64,000 nucleotides of DNA, taken from Halobellus sp. MBLA0158 (GTDB taxonomy: Archaea; Halobacteriota; Halobacteria; Halobacteriales; Haloferacaceae). A program made the translations under genes and the position numbers. Positions within the stretch are counted from its first letter, which is position 1. Each line of letters begins with the position of its first letter. This document shows positions 1 to 64,000 of this stretch, piece after piece. The stretch lies in the NCBI RefSeq assembly GCF_041477585.1, contig NZ_JBGNYA010000001.1, forward strand, positions 434,001 through 498,000, written 5' to 3'. The notes beneath the pieces were generated by a model that was given only the letters and a program-made list of their open reading frames with translations, did no database searches and was not told where the DNA came from.

Positions 1-1101
1 GGTGCCTTCGGCGCCAACACGGCCGCGTGGATCCCGATCATCCTGATCTACGGGGCGATCGCGAGCGCACTTCCAGTGTGGATGCTGCTCCAGCCGCGTG
101 ACTACCTCTCGTCGTTCCTCCTGTACACCGGAGTCGGCGGCGGGCTGCTCGCGGTCATCGTCGGCACGCTCCTCGGCACGTCGAGCCAGCCGCTCGTGAC
201 CAGCCTCGAACCGTTCTACGGATTCACCGCGCGCAACGGGAACCCGCTGTTCCCGCTGCTGTTCATCACGATCGCCTGCGGGACGATCAGCGGCTTCCAC
301 TCGCTGGTCTCCTCGGGCACGACCGCGAAGCAGCTGAACCGCGAGACCGACGCCCGCGCGATCGGCTACGGCGGGATGCTCGGCGAGGGCCTCCTCGCGA
401 CGCTCGCGCTCATCACGGTCGCGCTCGTCGCGCCCGACGTCGGCGGCGGCATCGGCCTGGCGCTGCCGACGTTCGCCTCCGGCGGCGCGATCCTGCTCAC
501 GAGCTTCGGCATCCCGACCTCCTTCGGGGGGCCGTTCATGGCGCTCGTGCTCGTGAGCTTCCTCCTCACCTCGACCGACACGGCCGTCCGCCTCGGCCGC
601 TATATGATGGAGGAGATCATCGAGACGCCCGAGACGTCCGTCCAGTCGTTCGCCGCGGACCGCTACGGCAACGCCGCGGTCCAGACCATCCCGGCGTACG
701 TCCTCATCGCCAGCGGCTCGTGGTCGACGCTCTGGCAGCTCTTCGGCGGCGCCAATCAGCTGCTCGCCGCGCTGGCGCTGCTCACCGCGACGGTCTGGCT
801 GGCGAACTGGAACGACTCCAAGCAGCTCCTCAGCACCGGCGGCCCGATGGCGGCGATGGTCGTCATCACGGTCTCCGGCCTGCTGTGGCTCGCGTTCAAG
901 ACGAACCTCTACGACAAGTTCCTGAATCCCGAGTGGATGGCGAGTGCGGGCCTCGTCCAGATGCTCTCGGCGGCGACGCAGATCGTCCTCGCGCTCGTGT
1001 TGGTCTACCTCGGCCTGTCGCTCGTCAAGATGGGCTACGAGAACATCCAGTCGGTCCGTAGCGGCGAGCAGTCCGGCGGGTTCTCGCCCGGCGACGACTG
1101 A
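1..1101 (+). CDS. cstA: Carbon starvation protein CstA-like transporter (C-terminal part, cut by window start)
   Basis: Membrane transporter of the CstA/YjiY family, which takes up peptides or pyruvate-type substrates in bacteria; the substrate here is unknown. The frame is open from base 1 and gives about 366 residues to the stop, roughly the second half of a family member. Visible are long hydrophobic segments and the family signature LPVWMLLQPRDYLSSF close to the window edge, followed by further membrane spans. A T5 run sits about 38 bases after the stop. The start and N-terminal domain lie outside the window. The family call rests on the LPVW-LLQPRDY motif and is firm. Confidence 0.9.
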   Translation, partial: GAFGANTAAWIPIILIYGAIASALPVWMLLQPRDYLSSFLLYTGVGGGLLAVIVGTLLGTSSQPLVTSLEPFYGFTARNGNPLFPLLFITIACGTISGFHSLVSSGTTAKQLNRETDARAIGYGGMLGEGLLATLALITVALVAPDVGGGIGLALPTFASGGAILLTSFGIPTSFGGPFMALVLVSFLLTSTDTAVRLGRYMMEEIIETPETSVQSFAADRYGNAAVQTIPAYVLIASGSWSTLWQLFGGANQLLAALALLTATVWLANWNDSKQLLSTGGPMAAMVVITVSGLLWLAFKTNLYDKFLNPEWMASAGLVQMLSAATQIVLALVLVYLGLSLVKMGYENIQSVRSGEQSGGFSPGDD

Positions 1102-1138
1102 TCGGACCTCGGACCGGCTCTCTGAACTTTCCTCTCCG

Positions 1139-1143
1139 TTTTT
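1139..1143 (+). terminator. T-run terminator after cstA
   Basis: A T5 run follows the cstA stop by under 40 bases and precedes the end of a convergent gene. Archaeal RNA polymerase commonly terminates at such runs. No strong hairpin is needed or seen. Confidence 0.4.
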
Positions 1144-1162
1144 ACTCCGACGAGCGGCGCGG

Positions 1163-1813
1163 CTACCGTCCGCCGAGCCGCCGGGCCACCGCCTCGCGCA
1201 GCCGCCCGAACACGCTCCGGCGCTCTGCGGGCGGCACGTCACGCCACAGCGCGAACGCCTCCGCGGAGTCGGCGCTCTCGCTCTTTACGATCGCCTCGCG
1301 CTCGGGCGCGACGACCGCGACGTTGACCTCGTAGTGGCCGTAGTAGCCGAACTTCAACAGATTCCGGTCGCGGAAGCCCTCGACGAACTCCGCGACGTCC
1401 GCGGGGATCTCCTCGGCGACGAGGACGAACGTGAAGTCCGTTCCGAAGTGCTCCTCGTCGGGGACGAGCCACTCCGCCGAGTCCGCGAGGTCGTGGCCGA
1501 GTTGGATCAGCCGTTCCAGGTCCGCGACGGTCGGCCGGTCCCGCCGCCGGGCGAACAGGAACTCCCGGTGCTCGTGGTTCGCGTAGTCGAGCGCGGGGTG
1601 GAAGAAGTGCTTTTGGCTCTCCATCCGCATCTCGGCGTAGAGGGCGAACCGCTCGTCGTCGACCGCGCGGTCCCGTTCGAGGTCGTAGTTGAACATCAGG
1701 CGGTCCGAGACCCGGTCGAGATACTCGTCGTCCCAGACGGGCACCTCGGAGAGGTCGATGCCGACCTCCTCGGCCGCCTCGACCGGATCGAACGGCTCGG
1801 ACTGTTCGGACAT
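1163..1813 (-). CDS. Conserved haloarchaeal hypothetical protein
   Basis: A 216-residue soluble acidic protein that I do not recognise. It starts at the ATG at 1813, which shares its A with the TGA stop of the upstream cupin gene (TGATG), so the two are probably translationally coupled. There is no signal peptide or membrane span. A basic, arginine-rich tail (about 20 residues) ends the protein, unlike the acidic body. The ATG-type start is preferred over the much longer open frame upstream, which is only a GC-driven extension antisense to other genes. Confidence 0.75.
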   Translation of the reverse strand: MSEQSEPFDPVEAAEEVGIDLSEVPVWDDEYLDRVSDRLMFNYDLERDRAVDDERFALYAEMRMESQKHFFHPALDYANHEHREFLFARRRDRPTVADLERLIQLGHDLADSAEWLVPDEEHFGTDFTFVLVAEEIPADVAEFVEGFRDRNLLKFGYYGHYEVNVAVVAPEREAIVKSESADSAEAFALWRDVPPAERRSVFGRLREAVARRLGGR

Positions 1814-2190
1814 CAGTCCTCGGCGTCGTAGGCGACGGCGTCGCCGTCGACGGCCGGCGCGCCGATCGCGAGCACGACGACGTCCCCGTCGGCGTCGTCG
1901 GGGTTGTAGGCCCGCTGGGGGCTCTCGGGGTCGACCGCGAACAGCTCGTCGGTCTCGACCTCGAAGGACTCCTCGGGCGTCTCGACGGCGAGCGTCCCCG
2001 AGAGGACGTAGAACGCCTCTTCCTGTTCCTCGTGGTAGTGGTACGCGAGCGGCAGCTGCTCGCCCGGCTCGGCACGGAAGCGATTGATCGCGACGTTCTC
2101 CAGGCCCGCGGCCGCCCCGAGGCGGCGCAGTTCGCACGGTCGCCCGTCGGCGGGCGTCACGTCCTCGTAGTCCACAGTCCGGTATCCCAT
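1813..2190 (-). CDS. Cupin-domain protein
   Basis: A small 125-residue single-domain cupin. The core is seen around residues 35-75: the run LPLAYHYHEEQEEAFYVLSG carries the H-x-H-x(3,4)-E type metal-binding motif of cupin box 1, and a less clear box 2 follows near the DPESPQRAYNP stretch. Such stand-alone cupins bind a metal and act as sugar isomerase-like or sensor proteins, but the substrate cannot be read from sequence. It overlaps the next gene by one base and heads a two-gene unit. Confidence 0.85.
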   Translation of the reverse strand: MGYRTVDYEDVTPADGRPCELRRLGAAAGLENVAINRFRAEPGEQLPLAYHYHEEQEEAFYVLSGTLAVETPEESFEVETDELFAVDPESPQRAYNPDDADGDVVVLAIGAPAVDGDAVAYDAED

Positions 2191-2284
2191 ACGCCCACAC
2201 TCCGCATACAGGCACTAAAGCCGCTCGGGACCGGCGCCATCTTCCCCCAATTTTAATGTCGTTTGCCTCCCTCCCGTCGGTACG

Positions 2285-2494
2285 ATGCGCACGAACGACA
2301 ACACCGAGTCCTGCGGCCGCTGTGCGATGTCGACGGTCGTGGACGCGACCGACCCGGACCGCGAGGGCCCCTTCGACGGCGACCGGATCGAGGTCGACGA
2401 GGACTCCCTCCGCCGGGCCTCCCCGAGCGCGTGGCTCGGCGGGATCGTCCGCCGGCTGGATCGGGCGGCGACCGACTTCATCCACGGGCGCTGA
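2285..2494 (+). CDS. Small hypothetical protein
   Basis: A 69-residue acidic protein with a CGRC pair near the N-terminus and a C-terminal amphipathic arginine-containing stretch. It does not match a family I recognise. The start at 2285 directly follows the promoter-like spacing after the divergent cupin gene, and its codon use (GC at third positions) fits a real haloarchaeal gene. It reads divergently from the cupin gene and just ahead of the DUF5828-like gene. Confidence 0.55.
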   Translation: MRTNDNTESCGRCAMSTVVDATDPDREGPFDGDRIEVDEDSLRRASPSAWLGGIVRRLDRAATDFIHGR

Positions 2495-2603
2495 GCGGCG
2501 TCTCGCGTCCTCGCGCGGCGAAATCGTTCGATGCGGTGTGCAGGACGGTCCCACGGTCCGGAGTAGACTTTTATACCTCGCCGTCCCTACCCCGTCAGAA
2601 GCG

Positions 2604-3290
2604 ATGGAAGAGAGCGTCTCCGGATTCAAGGTTCGGGGCTCGTGGGGCGACGTCGTCGAGCACGGCGAACGCATCACCCGCGCGCTCCGCGACGCCGGCG
2701 TCGAGAGCGACGCCTTCGAGGAGTGGGACGAGTGGCGCCCGAAGTCCCACGAGCGCCTCTCGAAGGACGTGAGCGAGAAGACCGCCGTCCAGGCCAGCGT
2801 CGCCGAAGGAGAAGGGGAGAAGGCCGGCAAGGGCCCCGACGAAGACCTCCAGACGGCGGGCGAGCGCCTCTCCGAGTCCTACGAGCGCGTCGAGGAGGGC
2901 GACAGCGACGGCGCCGTCGAGCGCTGGTCGGAGTCGCTCGGGTACGTCGCCCGCGCCGCCGACTCCGCCGGCCGCCGGGCGCTCCGCCGCGTCGAGAACA
3001 CGGTCTACCAGCGCGTGATGACCCAACTGGCGCCCTACTACTTCGACAACGAACTCGTGAGCGCCAACATCCAGAAGTCCGCCCGCGGCGACGACGAGGT
3101 GACGTTCATCTTCGAGGTGAACATCAACGACGACGACCTCAAAGACGAGGTCAGCGACCGCCTCGCGGCCTTCGACGACGAGGTGACCCGCTGGCACGTC
3201 GACACGCCGAAGGAGACAGAAACCGCCGAGGCCGCAGAGGGCGTCGAGCCGCCGGAGTCCGAGGAGCGCTCGCGCTCGACGACGAACTGA
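2604..3290 (+). CDS. Haloarchaeal DUF5828-type protein
   Basis: A 228-residue soluble, very acidic protein beginning MEESVSGFKVRGSWGD. It has a charged, repeat-poor helical centre with SERVEEG-type helices and a conserved C-terminal beta/alpha portion (about residues 135-200) ending in a disordered acidic tail. I associate this organisation with the haloarchaea-specific DUF5828 family, of unknown function. The start is set by a TATA-like box (TTTTATACC, about 2570-2578) some 28 bases upstream, giving a leaderless or nearly leaderless mRNA. The longer in-frame extension from 2256 would run over this promoter and is rejected. Confidence 0.8.
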   Translation: MEESVSGFKVRGSWGDVVEHGERITRALRDAGVESDAFEEWDEWRPKSHERLSKDVSEKTAVQASVAEGEGEKAGKGPDEDLQTAGERLSESYERVEEGDSDGAVERWSESLGYVARAADSAGRRALRRVENTVYQRVMTQLAPYYFDNELVSANIQKSARGDDEVTFIFEVNINDDDLKDEVSDRLAAFDDEVTRWHVDTPKETETAEAAEGVEPPESEERSRSTTN

Positions 3291-3361
3291 GAACGGGGCG
3301 GGGCGCCGGTGCCGCGCCGCGGACCGCCAACAGTCATAGTCTCCGGGCCGTATGATCGGGT

Positions 3362-3601
3362 ATGTCCGACCCGCTCCGGATCGAGTCCGGCGAACTGACC
3401 GCCGCGGAGATCCTCGAGGCGCTCCGGGAGGGGCGCCGCGTCGTCGTCGAGGCCGAACTGCTCGGCGGCACCCACGAACTCTCGCTCCGACACGACGGCG
3501 ACATCTACTACTGCGACACCCCGACGACGCTCCACAAGCACGACGACGAGGCGGGGATGCGCGCCTGCATCGAGAAGATGGGATACGGCCGCGCGGAGTA
3601 G
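3362..3601 (+). CDS. Small conserved haloarchaeal protein
   Basis: A 79-residue protein starting MSDPLRIESGELTAAE. It looks like a single small alpha/beta domain: a helix (AAEILEALREG), several strands (VVVEAELLGG, HELSLRHDG, DIYYCDTPT) and a final helix. The pattern is typical of one of the many haloarchaea-only families. It has its own short intergenic region and is followed by a divergent-free gap before the HTH gene. No function can be assigned. Confidence 0.7.
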   Translation: MSDPLRIESGELTAAEILEALREGRRVVVEAELLGGTHELSLRHDGDIYYCDTPTTLHKHDDEAGMRACIEKMGYGRAE

Positions 3602-3728
3602 CCGTCGCGGGGCCGATGTCGCTGTCTCCCTCCCCGCCCACCTCGCCCGCCCGCCTCATCGCGTTCGCCCTCCTCCCCGGAACTGCCGCTACCCCGGATT
3701 TTAGTCGCGTCGGCGGTGAACGGCGTGT

Positions 3729-4109
3729 ATGGCCGACGTACCAGAGATGAGCGACCTCCTGGAGACCGAGGATCCGGGGTTCCAGCAGGTGCTGGCCTGC
3801 GTCTTCGGGATCCAGCGCCACGAGAGCCGGACCTATCTCACGCTGCTCGACAATCCGGGGAGCACGGTCGCGGAGCTCGCGGACATCCTCGACCGCGACC
3901 GGAGCAACGTCAACCGCTCGCTGACGACGCTGATGGAGAAGGGCCTCGCCGCGCGGGAGCGCCGCCTCCTCGATTCGGGCGGGTACATCTACCAGTACAC
4001 CGCGACCGACCTCCCCGAGGCCAAGGAGATGCTCCACGGCGCCCTCGACGAGTGGGTCGAGCGCGTCCACCGGAGCATCGACGAGTACGGCGCCGAAGAG
4101 GTGGCCTAG
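3729..4109 (+). CDS. Winged-helix transcriptional regulator (MarR/TrmB-like)
   Basis: A 126-residue DNA-binding protein. Residues about 30-100 form a winged helix-turn-helix: a first helix (HESRTYLTLLDN), then STVAELADILDRDRSNVNRSLTTLMEKGL as helices 2-3 with the recognition helix DRSNVNRSLTTLMEKG, and a wing with YIYQYTATD. It resembles single-domain MarR/TrmB-type regulators of haloarchaea. There is no effector domain, so it probably works as a dimer through its C-terminal helix (AKEMLHGALDEWVERVHRS). It lies immediately upstream of and co-directional with thrC, but no shared operator is evident. Confidence 0.85.
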   Translation: MADVPEMSDLLETEDPGFQQVLACVFGIQRHESRTYLTLLDNPGSTVAELADILDRDRSNVNRSLTTLMEKGLAARERRLLDSGGYIYQYTATDLPEAKEMLHGALDEWVERVHRSIDEYGAEEVA

Positions 4110-4188
4110 CGCGTCGGCCGCCGGTCGCCGGCCCCGTCGGACGCGCGAACCGCCCCCCTTTTCACCGGCGAACGCGAGGAGTCCCACA

Positions 4189-5454
4189 ATGAGCCTCGAA
4201 CTCACCGCGCCCGCGCCCGACGCCCCGGACGTCGCCGACGACGGCGTCTGGCTCGCGGACATCGAGACCGGCGAGACGTACGCGCCGTTCGACGAGATCA
4301 GGTACACCGGCGAGGACGGCAACCTTCTCGAAGTCCGCTACGCCGACCCGCCGACGTTCGAGGACTTCCGAGGCCAGGGCCGCGGCGTCTGGCGCTACCG
4401 CGCCGCCCTCCCCTTCGACGAGGGCGTGAGCCTCCCCGAGGGCGACACGCCGCTCCACGAGGCGCCGCGCCTGCGCGAGTCGATCGGCGTCGAGACCCTC
4501 CGCGTCAAACACGAGGGCATGAACCCCACCGGGTCGTTCAAAGATAGGGGAATGACCGTCGGCGTCCGCGTCGCGCGGGAACTCGGCGTCGACCGCCTCG
4601 CGTGCGCCTCGACGGGGAACACCTCCGCGGCACTGGCGGCCTACGGCGCCCGCGGCGGGATGGAGACGCTCGTCCTCCTCCCCTCGGGGAAGGTCGCCGC
4701 CGGCAAGATCGCCCAGGCGGCGCTCCACGACGCCCGGATCCTGGAGGTCGACGGCAACTTCGACGCCTGTCTCGACATCGTCCAGGACCTCGCTCAGCGC
4801 GGCGAGGTGTACCTCCTCAATTCGCTCAATCCCTTCCGCCTCGAGGGCCAGAAGACGATCGGCCTCGAAATCCTAGAGGAGTTCCGCGACGACTACGGCC
4901 GCTTCCCCGACCGGATCGTCCTGCCCGTCGGCAACGCGGGCAACACCTCCGCGCTCTACAAGGCGTTCCGCGAGCTCGTCCAGTCCGGCGCGCTCGACCC
5001 CACCGAGGTCCCGAAGCTCACCGGCGTCCAGGCCGAGGGCGCCGCGCCGATGGTCGAGGCCGTCGAGCACGGCTGGGCGGACACAGAGCGCTGGGAGGAA
5101 GTCGAGACCCGCGCGACCGCGATCCGGATCGGCAACCCCGTGAACGCGCCGAAGGCGCTGCCCGGCATCCGCGAGACCGGCGGGACCGCCGTCTCCGTCT
5201 CGGACGACGCCATCACCGAGGCCCAGCGCGACCTCGCGAAGGAGGGCATCGGCGTCGAGCCCGCCTCGGCGGCCTCGGTCGCCGGGCTGAAGAAACTCCG
5301 CGACAGGGGCGTCGTCGACGCCGACGAGGACGTCGTCTGCCTCACCACCGGCCACCTGCTGAAGGACCCCGACGCGGCCTTCGAGGCCGGCGGCGACCCC
5401 GAGCCCGTCGCCAACGACACCCAGGCCGTGCTCGATCTCATCGGGGCGAACTGA
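4189..5454 (+). CDS. thrC: Threonine synthase
   Basis: PLP enzyme that converts O-phosphohomoserine to threonine in the aspartate pathway. It has 421 residues, usual for the archaeal form. The PLP lysine is K118 in NPTGSFKDRGMTVG; the phosphate/substrate loop CASTGNTSAALAAYGARGG follows, and the glycine-rich VGNAGNTSALYKAF binds the cofactor phosphate. The C-terminal part carries the GIGVEPASAASVAGL motif of type-II fold enzymes. The N-terminal ~60 residues keep the position of the small zinc-ribbon-like region but lack cysteines. A single gene, transcribed on its own. Confidence 0.95.
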   Translation: MSLELTAPAPDAPDVADDGVWLADIETGETYAPFDEIRYTGEDGNLLEVRYADPPTFEDFRGQGRGVWRYRAALPFDEGVSLPEGDTPLHEAPRLRESIGVETLRVKHEGMNPTGSFKDRGMTVGVRVARELGVDRLACASTGNTSAALAAYGARGGMETLVLLPSGKVAAGKIAQAALHDARILEVDGNFDACLDIVQDLAQRGEVYLLNSLNPFRLEGQKTIGLEILEEFRDDYGRFPDRIVLPVGNAGNTSALYKAFRELVQSGALDPTEVPKLTGVQAEGAAPMVEAVEHGWADTERWEEVETRATAIRIGNPVNAPKALPGIRETGGTAVSVSDDAITEAQRDLAKEGIGVEPASAASVAGLKKLRDRGVVDADEDVVCLTTGHLLKDPDAAFEAGGDPEPVANDTQAVLDLIGAN

Positions 5455-5670
5455 GGTCGAACGCCGACCCTTTCGGGTCGATCACTCGCCGGGCAGCCCG
5501 GTAAGATTCTCCTATCAGTCTCGGAACATTATTCATCATTATAGTATGTGTATAAATACGTGCAGCGCGTCTATCGGGTGGTAATCAGTACCCGCTCCTC
5601 TGCGGACGGACCATCCCACAGCGGTTCCGGGAGATCCGAAGTGGAACAGGCATGCTTACCGAGACTACCT

Positions 5671-6750
5671 ATGTCTGTCAACAGCCAATTACCGGTCAGC
5701 GGTGCCGATAGTGCGGATACCGAGCAGAACGGATTCCGACTCTCCCGGCGCTCCGCGCTCAGGGGGCTCGCGGGTGCGGGACTGGTCAGTCTCGTCGGGG
5801 TTCCGGCCTTCGCCGGCTCGGCGGCCGCGACCTCCGCGAACGTCTCGCTCGTGCAGTCCGACCTTAGCAGCAACATCACGGGGATGGGCACGGGACCGCT
5901 ACCGGGCTCGACCGCCTACCTCACCGGGAGCCCGTCGTTCGTCGGCGGTGACTACGACGCGTACGTGTCCGGACTCGCGAGCTTCTACGGCAGCGGGGGG
6001 ACGTTCTCCAGCGGATCCGCGTGGATCTGGGGCTCGCCGGACGGCACGGCCGCACACGACGAACCCGCGGGCGAACTGATCCGCATCGAGGAGACGGTCG
6101 TTCTCACAGATTTGAACGGCCCCTTCACGCTCGAATTCGCCGCGGACAACCTCGTCGCCGCGTACGTGAACGGTTCGCTCGTCGGCACGAGCGTCGATTG
6201 GATGGTCCCGAAGAAGGTGACGCTGACCAACCTCGTGGTCGGCCCGAACACCATCGAGATCCGCGGGATGAACGCCGGCTCCGACGCCGACGGCGACGGG
6301 GTGGCGAACGACCCGAATCCGGCGGCTGTCAGGTTCGAGCTCGTGGGACCCGAACAGCCCGCCGCGATCGCCCTCGACATCGACGTCAAGCCCGGCAACG
6401 GCGACGAGACCGACCCGATCAACCCCGACGCGAGGGGCGTGATCCCGGTCGTCGTCTACTCGATCCCCGACTTCGATGCGGCCTCCCTGGACGTCTCGAC
6501 GCTCCGGTTCGGTTCCGCCGCCGCGGTGGACGCCGGTGCCGGTGCGAGCGCGGCGCACGGCGGGCACGCCGAGGACGTCGACGGCGACGGCCTGGTGGAC
6601 CTCGTGCTCCACTTCCCGTCGTCGGACGCCGGCTTCGCTGCGGGCGACACCGAGGCCAAGCTCGTCGGGCAGACGGCCGACGGCACCGACGCGGTCGGCT
6701 CCGATGTCGTCAGAACCGTCGGCGGCAAGGGGCGGGGCCGCGGTCGCTGA
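5671..6750 (+). CDS. Tat-exported protein with C-terminal 'INP-GVIPV' domain
   Basis: A 359-residue secreted protein. A Tat signal is visible: an SRRSALRGL twin-arginine box near residue 26 and a hydrophobic GLAGAGLVSLVGVPAFAG, with an Ala-rich cleavage site and no lipobox. The middle (about 55-240) is beta-rich and resembles an extracellular adhesion or carbohydrate-binding module. The C-terminus (about 245-355) holds the domain also seen in bacterial exported proteins: INPDARGVIPVVVYS, DVSTLRFGSA, AEDVDGDGLVDLVLHF, with a calcium-type DVDGDGLVD loop. The ATG at 5671 is chosen because the frame upstream (from 5548) lies over the TATA-like region TATAAATAC near 5550. Role unknown. Confidence 0.75.
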   Translation: MSVNSQLPVSGADSADTEQNGFRLSRRSALRGLAGAGLVSLVGVPAFAGSAAATSANVSLVQSDLSSNITGMGTGPLPGSTAYLTGSPSFVGGDYDAYVSGLASFYGSGGTFSSGSAWIWGSPDGTAAHDEPAGELIRIEETVVLTDLNGPFTLEFAADNLVAAYVNGSLVGTSVDWMVPKKVTLTNLVVGPNTIEIRGMNAGSDADGDGVANDPNPAAVRFELVGPEQPAAIALDIDVKPGNGDETDPINPDARGVIPVVVYSIPDFDAASLDVSTLRFGSAAAVDAGAGASAAHGGHAEDVDGDGLVDLVLHFPSSDAGFAAGDTEAKLVGQTADGTDAVGSDVVRTVGGKGRGRGR

Positions 6751-6876
6751 CCGAGCGGGTCGGATCCCTTTCGGGACCGAGTTCGTCTTCGGCTGAACGT
6801 ATTTTCCGTCTCAGATATCGTTTCATCGGCCCGCAGACGTCCGTTCGTCGCCCGTCTGACGGGAATTCTTGAATAT

Positions 6877-6902
6877 GTAGTACTACGTACCACGTACCAC
6901 AT
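6877..6902 (+). promoter_or_regulatory. Operator-like repeats upstream of the coiled-coil gene
   Basis: A perfect 10-base palindrome GTAGTACTAC (6877-6886) is followed by two direct copies of ACGTACCAC (6885-6900) ending at the next start codon. They sit between a TATA-like GAATATG (about 6871) and the ATG at 6903, where a repressor would block initiation. Confidence 0.35.
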
Positions 6903-7265
6903 ATGGCCTCGTCGTCATCACTGACCTCCTCGGGCGGCGACGCGCCCGGCCCGGATCCCGAGCGCGCGGCGCGCCCGCTCCTCGTCGATCGGATCGCCGA
7001 ACTGGAGGAGGAACACGAACGGCTCGCAGCGGCGAACGCCGAACTGGAGCGGGAGAACGAACGCCTGAAGCGGCGTCTCCGCCGTCGCCGCCGCGAGCGT
7101 CAGGACGTGATCGATCGCTACGAGCGACAGCTCCGCCGGCGGACGGCCGAACTGCAACGCGAGCGCGACCGGAGCGACGAGCGGCGGACCGGGGCTCGTG
7201 GGCGGATCGCCGCCGCCGTGCTCGCGATCGGGCGACGGTTCGCCGAACGCTGTCCCGGGCTGTGA
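6903..7265 (+). CDS. Small coiled-coil protein
   Basis: A 120-residue protein. Residues about 27-100 form a continuous charged coiled coil (ELEEEHERLAAANAELEREN, then an arginine-rich KRRLRRRRRERQDV stretch, then further heptads). It ends with a short basic hydrophobic helix. It contains no recognised domain. A bZIP-like layout (basic stretch beside a leucine/glutamate coiled coil) is visible, but archaeal bZIPs are not known and I do not claim DNA binding. The start is next to a set of operator-like repeats. Confidence 0.6.
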   Translation: MASSSSLTSSGGDAPGPDPERAARPLLVDRIAELEEEHERLAAANAELERENERLKRRLRRRRRERQDVIDRYERQLRRRTAELQRERDRSDERRTGARGRIAAAVLAIGRRFAERCPGL

Positions 7266-7311
7266 CGGTCGGTAGCGCCGCGTCGAAGGAATCGGACGGC
7301 CTCTTCGGAGG

Positions 7312-8916
7312 CTACTCCTCGTCGCGGTCGTCCTGGCCGTTGAGCGTGAGGTAGGTGACGTCGATCATCCGCTCGTCGGCGAGGATCGTCTCGACCACCT
7401 CTTGGGGAACGGGATCGTCGAGGTTGTAGACGGTGAGCGCCTCGCCACCCTCCTCGTCGCGGCGGGCGTTGAACATCCCCGCGATGTTGATGTCGTAGTC
7501 GCCGAGCACCGAGCCGATGAAGCCGATGACGCCCGGCCGGTCGGCGTTGCGGGCGACGAGCATCTTTCCGTGGGGGATCGCGTCGACCCGGTACCCGTCG
7601 ATCTTGACGATCCGCGGGTCGTCGCCGGCGAAGAGCGTCCCGCAGACGCTCAGGGAGTCCTCGTCGTTGCCGACGCGGACCGTCACGAGGCTCTGGAAGT
7701 CCTCCGACTGGAGGCGCTTGGACTCGGTGACGTCGATGCCGCGCTCCTCGGCGATCTGCGGCGCGTTCACGGAGTTGACCTGCCACTCCAGCGGCTCGAA
7801 GACGCCCTTCAGCGCGGAGGCGGTGACGAGCTCGACGTCCTCCTCGGCGATGTCGCCCTCGTACTCGACCTCGACCGAGGAGATCCGGCCGTCGAGCAGC
7901 TGGGCGGCGATCTTCCCGGCCGTCTCGGCGAGGCCGATGTACGGTCGAATGCGCGGGAACACGCTCTCGTCGACCGAGGGCGCGTTCAGCGCGTTCATCA
8001 CGGGCTCGCCCGCGAACGCGGCGTCGATCTGATCGGCGATCGAGGTGGCGACGTTCTCCTGGGCGGCCTCGGTGGAGGCGCCCAGGTGCGGCGTCACGAC
8101 GATCTCGTCGACGTCCAGGAGGGGACTGTCCGGCGAGACGGGCTCGTCGGCGAAGACGTCGACCGCCGCGCCGTCGAGGACGCCGTCGTCGACCGCCGCC
8201 GCGAGCGCGTCCTCGTCGACGACGCCGCCGCGGGCGCAGTTGACGAGGAAGCCGCCGCCCATCAGTTCGAGCTCCTCGGTCGAGATCATCCCCTCGGTCT
8301 CGGGGGTCAGCGGCGTGTGGACCGTCAGGAAGTCCGCCGCTTCGAGGCACTCCTCGAACTCGACCAGCTCCGCGCCGAGGCGCTCGGCGCGCTCCTCGCT
8401 GATGTAGGGGTCGAAGGCGACCAGATCCATCCCGAGGCCGTCGAGCCGCTTTGCGACCTCCTGGCCGACGCGGCCGAGGCCGACGATGCCCAGGGTCTTG
8501 CCGTTGAGTTCGGTGCCGAGGTAGTCGCTTTTCGCCCACTCGCCGTCCTTCAGGCGGGCGTGGGCCTGCGGGATCGAGCGCGCCGCGGCGAACGACATCG
8601 CGACCGTGTGCTCGGCGGCCGCGCGGACGTTCCCCTCCGGCGCGTTGGCGACGATCACGCCGTGTTCGGTGGCGGCGTCGATGTCGATGTTGTCGACGCC
8701 GATCCCGGCGCGACCGACGATGACGAGGTCGGGTGCGGCCTCGAAGACCGCCTCGGTGACCTCGGTTCCGGACCGAACGACGAGCGCGTTGGCGTCCGAG
8801 ACGGCCTCCAGTAGCGCTTCGCCCTCCACGTCGTAGGCTGTCTCTACGTCGTGGCCCGACGAGCGGAGGCGTTCCAACCCCGCGTCGTCGATCGGGTCCG
8901 TAATAAGCACCTTCAT
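7312..8916 (-). CDS. serA: D-3-phosphoglycerate dehydrogenase
   Basis: Oxidises 3-phosphoglycerate with NAD, the first step of serine synthesis. It has 534 residues, the usual length for the three-domain form. The nucleotide site is GIVGLGRVGQEVAKRL near residue 143-158; the catalytic Arg lies in NCARGGVVDEDAL, Glu in DVFADEPV, and His in VVTPHLGASTEAAQ. The rest is an intervening substrate-binding domain and a C-terminal ACT domain that senses serine. It is divergent from serB, with only about 130 bases between, so both serine genes share one control region. Confidence 0.96.
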   Translation of the reverse strand: MKVLITDPIDDAGLERLRSSGHDVETAYDVEGEALLEAVSDANALVVRSGTEVTEAVFEAAPDLVIVGRAGIGVDNIDIDAATEHGVIVANAPEGNVRAAAEHTVAMSFAAARSIPQAHARLKDGEWAKSDYLGTELNGKTLGIVGLGRVGQEVAKRLDGLGMDLVAFDPYISEERAERLGAELVEFEECLEAADFLTVHTPLTPETEGMISTEELELMGGGFLVNCARGGVVDEDALAAAVDDGVLDGAAVDVFADEPVSPDSPLLDVDEIVVTPHLGASTEAAQENVATSIADQIDAAFAGEPVMNALNAPSVDESVFPRIRPYIGLAETAGKIAAQLLDGRISSVEVEYEGDIAEEDVELVTASALKGVFEPLEWQVNSVNAPQIAEERGIDVTESKRLQSEDFQSLVTVRVGNDEDSLSVCGTLFAGDDPRIVKIDGYRVDAIPHGKMLVARNADRPGVIGFIGSVLGDYDINIAGMFNARRDEEGGEALTVYNLDDPVPQEVVETILADERMIDVTYLTLNGQDDRDEE

Positions 8917-9046
8917 ATGCTCACCCCTATCTCGCTTCCGGGGTTAAACGTTTCTTCTCGCCGCTGACGAGGGTTTGAGCCCTGTTATCGACTACCGTGG
9001 CGTCGCGGATAGGAGATTTGAAAGCCTCCGCTTGCGACCTCCGAGT

Positions 9047-9691
9047 ATGCGACTCGTGGCCTTCGACTTCGACGGAACGCTTTCGGACTCGGAGATGACG
9101 GTCCTCCTCGGCGAGCGGATGGACGTCGCCGACCGGATGGCGGACATCACGGAACGCGCGATGAACGACGAGCTCTCCTACGCCGAGAGCCTCCGCGAGC
9201 GCGCGTCGCTCCTCGACGGCCTCGAAGCGGAGGGCGCCGAGGAGGCCTTCGGCCAGGTGCGGCTCCGCCCCGGCGCGGCCGACCTCATCGAGCGCCTGCG
9301 CGACGCCGGCCACCACGTCGCGATCCTCACCGGCGGCTTCGAGCGCGGCGTCGAGCGCGCACTGGAGCGCGAGGGCGTCGCGGTCGACACCATCGTCGCC
9401 AACAGGCTCCCGATCGAGGGCGGACGCCTCACCGGCGACGTCGAGGGGCCGCTCATCACGGGCACGAAGGACGACGCCCTGGAGTCGCTCGCGGACGATC
9501 TCGACGTTCCCCTCTCGCGGACGATCGCGGTCGGCGACGGCGCCAACGACCTCCCGATGCTGGAGGTCGCGGGGCTCTCTGTCGGCTACCTCCCGAAGGA
9601 CGCCGTCCGCCCCGCCTGCGACGTCGTCGTCGCCTCGATGTACCGGCTCGGGAAGGTGCTGGAGGGGTACAACGTCGTCAAGCGAGAATAG
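9047..9691 (+). CDS. serB: Phosphoserine phosphatase
   Basis: A 214-residue HAD-superfamily phosphatase that removes phosphate from phosphoserine, the last step in serine synthesis. HAD motif I is FDFDGTLSDSEM at the N-terminus (nucleophile Asp, second Asp acid/base), motif II ILTGG, and motif IV VGDGANDLPML. The cap region has the helical pattern of SerB. The divergent serA supports the name. The start was chosen because the upstream extension (from 8975) runs into the serA promoter. Confidence 0.92.
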   Translation: MRLVAFDFDGTLSDSEMTVLLGERMDVADRMADITERAMNDELSYAESLRERASLLDGLEAEGAEEAFGQVRLRPGAADLIERLRDAGHHVAILTGGFERGVERALEREGVAVDTIVANRLPIEGGRLTGDVEGPLITGTKDDALESLADDLDVPLSRTIAVGDGANDLPMLEVAGLSVGYLPKDAVRPACDVVVASMYRLGKVLEGYNVVKRE

Positions 9692-9717
9692 CGGTCGAGA
9701 CGACGCCTCGACCGGCC

Positions 9718-10041
9718 CTACAGGTACTGAACACCGCGGTCTGATTCCCTGCGGCTCTCCAGGTGACTGTCGACCTGCTTTACTACCTCGCCGATTCGTC
9801 GGCCGGCCTGTCGGACGTAGATCACCCCGGCGTGTTCGAGTCCCTCTCCCTCGACGAGCGAGAGAAAGTCGTCATCGAAGGTCAGAAGAATCCAGTCTCG
9901 GTCAGTGGCGTACCGCAACTGTTCGCGGTCCGGTTCTCCGAGCGTATCCTCGTCACGAGCGGTATGTACCACCCACCCTCGGTTTCGGAGACCGTCGGCA
10001 ACCGGGATCCAGATACTCTCGTCGCAGTAGATCGGACGCAT
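9718..10041 (-). CDS. DUF5615 PIN-like toxin-type protein
   Basis: A 107-residue member of the DUF5615/PIN-like family. Acidic residues in the right places: D7 in IYCDESIW, the DEDTL/ DREQL segment, and LTFDDDFLSL near residue 55-65. PIN-like proteins cleave RNA using three to four acidic residues. It starts at base 10041, sharing one base with the stop of the DUF433 gene upstream (TGATG), the usual order for these antitoxin-toxin pairs. Activity is inferred, and such pairs are often inert chromosomal passengers. Confidence 0.8.
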   Translation of the reverse strand: MRPIYCDESIWIPVADGLRNRGWVVHTARDEDTLGEPDREQLRYATDRDWILLTFDDDFLSLVEGEGLEHAGVIYVRQAGRRIGEVVKQVDSHLESRRESDRGVQYL

Positions 10042-10271
10042 CAGGCGGATGCTGTCTCGGACGTCGTCGGTCGGAGCTCGTCGATGTGGTCGTAGTAGTA
10101 CGCCAGTGCTCGGTGTACGTCAGCCAAGTCGAGATCCGGGTACAATTGGACGATCTCGTCTGGCTCGTATCCGCTGTGTTCGTACGCGACGGCGATGTCT
10201 TTCACGCGAATCCCCGTGCCTTCAATCGTCGGCTCACCGTCGCTGTGATCCGGATCTCGTACGATGCTCAT
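10041..10271 (-). CDS. DUF433-type antitoxin-like protein
   Basis: A 76-residue DUF433 protein. The central PTIEGTGIRVKDIAVAYEHSGYEPDEIVQLYPDL is the DUF433 core, a helix-turn-helix-like module, followed by ADVHRALAYYYDHIDE. DUF433 proteins act as DNA-binding partners or antitoxins of PIN-like DUF5615 proteins. The ATG at 10271 sits behind a short AT-rich patch, and the upstream extension (from 10334) is less likely. The one-base overlap with the toxin gene suggests coupled translation. Confidence 0.8.
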   Translation of the reverse strand: MSIVRDPDHSDGEPTIEGTGIRVKDIAVAYEHSGYEPDEIVQLYPDLDLADVHRALAYYYDHIDELRPTTSETASA

Positions 10272-10334
10272 ACGCGTACTAGACCGTTCTCCGACTTGAA
10301 ATAACGGGTCAGGGTGACGCGCCCTTCGACGCAC

Positions 10335-11375
10335 TCACTCCGCGTCCGCGACGTTCGCGTTCCGCATCGCCGCGAGATCGGCCGCCAGCGCCTCCGCGAT
10401 GGCCTTCGAGAGCCCCGGCGGGACGGCGTTGCCGACGACCTTCAACTGCGTGCTCTTGGGGCCCTGGAACACGTAGTCGTCGGGGAACGACTGGAGGATC
10501 GCGCACTCGCGGACGGTCCCCACGCGGTTCTCGACGGGGTGGATGAACGGCGCGTTGTGGTTCTCCTTGACCGTGATCGAGGGCTCGTCGCGGGGGAGCC
10601 GCCGCCAGCTGTCGCCGTAGCTCTCGTAGAGGCTCTCGCCGGGTTCGACCTCGGCGATCCGCTCCCGCATCTCCGCGGAGTGGTCGGTCTTGTCGTGGTT
10701 CGGCAGGCCCTCGATTTCTTTCTCTAGGAGAGCCTCCTCAACGGTCACGTACGGCTTCAGTTGTCGCCCGGTCAGCGTCGCCTGCTTCGAGGGGCCGTGG
10801 GTGCGCTCGGGGTAAGTGGGAAGGGAGCCGTCGCGACGCCCCTGGAAGATCACCCGGCGGCGGTTCTGCGGGACGCCGTAGTCGGCGGCGTTGAGCGTCT
10901 CGTAGGCGGGCTTCTCGTAGCCCGCGCGCTCGAAGCCCTCCAGGATCGCCCGGAGGGTGTCCCCGCCCTCCATCGACTTGATCCCGGGGACGTTCTCCAT
11001 CACGAATGCGTCAGGCTCGACGAACTCGACGAAGTCGATGAACGTACCCACCAGGTAGTTCCGCTCGTCGTCGGGGTCGCGGTGGCCGGCGATGCTGAAC
11101 CCCTTGCACGGCGGGCCGCCGATCACGACGTCGATCTCGTCCGCGTCGATCGGATGCGACTCGAAGAACTCTGCGGGCTCGACCGCCGAGAGGTCCGCCT
11201 GGATCGCCAGCGCGTCCTCGTGGTTGTGCTCGAACGTCGCGAGGAAGTCGGCCTCGACGTCGACGCCGGCGACGACGTCGTAGCCGGCCTGCAGGAACCC
11301 CTCCGAGAGGCCCCCGCCGCCGCAGAAGAGATCGAGCACGCGGATCGACGATCGATCGAGGTCTGTGTCCGGCAT
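10335..11375 (-). CDS. DNA (cytosine-5-) methyltransferase
   Basis: A 346-residue C5 methyltransferase. Conserved motifs are in order: I VLDLFCGGGGLSEGF (SAM binding), IV GGPPCKGFS with catalytic Cys near residue 90, VI VMENVPG, VIII QNRRRVIFQGR, then a variable target-recognition stretch and X VGNAVPP. The recognition site cannot be read from sequence. It is transcribed with an HNH endonuclease gene upstream in the same direction (start 12764), a small protein lying between, so it is probably the modification half of a type II restriction-modification system. Confidence 0.93.
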   Translation of the reverse strand: MPDTDLDRSSIRVLDLFCGGGGLSEGFLQAGYDVVAGVDVEADFLATFEHNHEDALAIQADLSAVEPAEFFESHPIDADEIDVVIGGPPCKGFSIAGHRDPDDERNYLVGTFIDFVEFVEPDAFVMENVPGIKSMEGGDTLRAILEGFERAGYEKPAYETLNAADYGVPQNRRRVIFQGRRDGSLPTYPERTHGPSKQATLTGRQLKPYVTVEEALLEKEIEGLPNHDKTDHSAEMRERIAEVEPGESLYESYGDSWRRLPRDEPSITVKENHNAPFIHPVENRVGTVRECAILQSFPDDYVFQGPKSTQLKVVGNAVPPGLSKAIAEALAADLAAMRNANVADAE

Positions 11376-11466
11376 TCGCGGGTCTCTCCGAGTCTCGTCG
11401 CCGACCGTATTTAAAAATCGCGGGCCGGGAGTCCGGCCCGGAACGCTCGACCGATCGCGCCTCCGA

Positions 11467-11700
11467 TTACTGTTCGGCGCGCTGTGCCGCGCACCGGTAC
11501 CCCTCGTCGGTCTCTGCGAGTTCGCCTCGCTCGACCAACTCCGCCAGCGCGCGCTCGACCTCGGCCTCGCTCAGGCCGCTCCCTTCGAGGGTCTGGAGGA
11601 CCTGGTCCTTCGAGAGGGCCACGAGGCGCTCGCCGTCGCAGTTCAGATCGACGATCTGTTGGACCAACTCCAGGGTGTTTTCGGATAGGTGCGTGGACAC
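11467..11700 (-). CDS. Small winged-helix-like protein between the methyltransferase and HNH genes
   Basis: A 77-residue protein of alpha-helical character. The segment VALSKDQVLQTLEGSGLSEAEVERALAELVERGEL with the following EGYRC looks like a small winged helix: helix-turn-helix then a short wing. It could be a controller protein for the restriction-modification genes or simply a DNA-binding adaptor. Both are inferences from position and fold. It lies 92 bases after the methyltransferase start and 170 bases before the HNH stop, with a palindromic repeat in that gap. Confidence 0.6.
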   Translation of the reverse strand: MSTHLSENTLELVQQIVDLNCDGERLVALSKDQVLQTLEGSGLSEAEVERALAELVERGELAETDEGYRCAAQRAEQ

Positions 11701-11791
11701 GGTGCGTTCTCGCTACCGAACCATCGGGGGCAGAGGATATAAATGATCGTACAATTATGAACTCGGGTTCCGTTTGTCGGTGTTCCCGCAC

Positions 11792-11869
11792 AGTGGTCAC
11801 TCTCGCCGTTTACCGCCGAACGCCATCCCCGGTGACGGCGTTCAGCGGCGAGAGACGAGGGTAATCACT
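11792..11869. repeat. Palindromic repeat element, copy 1
   Basis: Imperfect inverted repeat with arms 11792-11825 and 11837-11869 around a CCCCGGTGA-type loop. It shares the sequences TACCGCCGAACGCC and GGCGTTC-GCGG, and the end GTAATCACT, with the copy at 14291-14370. Its right end abuts the stop codon of the HNH gene. Confidence 0.75.
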
Positions 11870-11870
11870 G

Positions 11871-12764
11871 TCAGCCCTCCAGTTCCTCGTGGAGCGCCGC
11901 CCGCCACGCCTGCGGATTGTACCACCCGCAGCCGACACAGCCGATCTCGTCGTCGTACTCCTCGTCGCCCTCGTAGTAGTACTCGATCTCCAGGAACGGC
12001 GGGCGCGTGCCGGTCTCGACGCAGGACTCGCACTTGCGGCTCTTCAGGAGATTGTGCTTCCGCGAGAGGAGCTGGAAGTGCGCTTTCACCTCCGCGTCGC
12101 TCATCGACTCGTAGTCGAAGCTCTCGGACTCCTCCCAGCGGACCTCCGGAACCCGGTGGTCGACCTCCAGGGTCGTGCTCGGCGAGGAGCCGTCGAAGGC
12201 GTCGCGGTGGTCGTAGAGGTCGCGGACGCGCCGCTTGAACGAGTCCGGCATCTCCTGGCGGGTGATCGACTGCTGGGTCGGGAAGGGGTACTTGAGCTTC
12301 CGGTGGAACGTCGTCGCCTCGCAGGTCTCGCAGTGGCGGTAGTCGCCCTGGCCCTGCCCCGTGTTCTGGACGAACTCGAATCCCTCCTTGCGGAGCATCT
12401 GGATGTCCTTCGCGGGCTGGGAACTCGGGAGTTCGCAGGCCGAGCAGTGCCACTCGCAGTCCGCGAGCGTCTCGAAGGTCGCGGCGCGTTTGGTGCCCTC
12501 GTTCGAGGGGTTCCAGTCGCGCGTGGCGTACTCGTGGACGCGCTCGCCGAACTCCGTGAGCGCGTAGGTGTCGCCGTCGCGCTCGACGATCCCCTCGGAC
12601 GCGAACTCGTTGAGGATCGCTTCGAGGTCGGCCTTCGCGCCCGCGTCGCCGCCGCCCGTCACCGTCTTGGTGCCGTCGGCGAGGGAGTCGAGCACCGCGC
12701 GTCGCTTCCGGTCTTCCCTGATCGACAGGATCAGGTCCGCCGTCGCCTCGTCCATCCCGGGCAT
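11871..12764 (-). CDS. HNH endonuclease with zinc-cysteine pairs (putative restriction endonuclease)
   Basis: A 297-residue protein. The N-terminal ~85 residues form a winged-helix-like domain (DLEAILNEFASEGIVERDGDTYALTEFG). The C-terminal part has an HNH/beta-beta-alpha-metal nuclease core: Cys pairs 107/110 and 145/148, then LEVDHRVPEV with the catalytic Asp-His near 202-203, and KHNLL with Asn near 238, then Cys pairs 245/248 and 276/279. The GC-poor-to-normal codon use matches its neighbours. It is co-directional with the C5 methyltransferase, and the pair is the likely restriction half. Target site unknown. Confidence 0.8.
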   Translation of the reverse strand: MPGMDEATADLILSIREDRKRRAVLDSLADGTKTVTGGGDAGAKADLEAILNEFASEGIVERDGDTYALTEFGERVHEYATRDWNPSNEGTKRAATFETLADCEWHCSACELPSSQPAKDIQMLRKEGFEFVQNTGQGQGDYRHCETCEATTFHRKLKYPFPTQQSITRQEMPDSFKRRVRDLYDHRDAFDGSSPSTTLEVDHRVPEVRWEESESFDYESMSDAEVKAHFQLLSRKHNLLKSRKCESCVETGTRPPFLEIEYYYEGDEEYDDEIGCVGCGWYNPQAWRAALHEELEG

Positions 12765-12818
12765 ACGCCTACCGATGCTCCGGGGAGTCAAAGGACTACG
12801 GGACGGCGGTCGCCCGTC

Positions 12819-13232
12819 TCACAGCGCGATCAACACGACCGCGACGACGGCGAGCGCCAGGCCGGCCAGGTTCGCGGCGCTGAGCGCGACGTCCAGATAC
12901 AGGACGCCGACGACCACGGGGACGACGAAGTACAGCGCGGCAATCGCCGAGATGATCGCCATATTTCCTCGCGTGAGCGCGGCGTAGAAACTGATGCTGC
13001 CCGCGGCGAGAAACGCGCCCGACGCCAGCGCGAACGCGACGTCCGTGCGCGTGCCGGTGATCGGCCGCTTGGCCCAGAGCACGTAGACCCCGGCGATGGC
13101 GATGCTCGCCACGTACGACAGGAAGACGGCGTTGACCGCCGACACCGACCGCGTCGCGAAGCCGGCGGTCACCGCCCACCCGCCGAAAAGGAGCAGCGCC
13201 CCCAGCGCCAGCGCGATGCCGGTCGAGATCAT
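12819..13232 (-). CDS. EamA/DMT-type small membrane transporter
   Basis: A 137-residue integral membrane protein with about four to five hydrophobic segments, resembling half of an EamA transporter: ALGALLLFGGWAVTAGFATRS, VFLSYVASIAIAGVYVLWA, ALASGAFLAAGSISFYAALT, and AAIYFVVPVVVGVLYLDVALS. Members of this superfamily export amino acids or metabolites, and the short form probably dimerises. Its ATG overlaps the stop of the MscS gene by four bases (ATGA), so the two are co-transcribed. Substrate unknown. Confidence 0.85.
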   Translation of the reverse strand: MISTGIALALGALLLFGGWAVTAGFATRSVSAVNAVFLSYVASIAIAGVYVLWAKRPITGTRTDVAFALASGAFLAAGSISFYAALTRGNMAIISAIAALYFVVPVVVGVLYLDVALSAANLAGLALAVVAVVLIAL

Positions 13233-14119
13233 ACGTCGCTTCCCGTGTCCAGCGACCCGTCGATGGTCCGGTGGGGGTACGGGATCGTGATGCCCGCCTC
13301 CTCGAAGCGCTCGGTGACCGACTGGACGAACCGCCCGCGGATCCCCAGGAAGTCCGAGCCGCCGGGATCTTCGATCCAGATCCGGCTCTGCAGGCCGAAG
13401 GAGGCCTCGTTGATCTCGACGAGGCGCACCGACGGCGCCGGGTCGTCGAGGATCCCATCCCGGGCTTCGGCCTCCTCGACGATGATGTCCATCGCCTCGT
13501 CGATGTCGTCGCCGAGGCCGATCCGGAACGTGAACTTCAGGCGGAGCGTCCCGTTCTTGTCGTAGTTCTTGATCACGCCGTCTGTGAGCTGTGAGTTCGG
13601 GACGGTGAGGTGCTCGTTGTCGAAGGTCCGGACCCGGCTCACCCGCAGGCTGATGTCCTCGACGTAGCCGGAGTTGCCCTCCCACTCGATCCAGTCGCCC
13701 GTCCGGAACGGCTCGTCCGTGTAGATGAACACGCCCGCGACGAAGTTCTTCAGCACGTCCTGCATCGCGAACCCGATCGCCAGCGTCGCGGCGGCCGTCA
13801 CCGTCGAGAGCGCCACCAGGATGTTCCCGAAGCCGGCGAAGGAGAAGGCGAGCCCGACGGCGACGAACACCAGGAGGCCGTAGACCACGAGCGTGAGGGG
13901 CTTTCGGACGTGCGGCTCGATCCCTCGCCTGTCGAGGAGTTTGGCGACAAGCGGGACGACGGCGAGCTTGCTGACGGCGTAGACCCCCAGGAACACCACG
14001 ACGAAGACGACCGCCGAGGCGGCTGCGTTCGCGAGCTGCGTCGGGAGCCCCAGCTCCGCGAGCAGTTGGCTGAGAAAGCTATCGGGCCTCGCCGCCGTCT
14101 GGAGCGCGGTCGGCGTCAT
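13229..14119 (-). CDS. mscS: MscS-type mechanosensitive channel
   Basis: A 296-residue channel that opens under hypo-osmotic stress. N-terminal membrane spans (AASAVVFVVVFLGVYAVSKLAV and KPLTLVVYGLLVFVAVGLA) precede the pore-lining helix (STVTAAATLAIGFAMQDVLKNFVAGVFI), whose small residues and Gly/Ala pattern match MscS, then the soluble beta domain (FRTGDWIEWEGNSGYVEDISLRVSRVRTFDN, NSQLTDGVIKNY). It heads a pair with the EamA gene, which follows by a 4-base overlap. Confidence 0.93.
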   Translation of the reverse strand: MTPTALQTAARPDSFLSQLLAELGLPTQLANAAASAVVFVVVFLGVYAVSKLAVVPLVAKLLDRRGIEPHVRKPLTLVVYGLLVFVAVGLAFSFAGFGNILVALSTVTAAATLAIGFAMQDVLKNFVAGVFIYTDEPFRTGDWIEWEGNSGYVEDISLRVSRVRTFDNEHLTVPNSQLTDGVIKNYDKNGTLRLKFTFRIGLGDDIDEAMDIIVEEAEARDGILDDPAPSVRLVEINEASFGLQSRIWIEDPGGSDFLGIRGRFVQSVTERFEEAGITIPYPHRTIDGSLDTGSDV

Positions 14120-14290
14120 TCTGTCCCCCGCGCCGGGCGTGTCGCTGCCGCGGTCGTGACGTCTCGTGTCCCGAACATCTCACCCGGACTTCGGCCGGGA
14201 GACGTTTATTTCGTCGGCCGGCGGACGGCTCGCCCTCGCGAGCGGCGGCGCGGTTCGGGCCTCCGTTTCCCCTGAGTCCCCAGGGACTCA

Positions 14291-14370
14291 TAGTGATTAC
14301 TCTCGTCTCTTACCGCCGAACGCCACCCCCGGTAACGGCGTTCGGCGGTAAACAGTGAGAGTAATCACTA
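14291..14370. repeat. Palindromic repeat element, copy 2
   Basis: Inverted repeat with arms 14291-14324 and 14337-14370. Arms begin and end TAGTGATTACTCTCGT and GAGAGTAATCACTA, with TACCGCCGAACGCC/GGCGTTCGGCGGTAA near the centre. Its right end abuts the stop codon of lipA, as copy 1 abuts the HNH stop. Confidence 0.8.
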
Positions 14371-15309
14371 TCAGTCGCCCGCCGTCCGCGCCCGCTGGCG
14401 CGCGGCCTCGACGCTCTCGCCGTCGCGCAGGACGGCGTCGACGAACAGCTCGCCCGCCTTGTACGACGAGCGCACCATCGGGCCCGACGCGCAGTAGAGG
14501 AAGCCGAGTTCCTCCTCGGCGACCCGCCGCCACGTCTCGAAGGCGTCGGGGTGGACGTACTCGAAGACGTCCAGGTGCGACCGCGAGGGCTGGAGGTACT
14601 GGCCGAGGGTCACGATGTCGACGTCCGCCTCTCGGAGGTCCGAGAGCGTCTGGTAGATCTCGTGGTCGTACTCGCCGAGGCCGAGCATCAGGCTCGTCTT
14701 GGTGTAGACGTCCGATTCCTCGGACACCTGTTCGAGCACCGACAGCGACTGCTCGTAGCCCGCGCGGCGGTCCCGGACGGGCCACTGGAGGCGCTCTACG
14801 GTCTCGACGTTGTGCGCGATCACGTCGGGGCCGGCGTCGACGATCTTCCGTACCAATCGGGGCTCGCCCTGGAAGTCGGGGATGAGCACCTCGACGAGGA
14901 TGCCGGGATCCCGGTCCTTGATCTCGCGGATGGTCTCGGCGAAGTGCCCCGCGCCCTGGTCGGGCAGGTCGTCGCGGTCGACGGAGGTGAGCACGACGTA
15001 GTCCAGACCGATCTCGGCGACGGCGTCGGCGACGTTCGCGGGCTCGTCGGGGTCGAGCGCCTCCATCCCTCCCGTTTCGACGTCGCAGAAGTTACAGCCG
15101 CGCGAGCAGCGGTCGCCCATCAGCATGAACGTCGCCGTGCCGGGGCCGTTGCGGCCGCTCCAGCACTCGCCCATATTCGGGCAGTTCGCCTCCTCGCAGA
15201 CCGTGTGGAGGTCCCGGTCCCGGAGCGTCTCCTTGATGTCGGTGAACCGACGCCCCGACGGCGGTCGCATCTTCAGCCAGTCCGGCTTCCGCCTGCCCGT
15301 GCCGCTCAT
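14371..15309 (-). CDS. lipA: Lipoyl synthase
   Basis: Radical SAM enzyme that inserts two sulfurs into octanoyl groups on lipoyl domains. It has 312 residues, the family norm. Both clusters are visible: the auxiliary CX4CX5C set (Cys about 38, 43, 49 in CEEANCPNMGEC) and the radical SAM CX3CX2C set (Cys about 68, 72, 75 in CSRGCNFC), plus DVYTKTSLMLGLGE and the conserved end SSYKAGEL. The ATG at 15309 is used; the upstream open frame is antisense noise. A single gene here; its targets, 2-oxoacid dehydrogenases or glycine cleavage, are not in the window. Confidence 0.96.
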   Translation of the reverse strand: MSGTGRRKPDWLKMRPPSGRRFTDIKETLRDRDLHTVCEEANCPNMGECWSGRNGPGTATFMLMGDRCSRGCNFCDVETGGMEALDPDEPANVADAVAEIGLDYVVLTSVDRDDLPDQGAGHFAETIREIKDRDPGILVEVLIPDFQGEPRLVRKIVDAGPDVIAHNVETVERLQWPVRDRRAGYEQSLSVLEQVSEESDVYTKTSLMLGLGEYDHEIYQTLSDLREADVDIVTLGQYLQPSRSHLDVFEYVHPDAFETWRRVAEEELGFLYCASGPMVRSSYKAGELFVDAVLRDGESVEAARQRARTAGD

Positions 15310-15404
15310 ACGCCCACCTTTGTGCGCCCGAGCAAAAGCCTGCGGGTGACGGGCCTCGCCTCGCCGCGGGGGTCGGGTCCGCCGTCGAGTCTGCGACCGC
15401 CCGG

Positions 15405-18362
15405 TCAGGCCGGCAGGTCCATCGCCACCGTCGTTCCGGAGCCGTCCGCCGCGATCAGTCGCAGGTCCCCGCCGCGCGCGTCCGCGACCCACTTGACGAG
15501 CCACAGCCCCAGCCCCGAGGCGTGCTGGAGCTGTGTGATCTCCCGGTTCTCGGCGACGACGGACCACTCCGTCTCGGGGATGCCCGGCCCGTCGTCGGTG
15601 ACCGCGAACCGGATCGTTCCCTCGTCGGTGTCGGTGACCGCGACCTCGACGACCGAGTCCGGCTCGGGGGTCCCGTACTCGATCGCGTTTTCGACCAGTT
15701 CCCGCAGCGCGCTCTCGACCAGTTCGTCGTACCGGACGCGCGCCGCCACGTCGACGGCGACCCGAACGTCGACCGCGTCGGATCCGACCGTCGTGGCGAC
15801 GAGCCGTCGGAGCCGCGATTCGGTCTCCTCGGGCGAGAGCCGGTCGCTCTCGGCGTCGCTGTTCCGGAGCACGCGCTGTATGGCCTGGGCCGTCTCGCTC
15901 GTGTCGACGAGCGACCGGCAGGCGCTTGCGATCTCGGTCGCGTGATCGACGAGCCGGTCGTCGTCGGCCTCGGACTTGATGAGGTCCGCCCGGCCCTGGA
16001 TGACGTTGGTCCGGTTCCGGAGATTGTGCCGGAGGAGCCGATGCAGCACCTGGAGGTGCGTGCCCTGCCGCTTGACCTCCGTCACGTCGGTCAGCACGAC
16101 GAACGCCCGTTCGACGTCGCCGCTCCTGTAGGGGACGCTCCGGAGCAGGTAGGCGTTCACCCCGCCGTCGGTCCGGGCGCGGACCTCGCGTTCGATCCCG
16201 GTCTCGCGCTCGCTGACGTCTTCGAGCGCGTCCCGGATCTCGGCCGGGAGGACCTCGCCGGCGTCGGCGAGCGGGACGCCCTCCAGGTCGTCGTCGGTCC
16301 CGTCGGTCAGGTCGACGAACGGCTCGTTGGCGGCGTGGATCTCCGCCTCCTCGCCCCCGAACGACAGATCGACGAGCGGGTCGGTCAGCGAGCCGAACAG
16401 TTCGGAAAACCGCGTGTGCTGACGGGACGCCTCCTCCTGTGCCAGGCGGAGTTCGCGGATGTTCTGGACGGTCCCGACCACGCCGTCCCCGCTGGGTTGG
16501 GCGATCGGCGTCGCCGAGATCCGGGCGGGGACCACGCCGCCGTCGCGGGTCTCCAGGCCCGTCTCGACGGCGTCGGAGTCACCCGAAAGCGAGACCAGCC
16601 GCTCGGCGACCGCGTCGTCGTCGAGGACGTCCGCGATGTTCGTTCCGACGAGCCGCGAGCGCGTCGTCCCGAGCGTCTCCGCCAGCGACTCAGTCACCAG
16701 CGTGAACGCGCCCTCGTCGTCGATGGTGAACAGCATATCGTCGACCGTCTCGACGAGCGCCTCGTACCGCCGCCGCTCCTGGTCGCGCTCGACGCGCTCG
16801 AACACCGATTCGGCGGTCGCGGTCAGCAGTTCGAGGAAGCGCCGCTCGTCCTCGCTGAATCCGTCCTCGTCCCGGTGGCCGACGCTGAGTACCCGCGAGT
16901 CGCCGATCGGGAGGTACATGCTCGCGTCGATCGGGGTGTCCGGGAGGTGGTCCTCGTCGGCGGCGGTGACGGTTCGCCCCTCCGTGAACGCCGTCCCGAC
17001 GTGGCCCTCGTCGGCGTCGTAGCGCGGCCGCTCGCCCAGCGTCCCGGCGACGCCGTCGGACGCCGCGATCGGGACGAGCTCGTCGGTCGCCGCGTCGTGT
17101 TCGCGGACGACCGCGCCGTCGGTCTCGATGGTGTTGGCCGCGACGTCGACGACCCGCTCTGCGACCGCCGTGGTCGTCTCGGCGGCGACCATGTCCTGGG
17201 TGGCCTCCAGCAGATTGTTCAGGATCCGCTGGCGCCGACGCTGGCGGCTGATGTCCCGGAGGGTGCCCACGGTCCCGGAGAAGGAGCCGTCCTCCAGCGG
17301 CCGCAGCGTCATCCGGTCGGTACACGGGATCCGCTCGCCGTCTTTCGTGATCAGTTCGACGTCGAGCTTGGCGATCGAGATCTCCCGCTCCGCCGAATCG
17401 TCGGTCCCCCGCAGCAGTTCCCTGAGGGCGTCTTCGGCCTCCTCGACGGTCCGGTCGTCCTTGATCAGGTGGACCGACGAGCCCAGGAGCTCCTCGCGGT
17501 CGTAGCCGGTGATCTCGCAGAGCGCGTCGTTGACGAAGATGAACCGCCCCTCCTCGTCGAGGATGTAGACGGCGTCGCCGACGGTCTTCACCAGGTACTC
17601 GTACAGCGTCTGATCCGTCGCGCCCCGCCGCTTTGCGGTGATCTCGCGGACGTAGGCCGCCGCCCCGTCGTCGTCCGGGTAGATCGTGACCTCGAACCAC
17701 CGGTCGTCGGGCGTCGTGACCTCCACTCGCGTCACCTCGCCCGTCTCTCGGGCCTCTCGGAGTTCGCCTCTGATCTGTTCGGCCGACGCGGGCGTGAGGA
17801 CGTCCCACAGCGACGCCCCGACGGCGTCGGCGCCGTCGACGTCGAGGAACCCCGCCGCCGCGCTGTTGAGGTAGGTCACGGCGTCGTCGCCGTCCACCTC
17901 GATGATCCCGTCGTCGATACGCTCTAACGCCCGGACCGGGCCGCTGTCGGTGCCCACGGCTCGGTCCGGATCGGTGCCCGCGCCGCTCCCACCGACGCTT
18001 CCGAACGCGCGTTCGGCCTTCGCCGCGAGGAGCGCGGGGTCGTCTCCCGGCGTCCAGGTCAGGGCGTCGACCGCGCCGGCGTCGAGCGCCCGCGCGGCCG
18101 CCGCGGCGTCGGCCGACACCCAGACCGTCGGGCGATCGATGCGCTCCGGGACGGCGTCGGCGGCGAACACGATGGCTCCGGCATCTTTCCGAGAGGGCGA
18201 GTCGGCGCCGAACGCCGCGGCGTCGGCGAGTTCGCCGATGGCGAGTTCGGTCCTGGCCGCGAGCGTTTCCAGCACGGATTCGAGTTCGTCTCGTGTGGCG
18301 GTGTACTCGCCGTCCACGTACGGACGGACGGACAGAGCGTGCGTTTCCGAGACGGGAGACAT
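15405..18362 (-). CDS. PAS/GAF sensor histidine kinase
   Basis: A 985-residue cytosolic kinase. In order: a receiver-like N-terminal region (about 55-120) with the hydrophobic pattern of a receiver fold but no clear phospho-acceptor Asp; PAS 1 (about 143-245); PAS 2 (about 255-378) with YILDEEGRFIFVNDALCEITGY; a GAF domain (about 390-525); PAS 3 (about 533-635); PAS 4 (about 648-765); and a transmitter. The H-box is LLRHNLRNRTNVIQG with His about 779, followed by the ATP-binding N-box ELVENAIEYG, G1 DDGPGIPE and G2 GLGLWLVKW. No membrane span and no adjacent response regulator, so an orphan kinase sensing an intracellular signal, possibly redox or oxygen through PAS. Confidence 0.9.
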   Translation of the reverse strand: MSPVSETHALSVRPYVDGEYTATRDELESVLETLAARTELAIGELADAAAFGADSPSRKDAGAIVFAADAVPERIDRPTVWVSADAAAAARALDAGAVDALTWTPGDDPALLAAKAERAFGSVGGSGAGTDPDRAVGTDSGPVRALERIDDGIIEVDGDDAVTYLNSAAAGFLDVDGADAVGASLWDVLTPASAEQIRGELREARETGEVTRVEVTTPDDRWFEVTIYPDDDGAAAYVREITAKRRGATDQTLYEYLVKTVGDAVYILDEEGRFIFVNDALCEITGYDREELLGSSVHLIKDDRTVEEAEDALRELLRGTDDSAEREISIAKLDVELITKDGERIPCTDRMTLRPLEDGSFSGTVGTLRDISRQRRRQRILNNLLEATQDMVAAETTTAVAERVVDVAANTIETDGAVVREHDAATDELVPIAASDGVAGTLGERPRYDADEGHVGTAFTEGRTVTAADEDHLPDTPIDASMYLPIGDSRVLSVGHRDEDGFSEDERRFLELLTATAESVFERVERDQERRRYEALVETVDDMLFTIDDEGAFTLVTESLAETLGTTRSRLVGTNIADVLDDDAVAERLVSLSGDSDAVETGLETRDGGVVPARISATPIAQPSGDGVVGTVQNIRELRLAQEEASRQHTRFSELFGSLTDPLVDLSFGGEEAEIHAANEPFVDLTDGTDDDLEGVPLADAGEVLPAEIRDALEDVSERETGIEREVRARTDGGVNAYLLRSVPYRSGDVERAFVVLTDVTEVKRQGTHLQVLHRLLRHNLRNRTNVIQGRADLIKSEADDDRLVDHATEIASACRSLVDTSETAQAIQRVLRNSDAESDRLSPEETESRLRRLVATTVGSDAVDVRVAVDVAARVRYDELVESALRELVENAIEYGTPEPDSVVEVAVTDTDEGTIRFAVTDDGPGIPETEWSVVAENREITQLQHASGLGLWLVKWVADARGGDLRLIAADGSGTTVAMDLPA

Positions 18363-18538
18363 TCGGTTTTGGGACCATCTCGGGACCGTTACTTCAACGT
18401 TGGTGCCGGCTTATCAGATGTGATCTTCTCGGGAGTTTTCGGCCGCTGCGGGGCCCGTTCTCCGGACCGACGGCCGGTGATTGCGACCGATTGTCATTAC
18501 CCAAAAATGATTATGTTTTGCTCCCGTAGCCGCCGCAA

Positions 18539-20215
18539 ATGCTCCACGCGAAGGGACCGCTCTGCACGGTCGACCTCTCCGACCGCACAGCGACCCGCAC
18601 CGACATCGACGACCTCCTCGCCGAGACGATCGGCGGCCGGGCGACGGCGACGCACCTCGCTCACGATCGGATCCCGTTCGACGCCGACCCGTTCGGCCCG
18701 GAGAACCGCGCGTACCTCTCGACGGGGCCGCTCCAGCACTCGCGGATGAGCTTCACCGGGCGGATGAATATGACGGCGCTGTCGCCGCTGACCGACGGCC
18801 TCTGCTCGTCGAACGCGGGGGGCTACCTCTCGCGGAACTTCGGCGACACGGGGATCAGCGTGCTCGAACTGGTCGGCGAGAGCGACGACCTGCTGGCGGT
18901 CCACGTCCGCGACGACGGCGTGACCTTCGAGGAAGTGCCCGAACTGGAAGGGGCGCTCGTCCCCGAGGTGAGCGATTACGCCGAGGAACACTACGACCTC
19001 GGCCCGGAACACTGCGTCGCGATCGGTCCCGCGGGGGAGAACCTCGTGCGGTTCGCCAGCGTGATGACCTTCGACTCGCGGGCGTTCGGCCGCGGCGGCT
19101 TCGGCGCGGTCCTGGGTTCGAAGAACGTGAAACTGGTCACCTTCGAGGGCGACGCCCGCCCGCCGGTCGAGGTGCCCGAGGGCGTCGCCGCCGACGTCCA
19201 CCGCGCGGCCGCCACCGCCGACGACTCGATGAAGCGCCAGGGGACCGCGGGCGGCACGGAGTTCATCAACGACAACTTCTCGCTGCCGACCCGGTACTTC
19301 GATGAGTACGAGTTCGAACACGCCGCCGCCATCGGCGGCAACGCCGTCGAGGCAAAGAAGTACGAGAAGGCGGCCTGCTCGCAGTGCGCTTTCGCGTGCA
19401 AGCTGCCGACCCGCGACGAGGAGGCCGGAGTCGAGACCGAGGGCCCCGAGTTCGAGACGATCTACTCCTTCGGGTCGAGCCAGGGCGTCGGCGACCTCGT
19501 CGAGGTGATGAAGGCGAACGAGCTCTGCGACCAGTACGGGATGGACACCATCTCCGCGGGCGTCACCGTCGCGGCCTACCTCGCCAGTGAGGACGAGTTC
19601 GGGAACGCCGAGCTCGCCCAAGACGTCACCGAACGGATCGCCCGCCGGGAGGGCGTCGGCGACCTGCTCGCGGAGGGCGTCCACCGCGTCCACGACGACC
19701 TCGGCGTCGCGGACATGACGATGAAGGGGATGGAGTTCGCCGCCCACGACGGGCGCGTCCTCCACGGGCTCGGCCTCCAGTACGCCGTCGCGAACCGCGG
19801 CGGCGACCACCTCTACGGCGAGATGATGGGCCTCACCTACGGCGGCGTCATCGAGGCCGAGGGGACGACAGACAAAGTGGGGACGCTCGTCGAACAGGAG
19901 AACTACTGCGCGTTCCGCGACTCCGCGATCGTCTGTGCGTTCTCGGGGCAGTACATCGACGAGGAGACCTTCGAGGCGCTGTTCGACGCCGACTACGACG
20001 ACCTCCTCGACGTCGGCGCCGGCGTGATCGAGCGCGAGCGCCACTTCAACAACCGCCGCGGGTACGACCGCGCCGACGACGAACTCCCGTACGACCTCCC
20101 CGACGTCGACGCCGCCATTCGGGACTACTACGACGCGCGCGACTGGACCGACGAGGGAGTCGTGCCGGACGCCCGGTTCGGGGCCGGCGGGGCTCAGGCG
20201 CCCGCCGACGACTGA
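18539..20215 (+). CDS. Aldehyde:ferredoxin oxidoreductase family protein
   Basis: A tungsten- or molybdopterin-dependent oxidoreductase of the AOR family, 558 residues (family about 600). The 4Fe-4S cysteines are seen in CSQCAFAC (residues about 280-287, CX2CX3C) and the fourth probably in VCAF near residue 467. Conserved segments include GFGAVLGSKNVKL and the helical cap EMMGLTYGG. The substrate aldehyde cannot be assigned. Downstream lie a MoaD/SAMP-like gene (opposite strand) and a 2Fe-2S ferredoxin, consistent with cofactor assembly and electron transfer. The preceding AT-rich region (about 18500) serves as its promoter. Confidence 0.88.
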   Translation: MLHAKGPLCTVDLSDRTATRTDIDDLLAETIGGRATATHLAHDRIPFDADPFGPENRAYLSTGPLQHSRMSFTGRMNMTALSPLTDGLCSSNAGGYLSRNFGDTGISVLELVGESDDLLAVHVRDDGVTFEEVPELEGALVPEVSDYAEEHYDLGPEHCVAIGPAGENLVRFASVMTFDSRAFGRGGFGAVLGSKNVKLVTFEGDARPPVEVPEGVAADVHRAAATADDSMKRQGTAGGTEFINDNFSLPTRYFDEYEFEHAAAIGGNAVEAKKYEKAACSQCAFACKLPTRDEEAGVETEGPEFETIYSFGSSQGVGDLVEVMKANELCDQYGMDTISAGVTVAAYLASEDEFGNAELAQDVTERIARREGVGDLLAEGVHRVHDDLGVADMTMKGMEFAAHDGRVLHGLGLQYAVANRGGDHLYGEMMGLTYGGVIEAEGTTDKVGTLVEQENYCAFRDSAIVCAFSGQYIDEETFEALFDADYDDLLDVGAGVIERERHFNNRRGYDRADDELPYDLPDVDAAIRDYYDARDWTDEGVVPDARFGAGGAQAPADD

Positions 20216-20248
20216 GCGCCGCAGTCTCCTCCACTCGCTCGCGCTTCG

Positions 20249-20524
20249 CTATCCGCCGTAGACGGCCGTCGTCACGCGCAGCACGTCGCCCTCCGACAGC
20301 GGCGTCTTCGTCCCCTCGTCGTGCTGGACGTGTCGGCCGTTCAGCGTCACCACGACGTCGCCGGCCAGGCCCTCGCCGTCCCGGAGCTCTCCCTCCAGCC
20401 CCGCGTACCGCGCTTCGAGCTCGCCGAGGAGTTCGCCGACGGTGTCGGCGTCGGTGTCGACGACGACCGTCTTTGTCCCGACGGGCTCGCGGAACGGCCC
20501 GAAGAAGCCGCACTCGACTCGCAT
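20249..20524 (-). CDS. MoaD/ThiS-like ubiquitin-fold protein (SAMP-type)
   Basis: A 91-residue beta-grasp protein ending in the Gly-Gly pair of MoaD/ThiS and haloarchaeal SAMP modifiers (TTAVYGG). Those proteins carry sulfur as a thiocarboxylate for molybdopterin or thiamine synthesis, or are conjugated to lysines. The N-terminus (RVECGFFGPFREPVGTKTV) and LNGRHVQHDEG-TPLSEGDVLRV match the fold. Its location opposite the AOR gene suggests molybdopterin/tungstopterin sulfur transfer. The ATG at 20524 is chosen; the in-frame upstream part has no similarity to the fold. Confidence 0.85.
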   Translation of the reverse strand: MRVECGFFGPFREPVGTKTVVVDTDADTVGELLGELEARYAGLEGELRDGEGLAGDVVVTLNGRHVQHDEGTKTPLSEGDVLRVTTAVYGG

Positions 20525-20615
20525 ACCGGCGCTTCGGTAGCGGGGGTAATGAGCGGTGGGGACGCGCGGACGAGACGGCCGACAGTCTGAGGTCCCGCGA
20601 CTTCCGATCGTGCGT

Positions 20616-20987
20616 ATGGCCGAGACGGTCCCGCTCACGGTCGTCGACGGCGACGCGGAGACGGTCGTCGAGGTCGAACGCGGCGCGAACCTCCGCGAGG
20701 CGCTCCGCGAGCGCGGCTTTTCGGTCTACGGGACGGTCTCGCGGCACGCCAACTGCGGCGGTCGTGGGCTCTGTGCGACCTGCACCGTCGAGGTCGATCC
20801 CGCGCCGGAGCCGACCCACTGGCACGACGCCGCCGCGGTCCGGTTCGGCTACCCCCGGCTCTCTTGCCAGATCACGGTCACGGAGCCGATGACGGTCAGG
20901 CTCCTCGACAAACGCGTGTGGGGACAGATCCTGCCGCGGCGGCGCGACGGGAGCGAGGACGGCGGCGACACGCCCGGTGGCGACTGA
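20616..20987 (+). CDS. 2Fe-2S ferredoxin
   Basis: A 123-residue plant-type-like ferredoxin. The cluster cysteines are C47, C53, C56 and C84: SRHANCGGRGLCATCTV and RLSCQITV, giving a CX5CX2CX27C spacing. Residues 1-40 form the first beta-grasp part, and the C-terminus has TVTEPMTVRLLDKRVWGQ, then an acidic tail. Likely electron donor or acceptor for the aldehyde oxidoreductase upstream, an inference from proximity. The start is at the ATG at 20616; the open frame before it overlaps the divergent SAMP-like gene. Confidence 0.9.
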   Translation: MAETVPLTVVDGDAETVVEVERGANLREALRERGFSVYGTVSRHANCGGRGLCATCTVEVDPAPEPTHWHDAAAVRFGYPRLSCQITVTEPMTVRLLDKRVWGQILPRRRDGSEDGGDTPGGD

Positions 20988-21134
20988 GTGCGTCGCGCGC
21001 GGCCCCCTCTGTGCCGATGGAGAAACGACTTTGCCGCCGGAGTTCCCCCTCCCAACTATGACTCGTCTCGCTCCCCGTTCTCTCGCTCCCGCCCCGAGGG
21101 GTTCCCCGGCCCGACCCGCTCGGAGGTGCGGCGC

Positions 21135-23474
21135 GTGAAGGTCGCCGAGGTCGTCCCGGAGTTCGCCGACGCCTTCGGCTTCGATGAGTTCAATCGGATG
21201 CAGCGGGAGGCCGCGCCGGCGATCCTCGAACGCGACGAGAACGTCGTCGCGGCCGCGCCGACCGCTTCCGGCAAGACGGCGCTCGCGGAGCTGGCGATCT
21301 GTCGCACGCTCGCCGACGGCGGCACCGCGCTCTTCGTCGCGCCCCTGCGCGCGCTCACGAACGAGAAGGAATCCGAGTGGGAGCGCTTCGAGGAACTCGG
21401 CTACTCGGTCTACGTCGTCACCGGCGAGCGCGATCTCAACCCCCGCCGCGCCGAGCGCGCGGACATCCTCGTGATGACGCCCGAGAAGACCGACTCCGCG
21501 ACGCGGAAACACGACTCGGCGCGTTACTCCTTCGTCGCCGACGTCGACTGCGTCGTCATCGACGAGGTCCACCTGCTGGATTCGGACACCCGCGGCGGCG
21601 TGCTCGAAGTGACCGTCTCGCGACTCCGCCGGATCTGCGATCCCCGGATCGTGGCGCTGTCGGCGACGATGCCCAACATCGAGGACGTCGCGGCGTGGCT
21701 CGACGCGGCCCCGGAGACGACATTCGAGTTCGGCGACGAGTACCGCCCGGTCGACCTCCACGCGGGCGTGAAGACCTACTCCCACGGCGACAACGCCTTC
21801 GCCGACAAGTACCGGCGGCTCTACACTGCCTTGGATCTCGCCGAAGAGCACATCCGCGAGGACGGCCAGGCGCTCGTGTTCGTCTCCTCGCGGCAGGACG
21901 CCGTCCGCGCGGCCGGCAAATCGCGGGACGTCATCGCCGAGCGCGACATCCCGATGGGCGCCCGCGGCGACTACGACTTCCACACCGAGGCCAAGGAACT
22001 CGACGACGACGCGCTCGCGAAGGGCGTCCCCGACGGCGTCGCCTTCCACCACGCGGGGCTCTCGAAGGACGACCGCGACCGCGTCGAGTCGTGGTTCAAG
22101 GAGGGCAAGATCCAACTGCTCTTCTCGACGTCGACGCTCGCGTGGGGCGTGAACCTCCCCGCGCGCTGCGTCGTCATCCGCGACACGAAGTACCACGACC
22201 CGCTGGAAGGCGAGGTCGATATCTCGCCGCTCGACATCCTCCAGATGCTCGGGCGCGCGGGGCGGCCGGGCTACGATGACGTCGGCTACGGCTGGGTCGT
22301 CTGCGACCGCGCGGACGCCGACAAGTACCGGCGCCTGCTCCGGGACGGCAAGGAGATCGAGTCCCGACTCGCGGAGGACCTCGACTCCCACCTCAACGCC
22401 GAGATCGCGATGGGCACGATACGGGACCTCGACGACGTGCTCTCGTGGCTGGAGACGACGTTCTACTACCGGCGCGCGCAGTCGAAGCCCGACGAGTACG
22501 ACTTCGCGCACCTCCGCGACCGGGTGCGGGAGACGCTGGAATCGCTCGTCGACCGCGGCTTCGTCGAGATGGGCGAGGACCTCTCGGTCGGCGGGACGGC
22601 GCTCGGCCGCCTCGCCTCGAAGTACTACCTCCGGCTCGAAACCGCAGAGCGCTTCCGCGACCTCTGCGCGCGGGAGACGATCGACGCTGACGGGGTCCTG
22701 GAGACGGTCGCGGGCGCCGCGGAGTTCCGCTCGGTCTCGGCCAGGCAGTCCGAGTCCGACGCCGTCGACGCGGTGCTCTCGGACGTCGCGACCGACTTAG
22801 AGGACGGCCCCCGGAAGGTGCTGGCGATCCTCCACGCCGGGATGCAGAACAGCACCCCCGCGGACCTGCGCTCGGACGCGTGGATCATCCGGCAGAACGC
22901 CCTCAGGCTCCTCTCGGCGCTCCGGGAGTTCCTCGCCGAGTTCGCGGGCCCGCGGGCGGCCAACCTCGCGCGCCGCGTCGAGGCCCGCGTCGAACACGGC
23001 GTCCCGCGGGAGGCGGTCGGGCTCACCGCCGTCGACGGCATCGGCCCCAACCGCGCGCGGACGCTCGCGACGGGCGGGCTCCGCAGTCCCGCGGACGTCG
23101 CCGACGCCGGCACCGACGAACTCGAACGGGCCGGGCTCTCGGCGGGCGTCGCCGAGCGCGTCGTCGAGAACGCCCGCTCGCACCCCGCGATCGACGTCTC
23201 CTGGGGCGACTTCCCCGACAGCGTCGCCGCCGGCGAGAACGAGCTGTGCGAGGTCGTCGTCCGCAACCGCGGCGGCGGCGCGGCGGTCGGCGTCCGCGTG
23301 ACGGTCAACGACGTCGAGATGACGACGAAGGAGGCGTACCTCTCGGAGTCGCTTTCGGTCCCGGTCGGCGTCTTCGGCGCCGACGCCGACGAACTGGAGT
23401 ACGCCGTCGAGGTGACGTTCCCCGAGGCGCCGCTGTATCCGGTGCGCGCGACGCGGACCGTCGCCGTCGAGTAG
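21135..23474 (+). CDS. Ski2/Hel308-like superfamily 2 helicase
   Basis: A 779-residue ATP-dependent helicase. Motif I APTASGKTALAE (about residues 41-52), motif II DEVH (about 143-146), motif III SATMP (about 176-180), and motif VI QMLGRAGRPGYDD. The C-terminal part has a Sec63/Brr2-like set of domains with a helix-hairpin-helix (AVDGIGPNRARTLATGG) and an Ig-like beta end (VTVNDVEMTTKEAYLSES), as in haloarchaeal Hel308/Ski2-like helicases. The start is a GTG (VKVAEVVPEFADAFG); the upstream frame to 20988 is unlikely coding. Role in DNA repair or RNA processing; the exact partner is not seen here. Confidence 0.88.
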   Translation: MKVAEVVPEFADAFGFDEFNRMQREAAPAILERDENVVAAAPTASGKTALAELAICRTLADGGTALFVAPLRALTNEKESEWERFEELGYSVYVVTGERDLNPRRAERADILVMTPEKTDSATRKHDSARYSFVADVDCVVIDEVHLLDSDTRGGVLEVTVSRLRRICDPRIVALSATMPNIEDVAAWLDAAPETTFEFGDEYRPVDLHAGVKTYSHGDNAFADKYRRLYTALDLAEEHIREDGQALVFVSSRQDAVRAAGKSRDVIAERDIPMGARGDYDFHTEAKELDDDALAKGVPDGVAFHHAGLSKDDRDRVESWFKEGKIQLLFSTSTLAWGVNLPARCVVIRDTKYHDPLEGEVDISPLDILQMLGRAGRPGYDDVGYGWVVCDRADADKYRRLLRDGKEIESRLAEDLDSHLNAEIAMGTIRDLDDVLSWLETTFYYRRAQSKPDEYDFAHLRDRVRETLESLVDRGFVEMGEDLSVGGTALGRLASKYYLRLETAERFRDLCARETIDADGVLETVAGAAEFRSVSARQSESDAVDAVLSDVATDLEDGPRKVLAILHAGMQNSTPADLRSDAWIIRQNALRLLSALREFLAEFAGPRAANLARRVEARVEHGVPREAVGLTAVDGIGPNRARTLATGGLRSPADVADAGTDELERAGLSAGVAERVVENARSHPAIDVSWGDFPDSVAAGENELCEVVVRNRGGGAAVGVRVTVNDVEMTTKEAYLSESLSVPVGVFGADADELEYAVEVTFPEAPLYPVRATRTVAVE

Positions 23475-23477
23475 GAG

Positions 23478-24179
23478 CTACTCGCTCCCCAGGAAGACCC
23501 GCCTGAGTCCCTCGGGGCCGTCGGCGACGACCTCCGCGCGCGAGAGATCCAACTCCGCGTTGTGCGTCGTGCGGAACGCGACGGTGTAGGCGCCCGCCCG
23601 CACGGCGGCCTCGATGCCGTTGAGCGAGTCCTCGATCACGACGCAGTCGGCGGGCTCGGCGCCGAGTTCCGCGGCCGCGCGCTCGTAGATGTGCGGTTCG
23701 GGCTTCCCCGGCTCGTCGATGTCCTCGGCGCTCAGCACCAGATCGAGCGGGCCGAGATCGAACCGCTCGCGGACGATCGCGATCCACGACTGCGGCGCCG
23801 ACGAGACGATCGCGAGCGGTCGGCCCTCGGCTCTGAGAGAATCGAACAGCGCCGGGATCCCCTCGGTCAGCCTCACGTCCTCGCCGTACAGCGACTCGGC
23901 GCGGTCCTGGTAGGCCGCGACGAACTCGTCCTTCGTCACGGTCGTCCCGTACTCCCGGTCGAGGTAGTCGTAGATTTCGTAATACGGCATCCCCGTCACC
24001 TCCTCGTGGGCGGGGTCGCCGCCCTCGATCGCCGCCGCGAAGACCCACTCGTCCTCGAAGCGGTGCCAGTACGTCTCCGAGTCGACGAGCACGCCGTCCA
24101 TATCGAACAACACCGGGCCGTCGGGCAGTGCCGATCGACCGCCGCCGTCGCCGTCGTCTCCGTCGTCGCCTGCGTCCAT
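23478..24179 (-). CDS. HAD-superfamily phosphatase (phosphoglycolate phosphatase/beta-phosphoglucomutase-like)
   Basis: A 233-residue HAD subfamily IA protein. Motif I LFDMDGVLVDSE, motif II IVSSAPQSW, motif III EPGKPEPHIYERAAAELG, motif IV VIEDSLNGIEAA. The cap domain between residues about 35-110 is alpha-helical, as in subfamily IA, so the substrate is small, perhaps a sugar phosphate. A Gly/Asp-rich N-terminal extension of about 20 residues is unusual. It converges with the helicase gene, leaving three bases between the stops. Confidence 0.85.
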   Translation of the reverse strand: MDAGDDGDDGDGGGRSALPDGPVLFDMDGVLVDSETYWHRFEDEWVFAAAIEGGDPAHEEVTGMPYYEIYDYLDREYGTTVTKDEFVAAYQDRAESLYGEDVRLTEGIPALFDSLRAEGRPLAIVSSAPQSWIAIVRERFDLGPLDLVLSAEDIDEPGKPEPHIYERAAAELGAEPADCVVIEDSLNGIEAAVRAGAYTVAFRTTHNAELDLSRAEVVADGPEGLRRVFLGSE

Positions 24180-24254
24180 ACCCCCCGTCGCACGCCTTCG
24201 GACAAAGACCTTCGCGAGTGGGTTCTTGACCGAGGACGGGACCACCCCCGCCGT

Positions 24255-25001
24255 ATGTCCGAGACGATCCGCGTCTTCGCCGGCGATTGCACGACGACCT
24301 TCGATGGCGCCCGCGACTGCGCCCGCACGCACCGCGGCCGCGTCGCGGTCGTGGTCAAGCCCGACCGCACCGTGCTGGTCCACGACGCCGACGGCTACCA
24401 GCCCGTGGCGTGGCTGACGCGCCCCGATTCCCTGACGGTCGAGACCGACTCCGGGGGCTTCGGCCTCGTCGCCCGCGCCGACGACCAGACCCTCCGCGTC
24501 GTCGCCAACGAATCTTCGGGCTGGGTCGAGTACCCGGTCACGGAGGCGGGCGTGCCGGTCGGCTCGCACCCGGAGACGGGCGAGCCGCTGGTCCGCGCGG
24601 GCGGCGCCGTGGTCGGTCTCGATTCGGATGCCAGATTCCCGCTCCCGGCGGGCGCGACCGTCCTCGACGACACCTGCGACGAGTGCGGTCTACCGACGAT
24701 CCGCGCGGAGGCCGGCGACGCCTTCGAGCTCTGTCTCGACCGCTCGTGTGCGTCGCTCGACGACGCCGTCCGCGAGCGGTTCGACCGCGCGTGGACCTGT
24801 CCGGACTGCGGCTCGGACCTCCGGATCATCCGCCGGGGCGGCCGCCTGCTCGCCGGCTGCGACGCCTACCCGGACTGCGAGACGGCCTTTTCGATCCCCG
24901 CTGGCGTCGTCGTCGACGAGTGCGCCTGCGGGCTCCCGGTCTTCGAGACGGCGCGGGGCCGGCGATGTCTCGACGGGATCTGCGACCGCTTCGCGGGGTG
25001 A
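24255..25001 (+). CDS. NucS-N-like domain fused to three topoisomerase-type zinc ribbons
   Basis: A 248-residue DNA-binding protein. The first ~70 residues resemble the N-terminal dimerisation domain of NucS/EndoMS nuclease (GRVAVVVKPDRTVLVHDADGYQPVAWL). The C-terminal half contains three cysteine ribbons of the topoisomerase C4 zinc-finger type: Cys 141/144/160/165, 182/185/202/208 and 223/225/238/243. The catalytic nuclease domain of NucS is missing. It probably binds single- or double-stranded DNA ends or mismatches as an accessory to NucS or a topoisomerase. It is followed closely by endA. Confidence 0.8.
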   Translation: MSETIRVFAGDCTTTFDGARDCARTHRGRVAVVVKPDRTVLVHDADGYQPVAWLTRPDSLTVETDSGGFGLVARADDQTLRVVANESSGWVEYPVTEAGVPVGSHPETGEPLVRAGGAVVGLDSDARFPLPAGATVLDDTCDECGLPTIRAEAGDAFELCLDRSCASLDDAVRERFDRAWTCPDCGSDLRIIRRGGRLLAGCDAYPDCETAFSIPAGVVVDECACGLPVFETARGRRCLDGICDRFAG

Positions 25002-25056
25002 TCCGGCCCACCCGCCGACCGCAGGCCCTATGTCCCCGCCGCGTCCGCTCTCGGGT

Positions 25057-26193
25057 ATGGAGGGGACACTGGCCGACGGGGTGGTCCGCGTCGGCGGCGA
25101 CGCCAGACAGCGGTTCTACGACTCCCGGGGCTACGGCCGGCCGCTCGACCGGAACCGCATCGAACTGGCGCCCGTCGAGGCCGCCCACCTGCTCGCGCGC
25201 GGCGACCTCGACGCCGTCGTGGACGACGAACGCGACGGCGACGGCGGCGCCTCGCGCCGCCTCGACTTCCGCGCGTACCTCGCCCGGACGGGCGCGACGC
25301 TCCGCTTCGCGGTCTACAAGGACCTCCGCGATCGGGGCTTCTACCTCTCGCCCGCCCGCGCGGAGTGGCCGGGCGTCGGCGGCGACGCGGCCGGCTCCGA
25401 CGACGTCGACTTCGTCGTCTACCCCCGCGGGGAGGGCCCCTGGGACGACGAGATCGCCTACCGGATCCGGGTCGCGGGTGAGCGCGAGCCCGTCCGCGCG
25501 GACTCCCTCGGCGGCGTCACCCTCGCGGTCGTCGACGAGGACGGCGAGCTGACGTACTTCGAGACCGACCGCGAGCCCGACCTCGTCGCCGACGCGGAGG
25601 GGGAGCCCGCCCACGACGTTCCCGCAGGCAGCGATCGGACCGTCGCTCCCGACGCGGACGCCGAGCCGTCGCTCCCCGAGGGGGTCGCCGCCGACCTCCT
25701 CGGCGACCGCGTCGTCTGCTACGGCGACGCCGACGCGCTCTACGAGCGGCGGTTCTACGGCCAGCGGCTGTTCGGCCGCAACGCCGAGGAGGGGCCGATC
25801 CAGCTCTCGCTCGTCGAGGGCGCGTACCTCGCCCAGCGCGGCGTCGTCGACGCCGACCCCGCGGCCGTGGTCGCGCTCGGCCGGGAGGTCGAGGGCGAGC
25901 GCTTCGACCGCCGCTTGCGGACCTACGCGGACCTGCGGGACCGCGGCGTCGTCCCCAAGAGCGGCTTCAAGTTCGGGGCGGACTTCCGGGTGTACGCCGA
26001 GTTCACGGACGTCGACTCGCTCTCGCACTCGACGGACCTCGTGCGCGTGGTCGCGCCGGATCACGTCTTCTACCCGCGGGACCTCTCGCTCGACGTCCGG
26101 CTCGCCGGCGGGGTCCGGAAGCGAATGGTTTTTGCGCTCACCGCGGCCAACGGCGAGATAGACTGGCTCTCGGTTGCCCGACTCACCCCGTGA
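25057..26193 (+). CDS. endA: tRNA splicing endonuclease
   Basis: A 378-residue tRNA-intron lyase of the two-repeat (alpha2) type. The C-terminal catalytic part has the triad region GFKFGADFRVYAEF (Tyr), HSTDLVRVV (His) and GGVRKRMVFAL (Lys), which matches the family motifs GFKFG-hFRVY, HS-YLV and VRK-M. The N-terminal half (about 1-180) is the partner domain with the ERRFYG-type segments of duplicated repeats. It cleaves bulge-helix-bulge motifs, so it also matters for the rRNA processing stems in this window. It is followed 13 bases later by trpS, probably in one transcript. Confidence 0.9.
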   Translation: MEGTLADGVVRVGGDARQRFYDSRGYGRPLDRNRIELAPVEAAHLLARGDLDAVVDDERDGDGGASRRLDFRAYLARTGATLRFAVYKDLRDRGFYLSPARAEWPGVGGDAAGSDDVDFVVYPRGEGPWDDEIAYRIRVAGEREPVRADSLGGVTLAVVDEDGELTYFETDREPDLVADAEGEPAHDVPAGSDRTVAPDADAEPSLPEGVAADLLGDRVVCYGDADALYERRFYGQRLFGRNAEEGPIQLSLVEGAYLAQRGVVDADPAAVVALGREVEGERFDRRLRTYADLRDRGVVPKSGFKFGADFRVYAEFTDVDSLSHSTDLVRVVAPDHVFYPRDLSLDVRLAGGVRKRMVFALTAANGEIDWLSVARLTP

Positions 26194-26206
26194 GCCACTC
26201 CCGCAT

Positions 26207-27853
26207 ATGACACGAGACCACGACGCTCCCGAGCGCGAGGCGGCGGACGACGAGCAGACGCGACCGGCGCGTCCGGACGGCGGCGCGGACGCCGACAGCG
26301 CCGCCGGCGCCGACGACGTCGCGCTCGACCCGTGGGGCTCTTCGACGATCGCCGACTACCGGAAGCTCTTCGAGGAGTTCGGCATCGGCGAGTTCGACGA
26401 CGTCCTCGCGGAGGTCCCGAACCCCCACTACCTGATGCGCCGGGGCGTCATCTTCGGCCACCGCGACTACGAGCCCGTCGCCGAGGCGCTGCGCGAGGGC
26501 GAGGAGGCGGCCGTCCTCTCGGGCTTCATGCCGACCGGCGACCCCCACATCGGCCACAAGCTGGTCTTCGACGAGATCATCTGGCACCAAGAGCAGGGCG
26601 CCGACGCCTACGGGCTGATCGCCGACCTGGAGGCTCACTCGGCCCGCGGGATGAGCTGGGAGGAGATCGACGAGCACGCCCGCGATTACCTCCTCAGCCT
26701 GCTCGCGCTCGGCTTCGACCCCGAGGAGGGCGAGCTCTACCGCCAATCGGAAAACCGGGAGCTTCAGGACCTCGCCTTCGAGCTCGGCTCGAAGGCGAAC
26801 TTCTCGGAGTTCCAGGGCATCTACGGCTTCGACGGCGAGACCAACGTCTCGCACATGCAGTCGGTCGTGACCCAGATGGCCGACATCCTCTATCCCCAGC
26901 TCGAAGAGCCCAAGCCGACGGTCATCCCCGTGGGCCCGGACCAGGATCCCCACGTCCGCTTCGCCCGCGACCTCGCGGCGCGGATGCGCTTCTTCGGCGT
27001 GACGGAGGCGTACGCGAGCTTCGAGCTCGACGACGCCGAGCGCGCGCTCGTCGGCGCCGTCTACGAGGAGCGCGAGGCCTACGCCGAAGAGCCCGACCGC
27101 CCGCGCTGTGAGGAGGCCGGCGCGTGGCTGGCCGAACTGGACGACGCGGACCTCGACGAACTCGGCGTCGTCGTCGACGACCGAGTGCGGGAGTCCGCCG
27201 TCGACAAACTCGACAACAGCGGGATGGAGCCGCTCCGTCCCCGCGTTCGCTTCCTCGATCTCAACGCGACCGACGAGGCCTTCGAGAGTCTGGTCGAGGC
27301 CATCGACGGCGAGAAGCGCCGCTACGACGAGCACGTCGACGCCTTCGATCTCGATCCCGAAGCGGCCGAAGAATTAGCGAGGGAGGTCGAACTCGACCAC
27401 GGCGGCTACGGCTTCGTCCCGCCGTCGTCGATCTACCACCGATTCATGACCGGCCTCACTGGTGGAAAAATGTCGTCGTCGATTCCGGCCTCGCACATCT
27501 CCCTCCTGGACGACCCCGAGGAGGGCTACGACAAGGTGAAGGCCGCGACGACGGGCGGCCGCGACACCGCCGAAGAGCAGCGCGAACTCGGCGGGAAGGC
27601 CGACGAGTGTCCCGTCTACGAGCTCTACGCGTACCTGCTCGCGGGCGACGACGACGAGTTCGCGAAGGAAGTCTACGACGAGTGCGTCGGCGGCGAGCGC
27701 CTCTGCGGCGGCTGCAAGGAGCAGGCCGCCGAACTGATGCGGGAGTTCCTCGAAGACCACCAGGAGAAACGCGAGGAGGTCGAAGCACTCCTTGACGACC
27801 TGGACATCTCCCTGACGTCGTCGCGGCGGGGCGTCGCGCCGGGCGACGACTGA
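26207..27853 (+). CDS. trpS: Tryptophanyl-tRNA synthetase
   Basis: Class Ib synthetase charging tRNA-Trp. It has 548 residues, longer than bacterial forms, with an acidic N-terminal extension (about 40 residues) and a haloarchaeal insertion in the middle. The signature HIGH is at residues about 114-117 and KMSSS at about 421-425. Between them are the Rossmann core (GPDQDPHVRFARDLAARM) and KANFSEFQGIYGF. It starts at the ATG at 26207; the frame upstream crosses the endA stop. Short spacing suggests co-transcription with endA. Confidence 0.95.
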   Translation: MTRDHDAPEREAADDEQTRPARPDGGADADSAAGADDVALDPWGSSTIADYRKLFEEFGIGEFDDVLAEVPNPHYLMRRGVIFGHRDYEPVAEALREGEEAAVLSGFMPTGDPHIGHKLVFDEIIWHQEQGADAYGLIADLEAHSARGMSWEEIDEHARDYLLSLLALGFDPEEGELYRQSENRELQDLAFELGSKANFSEFQGIYGFDGETNVSHMQSVVTQMADILYPQLEEPKPTVIPVGPDQDPHVRFARDLAARMRFFGVTEAYASFELDDAERALVGAVYEEREAYAEEPDRPRCEEAGAWLAELDDADLDELGVVVDDRVRESAVDKLDNSGMEPLRPRVRFLDLNATDEAFESLVEAIDGEKRRYDEHVDAFDLDPEAAEELAREVELDHGGYGFVPPSSIYHRFMTGLTGGKMSSSIPASHISLLDDPEEGYDKVKAATTGGRDTAEEQRELGGKADECPVYELYAYLLAGDDDEFAKEVYDECVGGERLCGGCKEQAAELMREFLEDHQEKREEVEALLDDLDISLTSSRRGVAPGDD

Positions 27854-27867
27854 CCGCGACCGATTCC

Positions 27868-27902
27868 GCTACTCGACCTCGCTACTCGACCTCGCTACTC
27901 GA
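27868..27902. repeat. 13-base tandem repeat after trpS
   Basis: The unit GCTACTCGACCTC occurs twice in tandem and then partly a third time. It lies between the converging trpS and amphi-Trp genes and overlaps the stop codon of the latter. Simple slippage is the likely origin. Confidence 0.8.
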
Positions 27903-28176
27903 TCGAGAGGTCGCCGCCGGCCGCCTCGCTCGCGCCTTCCTTCCACTCGATCTCGAACTCGATGGAGAGTTCGCCGTTCCCCTCTGTGGGCCCCTCGCGC
28001 TCGGCCTTCACCTCGAAGGCCGCCGTCGCGGGCGGATCCATCGTGATCGACTGCCCGCCCGCGGAGAGGGTGATCGCCCCGCCCGACTCTAGCTTCTCGG
28101 CGACCTCGCGGAGGTACGACGCGATCGCCGCTCGGTCCTGGGTGCTCTCGGACTCGAAGAGGACTTCTTCCGGCAT
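27895..28176 (-). CDS. Amphi-Trp domain protein
   Basis: A 93-residue haloarchaeal protein of the amphi-Trp family. It begins MPEEVLFESESTQDRAAIASYLREVAEKLESGG (helix) and continues with antiparallel strands (AITLSAGGQSITMDPP, FEVKAEREG, LSIEFEIEWKEG) that carry the alternating pattern of the family. The cellular role of this family is not known. The start at 28176 has a TATA-like box on the minus strand at about 28201-28207, giving a leaderless mRNA. It lies divergent from the pheST leader. Confidence 0.75.
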   Translation of the reverse strand: MPEEVLFESESTQDRAAIASYLREVAEKLESGGAITLSAGGQSITMDPPATAAFEVKAEREGPTEGNGELSIEFEIEWKEGASEAAGGDLSIE

Positions 28177-28251
28177 ACGTCTCCCTTCGCCGCACAGGCC
28201 CATAAACGCGCGCTCGATTCACCGTGCTAACGATCCGCACGATTTCGCAAC

Positions 28252-28259
28252 GGTTTTGT
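28252..28259 (+). promoter_or_regulatory. Candidate pheST TATA-like box
   Basis: The T-rich GGTTTTGT lies about 30 bases before the leader-ORF ATG at 28283, so transcription would start at or just before that ATG. No better box is seen closer to pheS. The match is weak. Confidence 0.3.
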
Positions 28260-28282
28260 CGGCGGCGGGTCCACCCACGCGT

Positions 28283-28369
28283 ATGCGCCACGGACCCGAC
28301 TCCGCGCGCGGCGTCGCCCGCCGATCGACCGACTCCGACGGGTCCGGCTTCTTTTTCGGGACCGCCTGA
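28283..28369 (+). CDS. Putative Phe-rich leader peptide of pheST
   Basis: A 28-codon ORF in the pheST leader. It begins MRHGPDSARG and ends SGFFFGTA, with three consecutive Phe codons (TTC TTT TTC, 28349-28357) and a stop three codons later. Leader peptides rich in the regulating amino acid are known upstream of bacterial phe and pheST genes. The ORF is too short for the usual gene tests and its codon pattern proves little. The T-run TTCTTTTTC that encodes the Phe codons could instead be an oligo-T terminator. Supporting context: the start is at the place where a leaderless mRNA from the box near 28252 would begin, and no other gene lies on this strand before pheS. Confidence 0.45.
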   Translation: MRHGPDSARGVARRSTDSDGSGFFFGTA

Positions 28370-28413
28370 CGACGGCGGACCCGGGGCCGGGGGGCGCCGA
28401 CGTCCCGGCCCGG
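28291..28413 (+). promoter_or_regulatory. Attenuator-like pairing segments in the pheST leader
   Basis: Segment 1 (CGGACCCG, 28291-28298) is perfectly complementary to segment 2 (CGGGTCCG, 28339-28346). Segment 3 (28376-28383) is an identical copy of segment 1 and can pair with segment 2 instead. A further hairpin (28381-28391 with 28404-28413, 10 pairs plus one bulge) overlaps the end of segment 3. Segment 2 is directly followed by TTCTTTTTC, which would serve as a terminator tract after the 1:2 hairpin. Alternative structures are visible; their function is inferred. Confidence 0.45.
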
Positions 28414-28517
28414 CGAAACCGTCCGATCCGGTCTCCCTGGCAGCGAAGCCCGCGGTCTTCGGAACTGCTAACTGGCGGCCGCGCAGTAGACGCGACAACG
28501 ACTCCCCGATATCCAGA

Positions 28518-30029
28518 ATGAAGCTCCCCGAATCACAGGTCGCGGCGCTGAACGCCGCGAGCGCGACGGACGAGACGCCGATCGATCGACTCGCCGAGGA
28601 GGCGGGCCTGAAGCCCGAGACCGCGACGCAGGCGGTCTTCGAGCTCCGCGACGAGGGCCTGCTTGAGGTCACAGAACGCGAGTCGGTCGAGTACGAACTG
28701 ACAGACGAGGGCGCCGAGTACGTCGAGTCGGGCCTCCCAGAGGTGCGGCTGTACCGCACCGCCGTCGAGGCCGGCACCGACGACGCCCCGGCGCAGATGG
28801 GCCGAATCATCGGTGCCTCGGGCCTTGAAGGCCCTGAGATCGACATCGCCCTGGCGAACTTCGGCCGGAAGGGCTACGGCGACATCGACAGCGGCGAGCT
28901 CTCGGCCGATCCCGACGCCGACGCGGACGACGACCCCGAGGCAGCCGCGCTGGCCGCGCTCGCGGAGGGCGGGGCCGTCGACGACGTCGATGCCGACGTC
29001 CTCGATCAGCTCGTCTCCCGGAATCTGCTGGACCGCCACGAGCGCGTCGTCCGGACGATCACACTAACCGACGCGGGCGTCACCGCGCTGATGGAGGGCA
29101 TAGAGACCGCCGAGACGGTCGACCGGCTCACGCCCGAGATGCTCACCTCCGGCGAGTGGCAGGACGTGGAGTTCACCGAGTACAACGTCGAGGCCGACGC
29201 GCCCGAGGTCCGGGGCGGCAAGACCCACGTCCTCCGCCAGACGGCCGAGCGCGTGAAGGACGTCCTCGTCGGGATGGGCTTCCAGGAGATGGAGGGCCCC
29301 CACGCCGACGCGGACTTCTGGATCAACGACTGCTTGTTTATGCCGCAGGACCACCCCGCGCGGACCCACTGGGACCGCTTCGCGCTCGACGTGCCGCCGA
29401 TCGAGCACCTCCCCGAGGACCTGGTCGACCGCGTCGAGTCCGCCCACCGCGAGGGCGTCGGCGAGGACGGCGACGGCTATCACTCGCCGTGGTCGGAGGA
29501 CTTCGCCCGCGCGGTCGCGCTCCGCGGCCACACCACGTCGCTGTCGATGCGCTACCTCTCGGGGACGGAAGTCGGCGAACTCGAACCCCCGCAGCGGTAC
29601 TTCTCCGTCGAGAAGGTCTACCGCAACGACACGCTGGACGCGACCCACCTGCTGGAGTTCTTCCAGATCGAGGGCTGGGTGATGGCTGAAAATCTTTCAG
29701 TCCGGGATCTGATGGGCACCTTCGTGGAGTTCTACGAGCAGTTCGGCATCACCGACATCCAGTTCAAACCGCACTACAACCCCTACACCGAGCCCTCCTT
29801 CGAGCTGTTCGGCAAGCACCCCACCACGGGCGAACTCATCGAGATCGGCAACTCCGGGATGTTCCGCGACGAGGTGCTCGAACCGCTCGGCGTCGAACAC
29901 GACGTGATGGCGTGGGGCCTCGCCCTGGAACGACTGGCGATGCTGACCACCGGCGCCGAGGACATCCGCGATCTGCACGGCACGCTAGCTGATCTGGACT
30001 TCCTCCGCGGCGCGGAGGTGACCTACTGA
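28518..30029 (+). CDS. pheS: Phenylalanyl-tRNA synthetase alpha subunit
   Basis: Catalytic subunit of the class II heterotetramer that charges tRNA-Phe. It has 503 residues. The N-terminal ~130 residues hold winged-helix-like domains (EEAGLKPETATQAVFELRDEGL) and the catalytic core follows, with class II motif 1 (around GFQEMEGPHADADFWIN), motif 2 (PQRYFSVEKVYRND) and motif 3 (GLALERLAML). It overlaps pheT by TGATG (stop and start share one base), so expression is coupled. The ~235-base gap to the predicted upstream promoter is unusual for this organism's leaderless style and carries the candidate attenuator. Confidence 0.97.
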   Translation: MKLPESQVAALNAASATDETPIDRLAEEAGLKPETATQAVFELRDEGLLEVTERESVEYELTDEGAEYVESGLPEVRLYRTAVEAGTDDAPAQMGRIIGASGLEGPEIDIALANFGRKGYGDIDSGELSADPDADADDDPEAAALAALAEGGAVDDVDADVLDQLVSRNLLDRHERVVRTITLTDAGVTALMEGIETAETVDRLTPEMLTSGEWQDVEFTEYNVEADAPEVRGGKTHVLRQTAERVKDVLVGMGFQEMEGPHADADFWINDCLFMPQDHPARTHWDRFALDVPPIEHLPEDLVDRVESAHREGVGEDGDGYHSPWSEDFARAVALRGHTTSLSMRYLSGTEVGELEPPQRYFSVEKVYRNDTLDATHLLEFFQIEGWVMAENLSVRDLMGTFVEFYEQFGITDIQFKPHYNPYTEPSFELFGKHPTTGELIEIGNSGMFRDEVLEPLGVEHDVMAWGLALERLAMLTTGAEDIRDLHGTLADLDFLRGAEVTY

Positions 30030-31786
30030 TGCCCGTCGTCGACATCGACCCCGACGAACTCCGCGAGCTGACCGGTCACGACGAGAAGGACGACGAAGAA
30101 CTGAAATCGGACCTCTTCGGCCTCGGCCTGGAGTTCGAGGGCGAGACCGAAGACGGGCTCTTGCAGTTCGAGTTCGGGCCCGACAGGCTGGATCGCCTCT
30201 CGGTCGAGGGCGTCGCGCGCTCGCTGCGGTACCACTACGGCGACGACCGCGGCGTCCGGGTGCCCGACACCAACGACCCCGACTTCACCTACGTCGTCGA
30301 CGAGGACGTCCCGGACGAGCGGCCGTACGTCACGGGCGCGATCGTCCGCGGCGTCGACCTCGACGAGCGGAGTCTGGACTCGCTGATCCAGCTCCAGGAG
30401 AAGCTCCACGCCACGATGGGCCGCAAGCGCGCGAAGGGCGCGATCGGCATCCACGATCTGGTCGCGATCAAGGGCGAGGTCCTCCGCGAGGACGCGTCGG
30501 GCAACTCCATCACCTACACCGGAATCGAGCCCGACGACGACACCTTCGTCCCGCTCGACAGCGACAGGGAGCTGACGCCCGCGGAGGTCTTGGAGGAACA
30601 TCCGACCGGCGAGACCTACGCCGACATCGTCGCCGACTACGACCGCTACCCCGCGATCTACGACGAGCTCGGGCTGTTCTCGTTCCCGCCGGTCATCAAC
30701 GGCCGCCGGACCGAGGTCTCGACGGACTCGACGGACTTGCTCGTCGAACTCACCGGCACCGACCAGTGGACGATCGACCGGATGTGCAACATCATCTGCT
30801 ACGCGCTCTCGGCGCGCGGGGCGACGATCGAGGAGGTCGAAATCGAGTATGGGGATCGTACCCTGGTCCGCCCGGACTTCGAGGTCGAGACCAAGTCGGT
30901 GAGCCACGATCGCATCGAGACGATGCTCGGCGTCGACTTCGAGCCCCGAGAGGTGATCGATCTGTTCGAGCGCTCCGGGCTGGACGCCGTCGTCGCGGAC
31001 GACGAGGGCGCGAACGCGGACGAGGGCGAATCCGGCGATGGCGACGCCGCTACCACCTACGACGTGTCGATCCCGCCGTACCGCGTCGACGTGCTCCACC
31101 CGCTCGACCTCGTCGACGACGTCGGCCGCGCGTACGGCTTCGACGAGATCGAACCCCGATACCCCGACATCGGGACGGTCGGTGGGCGCCACGAGCGCTC
31201 GCGCCTGGAGGCGGCGACCCGGAACACGCTCACCGGGCTGGGCTTCGAGGACCTCCTGAACTTCCATATGACCTCGGAGGAGGAGGCCTACGACCGGATG
31301 AACGTCGAGGCCGGGACCGAGTACCTCGGCGGCGGCGAGCCCGTCGAGATCACCGAGCCCTACAGCGAGGACTACACCATCCTCCGGCAGTGGGCGCTGC
31401 CCTCGCTTGTGATGGTCTTGGAGAACAACACCCACCGCGCCTACCCGCAGGACCTCGCGGAGGTCGGGCTCGTGGCCGAGCGCGACGACGACGTGAACAC
31501 TCGCGTGCGCGAGCGCCGGCACGTCGCGGGCGTGCTCGCGCGCCACGACGCGACCTACGAGGACGCCAAGGCCCGCCTGCAGGCGATCTGCCGGGACTTC
31601 GACGTCGACCTCGCGACGCCGCCGACCGACCATCCCTCGTTCATCGACGGCCGCGTGGCCGCGGTCGAGATCGACGGCGAGGCGGTGGGCGTCGTGGGCG
31701 AGCTCCACCCCCGCGTCTTGGTCGAACACGACCTCGAACTGCCGGTGGCGGCCTTCGAGTTCGAGCTCGACGCGCTGGCGGACTGA
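30029..31786 (+). CDS. pheT: Phenylalanyl-tRNA synthetase beta subunit
   Basis: Second subunit of the heterotetramer, 585 residues (archaeal type, shorter than bacterial). The B3/B4 editing domain, which hydrolyses Tyr-tRNA-Phe, is seen in the first half (the GRKRAKGAIGIHDL and FPPVINGRRTEVSTDSTDLLVE segments). The B5 DNA-binding-like domain follows and then the catalytic-like B6-B7 (RLEAATRNTLTGLGFEDLLNF, EITEPYSEDYTILRQWALPSL). Its start codon shares one base with the pheS stop. Confidence 0.96.
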   Translation: MPVVDIDPDELRELTGHDEKDDEELKSDLFGLGLEFEGETEDGLLQFEFGPDRLDRLSVEGVARSLRYHYGDDRGVRVPDTNDPDFTYVVDEDVPDERPYVTGAIVRGVDLDERSLDSLIQLQEKLHATMGRKRAKGAIGIHDLVAIKGEVLREDASGNSITYTGIEPDDDTFVPLDSDRELTPAEVLEEHPTGETYADIVADYDRYPAIYDELGLFSFPPVINGRRTEVSTDSTDLLVELTGTDQWTIDRMCNIICYALSARGATIEEVEIEYGDRTLVRPDFEVETKSVSHDRIETMLGVDFEPREVIDLFERSGLDAVVADDEGANADEGESGDGDAATTYDVSIPPYRVDVLHPLDLVDDVGRAYGFDEIEPRYPDIGTVGGRHERSRLEAATRNTLTGLGFEDLLNFHMTSEEEAYDRMNVEAGTEYLGGGEPVEITEPYSEDYTILRQWALPSLVMVLENNTHRAYPQDLAEVGLVAERDDDVNTRVRERRHVAGVLARHDATYEDAKARLQAICRDFDVDLATPPTDHPSFIDGRVAAVEIDGEAVGVVGELHPRVLVEHDLELPVAAFEFELDALAD

Positions 31787-31836
31787 CCGCCTAATCGAGC
31801 CACTTAACAGCCCGCCCGCCGGTATTTCCGCCCAGG

Positions 31837-34458
31837 ATGCCGAGCGGAGAATACGACCCCGACACCGTCGAGGCGAAGTGGCAAGACCGGTGGGTCGACG
31901 ACGAGACCTACGCCTACGAGGGCGCCGCAGACCCCGACACCGCCTTCTCGATCGACTCGCCGCCGCCGACGGTATCGGGGAGCCTCCACTGGGGCCACGT
32001 CTACGGCTTCACGCTCCAGGACTTCGTCGCGCGCTTCAACCGGATGCGCGGCAAGGAGGTCTACTTCCCGTTCGGCTACGACGACAACGGCATCGCCTCC
32101 GAGCGCCTCGCCGAGGACGAACTCGACGTGCGCCACCAGGACTACGAGCGCCGGGAGTTCCAGCGGATGACCCAGGAGGTCTGCGCCGAGTACGAGGCCG
32201 AGTTCACAGAGAAGATGCAGGACCTCGGCATCTCGATCGACTGGAACCAGACCTACCAGACCATCTCGCCGGAGGTCCGGCGCATCTCCCAGCTCTCCTT
32301 CATCGACCTCTACGAGCAGGGTCGGGAGTACCGCCAGCGCGCGCCGGCGATCTGGTGTCCCGAGTGCGAGACGGCGATCTCGCAGGTCGAGACCGAAGAC
32401 GACGAGCAGCCGAGTCACTTCCACGACATCGCCTTCGAGGTCGTCGGCAGCGGTGACGAGGACGAAGAGGCGTTCACCATCTCGACGACGCGGCCCGAAC
32501 TCCTCCCCGCCTGCGTCGCGGTCTTCGTCCACCCCGACGACGACGAGAATCAGTACCTCGTCGGCGAGACCGCGCGGATCCCGCTGTTCGACCAGGAGGT
32601 CCCGATCCTCGAAGACGAGCGCGTCGATATGGAGACGGGCTCGGGCGTCGTGATGTGCTGTACCTTCGGCGACCAGACCGACATCGAGTGGTACCAGGCC
32701 CACGACCTCGACCTCCGGATCGCGATCGACGAGTCGGGGACGCTGACCGACGTCGCCGGCGAGTACGAGGGGCTCTCTTCGGAGGAGGCCCGCGAGGCCA
32801 TCGTCGAGGACCTCGACGACGCGGGCGCGCTCTTGGACCGCTGGGAGATCACCCACACCGTGAACGTCCACGAGCGCTGCGGCACCGGGGTCGAGTTCCT
32901 CGTCAAGGACCAGTGGTACGTCGAACTGCTGGACAAGCGCGAGGAGTACCTCCAGGCCGGCCGGGAGATGGACTGGTACCCCGAGAAGATGTTTACCCGG
33001 TACCGAAACTGGATCGAGGGCCTCCAGTGGGACTGGTCGATCTCCCGCCAGCGCTCCTCGGGTATTCCGTTCCCGGTCTGGTACTGCGCCGAGTGCGACG
33101 AGCCGGTGCTGGCCGAGAAGGAGAACCTCCCGGTCGACCCGCTGAGCGACGAGCCGCCCGTCGACGCCTGTCCCGAGTGCGGCCACGATGAGTTCGAGCC
33201 CGAGGACGACGTCTTCGACACGTGGGCGACGTCGTCGCTGACGCCGCTGATCAACGCCGGGTGGGACTGGGACGGCGAGGCCGAGGAGTTCACCTTCGAG
33301 AACCCCGAGCTCTACCAGTTCGACCTCCGGCCGCAGGGCCACGACATCATCTCCTTTTGGCTCTTCCACACCGTCGTCAAGTGCTACGAGCACACCGGCG
33401 AGGTGCCGTTCGACAGCGTGATGATAAACGGGATGGTCCTCGACGAGAACCGCGAGAAGATGTCCAAGTCGAAGGGCAACATCGTCGCGCCCGACGAGGT
33501 CGTCTCGAAGTATCCGGTCGACGCGGCGCGCTACTGGGCCGCGGGCTCGGCCGTCGGCGACGACCTCCCCTACTCGGAGAAGGGCCTGCGGGCGGGCGAG
33601 AAGCTCCTCCGGAAGCTCTGGAACGCTTCCAAACTGGTCGAGAGCCTGACCGACGAGGCCCCCGAGGACTTCGACCACGACGACCTCGCGGCGCTGGACC
33701 GCTGGCTGCTGGCCGAACTCGACCGCGAGATCGAGCGGCTGACGGAGCGCTTCGCCGACCGGGAGTTCTCGAAGGCCCGCGACGGCCTGCGGGGCTTCTT
33801 CTGGCACACCTTCTGCGACGACTACCTGGAGATCGCGAAACAGCGCGTCCGCGACGGCGGCGATCCCTCTGCGGCCTACACGCTGGAGGTCGCCCACCGG
33901 CGGTTCCTCAAGCTCTTCGCGCCCATCCTCGCGCACGCGACCGAGGAGCTGTGGCACGATATGCACGGCGACGGGAGCGTCCATCGGACCGAGTGGCCCG
34001 AGCCGCTCGGCGTCGACGCCGACTTCGCGGCCGGCGAGACGGCGATGGCCGTCGTCGGCGCGCTCCGCAAGTACAAGAGCGACGAACAGCTGCCGATGAA
34101 CGCCGCGCTCGACCGCGTCGAGATCTGGGGCGACGTCTCCGGGTTCGAAGACGACATCTCCGGCGTGATGCACGTCGAGGAGCTGGCGACCTTAGACGAG
34201 CGCCCGGCGGTCGAGTCGGTCGTCACCGGCGTCGACCTCGATTACTCGCTCGTCGGCCCGGAGTTCGGCAGCCAGGTGCCGGACATCGAGGCCGCGATCG
34301 AGGCGGGCGACTACGAGGTCGTCGACGGCGAACTCCACGCTGCGGGCGCCGAGCTCGGAGCGGAAATGTTCGAGATCGAAGAGGAGCGGCAGTACCTCGG
34401 CGAGGGCGAGATGGTCGAAGCCGGCGACGCCATCGTCGTCGTCCACAACGAGGCGTAA
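31837..34458 (+). CDS. valS: Valyl-tRNA synthetase
   Basis: Class I synthetase for tRNA-Val, 873 residues. The HIGH signature reads HWGH at residues 51-54, a known valyl variant, and KMSKS lies at about 541-545. The editing domain is present between them (ISTTRPELLPACVAVFVHPDD), along with zinc-ribbon cysteine pairs (CPECETAIS and CPECGHDE). The C-terminal part has an alpha-helical anticodon-binding domain. A separate ATG follows a short 50-base spacer after pheT, so it may share the pheST transcript or have its own promoter. Confidence 0.96.
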   Translation: MPSGEYDPDTVEAKWQDRWVDDETYAYEGAADPDTAFSIDSPPPTVSGSLHWGHVYGFTLQDFVARFNRMRGKEVYFPFGYDDNGIASERLAEDELDVRHQDYERREFQRMTQEVCAEYEAEFTEKMQDLGISIDWNQTYQTISPEVRRISQLSFIDLYEQGREYRQRAPAIWCPECETAISQVETEDDEQPSHFHDIAFEVVGSGDEDEEAFTISTTRPELLPACVAVFVHPDDDENQYLVGETARIPLFDQEVPILEDERVDMETGSGVVMCCTFGDQTDIEWYQAHDLDLRIAIDESGTLTDVAGEYEGLSSEEAREAIVEDLDDAGALLDRWEITHTVNVHERCGTGVEFLVKDQWYVELLDKREEYLQAGREMDWYPEKMFTRYRNWIEGLQWDWSISRQRSSGIPFPVWYCAECDEPVLAEKENLPVDPLSDEPPVDACPECGHDEFEPEDDVFDTWATSSLTPLINAGWDWDGEAEEFTFENPELYQFDLRPQGHDIISFWLFHTVVKCYEHTGEVPFDSVMINGMVLDENREKMSKSKGNIVAPDEVVSKYPVDAARYWAAGSAVGDDLPYSEKGLRAGEKLLRKLWNASKLVESLTDEAPEDFDHDDLAALDRWLLAELDREIERLTERFADREFSKARDGLRGFFWHTFCDDYLEIAKQRVRDGGDPSAAYTLEVAHRRFLKLFAPILAHATEELWHDMHGDGSVHRTEWPEPLGVDADFAAGETAMAVVGALRKYKSDEQLPMNAALDRVEIWGDVSGFEDDISGVMHVEELATLDERPAVESVVTGVDLDYSLVGPEFGSQVPDIEAAIEAGDYEVVDGELHAAGAELGAEMFEIEEERQYLGEGEMVEAGDAIVVVHNEA

Positions 34459-34485
34459 CGGTCGCGCTCGACCCGTCGTTGGCTT

Positions 34486-35559
34486 TTACAGGTCCGCGCC
34501 GACCGCGTCCTTGATCCGGTCGAAGCCGTCCCGGTCCAGCAGTTCGAGCAGTTCCTCGTTGATGTCGCGTGCGAGCGTCGGGCCCTCGTAGACCAGGCCG
34601 GTGTAGAGCTGGACGAGGCTCGCGCCCGCACGGATCTTCGCGTACGCGCCCGCGGCGTCGGAGACCCCACCGACGCCGACGACGGGGGCGTCCGTGCGCT
34701 CGGCGACGAACCGCACCATCTCGGTCGCACGGTCCTCGATCGGCGCGCCCGAGAGCCCGCCCTTCTCGGCCCGGTTGGGGCTCCGGAGGCCCTCGGGCCG
34801 GTCGGTCGTCGTGTTGGTGGCGATGACGCCGTCGAGGTCGAAGTCGTCGACGACCGCGAGGGCGTCCTCGATCGCCGGCTCGGGGAGGTCCGGCGAGAGC
34901 TTCACCAGGAGGGGCGCGGCGCCGGCGTCGACGAGTTCGCCGAGGATCGCCTCTAGGGAGTCGCGGTTCTGGAGTTCGCGCATCCCCTCGCTGTTCGGAC
35001 AGGAGACGTTGACCGCGAGGTAGTCGGCGCTGTCGGCCACCTGTTCGTACGTGTAACGGTAGTCCTCGGGAGCGTCGTCGGCGTCGGTCGCCTCCGAGAG
35101 CGCGACGTTGACGCCGACGGGGATCCCCGGATTGGGGCCGATCCGAAGCCGCTCGCCGACGGCGTCGGCGCCCTCGTTGTTGAGGCCCATCCGGTTGACG
35201 ATCGCCCGGTCTTCGACGAGGCGGAACATCCGCGGACGGGGATTGCCGGGCTGTGCGCGGGCGGTGACGCCGCCGACCTCGACGTGGCCGAAGCCGAGCG
35301 CGCCGAGGACCGCGGGGAGTTCGGCGTTCTTGTCGAAGCCGGCGGCGACGCCGACCGGATTGGGAAAGGACTCGCCGAACGCCTCGACCCGCAGGCGGTC
35401 GTCGTCGACGGCGAGTCGCCGCCGGAGCGCGTCCTCGGCCGGGGTGTGCTGGACGGCTCGCAGTCCGCGGTGGACGAGCCGGTGGGCGGTCTCGGCGGGC
35501 AGCGAGAACAGAACTGGTCCGGCCGCGCGGTAGGCCGATCGGATCACGGCGTCGCCCAC
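34486..35559 (-). CDS. pyrD: Dihydroorotate dehydrogenase (quinone)
   Basis: FMN enzyme of pyrimidine synthesis, class 2 by sequence, 357 residues. It has an N-terminal amphipathic helix for membrane contact (IRSAYRAAGPVLFSLPAETAHRLVHRGL), then the barrel with NPVGVAAGFDKNAEL, VEVGGVTARAQPGNPRPRMFRL, the FMN/substrate residues NVSCPNSEG, and the C-terminal GVGGVSDAAGAYAKIRAGASLVQLYTGL. The catalytic Ser lies in VNVSCPNS, as in class 2. It converges with valS, and both genes end within 30 bases. Confidence 0.95.
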   Translation of the reverse strand: MGDAVIRSAYRAAGPVLFSLPAETAHRLVHRGLRAVQHTPAEDALRRRLAVDDDRLRVEAFGESFPNPVGVAAGFDKNAELPAVLGALGFGHVEVGGVTARAQPGNPRPRMFRLVEDRAIVNRMGLNNEGADAVGERLRIGPNPGIPVGVNVALSEATDADDAPEDYRYTYEQVADSADYLAVNVSCPNSEGMRELQNRDSLEAILGELVDAGAAPLLVKLSPDLPEPAIEDALAVVDDFDLDGVIATNTTTDRPEGLRSPNRAEKGGLSGAPIEDRATEMVRFVAERTDAPVVGVGGVSDAAGAYAKIRAGASLVQLYTGLVYEGPTLARDINEELLELLDRDGFDRIKDAVGADL

Positions 35560-35618
35560 CCTCGGCTGTCGTCTCGCCGGTCTCCCCCTCGCGACCGGTC
35601 GGGCCCTCGGATCATCCC

Positions 35619-35816
35619 TCAGAAGTCGTGTTCGACGTCGTCGGGGTCGGCCTTCTGGATGATGATCTTGCCGTCCCGGACCCGAACGAACACCTCGTCG
35701 CCGATCTCCATCCCGGCCACGGCGAGTTCGTCCTCGTGGAGGTTCACGTGGACGTTGTGGTACTCGCCGTGTTCGTCTTTCGCGCCACTCGGGCTGAGCT
35801 TCTTTTTCCGAACCAT
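35619..35816 (-). CDS. Small AbrB/SpoVT-like protein
   Basis: A 65-residue protein starting MVRKKKLSPSGAKDEHGEY. The beta-strand pattern (NVHVNLHEDELAVAGMEIGDEVFVRVRDGKIIIQKADP) matches the swapped-hairpin AbrB/MazE fold used by small DNA-binding and antitoxin-like proteins. It has no partner gene, so a transition-state-type regulator is more likely than an antitoxin. It starts about 60 bases upstream of pyrD on the minus strand, in the opposite direction to the MC1 gene. Confidence 0.65.
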   Translation of the reverse strand: MVRKKKLSPSGAKDEHGEYHNVHVNLHEDELAVAGMEIGDEVFVRVRDGKIIIQKADPDDVEHDF

Positions 35817-36066
35817 CGGAGCTGTCTAGCCGAAGGTTCGCCGCAGGATATACATAAGTGTTGTTTACGCCCTGCCCATCTGATTCGTTCGATTGGGGGA
35901 CGCTCGCCGCCGGACGCCGACCCGCCGCCGAACGATCGGGCCTCCTCCGTTCGGGATCTCCGCTCGACGGAGCGAGGATTCGAGCGCGAAAACCCCCGTA
36001 CCGCAGTCCATTTTGCCGGTATATTTAAGCCAGACCATGTGTTTCCTTGACATAGAGGTACGAACA

Positions 36067-36399
36067 ATGGTACGCGAGGACGGCAAGCGGAACTTCGTGA
36101 TGCTCGAAGACGGCGAAAAGACCAAGCAGTTCACCGGTCGGATGCCGCGACAGGCGGCCCTGAAGGCGGCCCGTCGGCTCGAAGGCTACGAGTCCTACGG
36201 GTCCGAGGACGAGGCCAAGGAGGATCCGACGGAGATCAGACTGCTCGAACGAGGGACCGACCGAGTCCACATCTACGACGCCTGGGCCTGGCACGACAGC
36301 GCGCCGGACGACAAACCGGGGTGGATGCAGGACAACGAGGTGTCGACAGTCACTCGGGGCAACGTCTCGAAGCAGGGGATCGAACACATCGACAAGTAG
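36067..36399 (+). CDS. MC1 non-histone chromosomal protein
   Basis: A 110-residue member of the MC1 DNA-bending family, a chromatin protein of methanogens and haloarchaea. The sequence MVREDGKRNFVMLEDGEKTKQFTGRMPRQAALKAARRLEGYES matches the MC1 beta-strand and helix order, and the C-terminal GTDRVHIYDAWAWHDSAPDDKP holds the conserved aromatic and charged residues used in DNA bending. Here the protein is acidic rather than basic overall, as for other haloarchaeal MC1s. The start is preceded by a TATA-like box (TATTTAAGC, about 36021-36029). Confidence 0.85.
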   Translation: MVREDGKRNFVMLEDGEKTKQFTGRMPRQAALKAARRLEGYESYGSEDEAKEDPTEIRLLERGTDRVHIYDAWAWHDSAPDDKPGWMQDNEVSTVTRGNVSKQGIEHIDK

Positions 36400-36699
36400 C
36401 GTCGCCGTCGCGTCCGCGCGCTGGCCGCCCGCCGACGTAGGGCCGTCTCTCGCCAGCGTCGGAGACCGTCCCACCGGGTTCGACACCGCTTTGTCCGTCC
36501 CGCAGTAACGAATTTCCGCGCGGTTATCATCCGAGTAGACCGCACGCGCGACGCGTGGGATGACGGCTCGGCCTCCGACCGCGCGATATTCTGATGTCAC
36601 GCCCGCGTGCGTGTGCAGTAACCTTCGTCGAGTCGCATCGTTCGACGCTCACCCTCTCGGTGTGAAATCGCATAACGAAGCGGGGACGGTTCGACGGCC

Positions 36700-36708
36700 T
36701 TTTATGTA
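36700..36708 (+). promoter_or_regulatory. rRNA promoter P1 TATA-like box
   Basis: TTTTATGTA within GACGGCCTTTTATGTAAC. One of three similar boxes spaced about 120-135 bases, as in the tandem rRNA promoters of haloarchaea. Confidence 0.6.
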
Positions 36709-36833
36709 ACCCCGGCATTCGGATTAGTACGCGGAAGCCCGCCCGGGACGCCCCGGACGGGACCTCGCCGGAACGCACTCGCAGGGCGCGTCGGCGCCGC
36801 CGACTCGGAGACGGGTCGGGGCGATACGACGGG

Positions 36834-36839
36834 CTTAAG
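36834..36839 (+). promoter_or_regulatory. rRNA promoter P2 TATA-like box
   Basis: CTTAAG within GACGGGCTTAAGTGTTCGAG. Similar surroundings to P1 (GACGG upstream). Confidence 0.6.
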
Positions 36840-36950
36840 TGTTCGAGTCGGTTCCGGTTGAATGCGAACGACACACCGCGACTGGGCGCGGTTCGATCCC
36901 GTTCCCGATCGGACACGCCGACTTCGGTCGGCAGCGAGGTGGATCGGTGC

Positions 36951-36957
36951 CTTTATG
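36951..36957 (+). promoter_or_regulatory. rRNA promoter P3 TATA-like box
   Basis: CTTTATG within GGATCGGTGCCTTTATGGCT, followed by CCGAGCGACC. The third unit in the series and the closest to 16S. Confidence 0.6.
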
Positions 36958-37036
36958 GCTCCGAGCGACCTACGCTTACGTCCGCAAGAGATGAGGATTC
37001 CACCCCTGCGGTCCGCCGTACAGATGGGATCTGATG

Positions 37037-37088
37037 TTAGCCTTGGTGGTTCGGTGACACCTGTCTGGTCGATCCGAACCACACGGAC
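37037..37088 (+). other. 16S processing stem, 5' arm
   Basis: TTAGCCTTGGTGGTTC (37037-37052) is complementary to 38726-38741 downstream of 16S. Together with the next ~35 bases it forms the long helix with bulges that tRNA splicing endonuclease cuts in archaea. Confidence 0.8.
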
Positions 37089-37168
37089 CACGCAATGATA
37101 TATGGTGATTCTCCCATCATCCGATGGGAAATCCCGCCACACCCCTCTCCCCGCACGGGGAGAGACCC

Positions 37169-38641
<1,473 letters not shown>

Positions 38642-38689
38642 ACAGACCGAGACCAGGCCGACGCGCCTGGCTCACTTTCACTCATCGCG

Positions 38690-38741
38690 TGGATCGTGTA
38701 CCAGATCGACCGGACAGGCACCTTAGAACCACCAAGGCTAA
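38690..38741 (+). other. 16S processing stem, 3' arm
   Basis: GAACCACCAAGGCTAA (38726-38741) pairs with the 5' arm at 37037-37052. The tRNA-Ala gene begins two bases later. Confidence 0.8.
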
Positions 38742-38743
38742 CA

Positions 38744-38815
38744 GGGCCCGTAGCTCAGCGGTAGAGCACCTCCTTTGCAAGGAGGACGCCCTGGGTTCAA
38801 ATCCCAGCGGGTCCA
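38744..38815 (+). tRNA. tRNA-Ala (TGC)
   Basis: Complete cloverleaf: acceptor GGGCCCG with CGGGTCC, D arm TAGCTCAGCGGTAGAGC, anticodon arm CTCCTTTGCAAGGAG with anticodon TGC, T arm CTGGGTTCAAATCCCAG. CCA is not encoded. The usual occupant of the 16S-23S spacer in haloarchaea. Confidence 0.97.
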
Positions 38816-38961
38816 TACTTGGGCGCTCATCATCGCGAAACACATCCCTTAAGTGGGAGACAGCGCGAGGATGAGATCCCAACGAACTGATGCACCATCC
38901 CGTGAAAGCGCGGATGGGAAGGGTTCGACGCACGCTCCGGCCGCCACCGGACGTGCAATGA

Positions 38962-39062
38962 CGACCGTGTGTACGCGCGCAATCCAGACGCCCACTGAAC
39001 CCGTTCACACGAACGGCTCGTGGACGTCACAGATCACTGTACCAGTATACTGTCCACTACGG
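38962..39062 (+). other. 23S processing stem, 5' arm
   Basis: CGACCGTGTGTACGCGCGCA and CAATCCAG are complementary to 42118-42193 beyond the 3' end of 23S. Further paired blocks (CTGAACCCG, ACTGTACCAGT) give a long bulged helix. The remainder of the 38816-39169 spacer holds small hairpins and no gene. Confidence 0.75.
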
Positions 39063-39169
39063 ACAGTCCGTCTGTCGGAAGACAGACACACCGCCTATCA
39101 CTACGATAGGCACCTAACAGACGGTCTCGCCTACCCAGGCGAGACTGGTTCCAACGACACTCAATACCG

Positions 39170-42090
<2,921 letters not shown>

Positions 42091-42117
42091 AGTGTCAGAC
42101 AGAACCGCAACACGACT

Positions 42118-42193
42118 GGTACGTGAGACGCTCACGAACCACCGTGCGAGCGGGTTCAGGCGGTAACTGGATTGCGCGCACTACACACGGTCG
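42118..42193 (+). other. 23S processing stem, 3' arm
   Basis: Complement of the 5' arm at 38962-39062; the segment ends CACACGGTCG. It separates 23S from 5S. Confidence 0.75.
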
Positions 42194-42288
42194 AATCCAT
42201 CGGACCGATCAGCGAGACGCCACCGACAGTGGTCGACGAACTGTTCGATACCGAGCAGTTCAAGATGGTTCGATTCCATCAGTCGGCT

Positions 42289-42410
42289 TGAAGGCGGCCA
42301 GAGCGGCAGGGAAACACCCGTACCCATCCCGAACACGGAAGTTAAGCCTGCCAGCGTGTCAGCAAGTACTGGAGTGAGCGATCCTCTGGGAACACTGACT
42401 CGCCGCCTCA
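42289..42410 (+). rRNA. 5S ribosomal RNA
   Basis: Starts TGAAGGCGGCCA and ends CTCGCCGCCT, about 122 nt. The central loop CCCATCCCGAACACGGAAGT and terminal pairing GGCGGC/GCCGCC are diagnostic. Ends approximate. Confidence 0.93.
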
Positions 42411-42586
42411 CCACTCATACTACACTCATCACACACCGAGAGCGACACGCTCGCCCAAACGAGCGGGACGCTCTCAACCCTCGATCATCACCATCCCATA
42501 GCCGCGGCTCTTCCCGTCGATCCCACGCCCACGGTGCTGCGTCGGACCGCTAGGCTTAAACGACGAAACGGAATAGAGAATACTGC

Positions 42587-42662
42587 GCCAAGGTGGCAGA
42601 GTCTGGCCGAACGCGTCCGCCTGCAGAGCGGATCATCGCCGGTTCAAATCCGGCCCTTGGCT
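42587..42662 (+). tRNA. tRNA-Cys (GCA)
   Basis: Acceptor GCCAAGG with CCTTGGC, anticodon arm TCCGC-CTGCAGA-GCGGA with anticodon GCA, T arm GCCGGTTCAAATCCGGC, discriminator T as usual for Cys. CCA not encoded. The last gene of the rRNA operon, as in other haloarchaea. Confidence 0.95.
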
Positions 42663-42686
42663 TGTCTTTTGTCTGTGGATACGCCT

Positions 42687-42720
42687 AACTGGAAACGGCA
42701 CAGGCGCGCTTTCCGGTAAC
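42687..42720. promoter_or_regulatory. Inverted repeat resembling origin-recognition half sites
   Basis: AACTGGAAAC and GCTTTCCGGTAAC face each other about 14 bases apart upstream of the Orc1/Cdc6 gene; 8 of 10 bases of the arms pair. Haloarchaeal ORB half sites have a similar CTGGAAAC core. The match is weak and could be chance. Confidence 0.3.
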
Positions 42721-42773
42721 TCGACCCACGCCGACTGTTTAAGTGTCCGTACTCACACGTTTCGACAGCACCG

Positions 42774-43820
42774 ATGATCGTCCGCCCGCGGGTCTTCGAC
42801 GACGCGTGGCCGCCCGACAAGTTGCAACACCGAGACGGCGCCGTCGAAGCCCTCTCGCGGGCATTCGATCCTGCGACCGCCGGCCGGGAGGCCCAGAGCG
42901 CCGTCGTTCACGGGCCCCGGGGCGTCGGGAAGACCGCCCTCGCCCGGCACGTCATCCGTCGCCTGGAGCGGCACGCGGGCGTGTCGGTCGTGCTGGTCGG
43001 CGCCCTCGGCGCGACGACCGAGTCGATCCTCCGACGGGTGATCGCGGCCGCTCCGGGACACGCCAATCCGTCCCGGAGTGCGACCGTCCAGGACCTCCGG
43101 TGGAAGCTTCGCAAACAGGTCGATCGACCGATCGTTCTCGTCCTCGACGAGGCGGAGGGGCTGTCGTCGACCGACGCGCTGGACCACCTGCTGGCGGTCG
43201 ACCGACTGTCGATCGTCGGCATCGTCCGACGGGAGAACCGCTGGCTCGGCCGCCTCAGCGGGGGCGTTCGGCGCCGGATCGACGTCTCGGTCGGCCTCGA
43301 TCGCTACCGCGTCGACGAACTCGTCGCGATCCTCCGCGCCCGCGCCGACAGGGGGCTGGCCGGCGACCCCGTCACCGACCGGCAACTGGCGTACGTCGCC
43401 GACGCGGTCGCCGGTATCGCGCGCCACGGCATCCAATCGTTGCGGGCCGCGGCCGCGCTCGCCGACGAACGCGAGCACCGGGAGATCCGGGATGCGGACA
43501 TCGACGATGCCTTCGCTCGCGCTCGCGCCCGCATCCGGAATCTGAACCTCCGCTCCCTGCCGGTACACCACCGCCTCGTCTACGCGGTGATCCGCGAGGC
43601 CGGCGAGATCACAGAGAGCGAACTGGACGCGCGCTACGCCGACGTCGCCGACGCGGTGTATCGCGGGACGGGCCTCGATCCGATCGACACCCGCGGCCGA
43701 CGGATGGCACTCCGGCGGCTCGAAGCCTACGACCTGATCGACAGGGACGATCGGACCTACCGCGTGAGCGACGAGTCGATTTCGACGGGGCTGCCACTCC
43801 CCGCGAAGGACCGGGAGTGA
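42774..43820 (+). CDS. Orc1/Cdc6-type replication initiator (divergent)
   Basis: A 348-residue AAA+ protein with a C-terminal winged helix. Walker A GPRGVGKTA (about 47-55), Walker B VLVLDEAE (about 122-129), sensor region SIVGIVRRENRW and a wHTH at about 258-340 (LVYAVIREAGEITESELDARY). It is divergent from typical Orc paralogues, so it may be one of the many extra haloarchaeal Orcs with specialised or no origin activity. TATA-like TTTAAGTG about 33 bases upstream gives a leaderless start. Directly downstream of the rRNA operon. Confidence 0.85.
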   Translation: MIVRPRVFDDAWPPDKLQHRDGAVEALSRAFDPATAGREAQSAVVHGPRGVGKTALARHVIRRLERHAGVSVVLVGALGATTESILRRVIAAAPGHANPSRSATVQDLRWKLRKQVDRPIVLVLDEAEGLSSTDALDHLLAVDRLSIVGIVRRENRWLGRLSGGVRRRIDVSVGLDRYRVDELVAILRARADRGLAGDPVTDRQLAYVADAVAGIARHGIQSLRAAAALADEREHREIRDADIDDAFARARARIRNLNLRSLPVHHRLVYAVIREAGEITESELDARYADVADAVYRGTGLDPIDTRGRRMALRRLEAYDLIDRDDRTYRVSDESISTGLPLPAKDRE

Positions 43821-43877
43821 GGGGCAGAGCAGCGAAGAACTACCGAAGAGCCGCGTTCGTCCCGACGGCGACGGACC

Positions 43878-45203
43878 TCAGCGGCCCTGATCGACGAGTA
43901 CCGACGTCGCGAACGCGCCGCGCTCCGGGGCGTCGAACGTCGGAATTCCGAGGTCTTCCATCCGCTTCCGATCGGGTTCGAGGGGCTCGTAGGGGCCGGC
44001 GACGGTGAAGACGATCGGCTTGTCGACCTCCTCGGCGAGCGCTTCGAGCTCCTCGATCGGATAGCCCAGCGAGTGCTCGAAGATCTCGTAGACCGAGACG
44101 ATGTCGACGTTGTCGTCGCGGGCCACGGCGTCGATGACCTCGCCGAACTGGGGCATCGGCCGGCCCGTGTCCACGGGGTTCTCGTCGTAGGTGAAGCCCA
44201 AAAGCAGGTCGTCGAGGCGCTCGCGGGTCTCGGCGGTGAGGTCGGGGAAGGTCGCGCCGCGCTCTGCAAGATAGTCCGACATCATAATCCCGGGTCCGGC
44301 CTGTGCGGTGACGAGCCCGACGTTCGGACCGTCCGGCGTGGGCGACTTCGCGAGGACGCGGCTCGCATCGAGGAGCTCCGTCACCGAGTCGGCCATCACG
44401 CCGCCGTTATCGGTAAGGATCTCCTCGTAGCGCTCGTAGGATTGGTTCGGCGCGGCCGTGTGCGCCTCGACGAAGTCGTGCATCCGGTTGCCCGACTTGA
44501 GAGCGACGATCGGGGTGCTCGCGTCGGCGACGACCTCCTCGAACGCGTCGATCTCGGTGGTCCCCTCGATGTGGAGGCCGATCGCCTTCGTCTGTGGGTC
44601 CTCGTCGAGCATCGGGATGACGTCCGCGAAGTCCGTGTTCACGCGGTTGCCCAGCCCGTACATCCCTGAGATGCCGTACCCCTCGCGTTCCAACTGGAAG
44701 GTCGCCGTCACGCCGATCCCGCCGCTCTGTGCGACGACGGCGACGTCGCCCCGCTCGATCTCGTCGAAGCCGGGGACGAACGAACTGTAGATGTTCCTGT
44801 GCGGGATGATGTGGCCGGCCGTGTTCGGGCCCAGTACCGCGAGGTCGTGTTCCTCGGCGGTCTGTCGGATCTGCTCTTGTCGCTCCTGGCCCTCCTCGCC
44901 GGCCTCGGCGAATCCGCCGGCGAAGATGACCGCGGCGCCGACGCCGGCCTCCGCGCAGTCTTCGATGACGCCCGGCGTGGCCGGGGCCGGGACACAGCAG
45001 AGCGCGAGGTCGGCGTCGGTGTCGGCCACCGAGTCGACGAACTCGTAGCCGTAGACCTCGCCGTCGCCCGACGGATTGACCGGATAGACGGGCCCGTCGA
45101 ACTCCTTCGCGTTCGCCATCGCGTCGTTGCCCAGTTTGCCCGGCGTCGCCGACGCGCCGATGACCGCGATGCTCTCCGGATCGAACAGGTCCGAGATTCC
45201 CAT
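43878..45203 (-). CDS. Acyl-CoA synthetase (NDP-forming) alpha subunit-like
   Basis: A 441-residue protein with the three CoA-ligase alpha domains: CoA-binding (DPESIAVIGASATPGKLGNDAMAN), succinyl-CoA-ligase like (GDVAVVAQSGGIGVTATFQLE), and the C-terminal flavodoxin-like domain with the phosphohistidine region VALKSGNRMHDFVEAHTAAPN (family: GR-GA-A-SHTG, so His is kept in AHTA). It makes ATP or GTP with acetate/propionate from the acyl-CoA. The ATP-grasp beta subunit is not adjacent. ATG at 45203 sits behind a TATA-like TATATATGC about 25 bases away; the TTG at 45221 is rejected. Confidence 0.8.
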   Translation of the reverse strand: MGISDLFDPESIAVIGASATPGKLGNDAMANAKEFDGPVYPVNPSGDGEVYGYEFVDSVADTDADLALCCVPAPATPGVIEDCAEAGVGAAVIFAGGFAEAGEEGQERQEQIRQTAEEHDLAVLGPNTAGHIIPHRNIYSSFVPGFDEIERGDVAVVAQSGGIGVTATFQLEREGYGISGMYGLGNRVNTDFADVIPMLDEDPQTKAIGLHIEGTTEIDAFEEVVADASTPIVALKSGNRMHDFVEAHTAAPNQSYERYEEILTDNGGVMADSVTELLDASRVLAKSPTPDGPNVGLVTAQAGPGIMMSDYLAERGATFPDLTAETRERLDDLLLGFTYDENPVDTGRPMPQFGEVIDAVARDDNVDIVSVYEIFEHSLGYPIEELEALAEEVDKPIVFTVAGPYEPLEPDRKRMEDLGIPTFDAPERGAFATSVLVDQGR

Positions 45204-45382
45204 ACGAAGTTGGTCGGACAAGAAAGCATATATACTTCGATGTCGGCCGCTGTCTGCGCCAGTGCTCTCGAATCCGAATCGCGGTGTCGGCCGCCGCGTA
45301 CCGGCCGTACCGGCGCCGTCACCGGACCTCGTGGTTCGCGAAAACGGTAACCGTTATACGCCACGTGGCCAAATCCGGAGAT

Positions 45383-46231
45383 ATGCAACGACGCGCCGCG
45401 GCGATCTACGCCGCACTCTTCATCGTCATCGGGGCGGCCTCGTACTCGCTCATCGCGACGGCGCAGGCGCCGCACGTCGAGTTCGAGAATCCGGAGTACG
45501 AACTCGCACAGGGCGACCAGTTCCAGGTCGGCGGACAGACCTACACGGTCTCGTCGATCTCATCGTCCGAACAGGGCGGCGGCCACGGCACCGCGGCCAC
45601 GACCGTGATCGAGGGCGAACTCCAGTACACCAACGAGTCCGCGCGCTACACCGTGGCCTGGGAGAACAACACGACCCAGGAGTTCGACGGCCAGCAGTGG
45701 CGCGTGCTCGTCGAGAACGCCTCGGACCCGACAGAGTTCACGCTGCGTGAGGACATCAACGAGTCCGCCATCCTCGCCGAGGACCCAGACGCCAGCAGCG
45801 AGCTGGTGACCCAGAACGGCACCCAGTACGTCGTGCTCAACGAGAGCGAACTCGTCCCGGCCGCCGAGTACTTCCCCGAGCCGGAGACGCGGAGCTACGC
45901 CGAGGGCGACACCGTCCAGTACGAGGGCAACGCCACGTCTGTCGACGCCGTGACGACGAGCGGCGTCACGCTGGCGTGGAACGCCCCCCGGACGAACAGC
46001 ATCTCGGTCGGCAACGACGCGAACGTGACGCTCAGCGGCGAGACGTACCTCGCGCACTTCGCCGACGACTCGACGCTCCAGCTCACCCAGAACTTCGAGA
46101 GCTACCGCCAGCAGAACGCCGAGATCGATCAGTTCACGCTCCACAAGAACGGCCTCTGGGGCGTCAGCATCATCTCCTTCCTCACCGTGGTCTTCCTCGC
46201 CGGCTTCGCGTACCTTCCGTCGCGGTACTGA
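45383..46231 (+). CDS. Membrane-anchored conserved haloarchaeal protein
   Basis: A 282-residue protein with a hydrophobic N-terminal segment (AIYAALFIVIGAASYSLIAT), a long extracytoplasmic, beta-rich, Asn/Glu/Thr-rich region with several N-x-S/T sites, and a C-terminal span (GVSIISFLTVVFLAGFAYLPSRY). No catalytic motif. Function unknown. The ATG at 45383 is preceded by a TATA-like TTATACGCC about 28 bases upstream. Acidic outer region is typical for proteins facing brine. Confidence 0.75.
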   Translation: MQRRAAAIYAALFIVIGAASYSLIATAQAPHVEFENPEYELAQGDQFQVGGQTYTVSSISSSEQGGGHGTAATTVIEGELQYTNESARYTVAWENNTTQEFDGQQWRVLVENASDPTEFTLREDINESAILAEDPDASSELVTQNGTQYVVLNESELVPAAEYFPEPETRSYAEGDTVQYEGNATSVDAVTTSGVTLAWNAPRTNSISVGNDANVTLSGETYLAHFADDSTLQLTQNFESYRQQNAEIDQFTLHKNGLWGVSIISFLTVVFLAGFAYLPSRY

Positions 46232-46349
46232 CCCGCGCTCTCGTTTTCCGGCCATTCGCCGCCAGGCCGACGTTCTCCCGTCCGACGTCGTTCCCTAACA
46301 ATGATCATAAATCGGTAGAATGATGTGTGCGGCTGTGTTCCACGCCGGT

Positions 46350-46508
46350 ATGTCGATTCAGCGGCCGTCCGGCGTCGATTCGGAGTGGTGCCCCGACTGC
46401 GGCGAGGAGATGGCGTTCAGCGGCGTCCAGCCCGCGGGCTACGCACAGTTCTTCTGCGAGCAGTGTCGCTATCGGCGGGACACCTTCGTCGGCGAGGCGG
46501 CCGACTAA
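46350..46508 (+). CDS. Small zinc-ribbon protein
   Basis: A 52-residue protein starting MSIQRPSGVDSEWCPDCGEEM. The CPDC and CEQC pairs separated by 20-odd residues form one zinc ribbon. Small zinc ribbons are abundant in haloarchaea; no partner is obvious. The start could also be the in-frame ATG at 46320, but the TATA-like CATAAAT at about 46307 puts transcription start near 46330, which favours 46350. Confidence 0.65.
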   Translation: MSIQRPSGVDSEWCPDCGEEMAFSGVQPAGYAQFFCEQCRYRRDTFVGEAAD

Positions 46509-46529
46509 TCGTCGTCGGACTCGGCACCG

Positions 46530-46545
46530 GTGACACCGGTGTCAC
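46530..46545. promoter_or_regulatory. Perfect 16-base palindrome upstream of the VOC gene
   Basis: GTGACACCGGTGTCAC is its own reverse complement and lies immediately before the TATA-like ATACTTAAG (46550) of the VOC gene, in the BRE position where a repressor or activator would act. Confidence 0.5.
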
Positions 46546-46581
46546 TTCGATACTTAAGGCCGTGGCGGTGTTACGGTGCGT

Positions 46582-47196
46582 ATGAGCGACGAGACGCCAG
46601 TCACCGCAGACCGGCCCGACAGCCCGATCCACACGACCGGGACCGACCACATCACGATCTGGGGGAGCAACGAGGAAGACACCGTCGCGTTCTACCGCGA
46701 CCTCCTGGGGATGCCGCTCGTCCTCCGCCAGCCCAACCTCGACGACCCCTCGCAGACCCACCTCTTCTTCGATACCGGCGACGGCCGCATCCTGACGGTG
46801 TTCGTCGGCGACCGCGCCTCCAACCGCGGCCCCCAGCGCGGCGGCACCGGCTCGGTCCACCACCTCTGTTTCAGCGTCGCCCCCGAGGACTTCGAGGACG
46901 TCGCGCAGGCGCTCGACGACCACAACCGTCAGTACAACGTCTTCGACCGCGGGATCTTCTTTTCGCTCTACACCCACGACAACAACGGCCTCGTGATCGA
47001 ACTGTCGACCGACAAGTACGACATCCCCGACGACCGCCGCGGCGAGGTGCTCGCGAAGGCTCAAGAGCTCCGCGTCGAAGACGGCGCCGACTACGCGCAG
47101 GACGAGCACATGAAGGCCGCCCTGGAGGAACTCGGCCTCGACGCGACCGCCTACGACCTCCCCGACGCGGCCTCGGGCGTCGGCGGCGTCGAGTGA
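46582..47196 (+). CDS. VOC-superfamily (glyoxalase/bleomycin-resistance fold) protein
   Basis: A 204-residue protein. A VOC module is seen: TDHITIWGSNEEDTVAFYRDLLGMPLVLRQPN, THLFFDTGDGRILTVFV, and then the second half SVHHLCFSVAPEDFEDVAQALDD with FFSLYTHDNNGLVIEL at the end. Metal-binding His/Glu positions are suggested by HI, HLFF, HHL and VIEL. VOC enzymes include glyoxalases, dioxygenases and antibiotic-binding proteins, so the substrate is open. A C-terminal extension of about 55 residues is extra. The ATG at 46582 is preferred over the GTG six bases upstream. Confidence 0.8.
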   Translation: MSDETPVTADRPDSPIHTTGTDHITIWGSNEEDTVAFYRDLLGMPLVLRQPNLDDPSQTHLFFDTGDGRILTVFVGDRASNRGPQRGGTGSVHHLCFSVAPEDFEDVAQALDDHNRQYNVFDRGIFFSLYTHDNNGLVIELSTDKYDIPDDRRGEVLAKAQELRVEDGADYAQDEHMKAALEELGLDATAYDLPDAASGVGGVE

Positions 47197-47212
47197 GAAC
47201 GGGCCCGATCGC

Positions 47213-48256
47213 TCACTCGCCGACCTCGACGAGCACCTTGATCGCCTCGCGCTCGTCCATCGCGCGGTAGCCCTCGGCGACGTTCTCCAGGTCGACGGTC
47301 TTCGTGAAGATCGGCGCGGGATCGAGCGTGCCTTGGAGGACGTCGGCCATCAGGTCCTCCGCGTACGCGCGGACGGGCGCGACGCCGCCCCGGAGGCCGA
47401 TATTGTCGCCGAAGAACGAGAACAGATCGAGGCCGCCGTCGAGGCCGTGGGGGACGCCCACGTAGCCGACGGTGCCGCCCGGCCGGCAGACCTCGACGGC
47501 GGTCTCCATCGAGGAGGCGGCGCCGACGCACTCGGCGACGTGGTTCGCGCCGCCGTTCGTCAGCTCCAGGACGCGCTCTGTCGCGGCCTCGCCGCGCTCT
47601 CCGACGACGTCCGTGGCGCCGAACTCCTCGGCGAGCGCGAGCCGGTCCTCGTGGTGGCCGACGGCGACGATCCGCTCGGCGCCCAGGCGGCGCGCCGCGA
47701 GCACCGCACACAGCCCGACGGCGCCGTCGCCGACGACGACGCAGGTGTCGCCCGCCTCGACGCCGGCGCTGACGACCGCGTGGTGGCCCGTCCCCATCAC
47801 GTCCGTGAGGGGTAACAGCGAGCGGAGCGCGTCCTCGTCGTCGGCGTAGCGGTCCGGTACGCGGACGAGCGTCCCGTCGGCGTGGGGACAGCGGATCTTC
47901 TCGCCCTGCGCGCCGCCGTTGTCGCCGCCCCAGCCGTCGCCGTTGACACAGGAGGTATGCAGGCCCTTCCGACAGAACTCACAGGTGCCGCAGCTCGCCT
48001 TGAACGGCGCGAAGACGCGGTCGCCCGGCTCGACCGAGCGGACGTCGTCGCCGACGGCCTCGACGATCCCCATCGGCTCGTGACCGATCAGGGATCCCGT
48101 CTCGCGGTCGCTGTCGCCGCGGTAGAACCACAGGTCCGACCCGCAGACCGCCGTGTGGGTCACGCGGACGACGGCGTCGGTCGGCTCGTCGAGTTCCGGT
48201 TCGGGCACGTCCTCGACCCGGACGTCGCGGGGGCCGTGATACACTGCTGCGCGCAT
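47213..48256 (-). CDS. Zinc-dependent alcohol dehydrogenase
   Basis: A 347-residue medium-chain dehydrogenase/reductase. Catalytic zinc ligands: Cys in HTAVCGSDLW, His in GHEPMG. Structural zinc ligands: CGTCEFC...HTSC. The nucleotide fold is VVVGDGAVGLCAVLAARRL. The substrate is unknown; related haloarchaeal enzymes act on sorbitol, threonine or alcohols. It sits back to back with an iron-boxed gene, 135 bases away, but has no iron box of its own. Confidence 0.9.
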   Translation of the reverse strand: MRAAVYHGPRDVRVEDVPEPELDEPTDAVVRVTHTAVCGSDLWFYRGDSDRETGSLIGHEPMGIVEAVGDDVRSVEPGDRVFAPFKASCGTCEFCRKGLHTSCVNGDGWGGDNGGAQGEKIRCPHADGTLVRVPDRYADDEDALRSLLPLTDVMGTGHHAVVSAGVEAGDTCVVVGDGAVGLCAVLAARRLGAERIVAVGHHEDRLALAEEFGATDVVGERGEAATERVLELTNGGANHVAECVGAASSMETAVEVCRPGGTVGYVGVPHGLDGGLDLFSFFGDNIGLRGGVAPVRAYAEDLMADVLQGTLDPAPIFTKTVDLENVAEGYRAMDEREAIKVLVEVGE

Positions 48257-48370
48257 ACCGGGGCTCGGTCCGCCCGGCGCAAAAAGCCCGGGAAGGGGGT
48301 GCCGTTCGCCGGTGCCGCTCGGCGACTCGCGAGCCGCCGCGTCCGGATCCGGGCCGAAACGGTTATACGA

Positions 48371-48392
48371 TAGTTTAGGTATACCTAAACTA
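48371..48392. promoter_or_regulatory. Iron box 1 (DtxR/Idr-type operator)
   Basis: A perfect 22-base palindrome around TTTAGG-TATA-CCTAAA (48374-48389). It overlaps the transcription start and ATG of the gene at 48392, just after a TATA-like TTATAC. Confidence 0.8.
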
Positions 48393-49192
48393 TGCCCGAC
48401 ATCGCCGCCGCCGTCGAGGACCTGACCGCCGCGCGGCGACGCGTCCGCGACGAGCACCGCGCGACAGAGAAGCAGCGCCGCGGGTTCGAGCAGTTCCGCC
48501 GGGTCGTCGTCGAGACCGACCCCGTCTCGGTCGGGGGCGCCGAGCGCGCGCTCTCGGCCGGCGAGGCGACGGCCGCGGCCGCGACGACCGACGACCGGTG
48601 CCGCCGGGTCCGCTCGGCCTTCGAAGAGCAGGTCGCCCCGCACGTCGACGGCGAGGCGGCCGCCGACGTCCGCACCGCGCTCGCCAGCGAACTGAGCGCG
48701 GAGGTCGCGATCGCGCTCGCCAGCGAGGGCGGCGGCAACCGCTTCACCGAGCCCCTCCAGCGCGCCATCCTCACCCACGTCGAACAGCGGCTCGCCGAGA
48801 GCGACGTGATGCTGCGGACGCTGGACCGCGAGCGCGCCTCCCTCGACGACGCCGTCGAGACGCTGAAGTCGGTCCGGGGGTCGCTGCCGGCGGCGGACGC
48901 CGCGACGGTGATCCTCGCGGACGACGAGACGCTGTGGAAGCGCCGCCGGCGGATCGAGTCCCTCGAAGCCGACCTCGAAGCGGCGATCGAGGCGCGCCAG
49001 TCGACGCTGGATTCGGTGACCGCGAGCGAGGTGAAGGCCGGGATCGGCCACGACACGGTCGTCGAGTACCTCTTCGGCGACCGCGAGACGACCTATCCCG
49101 CCCTCGACGCGCTCCTCCGGGGCGTCCGCGAGTGCCAGCGTCGTCGGGATCGCTTCGACGAGGCCCTCGACGACGAGACCTCGGGCCGCTGA
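48392..49192 (+). CDS. Iron-boxed gene of unknown function (DUF7260-like)
   Basis: A 266-residue soluble alpha-helical protein, acidic and arginine-rich, with coiled-coil-like heptads (RRRVRDEHRATEKQRRGFEQFRR, ERRLAES-type and RRRIESLEADLEAAIEARQ). It has no signal peptide. I tentatively link it to the haloarchaeal DUF7260 family, not verified. A perfect iron box covers its start, so it is most likely expressed under iron limitation. It ends in a T-run terminator next to the convergent DUF7552-like gene. Confidence 0.65.
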   Translation: MPDIAAAVEDLTAARRRVRDEHRATEKQRRGFEQFRRVVVETDPVSVGGAERALSAGEATAAAATTDDRCRRVRSAFEEQVAPHVDGEAAADVRTALASELSAEVAIALASEGGGNRFTEPLQRAILTHVEQRLAESDVMLRTLDRERASLDDAVETLKSVRGSLPAADAATVILADDETLWKRRRRIESLEADLEAAIEARQSTLDSVTASEVKAGIGHDTVVEYLFGDRETTYPALDALLRGVRECQRRRDRFDEALDDETSGR

Positions 49193-49244
49193 CTCGACGC
49201 GCCGTTCGGTCTGACGCCGTCGGGTGACCGATTGCGAATCGAAA

Positions 49245-49249
49245 TTTTT
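49245..49249 (+). terminator. T-run terminator
   Basis: T5 run about 50 bases after the stop of the iron-boxed gene, before the convergent gene. Confidence 0.4.
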
Positions 49250-49259
49250 GCTTACCGAG

Positions 49260-49550
49260 TCACGGCGTCGGTTCGTCGACCCGACTGCCCGTCGCGTCGG
49301 CCGCGGGCCACCGCTCCTCCTGGACGATCAGGTCGTAGAACGGGAGGTGGCGGTCGTAGCGCCGGAGGGTCGCCCGATACCGCTCGGCGGCCCGGGCGGC
49401 GCGTTCGGCCCGCGTCCGACTCGCGAAGCGCCGGCCGTCGATCGGCACCGGCCGCTCGCCGGTCCGCCCGCAGACGACGACGTAGTCGCCGCGGTCGCTC
49501 GCGAGGGCGTCGATCTGGTCGCTGAGTGCCGTGAGCGAAGGGGGTGTCAT
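49260..49550 (-). CDS. Small haloarchaeal protein of the iron cluster (DUF7552-like)
   Basis: A 96-residue protein starting MTPPSLTALSDQIDALASDRGDYVVVCGRTGERPVPIDGRRF. It has an N-terminal helix, short strands, then a helical Arg/Ala-rich segment (SRTRAERAARAAERYRATLRRYDRHLP) and YDLIVQEERW. I recall similar sequences as DUF7552, unverified. It follows the DUF5059 gene by 29 bases on the same strand and probably shares its iron-responsive transcript. Confidence 0.65.
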   Translation of the reverse strand: MTPPSLTALSDQIDALASDRGDYVVVCGRTGERPVPIDGRRFASRTRAERAARAAERYRATLRRYDRHLPFYDLIVQEERWPAADATGSRVDEPTP

Positions 49551-49579
49551 CGTGCGAGTGGAGTGGAGTAGAGAACGGG

Positions 49580-52057
49580 CTACTCGACCACGACCGTCCC
49601 GGTCATCCCGGCGGCCTCGTGGGGGATGCAGTAGTACTCGTGGCTCCCGGTGGTCTCGAAGGTGCGGACGTACGACTGGCCCGACTGGACGGCGCCCCGG
49701 CCCTCCTCCCAGCCGGACTCGGCGGCCGACTGCGACTCGAAGCCGCCCGAAGCCCAGTAGGTCGCGCCGTCGGGCAGGTCCTCCTCGTAGGCCGTCACCG
49801 AGTGGGGTTCGCCGGCGCTGTGGGCCCACGCCACTTTGTCGCCCTGCGAGACGGTGAGTTCGGCCGGCTCGAAGGCGACCGCCTGCATATCCACGACGTG
49901 GTCGGCGTCCTCGGGGACGCCCTCGACGACGTTCGGTCCGCCCTGGAGCGACGAGTCGCCGCCGCTCTCGCCCGATTCCGACCCGCCGCCGGAGAGGTCG
50001 AGATCGAGCGGGACGTCCTCGACGGCGTCGACGAGCGCGAACTGCCCGTACTGGGCGGCGTCGGCGAACGAGCCGGCGGCCACCGCGACGTCGCCGCCCT
50101 CGTCGAGCGCCGTGAGGTAGGCGTCGAGCCGCCTCTCGAACGTCTCGTAGGCGTTGTGGTCGGCCTCCTCGATGAGCTCGTGGACGCGCGCCTCCTCGAA
50201 GTGCGCGAAGGCGTCCTGCATCACGCGCCCCGCGGCGTCCGCGTTCGAGCCGCCGCCGCTGCCGACGATGGCGTACGCCGAGGCGACGGCCTCGGCGTTG
50301 AACGTCGTCGCGGGCGCGTAGACATCTTCGCCGTTGCCGGCGGCGTCGATGAGCGCCGACAGCGCGGCCTCGAAGGACTCGTAGCGCGACTCGTCGGCCG
50401 CCTCCAGGGCCTCGTGGTAGCCGCCCGCGCCGGCCTCGAAGTGCTGGAAGGCCTCTTGGCCGACGGCCCGGGCTCGCGCGTCGTCGCCGAGGGCGTCCAC
50501 GGCCGACGCGTCGAAGCCGCGCGCGGCCAGGTACGCCGCCTCGGCGCCGCTCACCGTCGGCGTCGAGCCGGCCGCGGTCGCGAACTCCAGGAGCGTCGAC
50601 TGCACGCCCTCGTAGTGGGTCGCGACGGCGTCGTCGTCGCCGGCGCCGAACGCGTCGATGAGGCCGCTGAGGTGCTCCTCCTCGAAGCTCGCGTACAGCT
50701 CCTCGCTCGTCGACTCCACCGTCTCGTGGACGTCGAGTTCGTTCTCCTCGAAGCGCGAGAAGAGGTCCTCGGCCGCGGACGCGGCGACGTCGCCCTCGCC
50801 GCGGCGGTAGCGCTCGCGGGCGTCGGCGAACCGCGCCCGGAAGAACGCCGCTTCCAGCAGCGGCGCGTTCGAGCCCGCGAGCGCCTCGATCCCAGCCACG
50901 AGGTTTGAGTCGACCGTCGCGAGCGCCTCGTCGGCGCCCTCGCTGTCGCCGGACTCGATCGCGGACTGGAGCGACGAGAGCCCGGACTCGAAGCCCTCGT
51001 AGGCCTCGCCGTCGGCCTCCTCCAGGGCCTCGTGGGCCCGCGCGCCCTCGAAGTGCGCGAAGACGTCCTGGACCATCGTCGCCGCCCGCTCGACCTCGCC
51101 GACCGCCGCGAGCCACCGGGCGTCGTGGACGCGCGCCCGGTAGATCGTCAGGCCCGCGGCGTGGGCGTAGTTCGTCGAAGGACCGCCGGCGCCGGCCAGC
51201 GCGGCGGCGTCCCAGCCGCGCGCCTGGAGCGCGGCGAGGTGGCCCGTTCCGGCGTGGGTCTCGCTCGGGGCCACGGCGTAGCTCCCGTCGACGGCAGCCG
51301 TGAACGCGGCCTTCGCCTCCGTGCGGACCCCCTCGGCGTCGCCATCCTCGGCCGCCGAAACGACCCCGTCGAGAGCGCTCTCGAAGCGGTCGTACGCGTC
51401 GTCCGCGGCGGATTCCAGGGCGTCCGAGACCGACGCGGCCTCGAAGCGGTTCCGGACCGCCTCCGCGACGTCCCCGGCGGCGGCGGTCTCGCCGACCGTC
51501 GCGGCCACCGCGGCGTTCCGGGCAGTGACGCCGAGCAACTGGAGGTCGAGCGCGTCGGCGGTGGCGCCGTCGACGACCGTCCGCTGGGCCGCCGAGAGCG
51601 CGGCGTCGGCGTTCGCGGCCGCCTCGCGGGCGCGTTCGAGGTCGCCCGCGGCGAGCCCCTCGGTGCGCAGCGCGCCGAGCGCACCCTCGAAGCCCTCGTA
51701 GTTCTCCTCGCCCGTCGATTCGAGCACCTCGTGAGCGCCGTAGGCGCCCGAGGCCCCCTCGAACCGGGCGAAGGTGTTCTGGACGACCCGCGCGCCCGAC
51801 CCGGGCTCGCCGGCGACGCCGAGCGCGAGCGCGTCCCACACCCGGGCGCGGTAGGCGTTCCACTCCGCGGCGACGGCGGCGTGCGCGGTGATCCCCGCCG
51901 GACTCGACGCCGACGTCGATGTCGCGTCAGCGCTCCCGGTCTCGGATGCGGCTTCCGTTCCCGCCCCGTTCGTCTCTCGGCTGTTGCACCCTGCGAGGCC
52001 GAACGTGGCCAGCGCGGCCGCGCCGGCCGACAACAGATCGCGTCTTCGTGGAGCCAT
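49580..52057 (-). CDS. DUF5059 lipoprotein with six metal-site-like repeats and a C-terminal cupredoxin domain
   Basis: An 825-residue exported lipoprotein. The lipobox FGLAGC ends at Cys24. The middle carries six ~100-residue helical repeats, each with an F-x-[HR]-FE segment, usually a following HE-x-[LI/V]-E and then a Y-x-[SGTR]-FE stretch. The C-terminal ~105 residues form a blue-copper domain with ligands H752, C810, H813 and M818 (AGEPHSV, YYCIPHEAAGM). Two iron boxes lie upstream of the start. The combination of HxxE-type motifs and a cupredoxin recalls the EfeO part of the ferrous iron importer. I infer an iron-capturing or oxidising role outside the cell. Confidence 0.85.
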   Translation of the reverse strand: MAPRRRDLLSAGAAALATFGLAGCNSRETNGAGTEAASETGSADATSTSASSPAGITAHAAVAAEWNAYRARVWDALALGVAGEPGSGARVVQNTFARFEGASGAYGAHEVLESTGEENYEGFEGALGALRTEGLAAGDLERAREAAANADAALSAAQRTVVDGATADALDLQLLGVTARNAAVAATVGETAAAGDVAEAVRNRFEAASVSDALESAADDAYDRFESALDGVVSAAEDGDAEGVRTEAKAAFTAAVDGSYAVAPSETHAGTGHLAALQARGWDAAALAGAGGPSTNYAHAAGLTIYRARVHDARWLAAVGEVERAATMVQDVFAHFEGARAHEALEEADGEAYEGFESGLSSLQSAIESGDSEGADEALATVDSNLVAGIEALAGSNAPLLEAAFFRARFADARERYRRGEGDVAASAAEDLFSRFEENELDVHETVESTSEELYASFEEEHLSGLIDAFGAGDDDAVATHYEGVQSTLLEFATAAGSTPTVSGAEAAYLAARGFDASAVDALGDDARARAVGQEAFQHFEAGAGGYHEALEAADESRYESFEAALSALIDAAGNGEDVYAPATTFNAEAVASAYAIVGSGGGSNADAAGRVMQDAFAHFEEARVHELIEEADHNAYETFERRLDAYLTALDEGGDVAVAAGSFADAAQYGQFALVDAVEDVPLDLDLSGGGSESGESGGDSSLQGGPNVVEGVPEDADHVVDMQAVAFEPAELTVSQGDKVAWAHSAGEPHSVTAYEEDLPDGATYWASGGFESQSAAESGWEEGRGAVQSGQSYVRTFETTGSHEYYCIPHEAAGMTGTVVVE

Positions 52058-52060
52058 ATT

Positions 52061-52076
52061 TTTAGGCTAGCCTAAA
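52061..52076. promoter_or_regulatory. Iron box 2
   Basis: TTTAGG-CTAG-CCTAAA, part of an 18-base perfect palindrome (52060-52077), directly upstream of the DUF5059 start. Confidence 0.8.
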
Positions 52077-52096
52077 ACAACTTAGTCGCTTCGAAT

Positions 52097-52112
52097 TTTA
52101 GGCCGACCTAAT
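52097..52112. promoter_or_regulatory. Iron box 3
   Basis: TTTAGG-CCGA-CCTAAT, one mismatch from the palindrome. It overlaps the TATA-like TAAAATTC of the DUF5059 promoter and the stop of the ABC ATPase gene. Confidence 0.7.
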
Positions 52113-53127
52113 CCTCGTCGAGCGCGCGGTGCGGGGCGATGTGCGGGCCGGTCGACGCCTCGCTGTCGACGCTGGCGTCGACGCGGAACACCTCCGAGAG
52201 GAGCTCCTCGGTGACGACCTCGCGCGGCGGCCCCCAGTCGTAGGGCTCGCCGTCCTTCATCGCCACGAGGTTGTCCGCGAAGCGCGCGGCCTGGCCGATG
52301 TCGTGGAGCACGACGCCGACGGTGACGCCCTGCTCGCGGTTGAGCGTCCGGATCACCTCCATCACCCGGAGCTGGTGGTGGAGATCGAGGTACGTCGTCG
52401 GCTCGTCTAAGAGGAGGACGTCCGTCTCCTGGGCCAGCACCATCGCGATCCACGCGAGCTGTTTCTGCCCGCCGCTGAGGTTCTTCATCTCCTTGTCGCG
52501 GAGGTGGTCGACGCCCGCCAGGTCGATCGCGCGCTCGACGGCCCGGCGGTCGTCGTCGTTGACGGACTCGAAGAAGCCGCGGTGGGGGTACCGGCCGTGG
52601 TACGCGAGCTCCTCGACGGTGAGGCTCGCCGGCGAGTCGTGCTCCTGGGAGAGGAGGCCGAGCCGCCGAGCGAGCTCCTTCGAATCGAGGGTCTGCACCG
52701 CCTCGCCGTCGATCCGGACCTGCCCCGCCTCGGGGGCGAGCTGGTCGGCCATCGTCTTCAAGAGCGTGCTCTTGCCGCTGCCGTTTGGGCCGACGAGCGC
52801 CGTCACCTCGCCCGCGGGCAGGAGGACGGTCTCGCACTCGACGACCGGCTCGTCGGTCGTGGGGTAGCCGATCGCGAGGCCCTCGCCGCGCAGTTCGACG
52901 GCCGGGCGGCGACCGGTCGATTCGGCGGCGTCGGGGTCGCGGTCGCTCTCGTTTACCCCTGTTCCACTGTCGCCGCCACCGTCGTCGTCGCGGCTGCTGT
53001 CAGCCGACGGGTCGCTCCCGGCGGGCTCGGTCGCGTCGCCGTCGGCCGCTGCCTCGCTCTCGGAGGCCGATCCGTCTTTCGCCGTCTCGTCCGTCCCGTT
53101 CGTCAGTCGATCGAGCGTCTTCCGCAT
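52108..53127 (-). CDS. fecE: Iron(III)-siderophore ABC transporter ATPase
   Basis: A 339-residue ABC ATPase of the FecE/FhuC type. Walker A GPNGSGKS (113-120), signature LSGGQKQ (217-223), Walker B LLLDE (238-242). A disordered acidic N-terminal region of about 70 residues, rich in Ser/Asp/Glu, precedes the ATPase domain and is unusual in length. The start codon shares one base with the permease stop, so it is coupled to the gene before it. Energises uptake together with the permease and binding proteins. Confidence 0.93.
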   Translation of the reverse strand: MRKTLDRLTNGTDETAKDGSASESEAAADGDATEPAGSDPSADSSRDDDGGGDSGTGVNESDRDPDAAESTGRRPAVELRGEGLAIGYPTTDEPVVECETVLLPAGEVTALVGPNGSGKSTLLKTMADQLAPEAGQVRIDGEAVQTLDSKELARRLGLLSQEHDSPASLTVEELAYHGRYPHRGFFESVNDDDRRAVERAIDLAGVDHLRDKEMKNLSGGQKQLAWIAMVLAQETDVLLLDEPTTYLDLHHQLRVMEVIRTLNREQGVTVGVVLHDIGQAARFADNLVAMKDGEPYDWGPPREVVTEELLSEVFRVDASVDSEASTGPHIAPHRALDED

Positions 53128-54296
53128 CAGATCTCACCCAGCGCGTCCTGGCGCTGCATCAGGTAGAGGAAGTACGGTCCGCCGACGAGTCCCGTCACGA
53201 TGCCGACGGGCACCTGCGTCGAGGACCCGACGAGCACTTCCAGGCCGAGCCGCGCGCCGACGTCGGCGGCGACCATCAGCGCGGGCCCGGCGAAGAGACA
53301 GCCGACGATCAGCTTCCGGTACTCGCTGCCGACGACGTTGCGGACCAGGTGCGGCACGATCAGCCCGACGAAGCCGACGATCCCGGCGACGGCGATGCTC
53401 GCGGCGGCCGCCAGCACCGCGATCCCCGAGAGCGCAAAGCGGACCCGCTCGACGGACATCCCGAGGGACTTCGCGGTGCTCTCGCCGAGGAGCAGGACGT
53501 TCAGCTGCCGCGCGCTCCCGAGCGCGAGCACCGTGGCGAGGATCGTCCACGGGAGCGCCATCCGGACCTGGGCCCAGTCGGTGCCGGTCAGCGAGCCCGT
53601 GGTCCACGCGATCGCGGACTGGACGACGCCGATGTCGCTCGCGAAGAAGAACAGCCCCGTCTGGAGCGACTGGAAGACGGTGCCGACGATCACGCCGGCC
53701 AGCACGAGCCTGACGGGCGAGGTCCCGTTCTTCCAGGCGATCGCGTAGACGACGAGGAAGGCGAGGGCCCCGCCGGCCGCCGCGACGAGCGGCAGGACCG
53801 TCGAGAGCCCCGAGAACACCACGAGCGTGAGCAGGATCGCCAGCCCGGCGCCCGAGGAGACCCCGAGGATGAACGGGCTCGCCAGCTCGTTCCGCGTGAC
53901 GGCCTGGAAGATCGCCCCGGAGACCGCGAGGTTCATCCCCACGAGGACGGCGACGAACACCCGCGGCAGGCGGATGTTCCAGACGATGAGGCTCCGGCGG
54001 TTCATCTCCGGGAGCTCGGCGCCGAAGACGAACGCCTCCCACGCCCGCGGCTCGAAGAGCACCTCGGGGTTGAACACGGCGTGCCACGCCTGGAGCGCGG
54101 ACATCGAGTAGGAGCCGAAGCTCACCTGGATCAGGCCGCCCGCGGCGACGACCGCCACGCTCGCGACACAGAGACTCAGCAGGGCGCCGTTGCCGTCGGC
54201 GAGCCACCGGCAGGTCGCGGACGCTCCGGTACCGGACCCGGCCCCCGATCCGGATTCGGCCTCCGACCCCGACCCGGAGTGCGCGCGTTCGGTCAC
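53127..54296 (-). CDS. fecD: FecCD-family ABC permease
   Basis: A 389-residue membrane permease with about ten spans. Conserved segments: PRVFVAVLVGMNLAVSGAIFQAVTRNELASPFILGVSSGAGL at the start of the transport domain and GIVGFVGLIVPHLVRNVVGSEYRKLI near the end. An extra Ser/Gly-rich N-terminal stretch of about 30 residues precedes it. It starts with GTG at 54296, overlapping the preceding gene (GTGA). Transports iron-siderophore, haem or cobalamin; iron is favoured by the boxes. Confidence 0.92.
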   Translation of the reverse strand: MTERAHSGSGSEAESGSGAGSGTGASATCRWLADGNGALLSLCVASVAVVAAGGLIQVSFGSYSMSALQAWHAVFNPEVLFEPRAWEAFVFGAELPEMNRRSLIVWNIRLPRVFVAVLVGMNLAVSGAIFQAVTRNELASPFILGVSSGAGLAILLTLVVFSGLSTVLPLVAAAGGALAFLVVYAIAWKNGTSPVRLVLAGVIVGTVFQSLQTGLFFFASDIGVVQSAIAWTTGSLTGTDWAQVRMALPWTILATVLALGSARQLNVLLLGESTAKSLGMSVERVRFALSGIAVLAAAASIAVAGIVGFVGLIVPHLVRNVVGSEYRKLIVGCLFAGPALMVAADVGARLGLEVLVGSSTQVPVGIVTGLVGGPYFLYLMQRQDALGEI

Positions 54297-55498
54297 GGCT
54301 CGAAGTCCCCGGTGACGATGTCGGCGACGCGCTGTCTGTCGAACAGCTCCTCGCCCCCGAACACGTCGGGGTACAGCCCGCGCGCGGCCGTTTCGAGCTG
54401 GAAGAGGTGGATGATCGGCCCCTGGTAGGTGAGACCGCCGTAGAACACTCTCCCCTCGCGCACGGCGGTGAGTTCGCTCGCGACGTCGTGGCTCTCCAGG
54501 TGCGAGACGACGTTCTCCTCGAAGTACGCGTCGGTGATCTCGCCTTGGATCCGCACGGCGATGGCGTCGGGATCGATCTCTAAGAGCGTCTCGTAGTCGA
54601 TCGTGCCGCCGCCGGCCTGCGCGTCGGTGACGCCGTGGGCCGCGAGCGCGTCGTCGACCCCGAGGTCCCGCCACTGCTTCGACTGCGTGCCCTCGCCGAT
54701 CAGGTAGGGGTAGAACGACTCCGGCGGCATCCCGGCGGGGTAGAGCACCGCGAGTTCGGGGGTCGCCGACGGGAGCCGCGACCGGACGTCCGCGAGGATC
54801 TCGTCGTGGTAGGCCGCGAACGCCTCGTAGCGCTCGCGCTCGTCGAACGCCTCGGCGAGCTTCTCGAAGGCCTCGTAGAGGGAGTAGTACCGATACGAGT
54901 GCCAGTCGTACACCCGCGTGAATCCGGTGTTGCCGAGGAACGGCGCGACGTTCTCGCGGATCTCCTCGACGTCGGCCTCGCTCCAGCCGAGTCGGTGGAT
55001 TATGAAGTTCGGGTCGACGACGTGGAGGTCGGCGTCGAGTTCGTAGAACACCTCCTTGCCGGTGCCATCCTGCCAGAGCTGGGTGAGCGACTCCGCGTCG
55101 ACGTCGACGCCGGGGAGGCCGTCGTAGTGGTGGGTCCCGAACCGCGCGCGGACGCCGATGCCGGCCAGGCCGTCGGCCTGGCCGAGCGCGACGCCCATAT
55201 CCGCGTAGTCGCCGGTGTAGGGCACCCACCGCTCGGGGACGGACTCGAAGGCGACCTCGCCGACGGGCGCCATCCGCACCGAGTAGGACCCGCCGTTCGC
55301 GGACTCGGCCGAGTCGCTCGCGGCCGTCGACGGCGCGGTCGTGTCGGCGGCCGTCTCCTCGCCCGCGTCGGTCGCCGTCGAGTCGGCCGACGACGAGCCG
55401 CCCAGACAGCCCGAGAGGAGCCCGGCGGCGCCGACGAGGCTCCCGTACTTCAGGTACTCCCGCCGGGTCCGCCGCTCTCGCGCGGGATCGGGTCGCAT
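54293..55498 (-). CDS. ABC transporter substrate-binding lipoprotein 1 (proximal to permease)
   Basis: A 401-residue periplasmic-type binding protein. Tat signal TRREYLKYGSLVGAAGLLSGC with lipobox Cys31, then a Ser/Thr-rich linker. The mature part has the class III binding-protein helical backbone (segments FEKLAEAFDERERYEAFAAYHDEILADVRSRL and DALAAHGVTDAQAGGGTIDYETLLEIDPDAIAV). This fold binds iron(III)-siderophores, haem or vitamin B12. It follows a paralogue by one base and overlaps the permease by four. Confidence 0.9.
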   Translation of the reverse strand: MRPDPARERRTRREYLKYGSLVGAAGLLSGCLGGSSSADSTATDAGEETAADTTAPSTAASDSAESANGGSYSVRMAPVGEVAFESVPERWVPYTGDYADMGVALGQADGLAGIGVRARFGTHHYDGLPGVDVDAESLTQLWQDGTGKEVFYELDADLHVVDPNFIIHRLGWSEADVEEIRENVAPFLGNTGFTRVYDWHSYRYYSLYEAFEKLAEAFDERERYEAFAAYHDEILADVRSRLPSATPELAVLYPAGMPPESFYPYLIGEGTQSKQWRDLGVDDALAAHGVTDAQAGGGTIDYETLLEIDPDAIAVRIQGEITDAYFEENVVSHLESHDVASELTAVREGRVFYGGLTYQGPIIHLFQLETAARGLYPDVFGGEELFDRQRVADIVTGDFEP

Positions 55499-55499
55499 C

Positions 55500-56684
55500 T
55501 CAGAACTCCCCGTTGACGACGTCCGCGACGCGCTGCCGGTCGAACAGCGCCTCGTCGACGTCGTAGAGCGTCCGCGCGAGCCGCTCTGTCACGACGAGGT
55601 TCGTGATCGGGCCCTGGTACAGCGGCCCCGCGCGGTAGACGTCGCCGTTCGCGACGGCGGTGAGTTCGCTCGCGACGTCGTGGCCTTCCATATACTGGAC
55701 GACGGTGTTTTGGAACTCCTCGCCTGTCTTGGCCTCCTGGCCGCGGACTAGGAGCACCTCGGGGTCGACCTCCAGCAGCGTCTCGTAGTCGATGGCGCCG
55801 CGGCTGGAGTAGAAGTCCTTGACGTCGCTCGTCGCCAGCGCGTCCTTCACCTTCAGGTCGTTGAGGTGCTTGAAGCTCGTGCCCTCGTCGACGACGTACG
55901 GGTAGAACGTCTCGGGCTCGTCGCCGCCGCCCCAGACGACCGCGACCTCGGGGCGCTCGCTCCGGCCGGGGACGACCGGCGCCAGCGCGGACTGGAAGTC
56001 GGCGTGGATCTCCTCGAAGGCCGCGAAGCGCTCCCGCTCTTGGAACACGTCGGCGAGCTTCTCGAAGGCCTCATAGAGGGTGTAGTACCGGTAATCCGCG
56101 TGCCAGGGGTAGCTCCGCGAGAAGATGCTGTTGCCGAAGATCGGCCCGATCTGGGTCCGGAGCTCGTCGACGTCGCTTTCGGCCCACTTGCCGCGGTTCA
56201 GGAGGAAGTTCGGATCGAAGACGTGGACGTCGGCGTCGATCGCGTAGAACTGCTCTTTGCCGACGCCGCCGTCGCCCCACAGCTTCGCGATCCCGCTCTT
56301 GTCGACGCTCACGTCCGGGATCTCGTCGTAGTAGCGCGTGTGGTAGCGGCCGGGGAGCCAGACGCCCTTCGGGGCTTCCTGCCCCAGCGCGATGCCCATA
56401 TCCGCCCAGCTGCCGTTGTTCGCGACCCACGTCTCCGGGACGGACTCGAAGGTGACCTCGCCGACCGGCTCGATCTCGACGGTGTAGGGCTCTGATGCGG
56501 CTGTCTCGGTCGCCGTCTGTGTCGCCGTCGCCGTCTCGCTCTCGGTGCCTGCGTCGGTCGAGGTGGCGTCCGATTCCGACTGCCCGCTGCATCCCGCGAA
56601 CAGTCCGGCCGCCGCCACCCCGGCGCCGTACCGCAGATACTCCCGCCGCGTCGCGTCCGTCTCGTCGCTCCGATCGGATACCAT
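55500..56684 (-). CDS. ABC transporter substrate-binding lipoprotein 2 (first gene of operon)
   Basis: A 394-residue paralogue of its neighbour. Signal TRREYLRYGAGVAAAGLFAGC with lipobox Cys32, Ser/Thr-rich linker, class III helical backbone (FEKLADVFQERERFAAFEEIHADFQSAL). The two binding proteins are clearly related in order and motifs and probably arose by tandem duplication, perhaps to bind different siderophores with one permease. Two iron boxes lie upstream, so the ABC operon is probably iron-repressed. Confidence 0.9.
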   Translation of the reverse strand: MVSDRSDETDATRREYLRYGAGVAAAGLFAGCSGQSESDATSTDAGTESETATATQTATETAASEPYTVEIEPVGEVTFESVPETWVANNGSWADMGIALGQEAPKGVWLPGRYHTRYYDEIPDVSVDKSGIAKLWGDGGVGKEQFYAIDADVHVFDPNFLLNRGKWAESDVDELRTQIGPIFGNSIFSRSYPWHADYRYYTLYEAFEKLADVFQERERFAAFEEIHADFQSALAPVVPGRSERPEVAVVWGGGDEPETFYPYVVDEGTSFKHLNDLKVKDALATSDVKDFYSSRGAIDYETLLEVDPEVLLVRGQEAKTGEEFQNTVVQYMEGHDVASELTAVANGDVYRAGPLYQGPITNLVVTERLARTLYDVDEALFDRQRVADVVNGEF

Positions 56685-56688
56685 ACGT

Positions 56689-56704
56689 TTTAGGCCTCCC
56701 TAAA
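56689..56704. promoter_or_regulatory. Iron box 4
   Basis: TTTAGG-CCTC-CCTAAA, both halves perfect, right before the first ABC gene start (56684). Confidence 0.8.
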
Positions 56705-56724
56705 CACTAAAGGCCTTTTCGAAG

Positions 56725-56740
56725 TTTGGGTGTGCCTAAA
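56725..56740. promoter_or_regulatory. Iron box 5
   Basis: TTTGGG-TGTG-CCTAAA, one mismatch in the left half. It lies 20 bases further upstream of box 4, as in a pair flanking the promoter. Confidence 0.7.
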
Positions 56741-56805
56741 ACGCGGCGGGCGGGCGATCGAAGCCCAAGAAATATATAGTCTACATAGAGAAAATAGTGC
56801 TACAT

Positions 56806-56856
56806 ATGAGTATGTTCGTCGAGAAACGGCATTCGATCGACCCGCTCGGGCGGTGA
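56806..56856 (+). CDS. Short upstream ORF before the MgtC-like gene
   Basis: A 16-codon ORF, MSMFVEKRHSIDPLGR, whose stop is three bases before the MgtC-like ATG. A TATA-like AATATATAG (56771-56779) would start transcription near 56803, so this ORF begins at the mRNA 5' end and would be read leaderless. It could regulate or simply re-initiate translation of the next gene, or be the wrong start. Conservation has not been tested. Confidence 0.35.
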   Translation: MSMFVEKRHSIDPLGR

Positions 56857-56859
56857 CCG

Positions 56860-58143
56860 ATGGCGCCGTTCAGTCCCGAATCCCTGCCGTTGGACGTCAA
56901 CGTCCTCCACCTGTTCATCGCGGGCGCGCTGGGGATGCTGCTCGGCCTGGAGCGCGAGTGGTCGAACAAGGCCGCGGGCATCCGGACGTTCACGCTCACG
57001 AGCCTCGTGGGCGTCGCGGCCGCGACGATCGGGGAGACGGTCCTCCTCGCGCTCGGCGGCGTGCTCGTCCTCGTCCAGGGGCTCCTGCTCGGTGCTCGGG
57101 GCCTGCTCGCCGAGGCGCGCGGCGTGACCGACGACGCCGACGTCTCGGAGATGGGCGGCAGCCTCGCGCTGACGACCTCCACGTCGCTGCTGGTCGCTTA
57201 CGCCGTCGGCGTGCTGGTCGGCAGCGACTACGTCCTCGTGGGCGTCGTCATCGCGATCACCTCCTCGTTCCTCCTGGTGCTCCGGCGGGAACTGCACTCC
57301 TTCGCGAATCAGCTCTCCCACCAGGAAGTCCGCGGCGCGGCCGAGTTCGCGATCATCGCCTTCGTCGTCTACCCGCTCCTGCCCGCCGGGCAGTACGGCC
57401 CGTGGAACGCCATTGACCCGCAGCTGGTCTGGATGCTCGTGATCGCGGTCAGCGCGATCGGCTTCGCGAACTACGCGATTATGCAGCGCTACGGCGGTCG
57501 CGGGATGCTCATCACGGGCTTTTTCGGCGGGCTCGTGAACTCCACCGCCGTCATCGGCGAGATCGCGAACCGCGCGAAACTGAACGTCGGAATGCTGGAT
57601 CTGGCGGTCGCGACGATCCTCGTCGCCGACGCCGCGATGGCCGTCCGGAACCTCGTGATCGTCGTCGCGTTCGTCCCCCAGTCGGCGCTCAGCGTCGGGC
57701 TCCCGCTCGGGCTCATCGCCGTCGGCGGCGTGTTGCTGACGGGCTACGAGCGGAACTGGCGCGAGGAGTTCGATATCGACCTGGACTCGCCGTTCAGCAG
57801 CACGAACGCCCTGACGTTCGGCCTGCTGTTCCTCGCGGTGCTCGTGCTCACCGCGGGCGCCCAGCAGATGTTCGGCACCGCGGGCTTCCTCGTGACGAGC
57901 TTCCTCAGCGGCCTGCTGTCGAGCGGCACCACCACGACGACGGCGGTCTCGCTCGCGAGCACCGGCCAGATCACGCCCGCGGTCGCCGCCCGGGGCGTGC
58001 TCGCGGGGACGCTCGCGAGCATCCTCGTGAAGATCTGGCTCGCGATCGGGATCAACCGACAGCTCCTTCGTCCGGTTGTCATTCGGTCCGCATACCTCTC
58101 GATTCTGGGGCTCGTCGGCCTGCTCGGCGTGCAGGTGTTGTGA
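56860..58143 (+). CDS. MgtC/SapB-family membrane protein with DUF4010
   Basis: A 427-residue multi-spanning protein. The N-terminal ~140 residues match the MgtC/SapB domain (FIAGALGMLLGLEREWSNKAAGIRTFTLTSLVGVAAATIGE), and the rest is DUF4010-like with ~8 more spans (ITGFFGGLVNSTAVIGEIANR, SSGTTTTTAVSLASTGQITPAVAARG). In bacteria MgtC proteins are tied to magnesium or acid stress and ATP synthase; no role is known in haloarchaea. It begins 3 bases after a 16-codon upstream ORF. Confidence 0.85.
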   Translation: MAPFSPESLPLDVNVLHLFIAGALGMLLGLEREWSNKAAGIRTFTLTSLVGVAAATIGETVLLALGGVLVLVQGLLLGARGLLAEARGVTDDADVSEMGGSLALTTSTSLLVAYAVGVLVGSDYVLVGVVIAITSSFLLVLRRELHSFANQLSHQEVRGAAEFAIIAFVVYPLLPAGQYGPWNAIDPQLVWMLVIAVSAIGFANYAIMQRYGGRGMLITGFFGGLVNSTAVIGEIANRAKLNVGMLDLAVATILVADAAMAVRNLVIVVAFVPQSALSVGLPLGLIAVGGVLLTGYERNWREEFDIDLDSPFSSTNALTFGLLFLAVLVLTAGAQQMFGTAGFLVTSFLSGLLSSGTTTTTAVSLASTGQITPAVAARGVLAGTLASILVKIWLAIGINRQLLRPVVIRSAYLSILGLVGLLGVQVL

Positions 58144-58394
58144 TCTGAGCCTCGGAGGTGCCGCACAGCCGCGGCCCAGTCGCTGCCCGATCGTCGACCT
58201 CTCGAAAGCCATCGCCGTCGGAAACGACCTGCCGTCCTCCCGAGGGTCAGCGCTTGCGTCGCCCCGGTACTCCACGTCGCAGACGCTCAGCAGACGTTCG
58301 CGCCGATGAACCGCTGTGCGACGGCAAGCGCTTCCTCCGGCCGTTCGCTCTCGTTCGTGGAGGGCATCGTGAAACTCGGCCACGGTGCGGCGAT
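58144..58394. other. Gene-free stretch after the MgtC-like gene
   Basis: I see no gene and no strong repeat in this part of the intergenic gap. The MITE follows at 58395. Confidence 0.5.
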
Positions 58395-58478
58395 TATAGT
58401 AGCGTTTGCAACTGATTGCTCGTCCGATCGCACGACAGCGTGCGATCGAGCGAGTGAAGACTTGCAAACGCTACTATA
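58395..58478. mobile_element. 84-base MITE-like palindrome
   Basis: Terminal inverted repeats TATAGTAGCGTTTGCAA (58395-58411) and its exact reverse complement at 58462-58478 enclose an inner inverted repeat CGATCGCAC/GTGCGATCG (58425-58448). A full-length palindrome with 17-base perfect ends and no ORF is typical of a non-autonomous element mobilised by an insertion-sequence transposase elsewhere. No target duplication was seen. Confidence 0.75.
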
Positions 58479-58558
58479 GCTCTGTCGGTGCTTCGCCAAT
58501 CTCCGACGAGTCCGTGCCGAGCGGCGAACGGTGGTCGCGACGGGGTCGAACGCCCGGT

Positions 58559-58732
58559 CTATCCCGCCCGCTTCAGTATCTGGGGGGTCACGATCACTTC
58601 CAAGACCGCGATTCCGAGCGCGACCCAACGGATCGTGCCGTCGAGGAAGAAGTACGCGATACCTGCGATTATCAGGGCGTTGCTGATGCTCAGCCCGTAC
58701 CGTACTACCGGGCTCTGAAACGGGGAGGGCAT
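58559..58732 (-). CDS. Small membrane protein
   Basis: A 57-residue protein starting MPSPFQSPVVRYG with two hydrophobic segments (SISNALIIAGIAYFFLDGTI and RWVALGIAVLEVIVTPQILK). It resembles a short haloarchaeal membrane family without a known role. A minus-strand TATA-like CATATATG at 58753-58760 lies about 25 bases before the ATG, giving a leaderless mRNA. The longer open frame upstream is not supported. Confidence 0.65.
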   Translation of the reverse strand: MPSPFQSPVVRYGLSISNALIIAGIAYFFLDGTIRWVALGIAVLEVIVTPQILKRAG

Positions 58733-58810
58733 ACACGAAACAGATAGGAGACGAACATATATGATTTTACTAATCGATGCGTTACCAAGAGAGCTTATTC
58801 GAGATAGATG

Positions 58811-58826
58811 AACGGATCCGACGGGA
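58811..58826. repeat. att-like repeat 1
   Basis: AACGGATCCGACGGGA, one base different from repeats 2 and 3. Located left of the integrase gene in the boundary zone. Confidence 0.6.
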
Positions 58827-58879
58827 CTCCCGCGAGCGAAGCGAGCGAGAGGTCGTCGGGGGAGTGAGGCCGAAGGCCG

Positions 58880-58895
58880 AACGGACCCGACGGGA
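58880..58895. repeat. att-like repeat 2
   Basis: AACGGACCCGACGGGA, identical over 16 bases to repeat 3. Followed by a degenerated T-loop-like stretch. Confidence 0.65.
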
Positions 58896-58981
58896 CTTGG
58901 AACCACGGTCGCTCATTGCGTTCGCTCCCTGATTCAAATCCCGCGGCTGTCGCTATTCTCCGCTCACTTCGTTCGCAGGAA

Positions 58982-59007
58982 AACGGACCCGACGGGATTT
59001 GAACCCA
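58982..59007 (-). other. att-like repeat 3: remnant of a tRNA 3' end (probable attL)
   Basis: Read on the minus strand, this is a T arm (GGGTTCAAATCCC) followed by the acceptor 3' strand CGGGTCCG. No matching 5' half of a tRNA is present. It lies 73 bases before the integrase start. This is the typical duplicated tRNA end left by integration into a tRNA gene. The intact tRNA would lie, on the same strand, at the other end of the element to the right of the window. Confidence 0.7.
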
Positions 59008-59079
59008 TTCGTCCTAACGGACGAATAACCGCAGCCGGACCGCACACCCGCTCCCGTCTGTCGGTGGAGATGACCACCG

Positions 59080-60114
59080 ATGGAACGAACCCCATACGAC
59101 TCGCACAAGCTCGAACCGCTATCGCCCTCAGAAGGATTGGAGATGTTCCTATCTGAGAAATGTGACGACCTCGCTCAAAGCACTCTCCAGTCTTACCGTC
59201 GGCGTATTAACCACTTCATCAGATATTGTGAGACCCGCGATATCGACAATCTGAACAACCTGACGGGGCGCGATCTATACCGATTCCGTGTCTTCAGACG
59301 GGACGAGGGTGACTTAGCAAAGCCTTCTCTGAAGAGTCAACTCACCGCTGTCCGGTCCTTCATCAAGTTCGCTGAACGTATCGATGCCTGCCCCGAAGAC
59401 CTGCATCGAGACGTCGTCTTACCTTCGATGAATCCTGGTGAGGACGTGCGTGACAACATCATCGCAGTCGAAGAAGCGCAGCAAATCATAGATTATCTCG
59501 ATAAGTTCCACTACGCCTCTTACCGTCACGCTCTCTTTGCAACTGCGTGGGAGACACATCTACGCACAGGAACGCTTCACTCCCTCGACGTGAGTGACCT
59601 GCTGGTCGAAGAGCAGGCTCTCAGAATTGAGCATCGCCCGGATACTGGAACTCGATTGAAGAACGGTCGTCGGGCAAACCGTGTTATCGCTATCTCTTCA
59701 GATCTTGTGAGTATCCTAACTGACCACATTGAGCACGAGCGACCATCGATCGAAGACAAGTATGGTCGGAAACCTTTATTCGCCTCACAGCAGGGTCGGA
59801 TGAGTAAGTCTAATCTTCGACAGACCTGCTATGCTGTAACTCGACCGTGCTTCTATACGGACGAGTGTCCCGCCGGCAGAGATCTTGACGACTGTCAGGC
59901 TACGAAGTATGAATATGCTACAAGTTGTCCAGACTCAGAGTCGCTACACGCGGTCAGACGGGGAGGAATAACCTATCGCCTCTCTGAGGACGTCCCTATG
60001 GAAGTCGTGAGCGATAGAGGAAATGTCTCTCGCCGTGTTCTCGAAGAGCACTACGATGCACGAGATGAGATGACTCGGATGGCGCAACGTAGGAAACATC
60101 TCAACCTTGACTGA
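59080..60114 (+). CDS. Tyrosine recombinase/integrase
   Basis: A 344-residue integrase. N-terminal SAM-like core-binding domain (about 15-115: AQSTLQSYRRRINHFIRYCE), catalytic domain with R162 (ETHLRTGTLHSLDVSDL), H290-x-x-R293 (HAVRRG) and Y325 (EEHYDARD). Cys 250, 257, 263, 272 and 283 form a zinc-binding-like insertion in the catalytic domain, a feature of haloarchaeal integrases. It is next to the tRNA remnant and is therefore the likely catalyst of the element's insertion. Non-host codon use. Confidence 0.9.
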   Translation: MERTPYDSHKLEPLSPSEGLEMFLSEKCDDLAQSTLQSYRRRINHFIRYCETRDIDNLNNLTGRDLYRFRVFRRDEGDLAKPSLKSQLTAVRSFIKFAERIDACPEDLHRDVVLPSMNPGEDVRDNIIAVEEAQQIIDYLDKFHYASYRHALFATAWETHLRTGTLHSLDVSDLLVEEQALRIEHRPDTGTRLKNGRRANRVIAISSDLVSILTDHIEHERPSIEDKYGRKPLFASQQGRMSKSNLRQTCYAVTRPCFYTDECPAGRDLDDCQATKYEYATSCPDSESLHAVRRGGITYRLSEDVPMEVVSDRGNVSRRVLEEHYDARDEMTRMAQRRKHLNLD

Positions 60115-60131
60115 CTCTTTCCCATCGTAGA

Positions 60132-60260
60132 GAATACCGGTGGGGTGGTCCCTCTGTCACGAGAATTCTTTCTGGACTCCACTAACACATCTCAACACAG
60201 ACTTTCTCTTCAACTCAATACGAGAAAATCTGTGACAGTTGTGACTCCCCACCGGTATTC
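60132..60260. repeat. Nested inverted repeats between integrase and primase genes
   Basis: Outer arms GAATACCGGTGGGG (60132-60145) and CCCCACCGGTATTC (60247-60260) are perfect complements. Inner arms CACAGACTTTCTC (60196-60208) and GAGAAAATCTGTG (60222-60234) pair with one mismatch. The region has no gene and separates convergent genes. It could be a bidirectional terminator, or the element's origin or nicking site. Confidence 0.6.
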
Positions 60261-60278
60261 ACCGGGCGCGAGTGATAC

Positions 60279-62786
60279 TTACGAATCCATTAGAGAGAAG
60301 CCGGTATAGACACGTTTTCGCTCACCATCGGAACGCCGCTGTTCGACAGAGGCGCCTTTCTTTTTCAGAGTAGAAGTGAACTTGTGTTTCGAGAACACCT
60401 CCATACTTTCCGACTTGGCGAACGACTCATAAGCGGAATAGGCCTCATCTTTCCCAACAGAGCCATCCGGTTCTCGGTCAAGGCGACGACTGATGAACCG
60501 CTCAACCGAGTTCCCATACGTCTCCCAGATGCGTCGATTATCTGAGGGTGTCGGCTCATTCGTAAACCGGCCCTGTTCTTCGAGACGCTGGTAACCCTCA
60601 ATCGCCCAATTCAGGATACCTGCTAACTCCTGGTCAGCTGTGAGCTTCTCCGATAGTTTCGGGTCCTGCTCTTGTCGCGGGATGCGCTCAGGGAAGACCA
60701 CGGTGAGCCACCGATTCCAGAACCCGTCATCCTCTGACGAGCGAGAAGGTGGCTGGTTTGCTGCGAAGATGTGCTTCGTTCGAGGCTCGAATCGGAACGG
60801 GTCCTGATTCTTGCGCTCTGCTCGAACAGGATTCCCTGCGGTGAGTTCCTTGATTTTCCCTGCGTTCTTGATGTCGGTCGAGTCAAGGTCGTGCCGAATG
60901 TTCACCATTCGACCGACTAACTCGGCCTCACCCCATCGCTGGTTGGCGAGATACTGCACCGAGAGGTTGACTGTACTATCAGCTCCGAATAGCGCCTGAA
61001 GCAGGTCGAGAAACACGCTCTTGCCTGCGTCGGTCGGTCCGAGCAAGAGGAGCGCTTTCTTGTGGTTTGTCTGAGGTTGAAGACAGTAGCCGACAAACTC
61101 CTGCAACTGCGGAATCTTCTCATCGGGACAGACGTCTTCGAGGAACTCGCGGAATTGAGGGCACTCCGCTTCAGGGTCGTACTCAACGGGCAACCGTGAC
61201 CGGAAGTTGTAACCCGGACTGAAGTCCGACATCTCTCCTGTCTCGATGTCTACGACTCCGTTAGCGACACAGACAGATGAACCACTTTGACCGAATTTTT
61301 CGCGGTCGAGGAATCCACCGGCCTTGAGCCGTCCAATGATTTCCCGTGCCTCGCGCCCATTGTAGTGGAGTTCCAACATCTCCTCCAAACGAGCCTTCAC
61401 GGTCTGCTCAGCGTCCGATTCATATACGCCCGTCTCGGGATTGTAGCAATACATTTGCTCGTTATCTGAGATTGTGATGAAGTCGTACTCCTTTCGGAGC
61501 AGACGGACAGCCAGATCACGGGCAGAGTCAGTCTGTCCCTTCTCCGAGTACAGGTCTTTCACCTGCTTCCAACTGTGGTCTGGTCCCTCTATGCTGACAG
61601 ACCACGCCTCTGGAGTCTGCCAGAATTTGCTGAAGGCATCGGCATACTCATCGTCCAATTCAGTTATCAACTCAACGACCTCATCGGACTCAAGCGACTG
61701 TGCTTCGAGCCGGTCCTGCACTTCTCGGGCGTTAGCGTCTCCCACAGGATGGGCGATGATGCTCTTCTCGTCGGGCCAAATCCAGTCTGATGGTGACTCG
61801 ATGATGGCCTCCACGATATTACCTTGTATGGCTGTCTGCTGACGCTCGTCGGGATGATCAGGTAGGTCGTATCCTGCCTCACGACCGGCCTCGAAGAGTT
61901 CAGCCCACTCTTGCGCCGTCAGGTCGCGGTTCTTCCAATCACCGCAACTGATGACGTCTTGCTCTATCCCGATAAGGTGGAGCGCGTTGCCAGCTACATC
62001 GTGCCGGAAACAGTGCCACGTCTCGCCACCTTCGAAGACTTTGAAGTTCGTGCCAGTTTCGGACCCGTGGTAGGGGTGACTGACCCGCTTATCCTCCGAA
62101 AATGACGAACTGAGTACGTCGAATACGTCGAGTTCGACATCGTTCGGTGGACTATTGGAAAACGTCTGTACTTCCGATGACTCGAGGGTATCATCTTCGG
62201 TGTGGCTCTGCAACCATTCCTCGAATTCGGACGGAGTGTTACAAGTCGTGGGAGTTACCGACAGATGGTCTCCCGTCATCGTGATGTACTGGCCGGAATC
62301 GTAGACTTCGATACAGTCAGTATCAATCCACCAGTCCGGTTCCTGCACATCCTTCAACCAAATGTGGAGGCCCGTCGCGGATGGCGATACTTCGGCGTAG
62401 GAGTCGCACTCGCGTAGTGCATCGATCACCCACTCCTCTGGCTCACCGGTCTCAGGGTTGCACACATCGTCAAAGTCGATGGCGAGGAATGGGTCATCTT
62501 CAGTGAGGACGAAACCAACTTGAAGTCCGACCTGATTCGAGGAGGCTTCAACAGCTTCCTCGAAACTGCCCCACGTCGTTGGGTCATTCGTTCGGGCCGT
62601 TCGGCCACTCCCGTTCGGTACTCGGGGGATCTTCCGCTTCCGGTCTCCATCTTCGACCCGCTCCCAACATACCCACTGGTCGAGGGCCTGCAACTCCTCA
62701 GGAACAGGATGTTCCGTTTCCTGTTCCTCATCGGATGGATCAGCCAAGCCTAGTTCCTCGTCCGTAATTCGGACTTCTCCACTCAT
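60279..62786 (-). CDS. Primase-polymerase/helicase of NrS-1/P4 type
   Basis: An 835-residue replication protein. The N-terminus (about 30-190) resembles an AEP primase-polymerase: AIDFDD (103-107) and SPSATGLHIW (134-143) fit the metal and nucleotide motifs of NrS-1-like polymerases. After a linker comes a D5/P4-like helicase: Walker A LLGPTDAGKS (about 580), then VNIRHDLDS and the ending helix KHKFTSTLKKKGASVEQRR (winged helix). It probably starts replication of the element. The downstream small gene overlaps its start by four bases (ATGA), so both are in one unit. Confidence 0.85.
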   Translation of the reverse strand: MSGEVRITDEELGLADPSDEEQETEHPVPEELQALDQWVCWERVEDGDRKRKIPRVPNGSGRTARTNDPTTWGSFEEAVEASSNQVGLQVGFVLTEDDPFLAIDFDDVCNPETGEPEEWVIDALRECDSYAEVSPSATGLHIWLKDVQEPDWWIDTDCIEVYDSGQYITMTGDHLSVTPTTCNTPSEFEEWLQSHTEDDTLESSEVQTFSNSPPNDVELDVFDVLSSSFSEDKRVSHPYHGSETGTNFKVFEGGETWHCFRHDVAGNALHLIGIEQDVISCGDWKNRDLTAQEWAELFEAGREAGYDLPDHPDERQQTAIQGNIVEAIIESPSDWIWPDEKSIIAHPVGDANAREVQDRLEAQSLESDEVVELITELDDEYADAFSKFWQTPEAWSVSIEGPDHSWKQVKDLYSEKGQTDSARDLAVRLLRKEYDFITISDNEQMYCYNPETGVYESDAEQTVKARLEEMLELHYNGREAREIIGRLKAGGFLDREKFGQSGSSVCVANGVVDIETGEMSDFSPGYNFRSRLPVEYDPEAECPQFREFLEDVCPDEKIPQLQEFVGYCLQPQTNHKKALLLLGPTDAGKSVFLDLLQALFGADSTVNLSVQYLANQRWGEAELVGRMVNIRHDLDSTDIKNAGKIKELTAGNPVRAERKNQDPFRFEPRTKHIFAANQPPSRSSEDDGFWNRWLTVVFPERIPRQEQDPKLSEKLTADQELAGILNWAIEGYQRLEEQGRFTNEPTPSDNRRIWETYGNSVERFISRRLDREPDGSVGKDEAYSAYESFAKSESMEVFSKHKFTSTLKKKGASVEQRRSDGERKRVYTGFSLMDS

Positions 62787-63094
62787 TGGTGACCCTCGTA
62801 GAGAATCGTCCCATCGCTCAGACGTGCGGAACTCGCGTAGTTGACTGTCCAGTGACTGCTGTGCAGCTTGTCGAAATCATCGAACTCCTCTGACTCACCG
62901 GACTCAGATTCATCAACGACTCGAATACCGTTGAAGTGTGTGACTTTACCCTGCTCGGCAAAATCTTCGTGTGCGTAGCCGTGATGCTTCACGTAGTGGA
63001 AGCCTGGCTTCTCTTTGCTCATTGGTTCGTTCTGCTCATCGTTCGGTCGCGGACGGTACACCTGTCGCTCGTCGTGCGATTTGTTCGGGTTCAT
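62783..63094 (-). CDS. Small element protein upstream of the primase
   Basis: A 103-residue hydrophilic protein with a charged N-terminus (MNPNKSHDERQVYRPRPNDEQNEPMSKEKPGF), an HHGYAHEDF segment and acidic middle (DESESGESEEFDDFD). I do not recognise it. Its stop overlaps the primase start (ATGA), so it is co-translated with it; position and coupling suggest an early replication or regulatory role. Confidence 0.65.
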   Translation of the reverse strand: MNPNKSHDERQVYRPRPNDEQNEPMSKEKPGFHYVKHHGYAHEDFAEQGKVTHFNGIRVVDESESGESEEFDDFDKLHSSHWTVNYASSARLSDGTILYEGHQ

Positions 63095-63360
63095 AGTCGG
63101 TCAAGCGCCCGGATCAGTTTTCGACCAGACGCATCTACACAAACGGGCCATTGATACTTAAATGACCTTTGCACTAGTAGTGCAACGCCCCACAAAAAAG
63201 ATGAATTTAAATTTTGAAGAGGGAATAAAATACAATGATGCTCCAATTGGTGTAGAAAGAAAGCAAACAGAGTATTTGACTTCGAGTACCCCCGTCCAAA
63301 TTAATCCAATATACCGACTCCCATCACAGCAGTCAAATAGTCTGTCGCGGAGGTCTGAAT
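63095..63360. other. AT-rich intergenic region of the element
   Basis: AT-rich gap between divergent units. Contains a 17-base palindrome (given separately) and A/T-rich stretches that could serve as promoter or origin. No convincing gene. Confidence 0.5.
63169..63185. promoter_or_regulatory. 17-base perfect palindrome, operator-like
   Basis: TTGCACTA-G-TAGTGCAA is perfectly symmetric around one base. It lies about 75 bases upstream of the minus-strand primase operon, next to a possible minus-strand TATA (63153-63165), so it may be the operator for that operon. Confidence 0.5.
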
Positions 63361-63636
63361 ATGAGCGAGTCCTATCTGGTTGAGGTCAAAAAATCTGTTT
63401 TAGTCGAGACTTCTTTGACGCCTAAAGACTTCGACCCAGTGAGCAATCTTACACTTACTGACGATTTCGACGAACGGATTCTGATGGAGTTTACATCACC
63501 AGATGACGCGAGAGAGTGGATCAATACACTAAATCCAAAGCTATCTCATAGGGTTGGACGGCTTTCTATTTATGATACTCATCCTCAAGATGAATCTGAG
63601 GTAGATGCCTACCTTAGATTCAGTCCCCGACATTGA
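63361..63636 (+). CDS. Hypothetical element protein
   Basis: A 91-residue protein starting MSESYLVEVKKSVLVETSLTPKDFD. Likely an alpha/beta fold (strands SYLVEV, ILMEFTS; helix PDDAREWINTLNP). Low GC, so it belongs to the element. Not recognised; a real gene is suggested by its length in AT-rich DNA, where random ORFs are short. Confidence 0.55.
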   Translation: MSESYLVEVKKSVLVETSLTPKDFDPVSNLTLTDDFDERILMEFTSPDDAREWINTLNPKLSHRVGRLSIYDTHPQDESEVDAYLRFSPRH

Positions 63637-63660
63637 CCGTACATAATTGCGGAAGATATC

Positions 63661-63993
63661 CTATAACCGAAGTACACCCTCAGGGACGACAGCAGAGTGC
63701 TGCGAGGTCGCTCGCAGCGATGTCTGAAGGACCAGTGCGGTAATCGGGAGGCTTCCCTTGACTCCAGTGATTGACTCCTCCTCAAAGTCGTTCGGAGCGA
63801 TCTGTTGTCCATCTGTCCCTCGAAGCGATTCTACCTCGAAGTGTGGATGACGGAGTAGTCGTCGCATCAGACCAGCCTCTTCCGAGTAGACAGAGACGCG
63901 GTCATCGACCTTCGAGAAACTCATAGTCGTCTCTTTCTCGACAGAGTGAAGGGACGTATCTTCTTCAACTGCGTCAACCAGCTCACTCATCAT
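63661..63993 (-). CDS. Hypothetical element protein (may start a little upstream)
   Basis: A 110-residue protein with MMSELVDAVEEDTSLHSVEKETTMSFSKVDDRVSVYSEEAGLMRRLLRHPHF and a hydrophobic-ending tail (SLPITALVLQTSLRATSQHS). It is an alpha/beta-like small protein. I do not recognise the family. The ATG at 63993 is the last inside the window, so an upstream start cannot be excluded. Confidence 0.55.
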   Translation of the reverse strand: MMSELVDAVEEDTSLHSVEKETTMSFSKVDDRVSVYSEEAGLMRRLLRHPHFEVESLRGTDGQQIAPNDFEEESITGVKGSLPITALVLQTSLRATSQHSAVVPEGVLRL

Positions 63994-64000
63994 CGTAATC

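Follow-up and report, generated by a model that had tools for sequence, protein, structure and literature searches.

In enteric bacteria, pheL-pheA and pheM-pheST are under ribosome-mediated attenuation, which depends on a leader peptide in which the cognate amino acid is abundant, hairpins that overlap its open reading frame (ORF), and a U-tract terminator. The pheST leader in a 64,000-nucleotide stretch of Halobellus sp. MBLA0158 DNA (the window) raises the question of whether an archaeon might control its phenylalanyl-tRNA synthetase (PheRS) genes in a similar way, since it shares with the enteric leaders a short, cognate-rich peptide before pheST, hairpins overlapping the ORF, and a U-tract. 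A preliminary description of the window had proposed a candidate attenuator on these grounds. We compared the leader with those of 80 named haloarchaeal pheS loci, giving 81 loci with the window. We conclude that some form of charge-sensing leader-peptide control of pheST is very likely, and that a ribosome-mediated, amino-acid-specific attenuator is a probable form of it. The features of the locus are as follows.

27853: end of trpS, upstream of the leader
27895-28203, minus strand: divergent amphi-Trp protein gene, upstream of the leader
28246-28258, plus strand: P1, predicted core promoter CGCAACGGTTTTG with BRE CGCAACG and a TATA-like TTTT, from sequence and conserved spacing
28283-28369, plus strand: leaderless leader ORF of 28 codons, MRHGPDSARGVARRSTDSDGSGFFFGTA and stop, from sequence and homologues
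28291-28298, plus strand: hairpin A 5' arm CGGACCCG, within ORF codons 3-6, from covariation
28339-28346, plus strand: hairpin A 3' arm CGGGTCCG, ending just before the Phe-codon U-tract, from covariation
28349-28357, plus strand: Phe codons TTC TTT TTC, forming the U-tract, in a conserved Phe slot; T5C at 28352-28357
28371-28375/28419-28423 (outer stem) and 28381-28391/28404-28413 (inner stem), plus strand: hairpin B, with purine internal loop CGGA/GAAA, from RNAalifold and pair counts
28460-28474, plus strand: P2, conserved promoter-like box CGGAACTGCTAACTG
28518-30029, plus strand: pheS, PheRS alpha subunit, the presumed regulated gene (NCBIfam NF003210, 592 bits, cut-off 350)
30029-31786, plus strand: pheT, PheRS beta subunit (NCBIfam TIGR00471, 442 bits, cut-off 283), its start overlapping the pheS stop

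The leader ORF and its promoters

The 28-codon ORF, with TTC TTT TTC near its end, lies exactly where the preliminary description had placed it, with its ATG (28283) 235 nt from the pheS ATG (28518). The P1 BRE/TATA stands about 29 nt upstream of the leader ATG, which is the spacing expected for a transcript starting at that ATG, so the ORF should be leaderless. At 61 of the 81 loci we found a short ORF that fits the pattern M-x-x-E-x ... G-F-G-F-F-F-A-stop, within 170-330 nt of pheS and with a P1-type promoter; in nearly all of these 61, the P1-type element (CGNAACGnTTTT) is equally far from the leader ATG. Among the loci that lack the leader are those of genera with another gene close 5' of pheS (Halonotius, Halohasta, and some Natronomonas). 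R2, a covariance model covering the entire leader, has rough E-values and strict filters that may miss some genomes; it matched 237 of 292 Halobacteria genomes, representing 67 of 77 genera. All of the best 30 matches, which we inspected, were directly upstream of pheS, and in a phylum-wide sample none among the matches listed came from beyond the window's own order. As with the enteric attenuators, the ORF directly 5' of the gene is short and carries cognate codons in a run.

The preliminary description had worried that the ORF might be accidental, given that the T-run also encodes the Phe codons. When leaders were detected without regard to frame, by hairpin, U-rich tract, and promoter, 49 of the 51 cases were in frame and open. 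One of the remaining two (L083) was an alternative match at a locus where the genuine leader does keep the frame, leaving L066 as the single true exception. The length from ATG to motif ranges from 54 to 123 nt in steps of 3, the Phe slots have T at codon positions 1-2 and C or T at position 3, and Phe makes up 35% of the last ten leader codons (211/610), compared with 3.8% in PheS. Because the frame is conserved and the codon pattern kept, an accidental ORF is excluded, and the leader ORF appears, L066 excepted, to be under coding selection. The central part of the peptide is unconserved, and the two ends correspond to the RNA arms and the Phe codons. In L066, a metagenome-assembled genome, the promoter, hairpin, and U-tract are intact about 190 nt upstream of pheS with the Phe motif out of frame, which may reflect a sequencing error or decay.

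A second promoter-like element lies closer to pheS. The P2-type box (CGGAACnGnTAACTG), with BRE/TATA spacing, is found 5' of pheS at 74 of the 81 loci, those free of the leaderless ORF included, and the commonest distances from its TA to the pheS ATG are 29, 34-35, or 45 nt. The window's TA, at 28469, predicts a start near 28497, which falls within 28370-28518, the interval in which the preliminary description had taken a transcription start as refuting its proposal. From this predicted promoter near pheS, pheST may also be transcribed in a way that bypasses the candidate attenuator. A sigma-70 promoter scan of the window was uninformative, the host being an archaeon.

Hairpins around the Phe codons

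Hairpin A pairs transcript nucleotides 8-16 with the nine bases that end just before the Phe codons. Mean pairing between these segments is 8.5 of 9, compared with 1.4-5.2 when the alignment is slid, and the arms show compensatory changes (GAACCC/GGGTTC, GAATCC/GGATTC, GAACGC/GCGTTC); at L078 the peptide motif has changed and the stem is retained. Both arms are thus conserved, lie inside the ORF, and could be disrupted by a translating ribosome. Hairpin B follows just 3' of the stop codon, beginning 15.3 +/- 1.6 nt past the Phe slot (55 loci), and both its outer and inner stems covary around an internal loop, YGGA/GAAA, that is nearly invariant. Over the 19 pairs of the two hairpins, 93.6% of cells are paired, against 24-47% when slid, and 14 of the 19 pairs show compensatory changes; RNAalifold yields both hairpins unprompted. 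A plain pattern search of the genome for hairpin B returned mostly chance-like matches in GC-rich sequence. Taken together, comparison of the sequences shows that the ORF with its Phe codons, the predicted hairpin A, the candidate U-tract, and the predicted hairpin B are conserved as a unit directly 5' of pheS.

This arrangement differs from the switch that had been envisaged, in which the segment CGGGTCCG at 28339-28346 would pair with either of two identical partners, CGGACCCG, at 28291-28298 and 28376-28383. We confirmed all three segments at these coordinates. The pairing of 28291-98 with 28339-46 recurs across Halobacteria with covariation, and so does the proposed third hairpin (28381-28413), which proves to be the inner stem of the larger hairpin B. 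The pairing of 28339-46 with 28376-83, in contrast, is present in the window but shows no covariation beyond shuffled controls across relatives; the 28376-83 segment is conserved because it forms part of hairpin B. Among relatives, therefore, the ORF, the Phe codons, the first pairing, and the third hairpin of the preliminary description all hold up, whereas the switch between partners does not, and we found no covarying antiterminator pairing that would be mutually exclusive with hairpin A.

The near-invariance of the internal loop between covarying stems is what would be expected of a site for a ligand or protein, and the purine loop of hairpin B may be a protein-binding site. This raises the alternative of PheRS autoregulation, in which PheRS or some other protein would bind hairpin B by analogy with E. 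coli thrS, with the peptide playing a secondary part. The 3' strand of the loop contains GAA, the anticodon sequence of tRNA-Phe, although this is a resemblance only. Such autoregulation would leave the conserved ORF, its frame, its Phe codons, and hairpin A unexplained, and the trpS2 leaders described below indicate a codon-based sensor; we therefore regard it as improbable.

We also considered other identities for these paired segments. A DNA palindrome serving as a protein operator is unlikely, with arms 24-99 nt apart and downstream of the start site. T-box riboswitches likewise regulate aminoacyl-tRNA synthetase genes according to tRNA charging, but they do so by binding tRNA directly, whereas the haloarchaeal leader would sense charging by means of a translated ORF; we obtained no T-box match, and an Rfam scan at lax thresholds gave only a chance-level snoRNA match. 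Hairpin loops of 93-99 nt occur in three Natrinema leaders (L054, L056, and L079), and the ORFs of L054 and L056 contain an internal duplication of the RERRTCSGV...RERRTCSGV type.

A parallel in tryptophan leaders

Leaderless Trp-rich ORFs such as MVSTSHANCWRWHAFREVDSIAV and MTAALEWQWRWQIPSRADSSFAAGDAA precede trpS2, a second tryptophanyl-tRNA synthetase gene, at 37 of 38 loci examined. These WQWRW-type leaders (L085-L089, L094, L095, L210, L270-L291, L293-L299) are found on both plasmids and chromosomes in many haloarchaea; the window's own genome has no trpS2. Their Trp codons lie in the loop of a hairpin whose arms covary (GTCCACTTCCC/GGGAAGTGGAC, GTCCGCTCTC/GAGAGCGGAC, GTCGGCTCTCCG/CGGAGAGCCGAC), with 90.6% pairing, compensatory changes at 6 of 11 pairs, and a covariation score that 0 of 500 shuffles reached. 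No argument for charge sensing is stronger than this double cognate match, Phe codons before pheST and Trp codons before trpS2. The trpS2 parallel suggests that the design has recurred and is not an isolated curiosity. The trpS2 leaders have no U-run at their Trp codons, and their output step may not be that of pheST.

A crude scan of 6-10 relatives recognized no cognate leader ORFs before ileS, valS, leuS, thrS, other PF00587 class II synthetases, tyrS, chromosomal trpS, or trpE-like genes, and no leader was found close to pheA in 14 genomes. A different short leader, MYPSATAGGRFWPTTAH, precedes a different trpS on Haladaptatus plasmids (L092, at -104, and L093, at -105); its Phe-Trp codons lie in a TGGTCG...CGACCA hairpin accompanied by a TTTT run.

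Transcripts carrying both kinds of leader appear to have been seen before. Babski et al. (2016, PMC4983044) used dRNA-seq in Haloferax volcanii to place a 26-amino-acid uORF (2772 Da, pI 5.9) in the 5' UTR of pheS (HVO_2948) and, from mapped transcript starts, a 23-amino-acid uORF in that of trpS2 (HVO_A0127). The leader that we identified in a Haloferax-like genome, MASEPKRGARASEPTTDGFGFFFLTA, encodes 26 amino acids (2792 Da, pI 5.9), and from the agreement in size (26 amino acids with pI 5.9, and 23 amino acids) we infer that the uORFs of Babski et al. are the same elements as the pheS and trpS2 leaders. That study listed them as possible small proteins, proposed no function, and did not describe their Phe and Trp codons, how the RNA folds, whether the elements are conserved, or any regulatory role (PMC4983044).

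Those earlier data also bear on whether the ORF could instead encode a small functional peptide, or P1 drive a separate small RNA, with pheS itself expressed from P2 and its proximity incidental. Small proteins and short RNAs are abundant in Haloferax (PMC4983044, PMC12482152), and a P2-like box is conserved even at leader-free loci. Against this, the peptide has an unconserved middle and ends that map onto RNA arms and Phe codons, the cognate match extends to both Phe-pheST and Trp-trpS2, and the H. volcanii dRNA-seq places the uORF in the pheS 5' UTR while reporting no additional start at pheS (PMC4983044). We consider this reading highly improbable.

From stalled ribosome to pheST expression

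The codons chosen in the leader suggest that the tract they form matters as RNA as well. TTT fills 24% of Phe slots (51/211), compared with 5.2% of Phe codons in pheS, and where the motif reads FVF, the Val codon is GTT in 9 of 9 cases, compared with 4.1% in pheS. Given this over-use of both TTT and GTT, U-richness seems to be selected in addition to Phe. The preliminary description had singled out the T-run as able to terminate transcription, and this idea gains from the comparison: a candidate U-tract is conserved just 5' of pheST, and the window's version, TTCTTTTTC, contains T5C (TTTTTC), a sequence that terminated 95% of transcripts in vivo in H. volcanii (Berkemer et al. 2020, PMC7237163). 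The Phe codons hold the identical TTTTTC; the Haloferax terminators are intergenic and at gene ends, however, whereas the window's T5C sits inside a leader ORF, downstream of a hairpin. In about a quarter of the leaders the U-tract is only TTCTTCTTC-like and its T-runs never exceed 2, and terminator strength must therefore vary. Between the leader ORF and pheS we found no terminator hairpin with U-tract; the sole T-run is the Phe-codon tract within the ORF, behind hairpin A.

We propose that P1 would produce a leaderless RNA whose start coincides with, or is adjacent to, the AUG of a short reading frame that closes with codons of the Gly-Phe-Gly-Phe-Phe-Phe type. With ample Phe-tRNA, the ribosome would finish and leave, hairpin A would form, and between it and hairpin B the U-tract would be exposed; transcription would then end before pheS, either intrinsically or through the archaeal termination factor FttA (aCPSF1). 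When charged Phe-tRNA is scarce, the ribosome would stall at the Phe codons, where it would cover the U-tract as well as the 3' arm of hairpin A, and the polymerase would read through to pheST. Hairpin B, which lies about 15 nt further downstream, might pause the ribosome or the polymerase. The preliminary description had left the sign of control unclear, noting that a ribosome stalled at these codons would cover the 3' arm. Because it would cover the U-tract too, it is plausible that starvation favors read-through. In both the Phe and Trp leaders, a ribosome at the cognate codons would cover the 3' arm of the hairpin, and hairpin formation, the presumed off state, would be blocked precisely when the cognate tRNA is uncharged, which is the sign expected for an aminoacyl-tRNA synthetase gene.

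The order of events constrains the output step. The polymerase would have moved beyond the Phe codons before a ribosome could reach them. Intrinsic termination at T5C could therefore not be Phe-sensitive alone, and control would have to run through FttA-type or later termination, or through another step. The RNA bound by FttA is U-rich and lies at -30 to -36; mutual exclusion of ribosome and FttA has already been proposed (PMC11616081). The leader does contain a U-tract of the sort that FttA would need some 30-36 nt behind the polymerase, and FttA-dependent termination would fit the geometry of ribosome and polymerase. Both FttA termination as described and the step proposed here need exposed U-rich nascent RNA (PMC11616081, PMC8716108); a gene-specific, amino-acid-dependent use of it was not found described in the open-access literature. 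Compared with the pheL and pheM attenuators, the haloarchaeal leader is thus archaeal and leaderless, its U-tract consists of the Phe codons inside the ORF rather than lying beyond it, it lacks a covarying antiterminator, and its output factor is probably FttA rather than bacterial intrinsic termination.

Masking of the U-tract is the step that we put forward most tentatively, and we would lean slightly against it. A stalled or released ribosome might instead alter mRNA folding and so affect pheS translation or the decay of leader RNA, with no termination at the U-tract. The trpS2 leaders also place an ORF in a hairpin yet have no U-run at their Trp codons, the TTCTTCTTC variants are weak U-tracts, and the purine internal loop of hairpin B is invariant, all of which such later control could accommodate. 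Selection for TTT and GTT in the Phe slot nonetheless argues that U-richness itself matters, we did not find conserved pairing with the pheS start region, and P2 would yield transcripts free of the leader. Control at a later step therefore seems unlikely.

In the open-access literature we found no description of a translated leader peptide that controls a gene in an archaeon. We regard the case as evenly balanced for a whole haloarchaeal class of amino-acid-sensing leader peptides (Phe-pheST and Trp-trpS2) that are leaderless and set in a covarying hairpin, with the Phe sensor codons doubling as a U-tract terminator shielded by the stalled ribosome. Such a class, if real, would provide the first example of ribosome-mediated attenuation from Archaea. 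Leader-peptide control requires transcription coupled to translation and a termination step open to blocking by ribosomes; for Archaea, both points are under debate. The class-wide conservation of the 235-nt element and its presence in the tractable H. volcanii make these questions of coupling and termination testable by reporters.

Alongside the attenuated transcript, P2 would supply a basal, unattenuated one. Conservation of the P2 box (CGGAACnGnTAACTGnCGACC) extends further downstream than a core promoter requires, and the box could include an operator.
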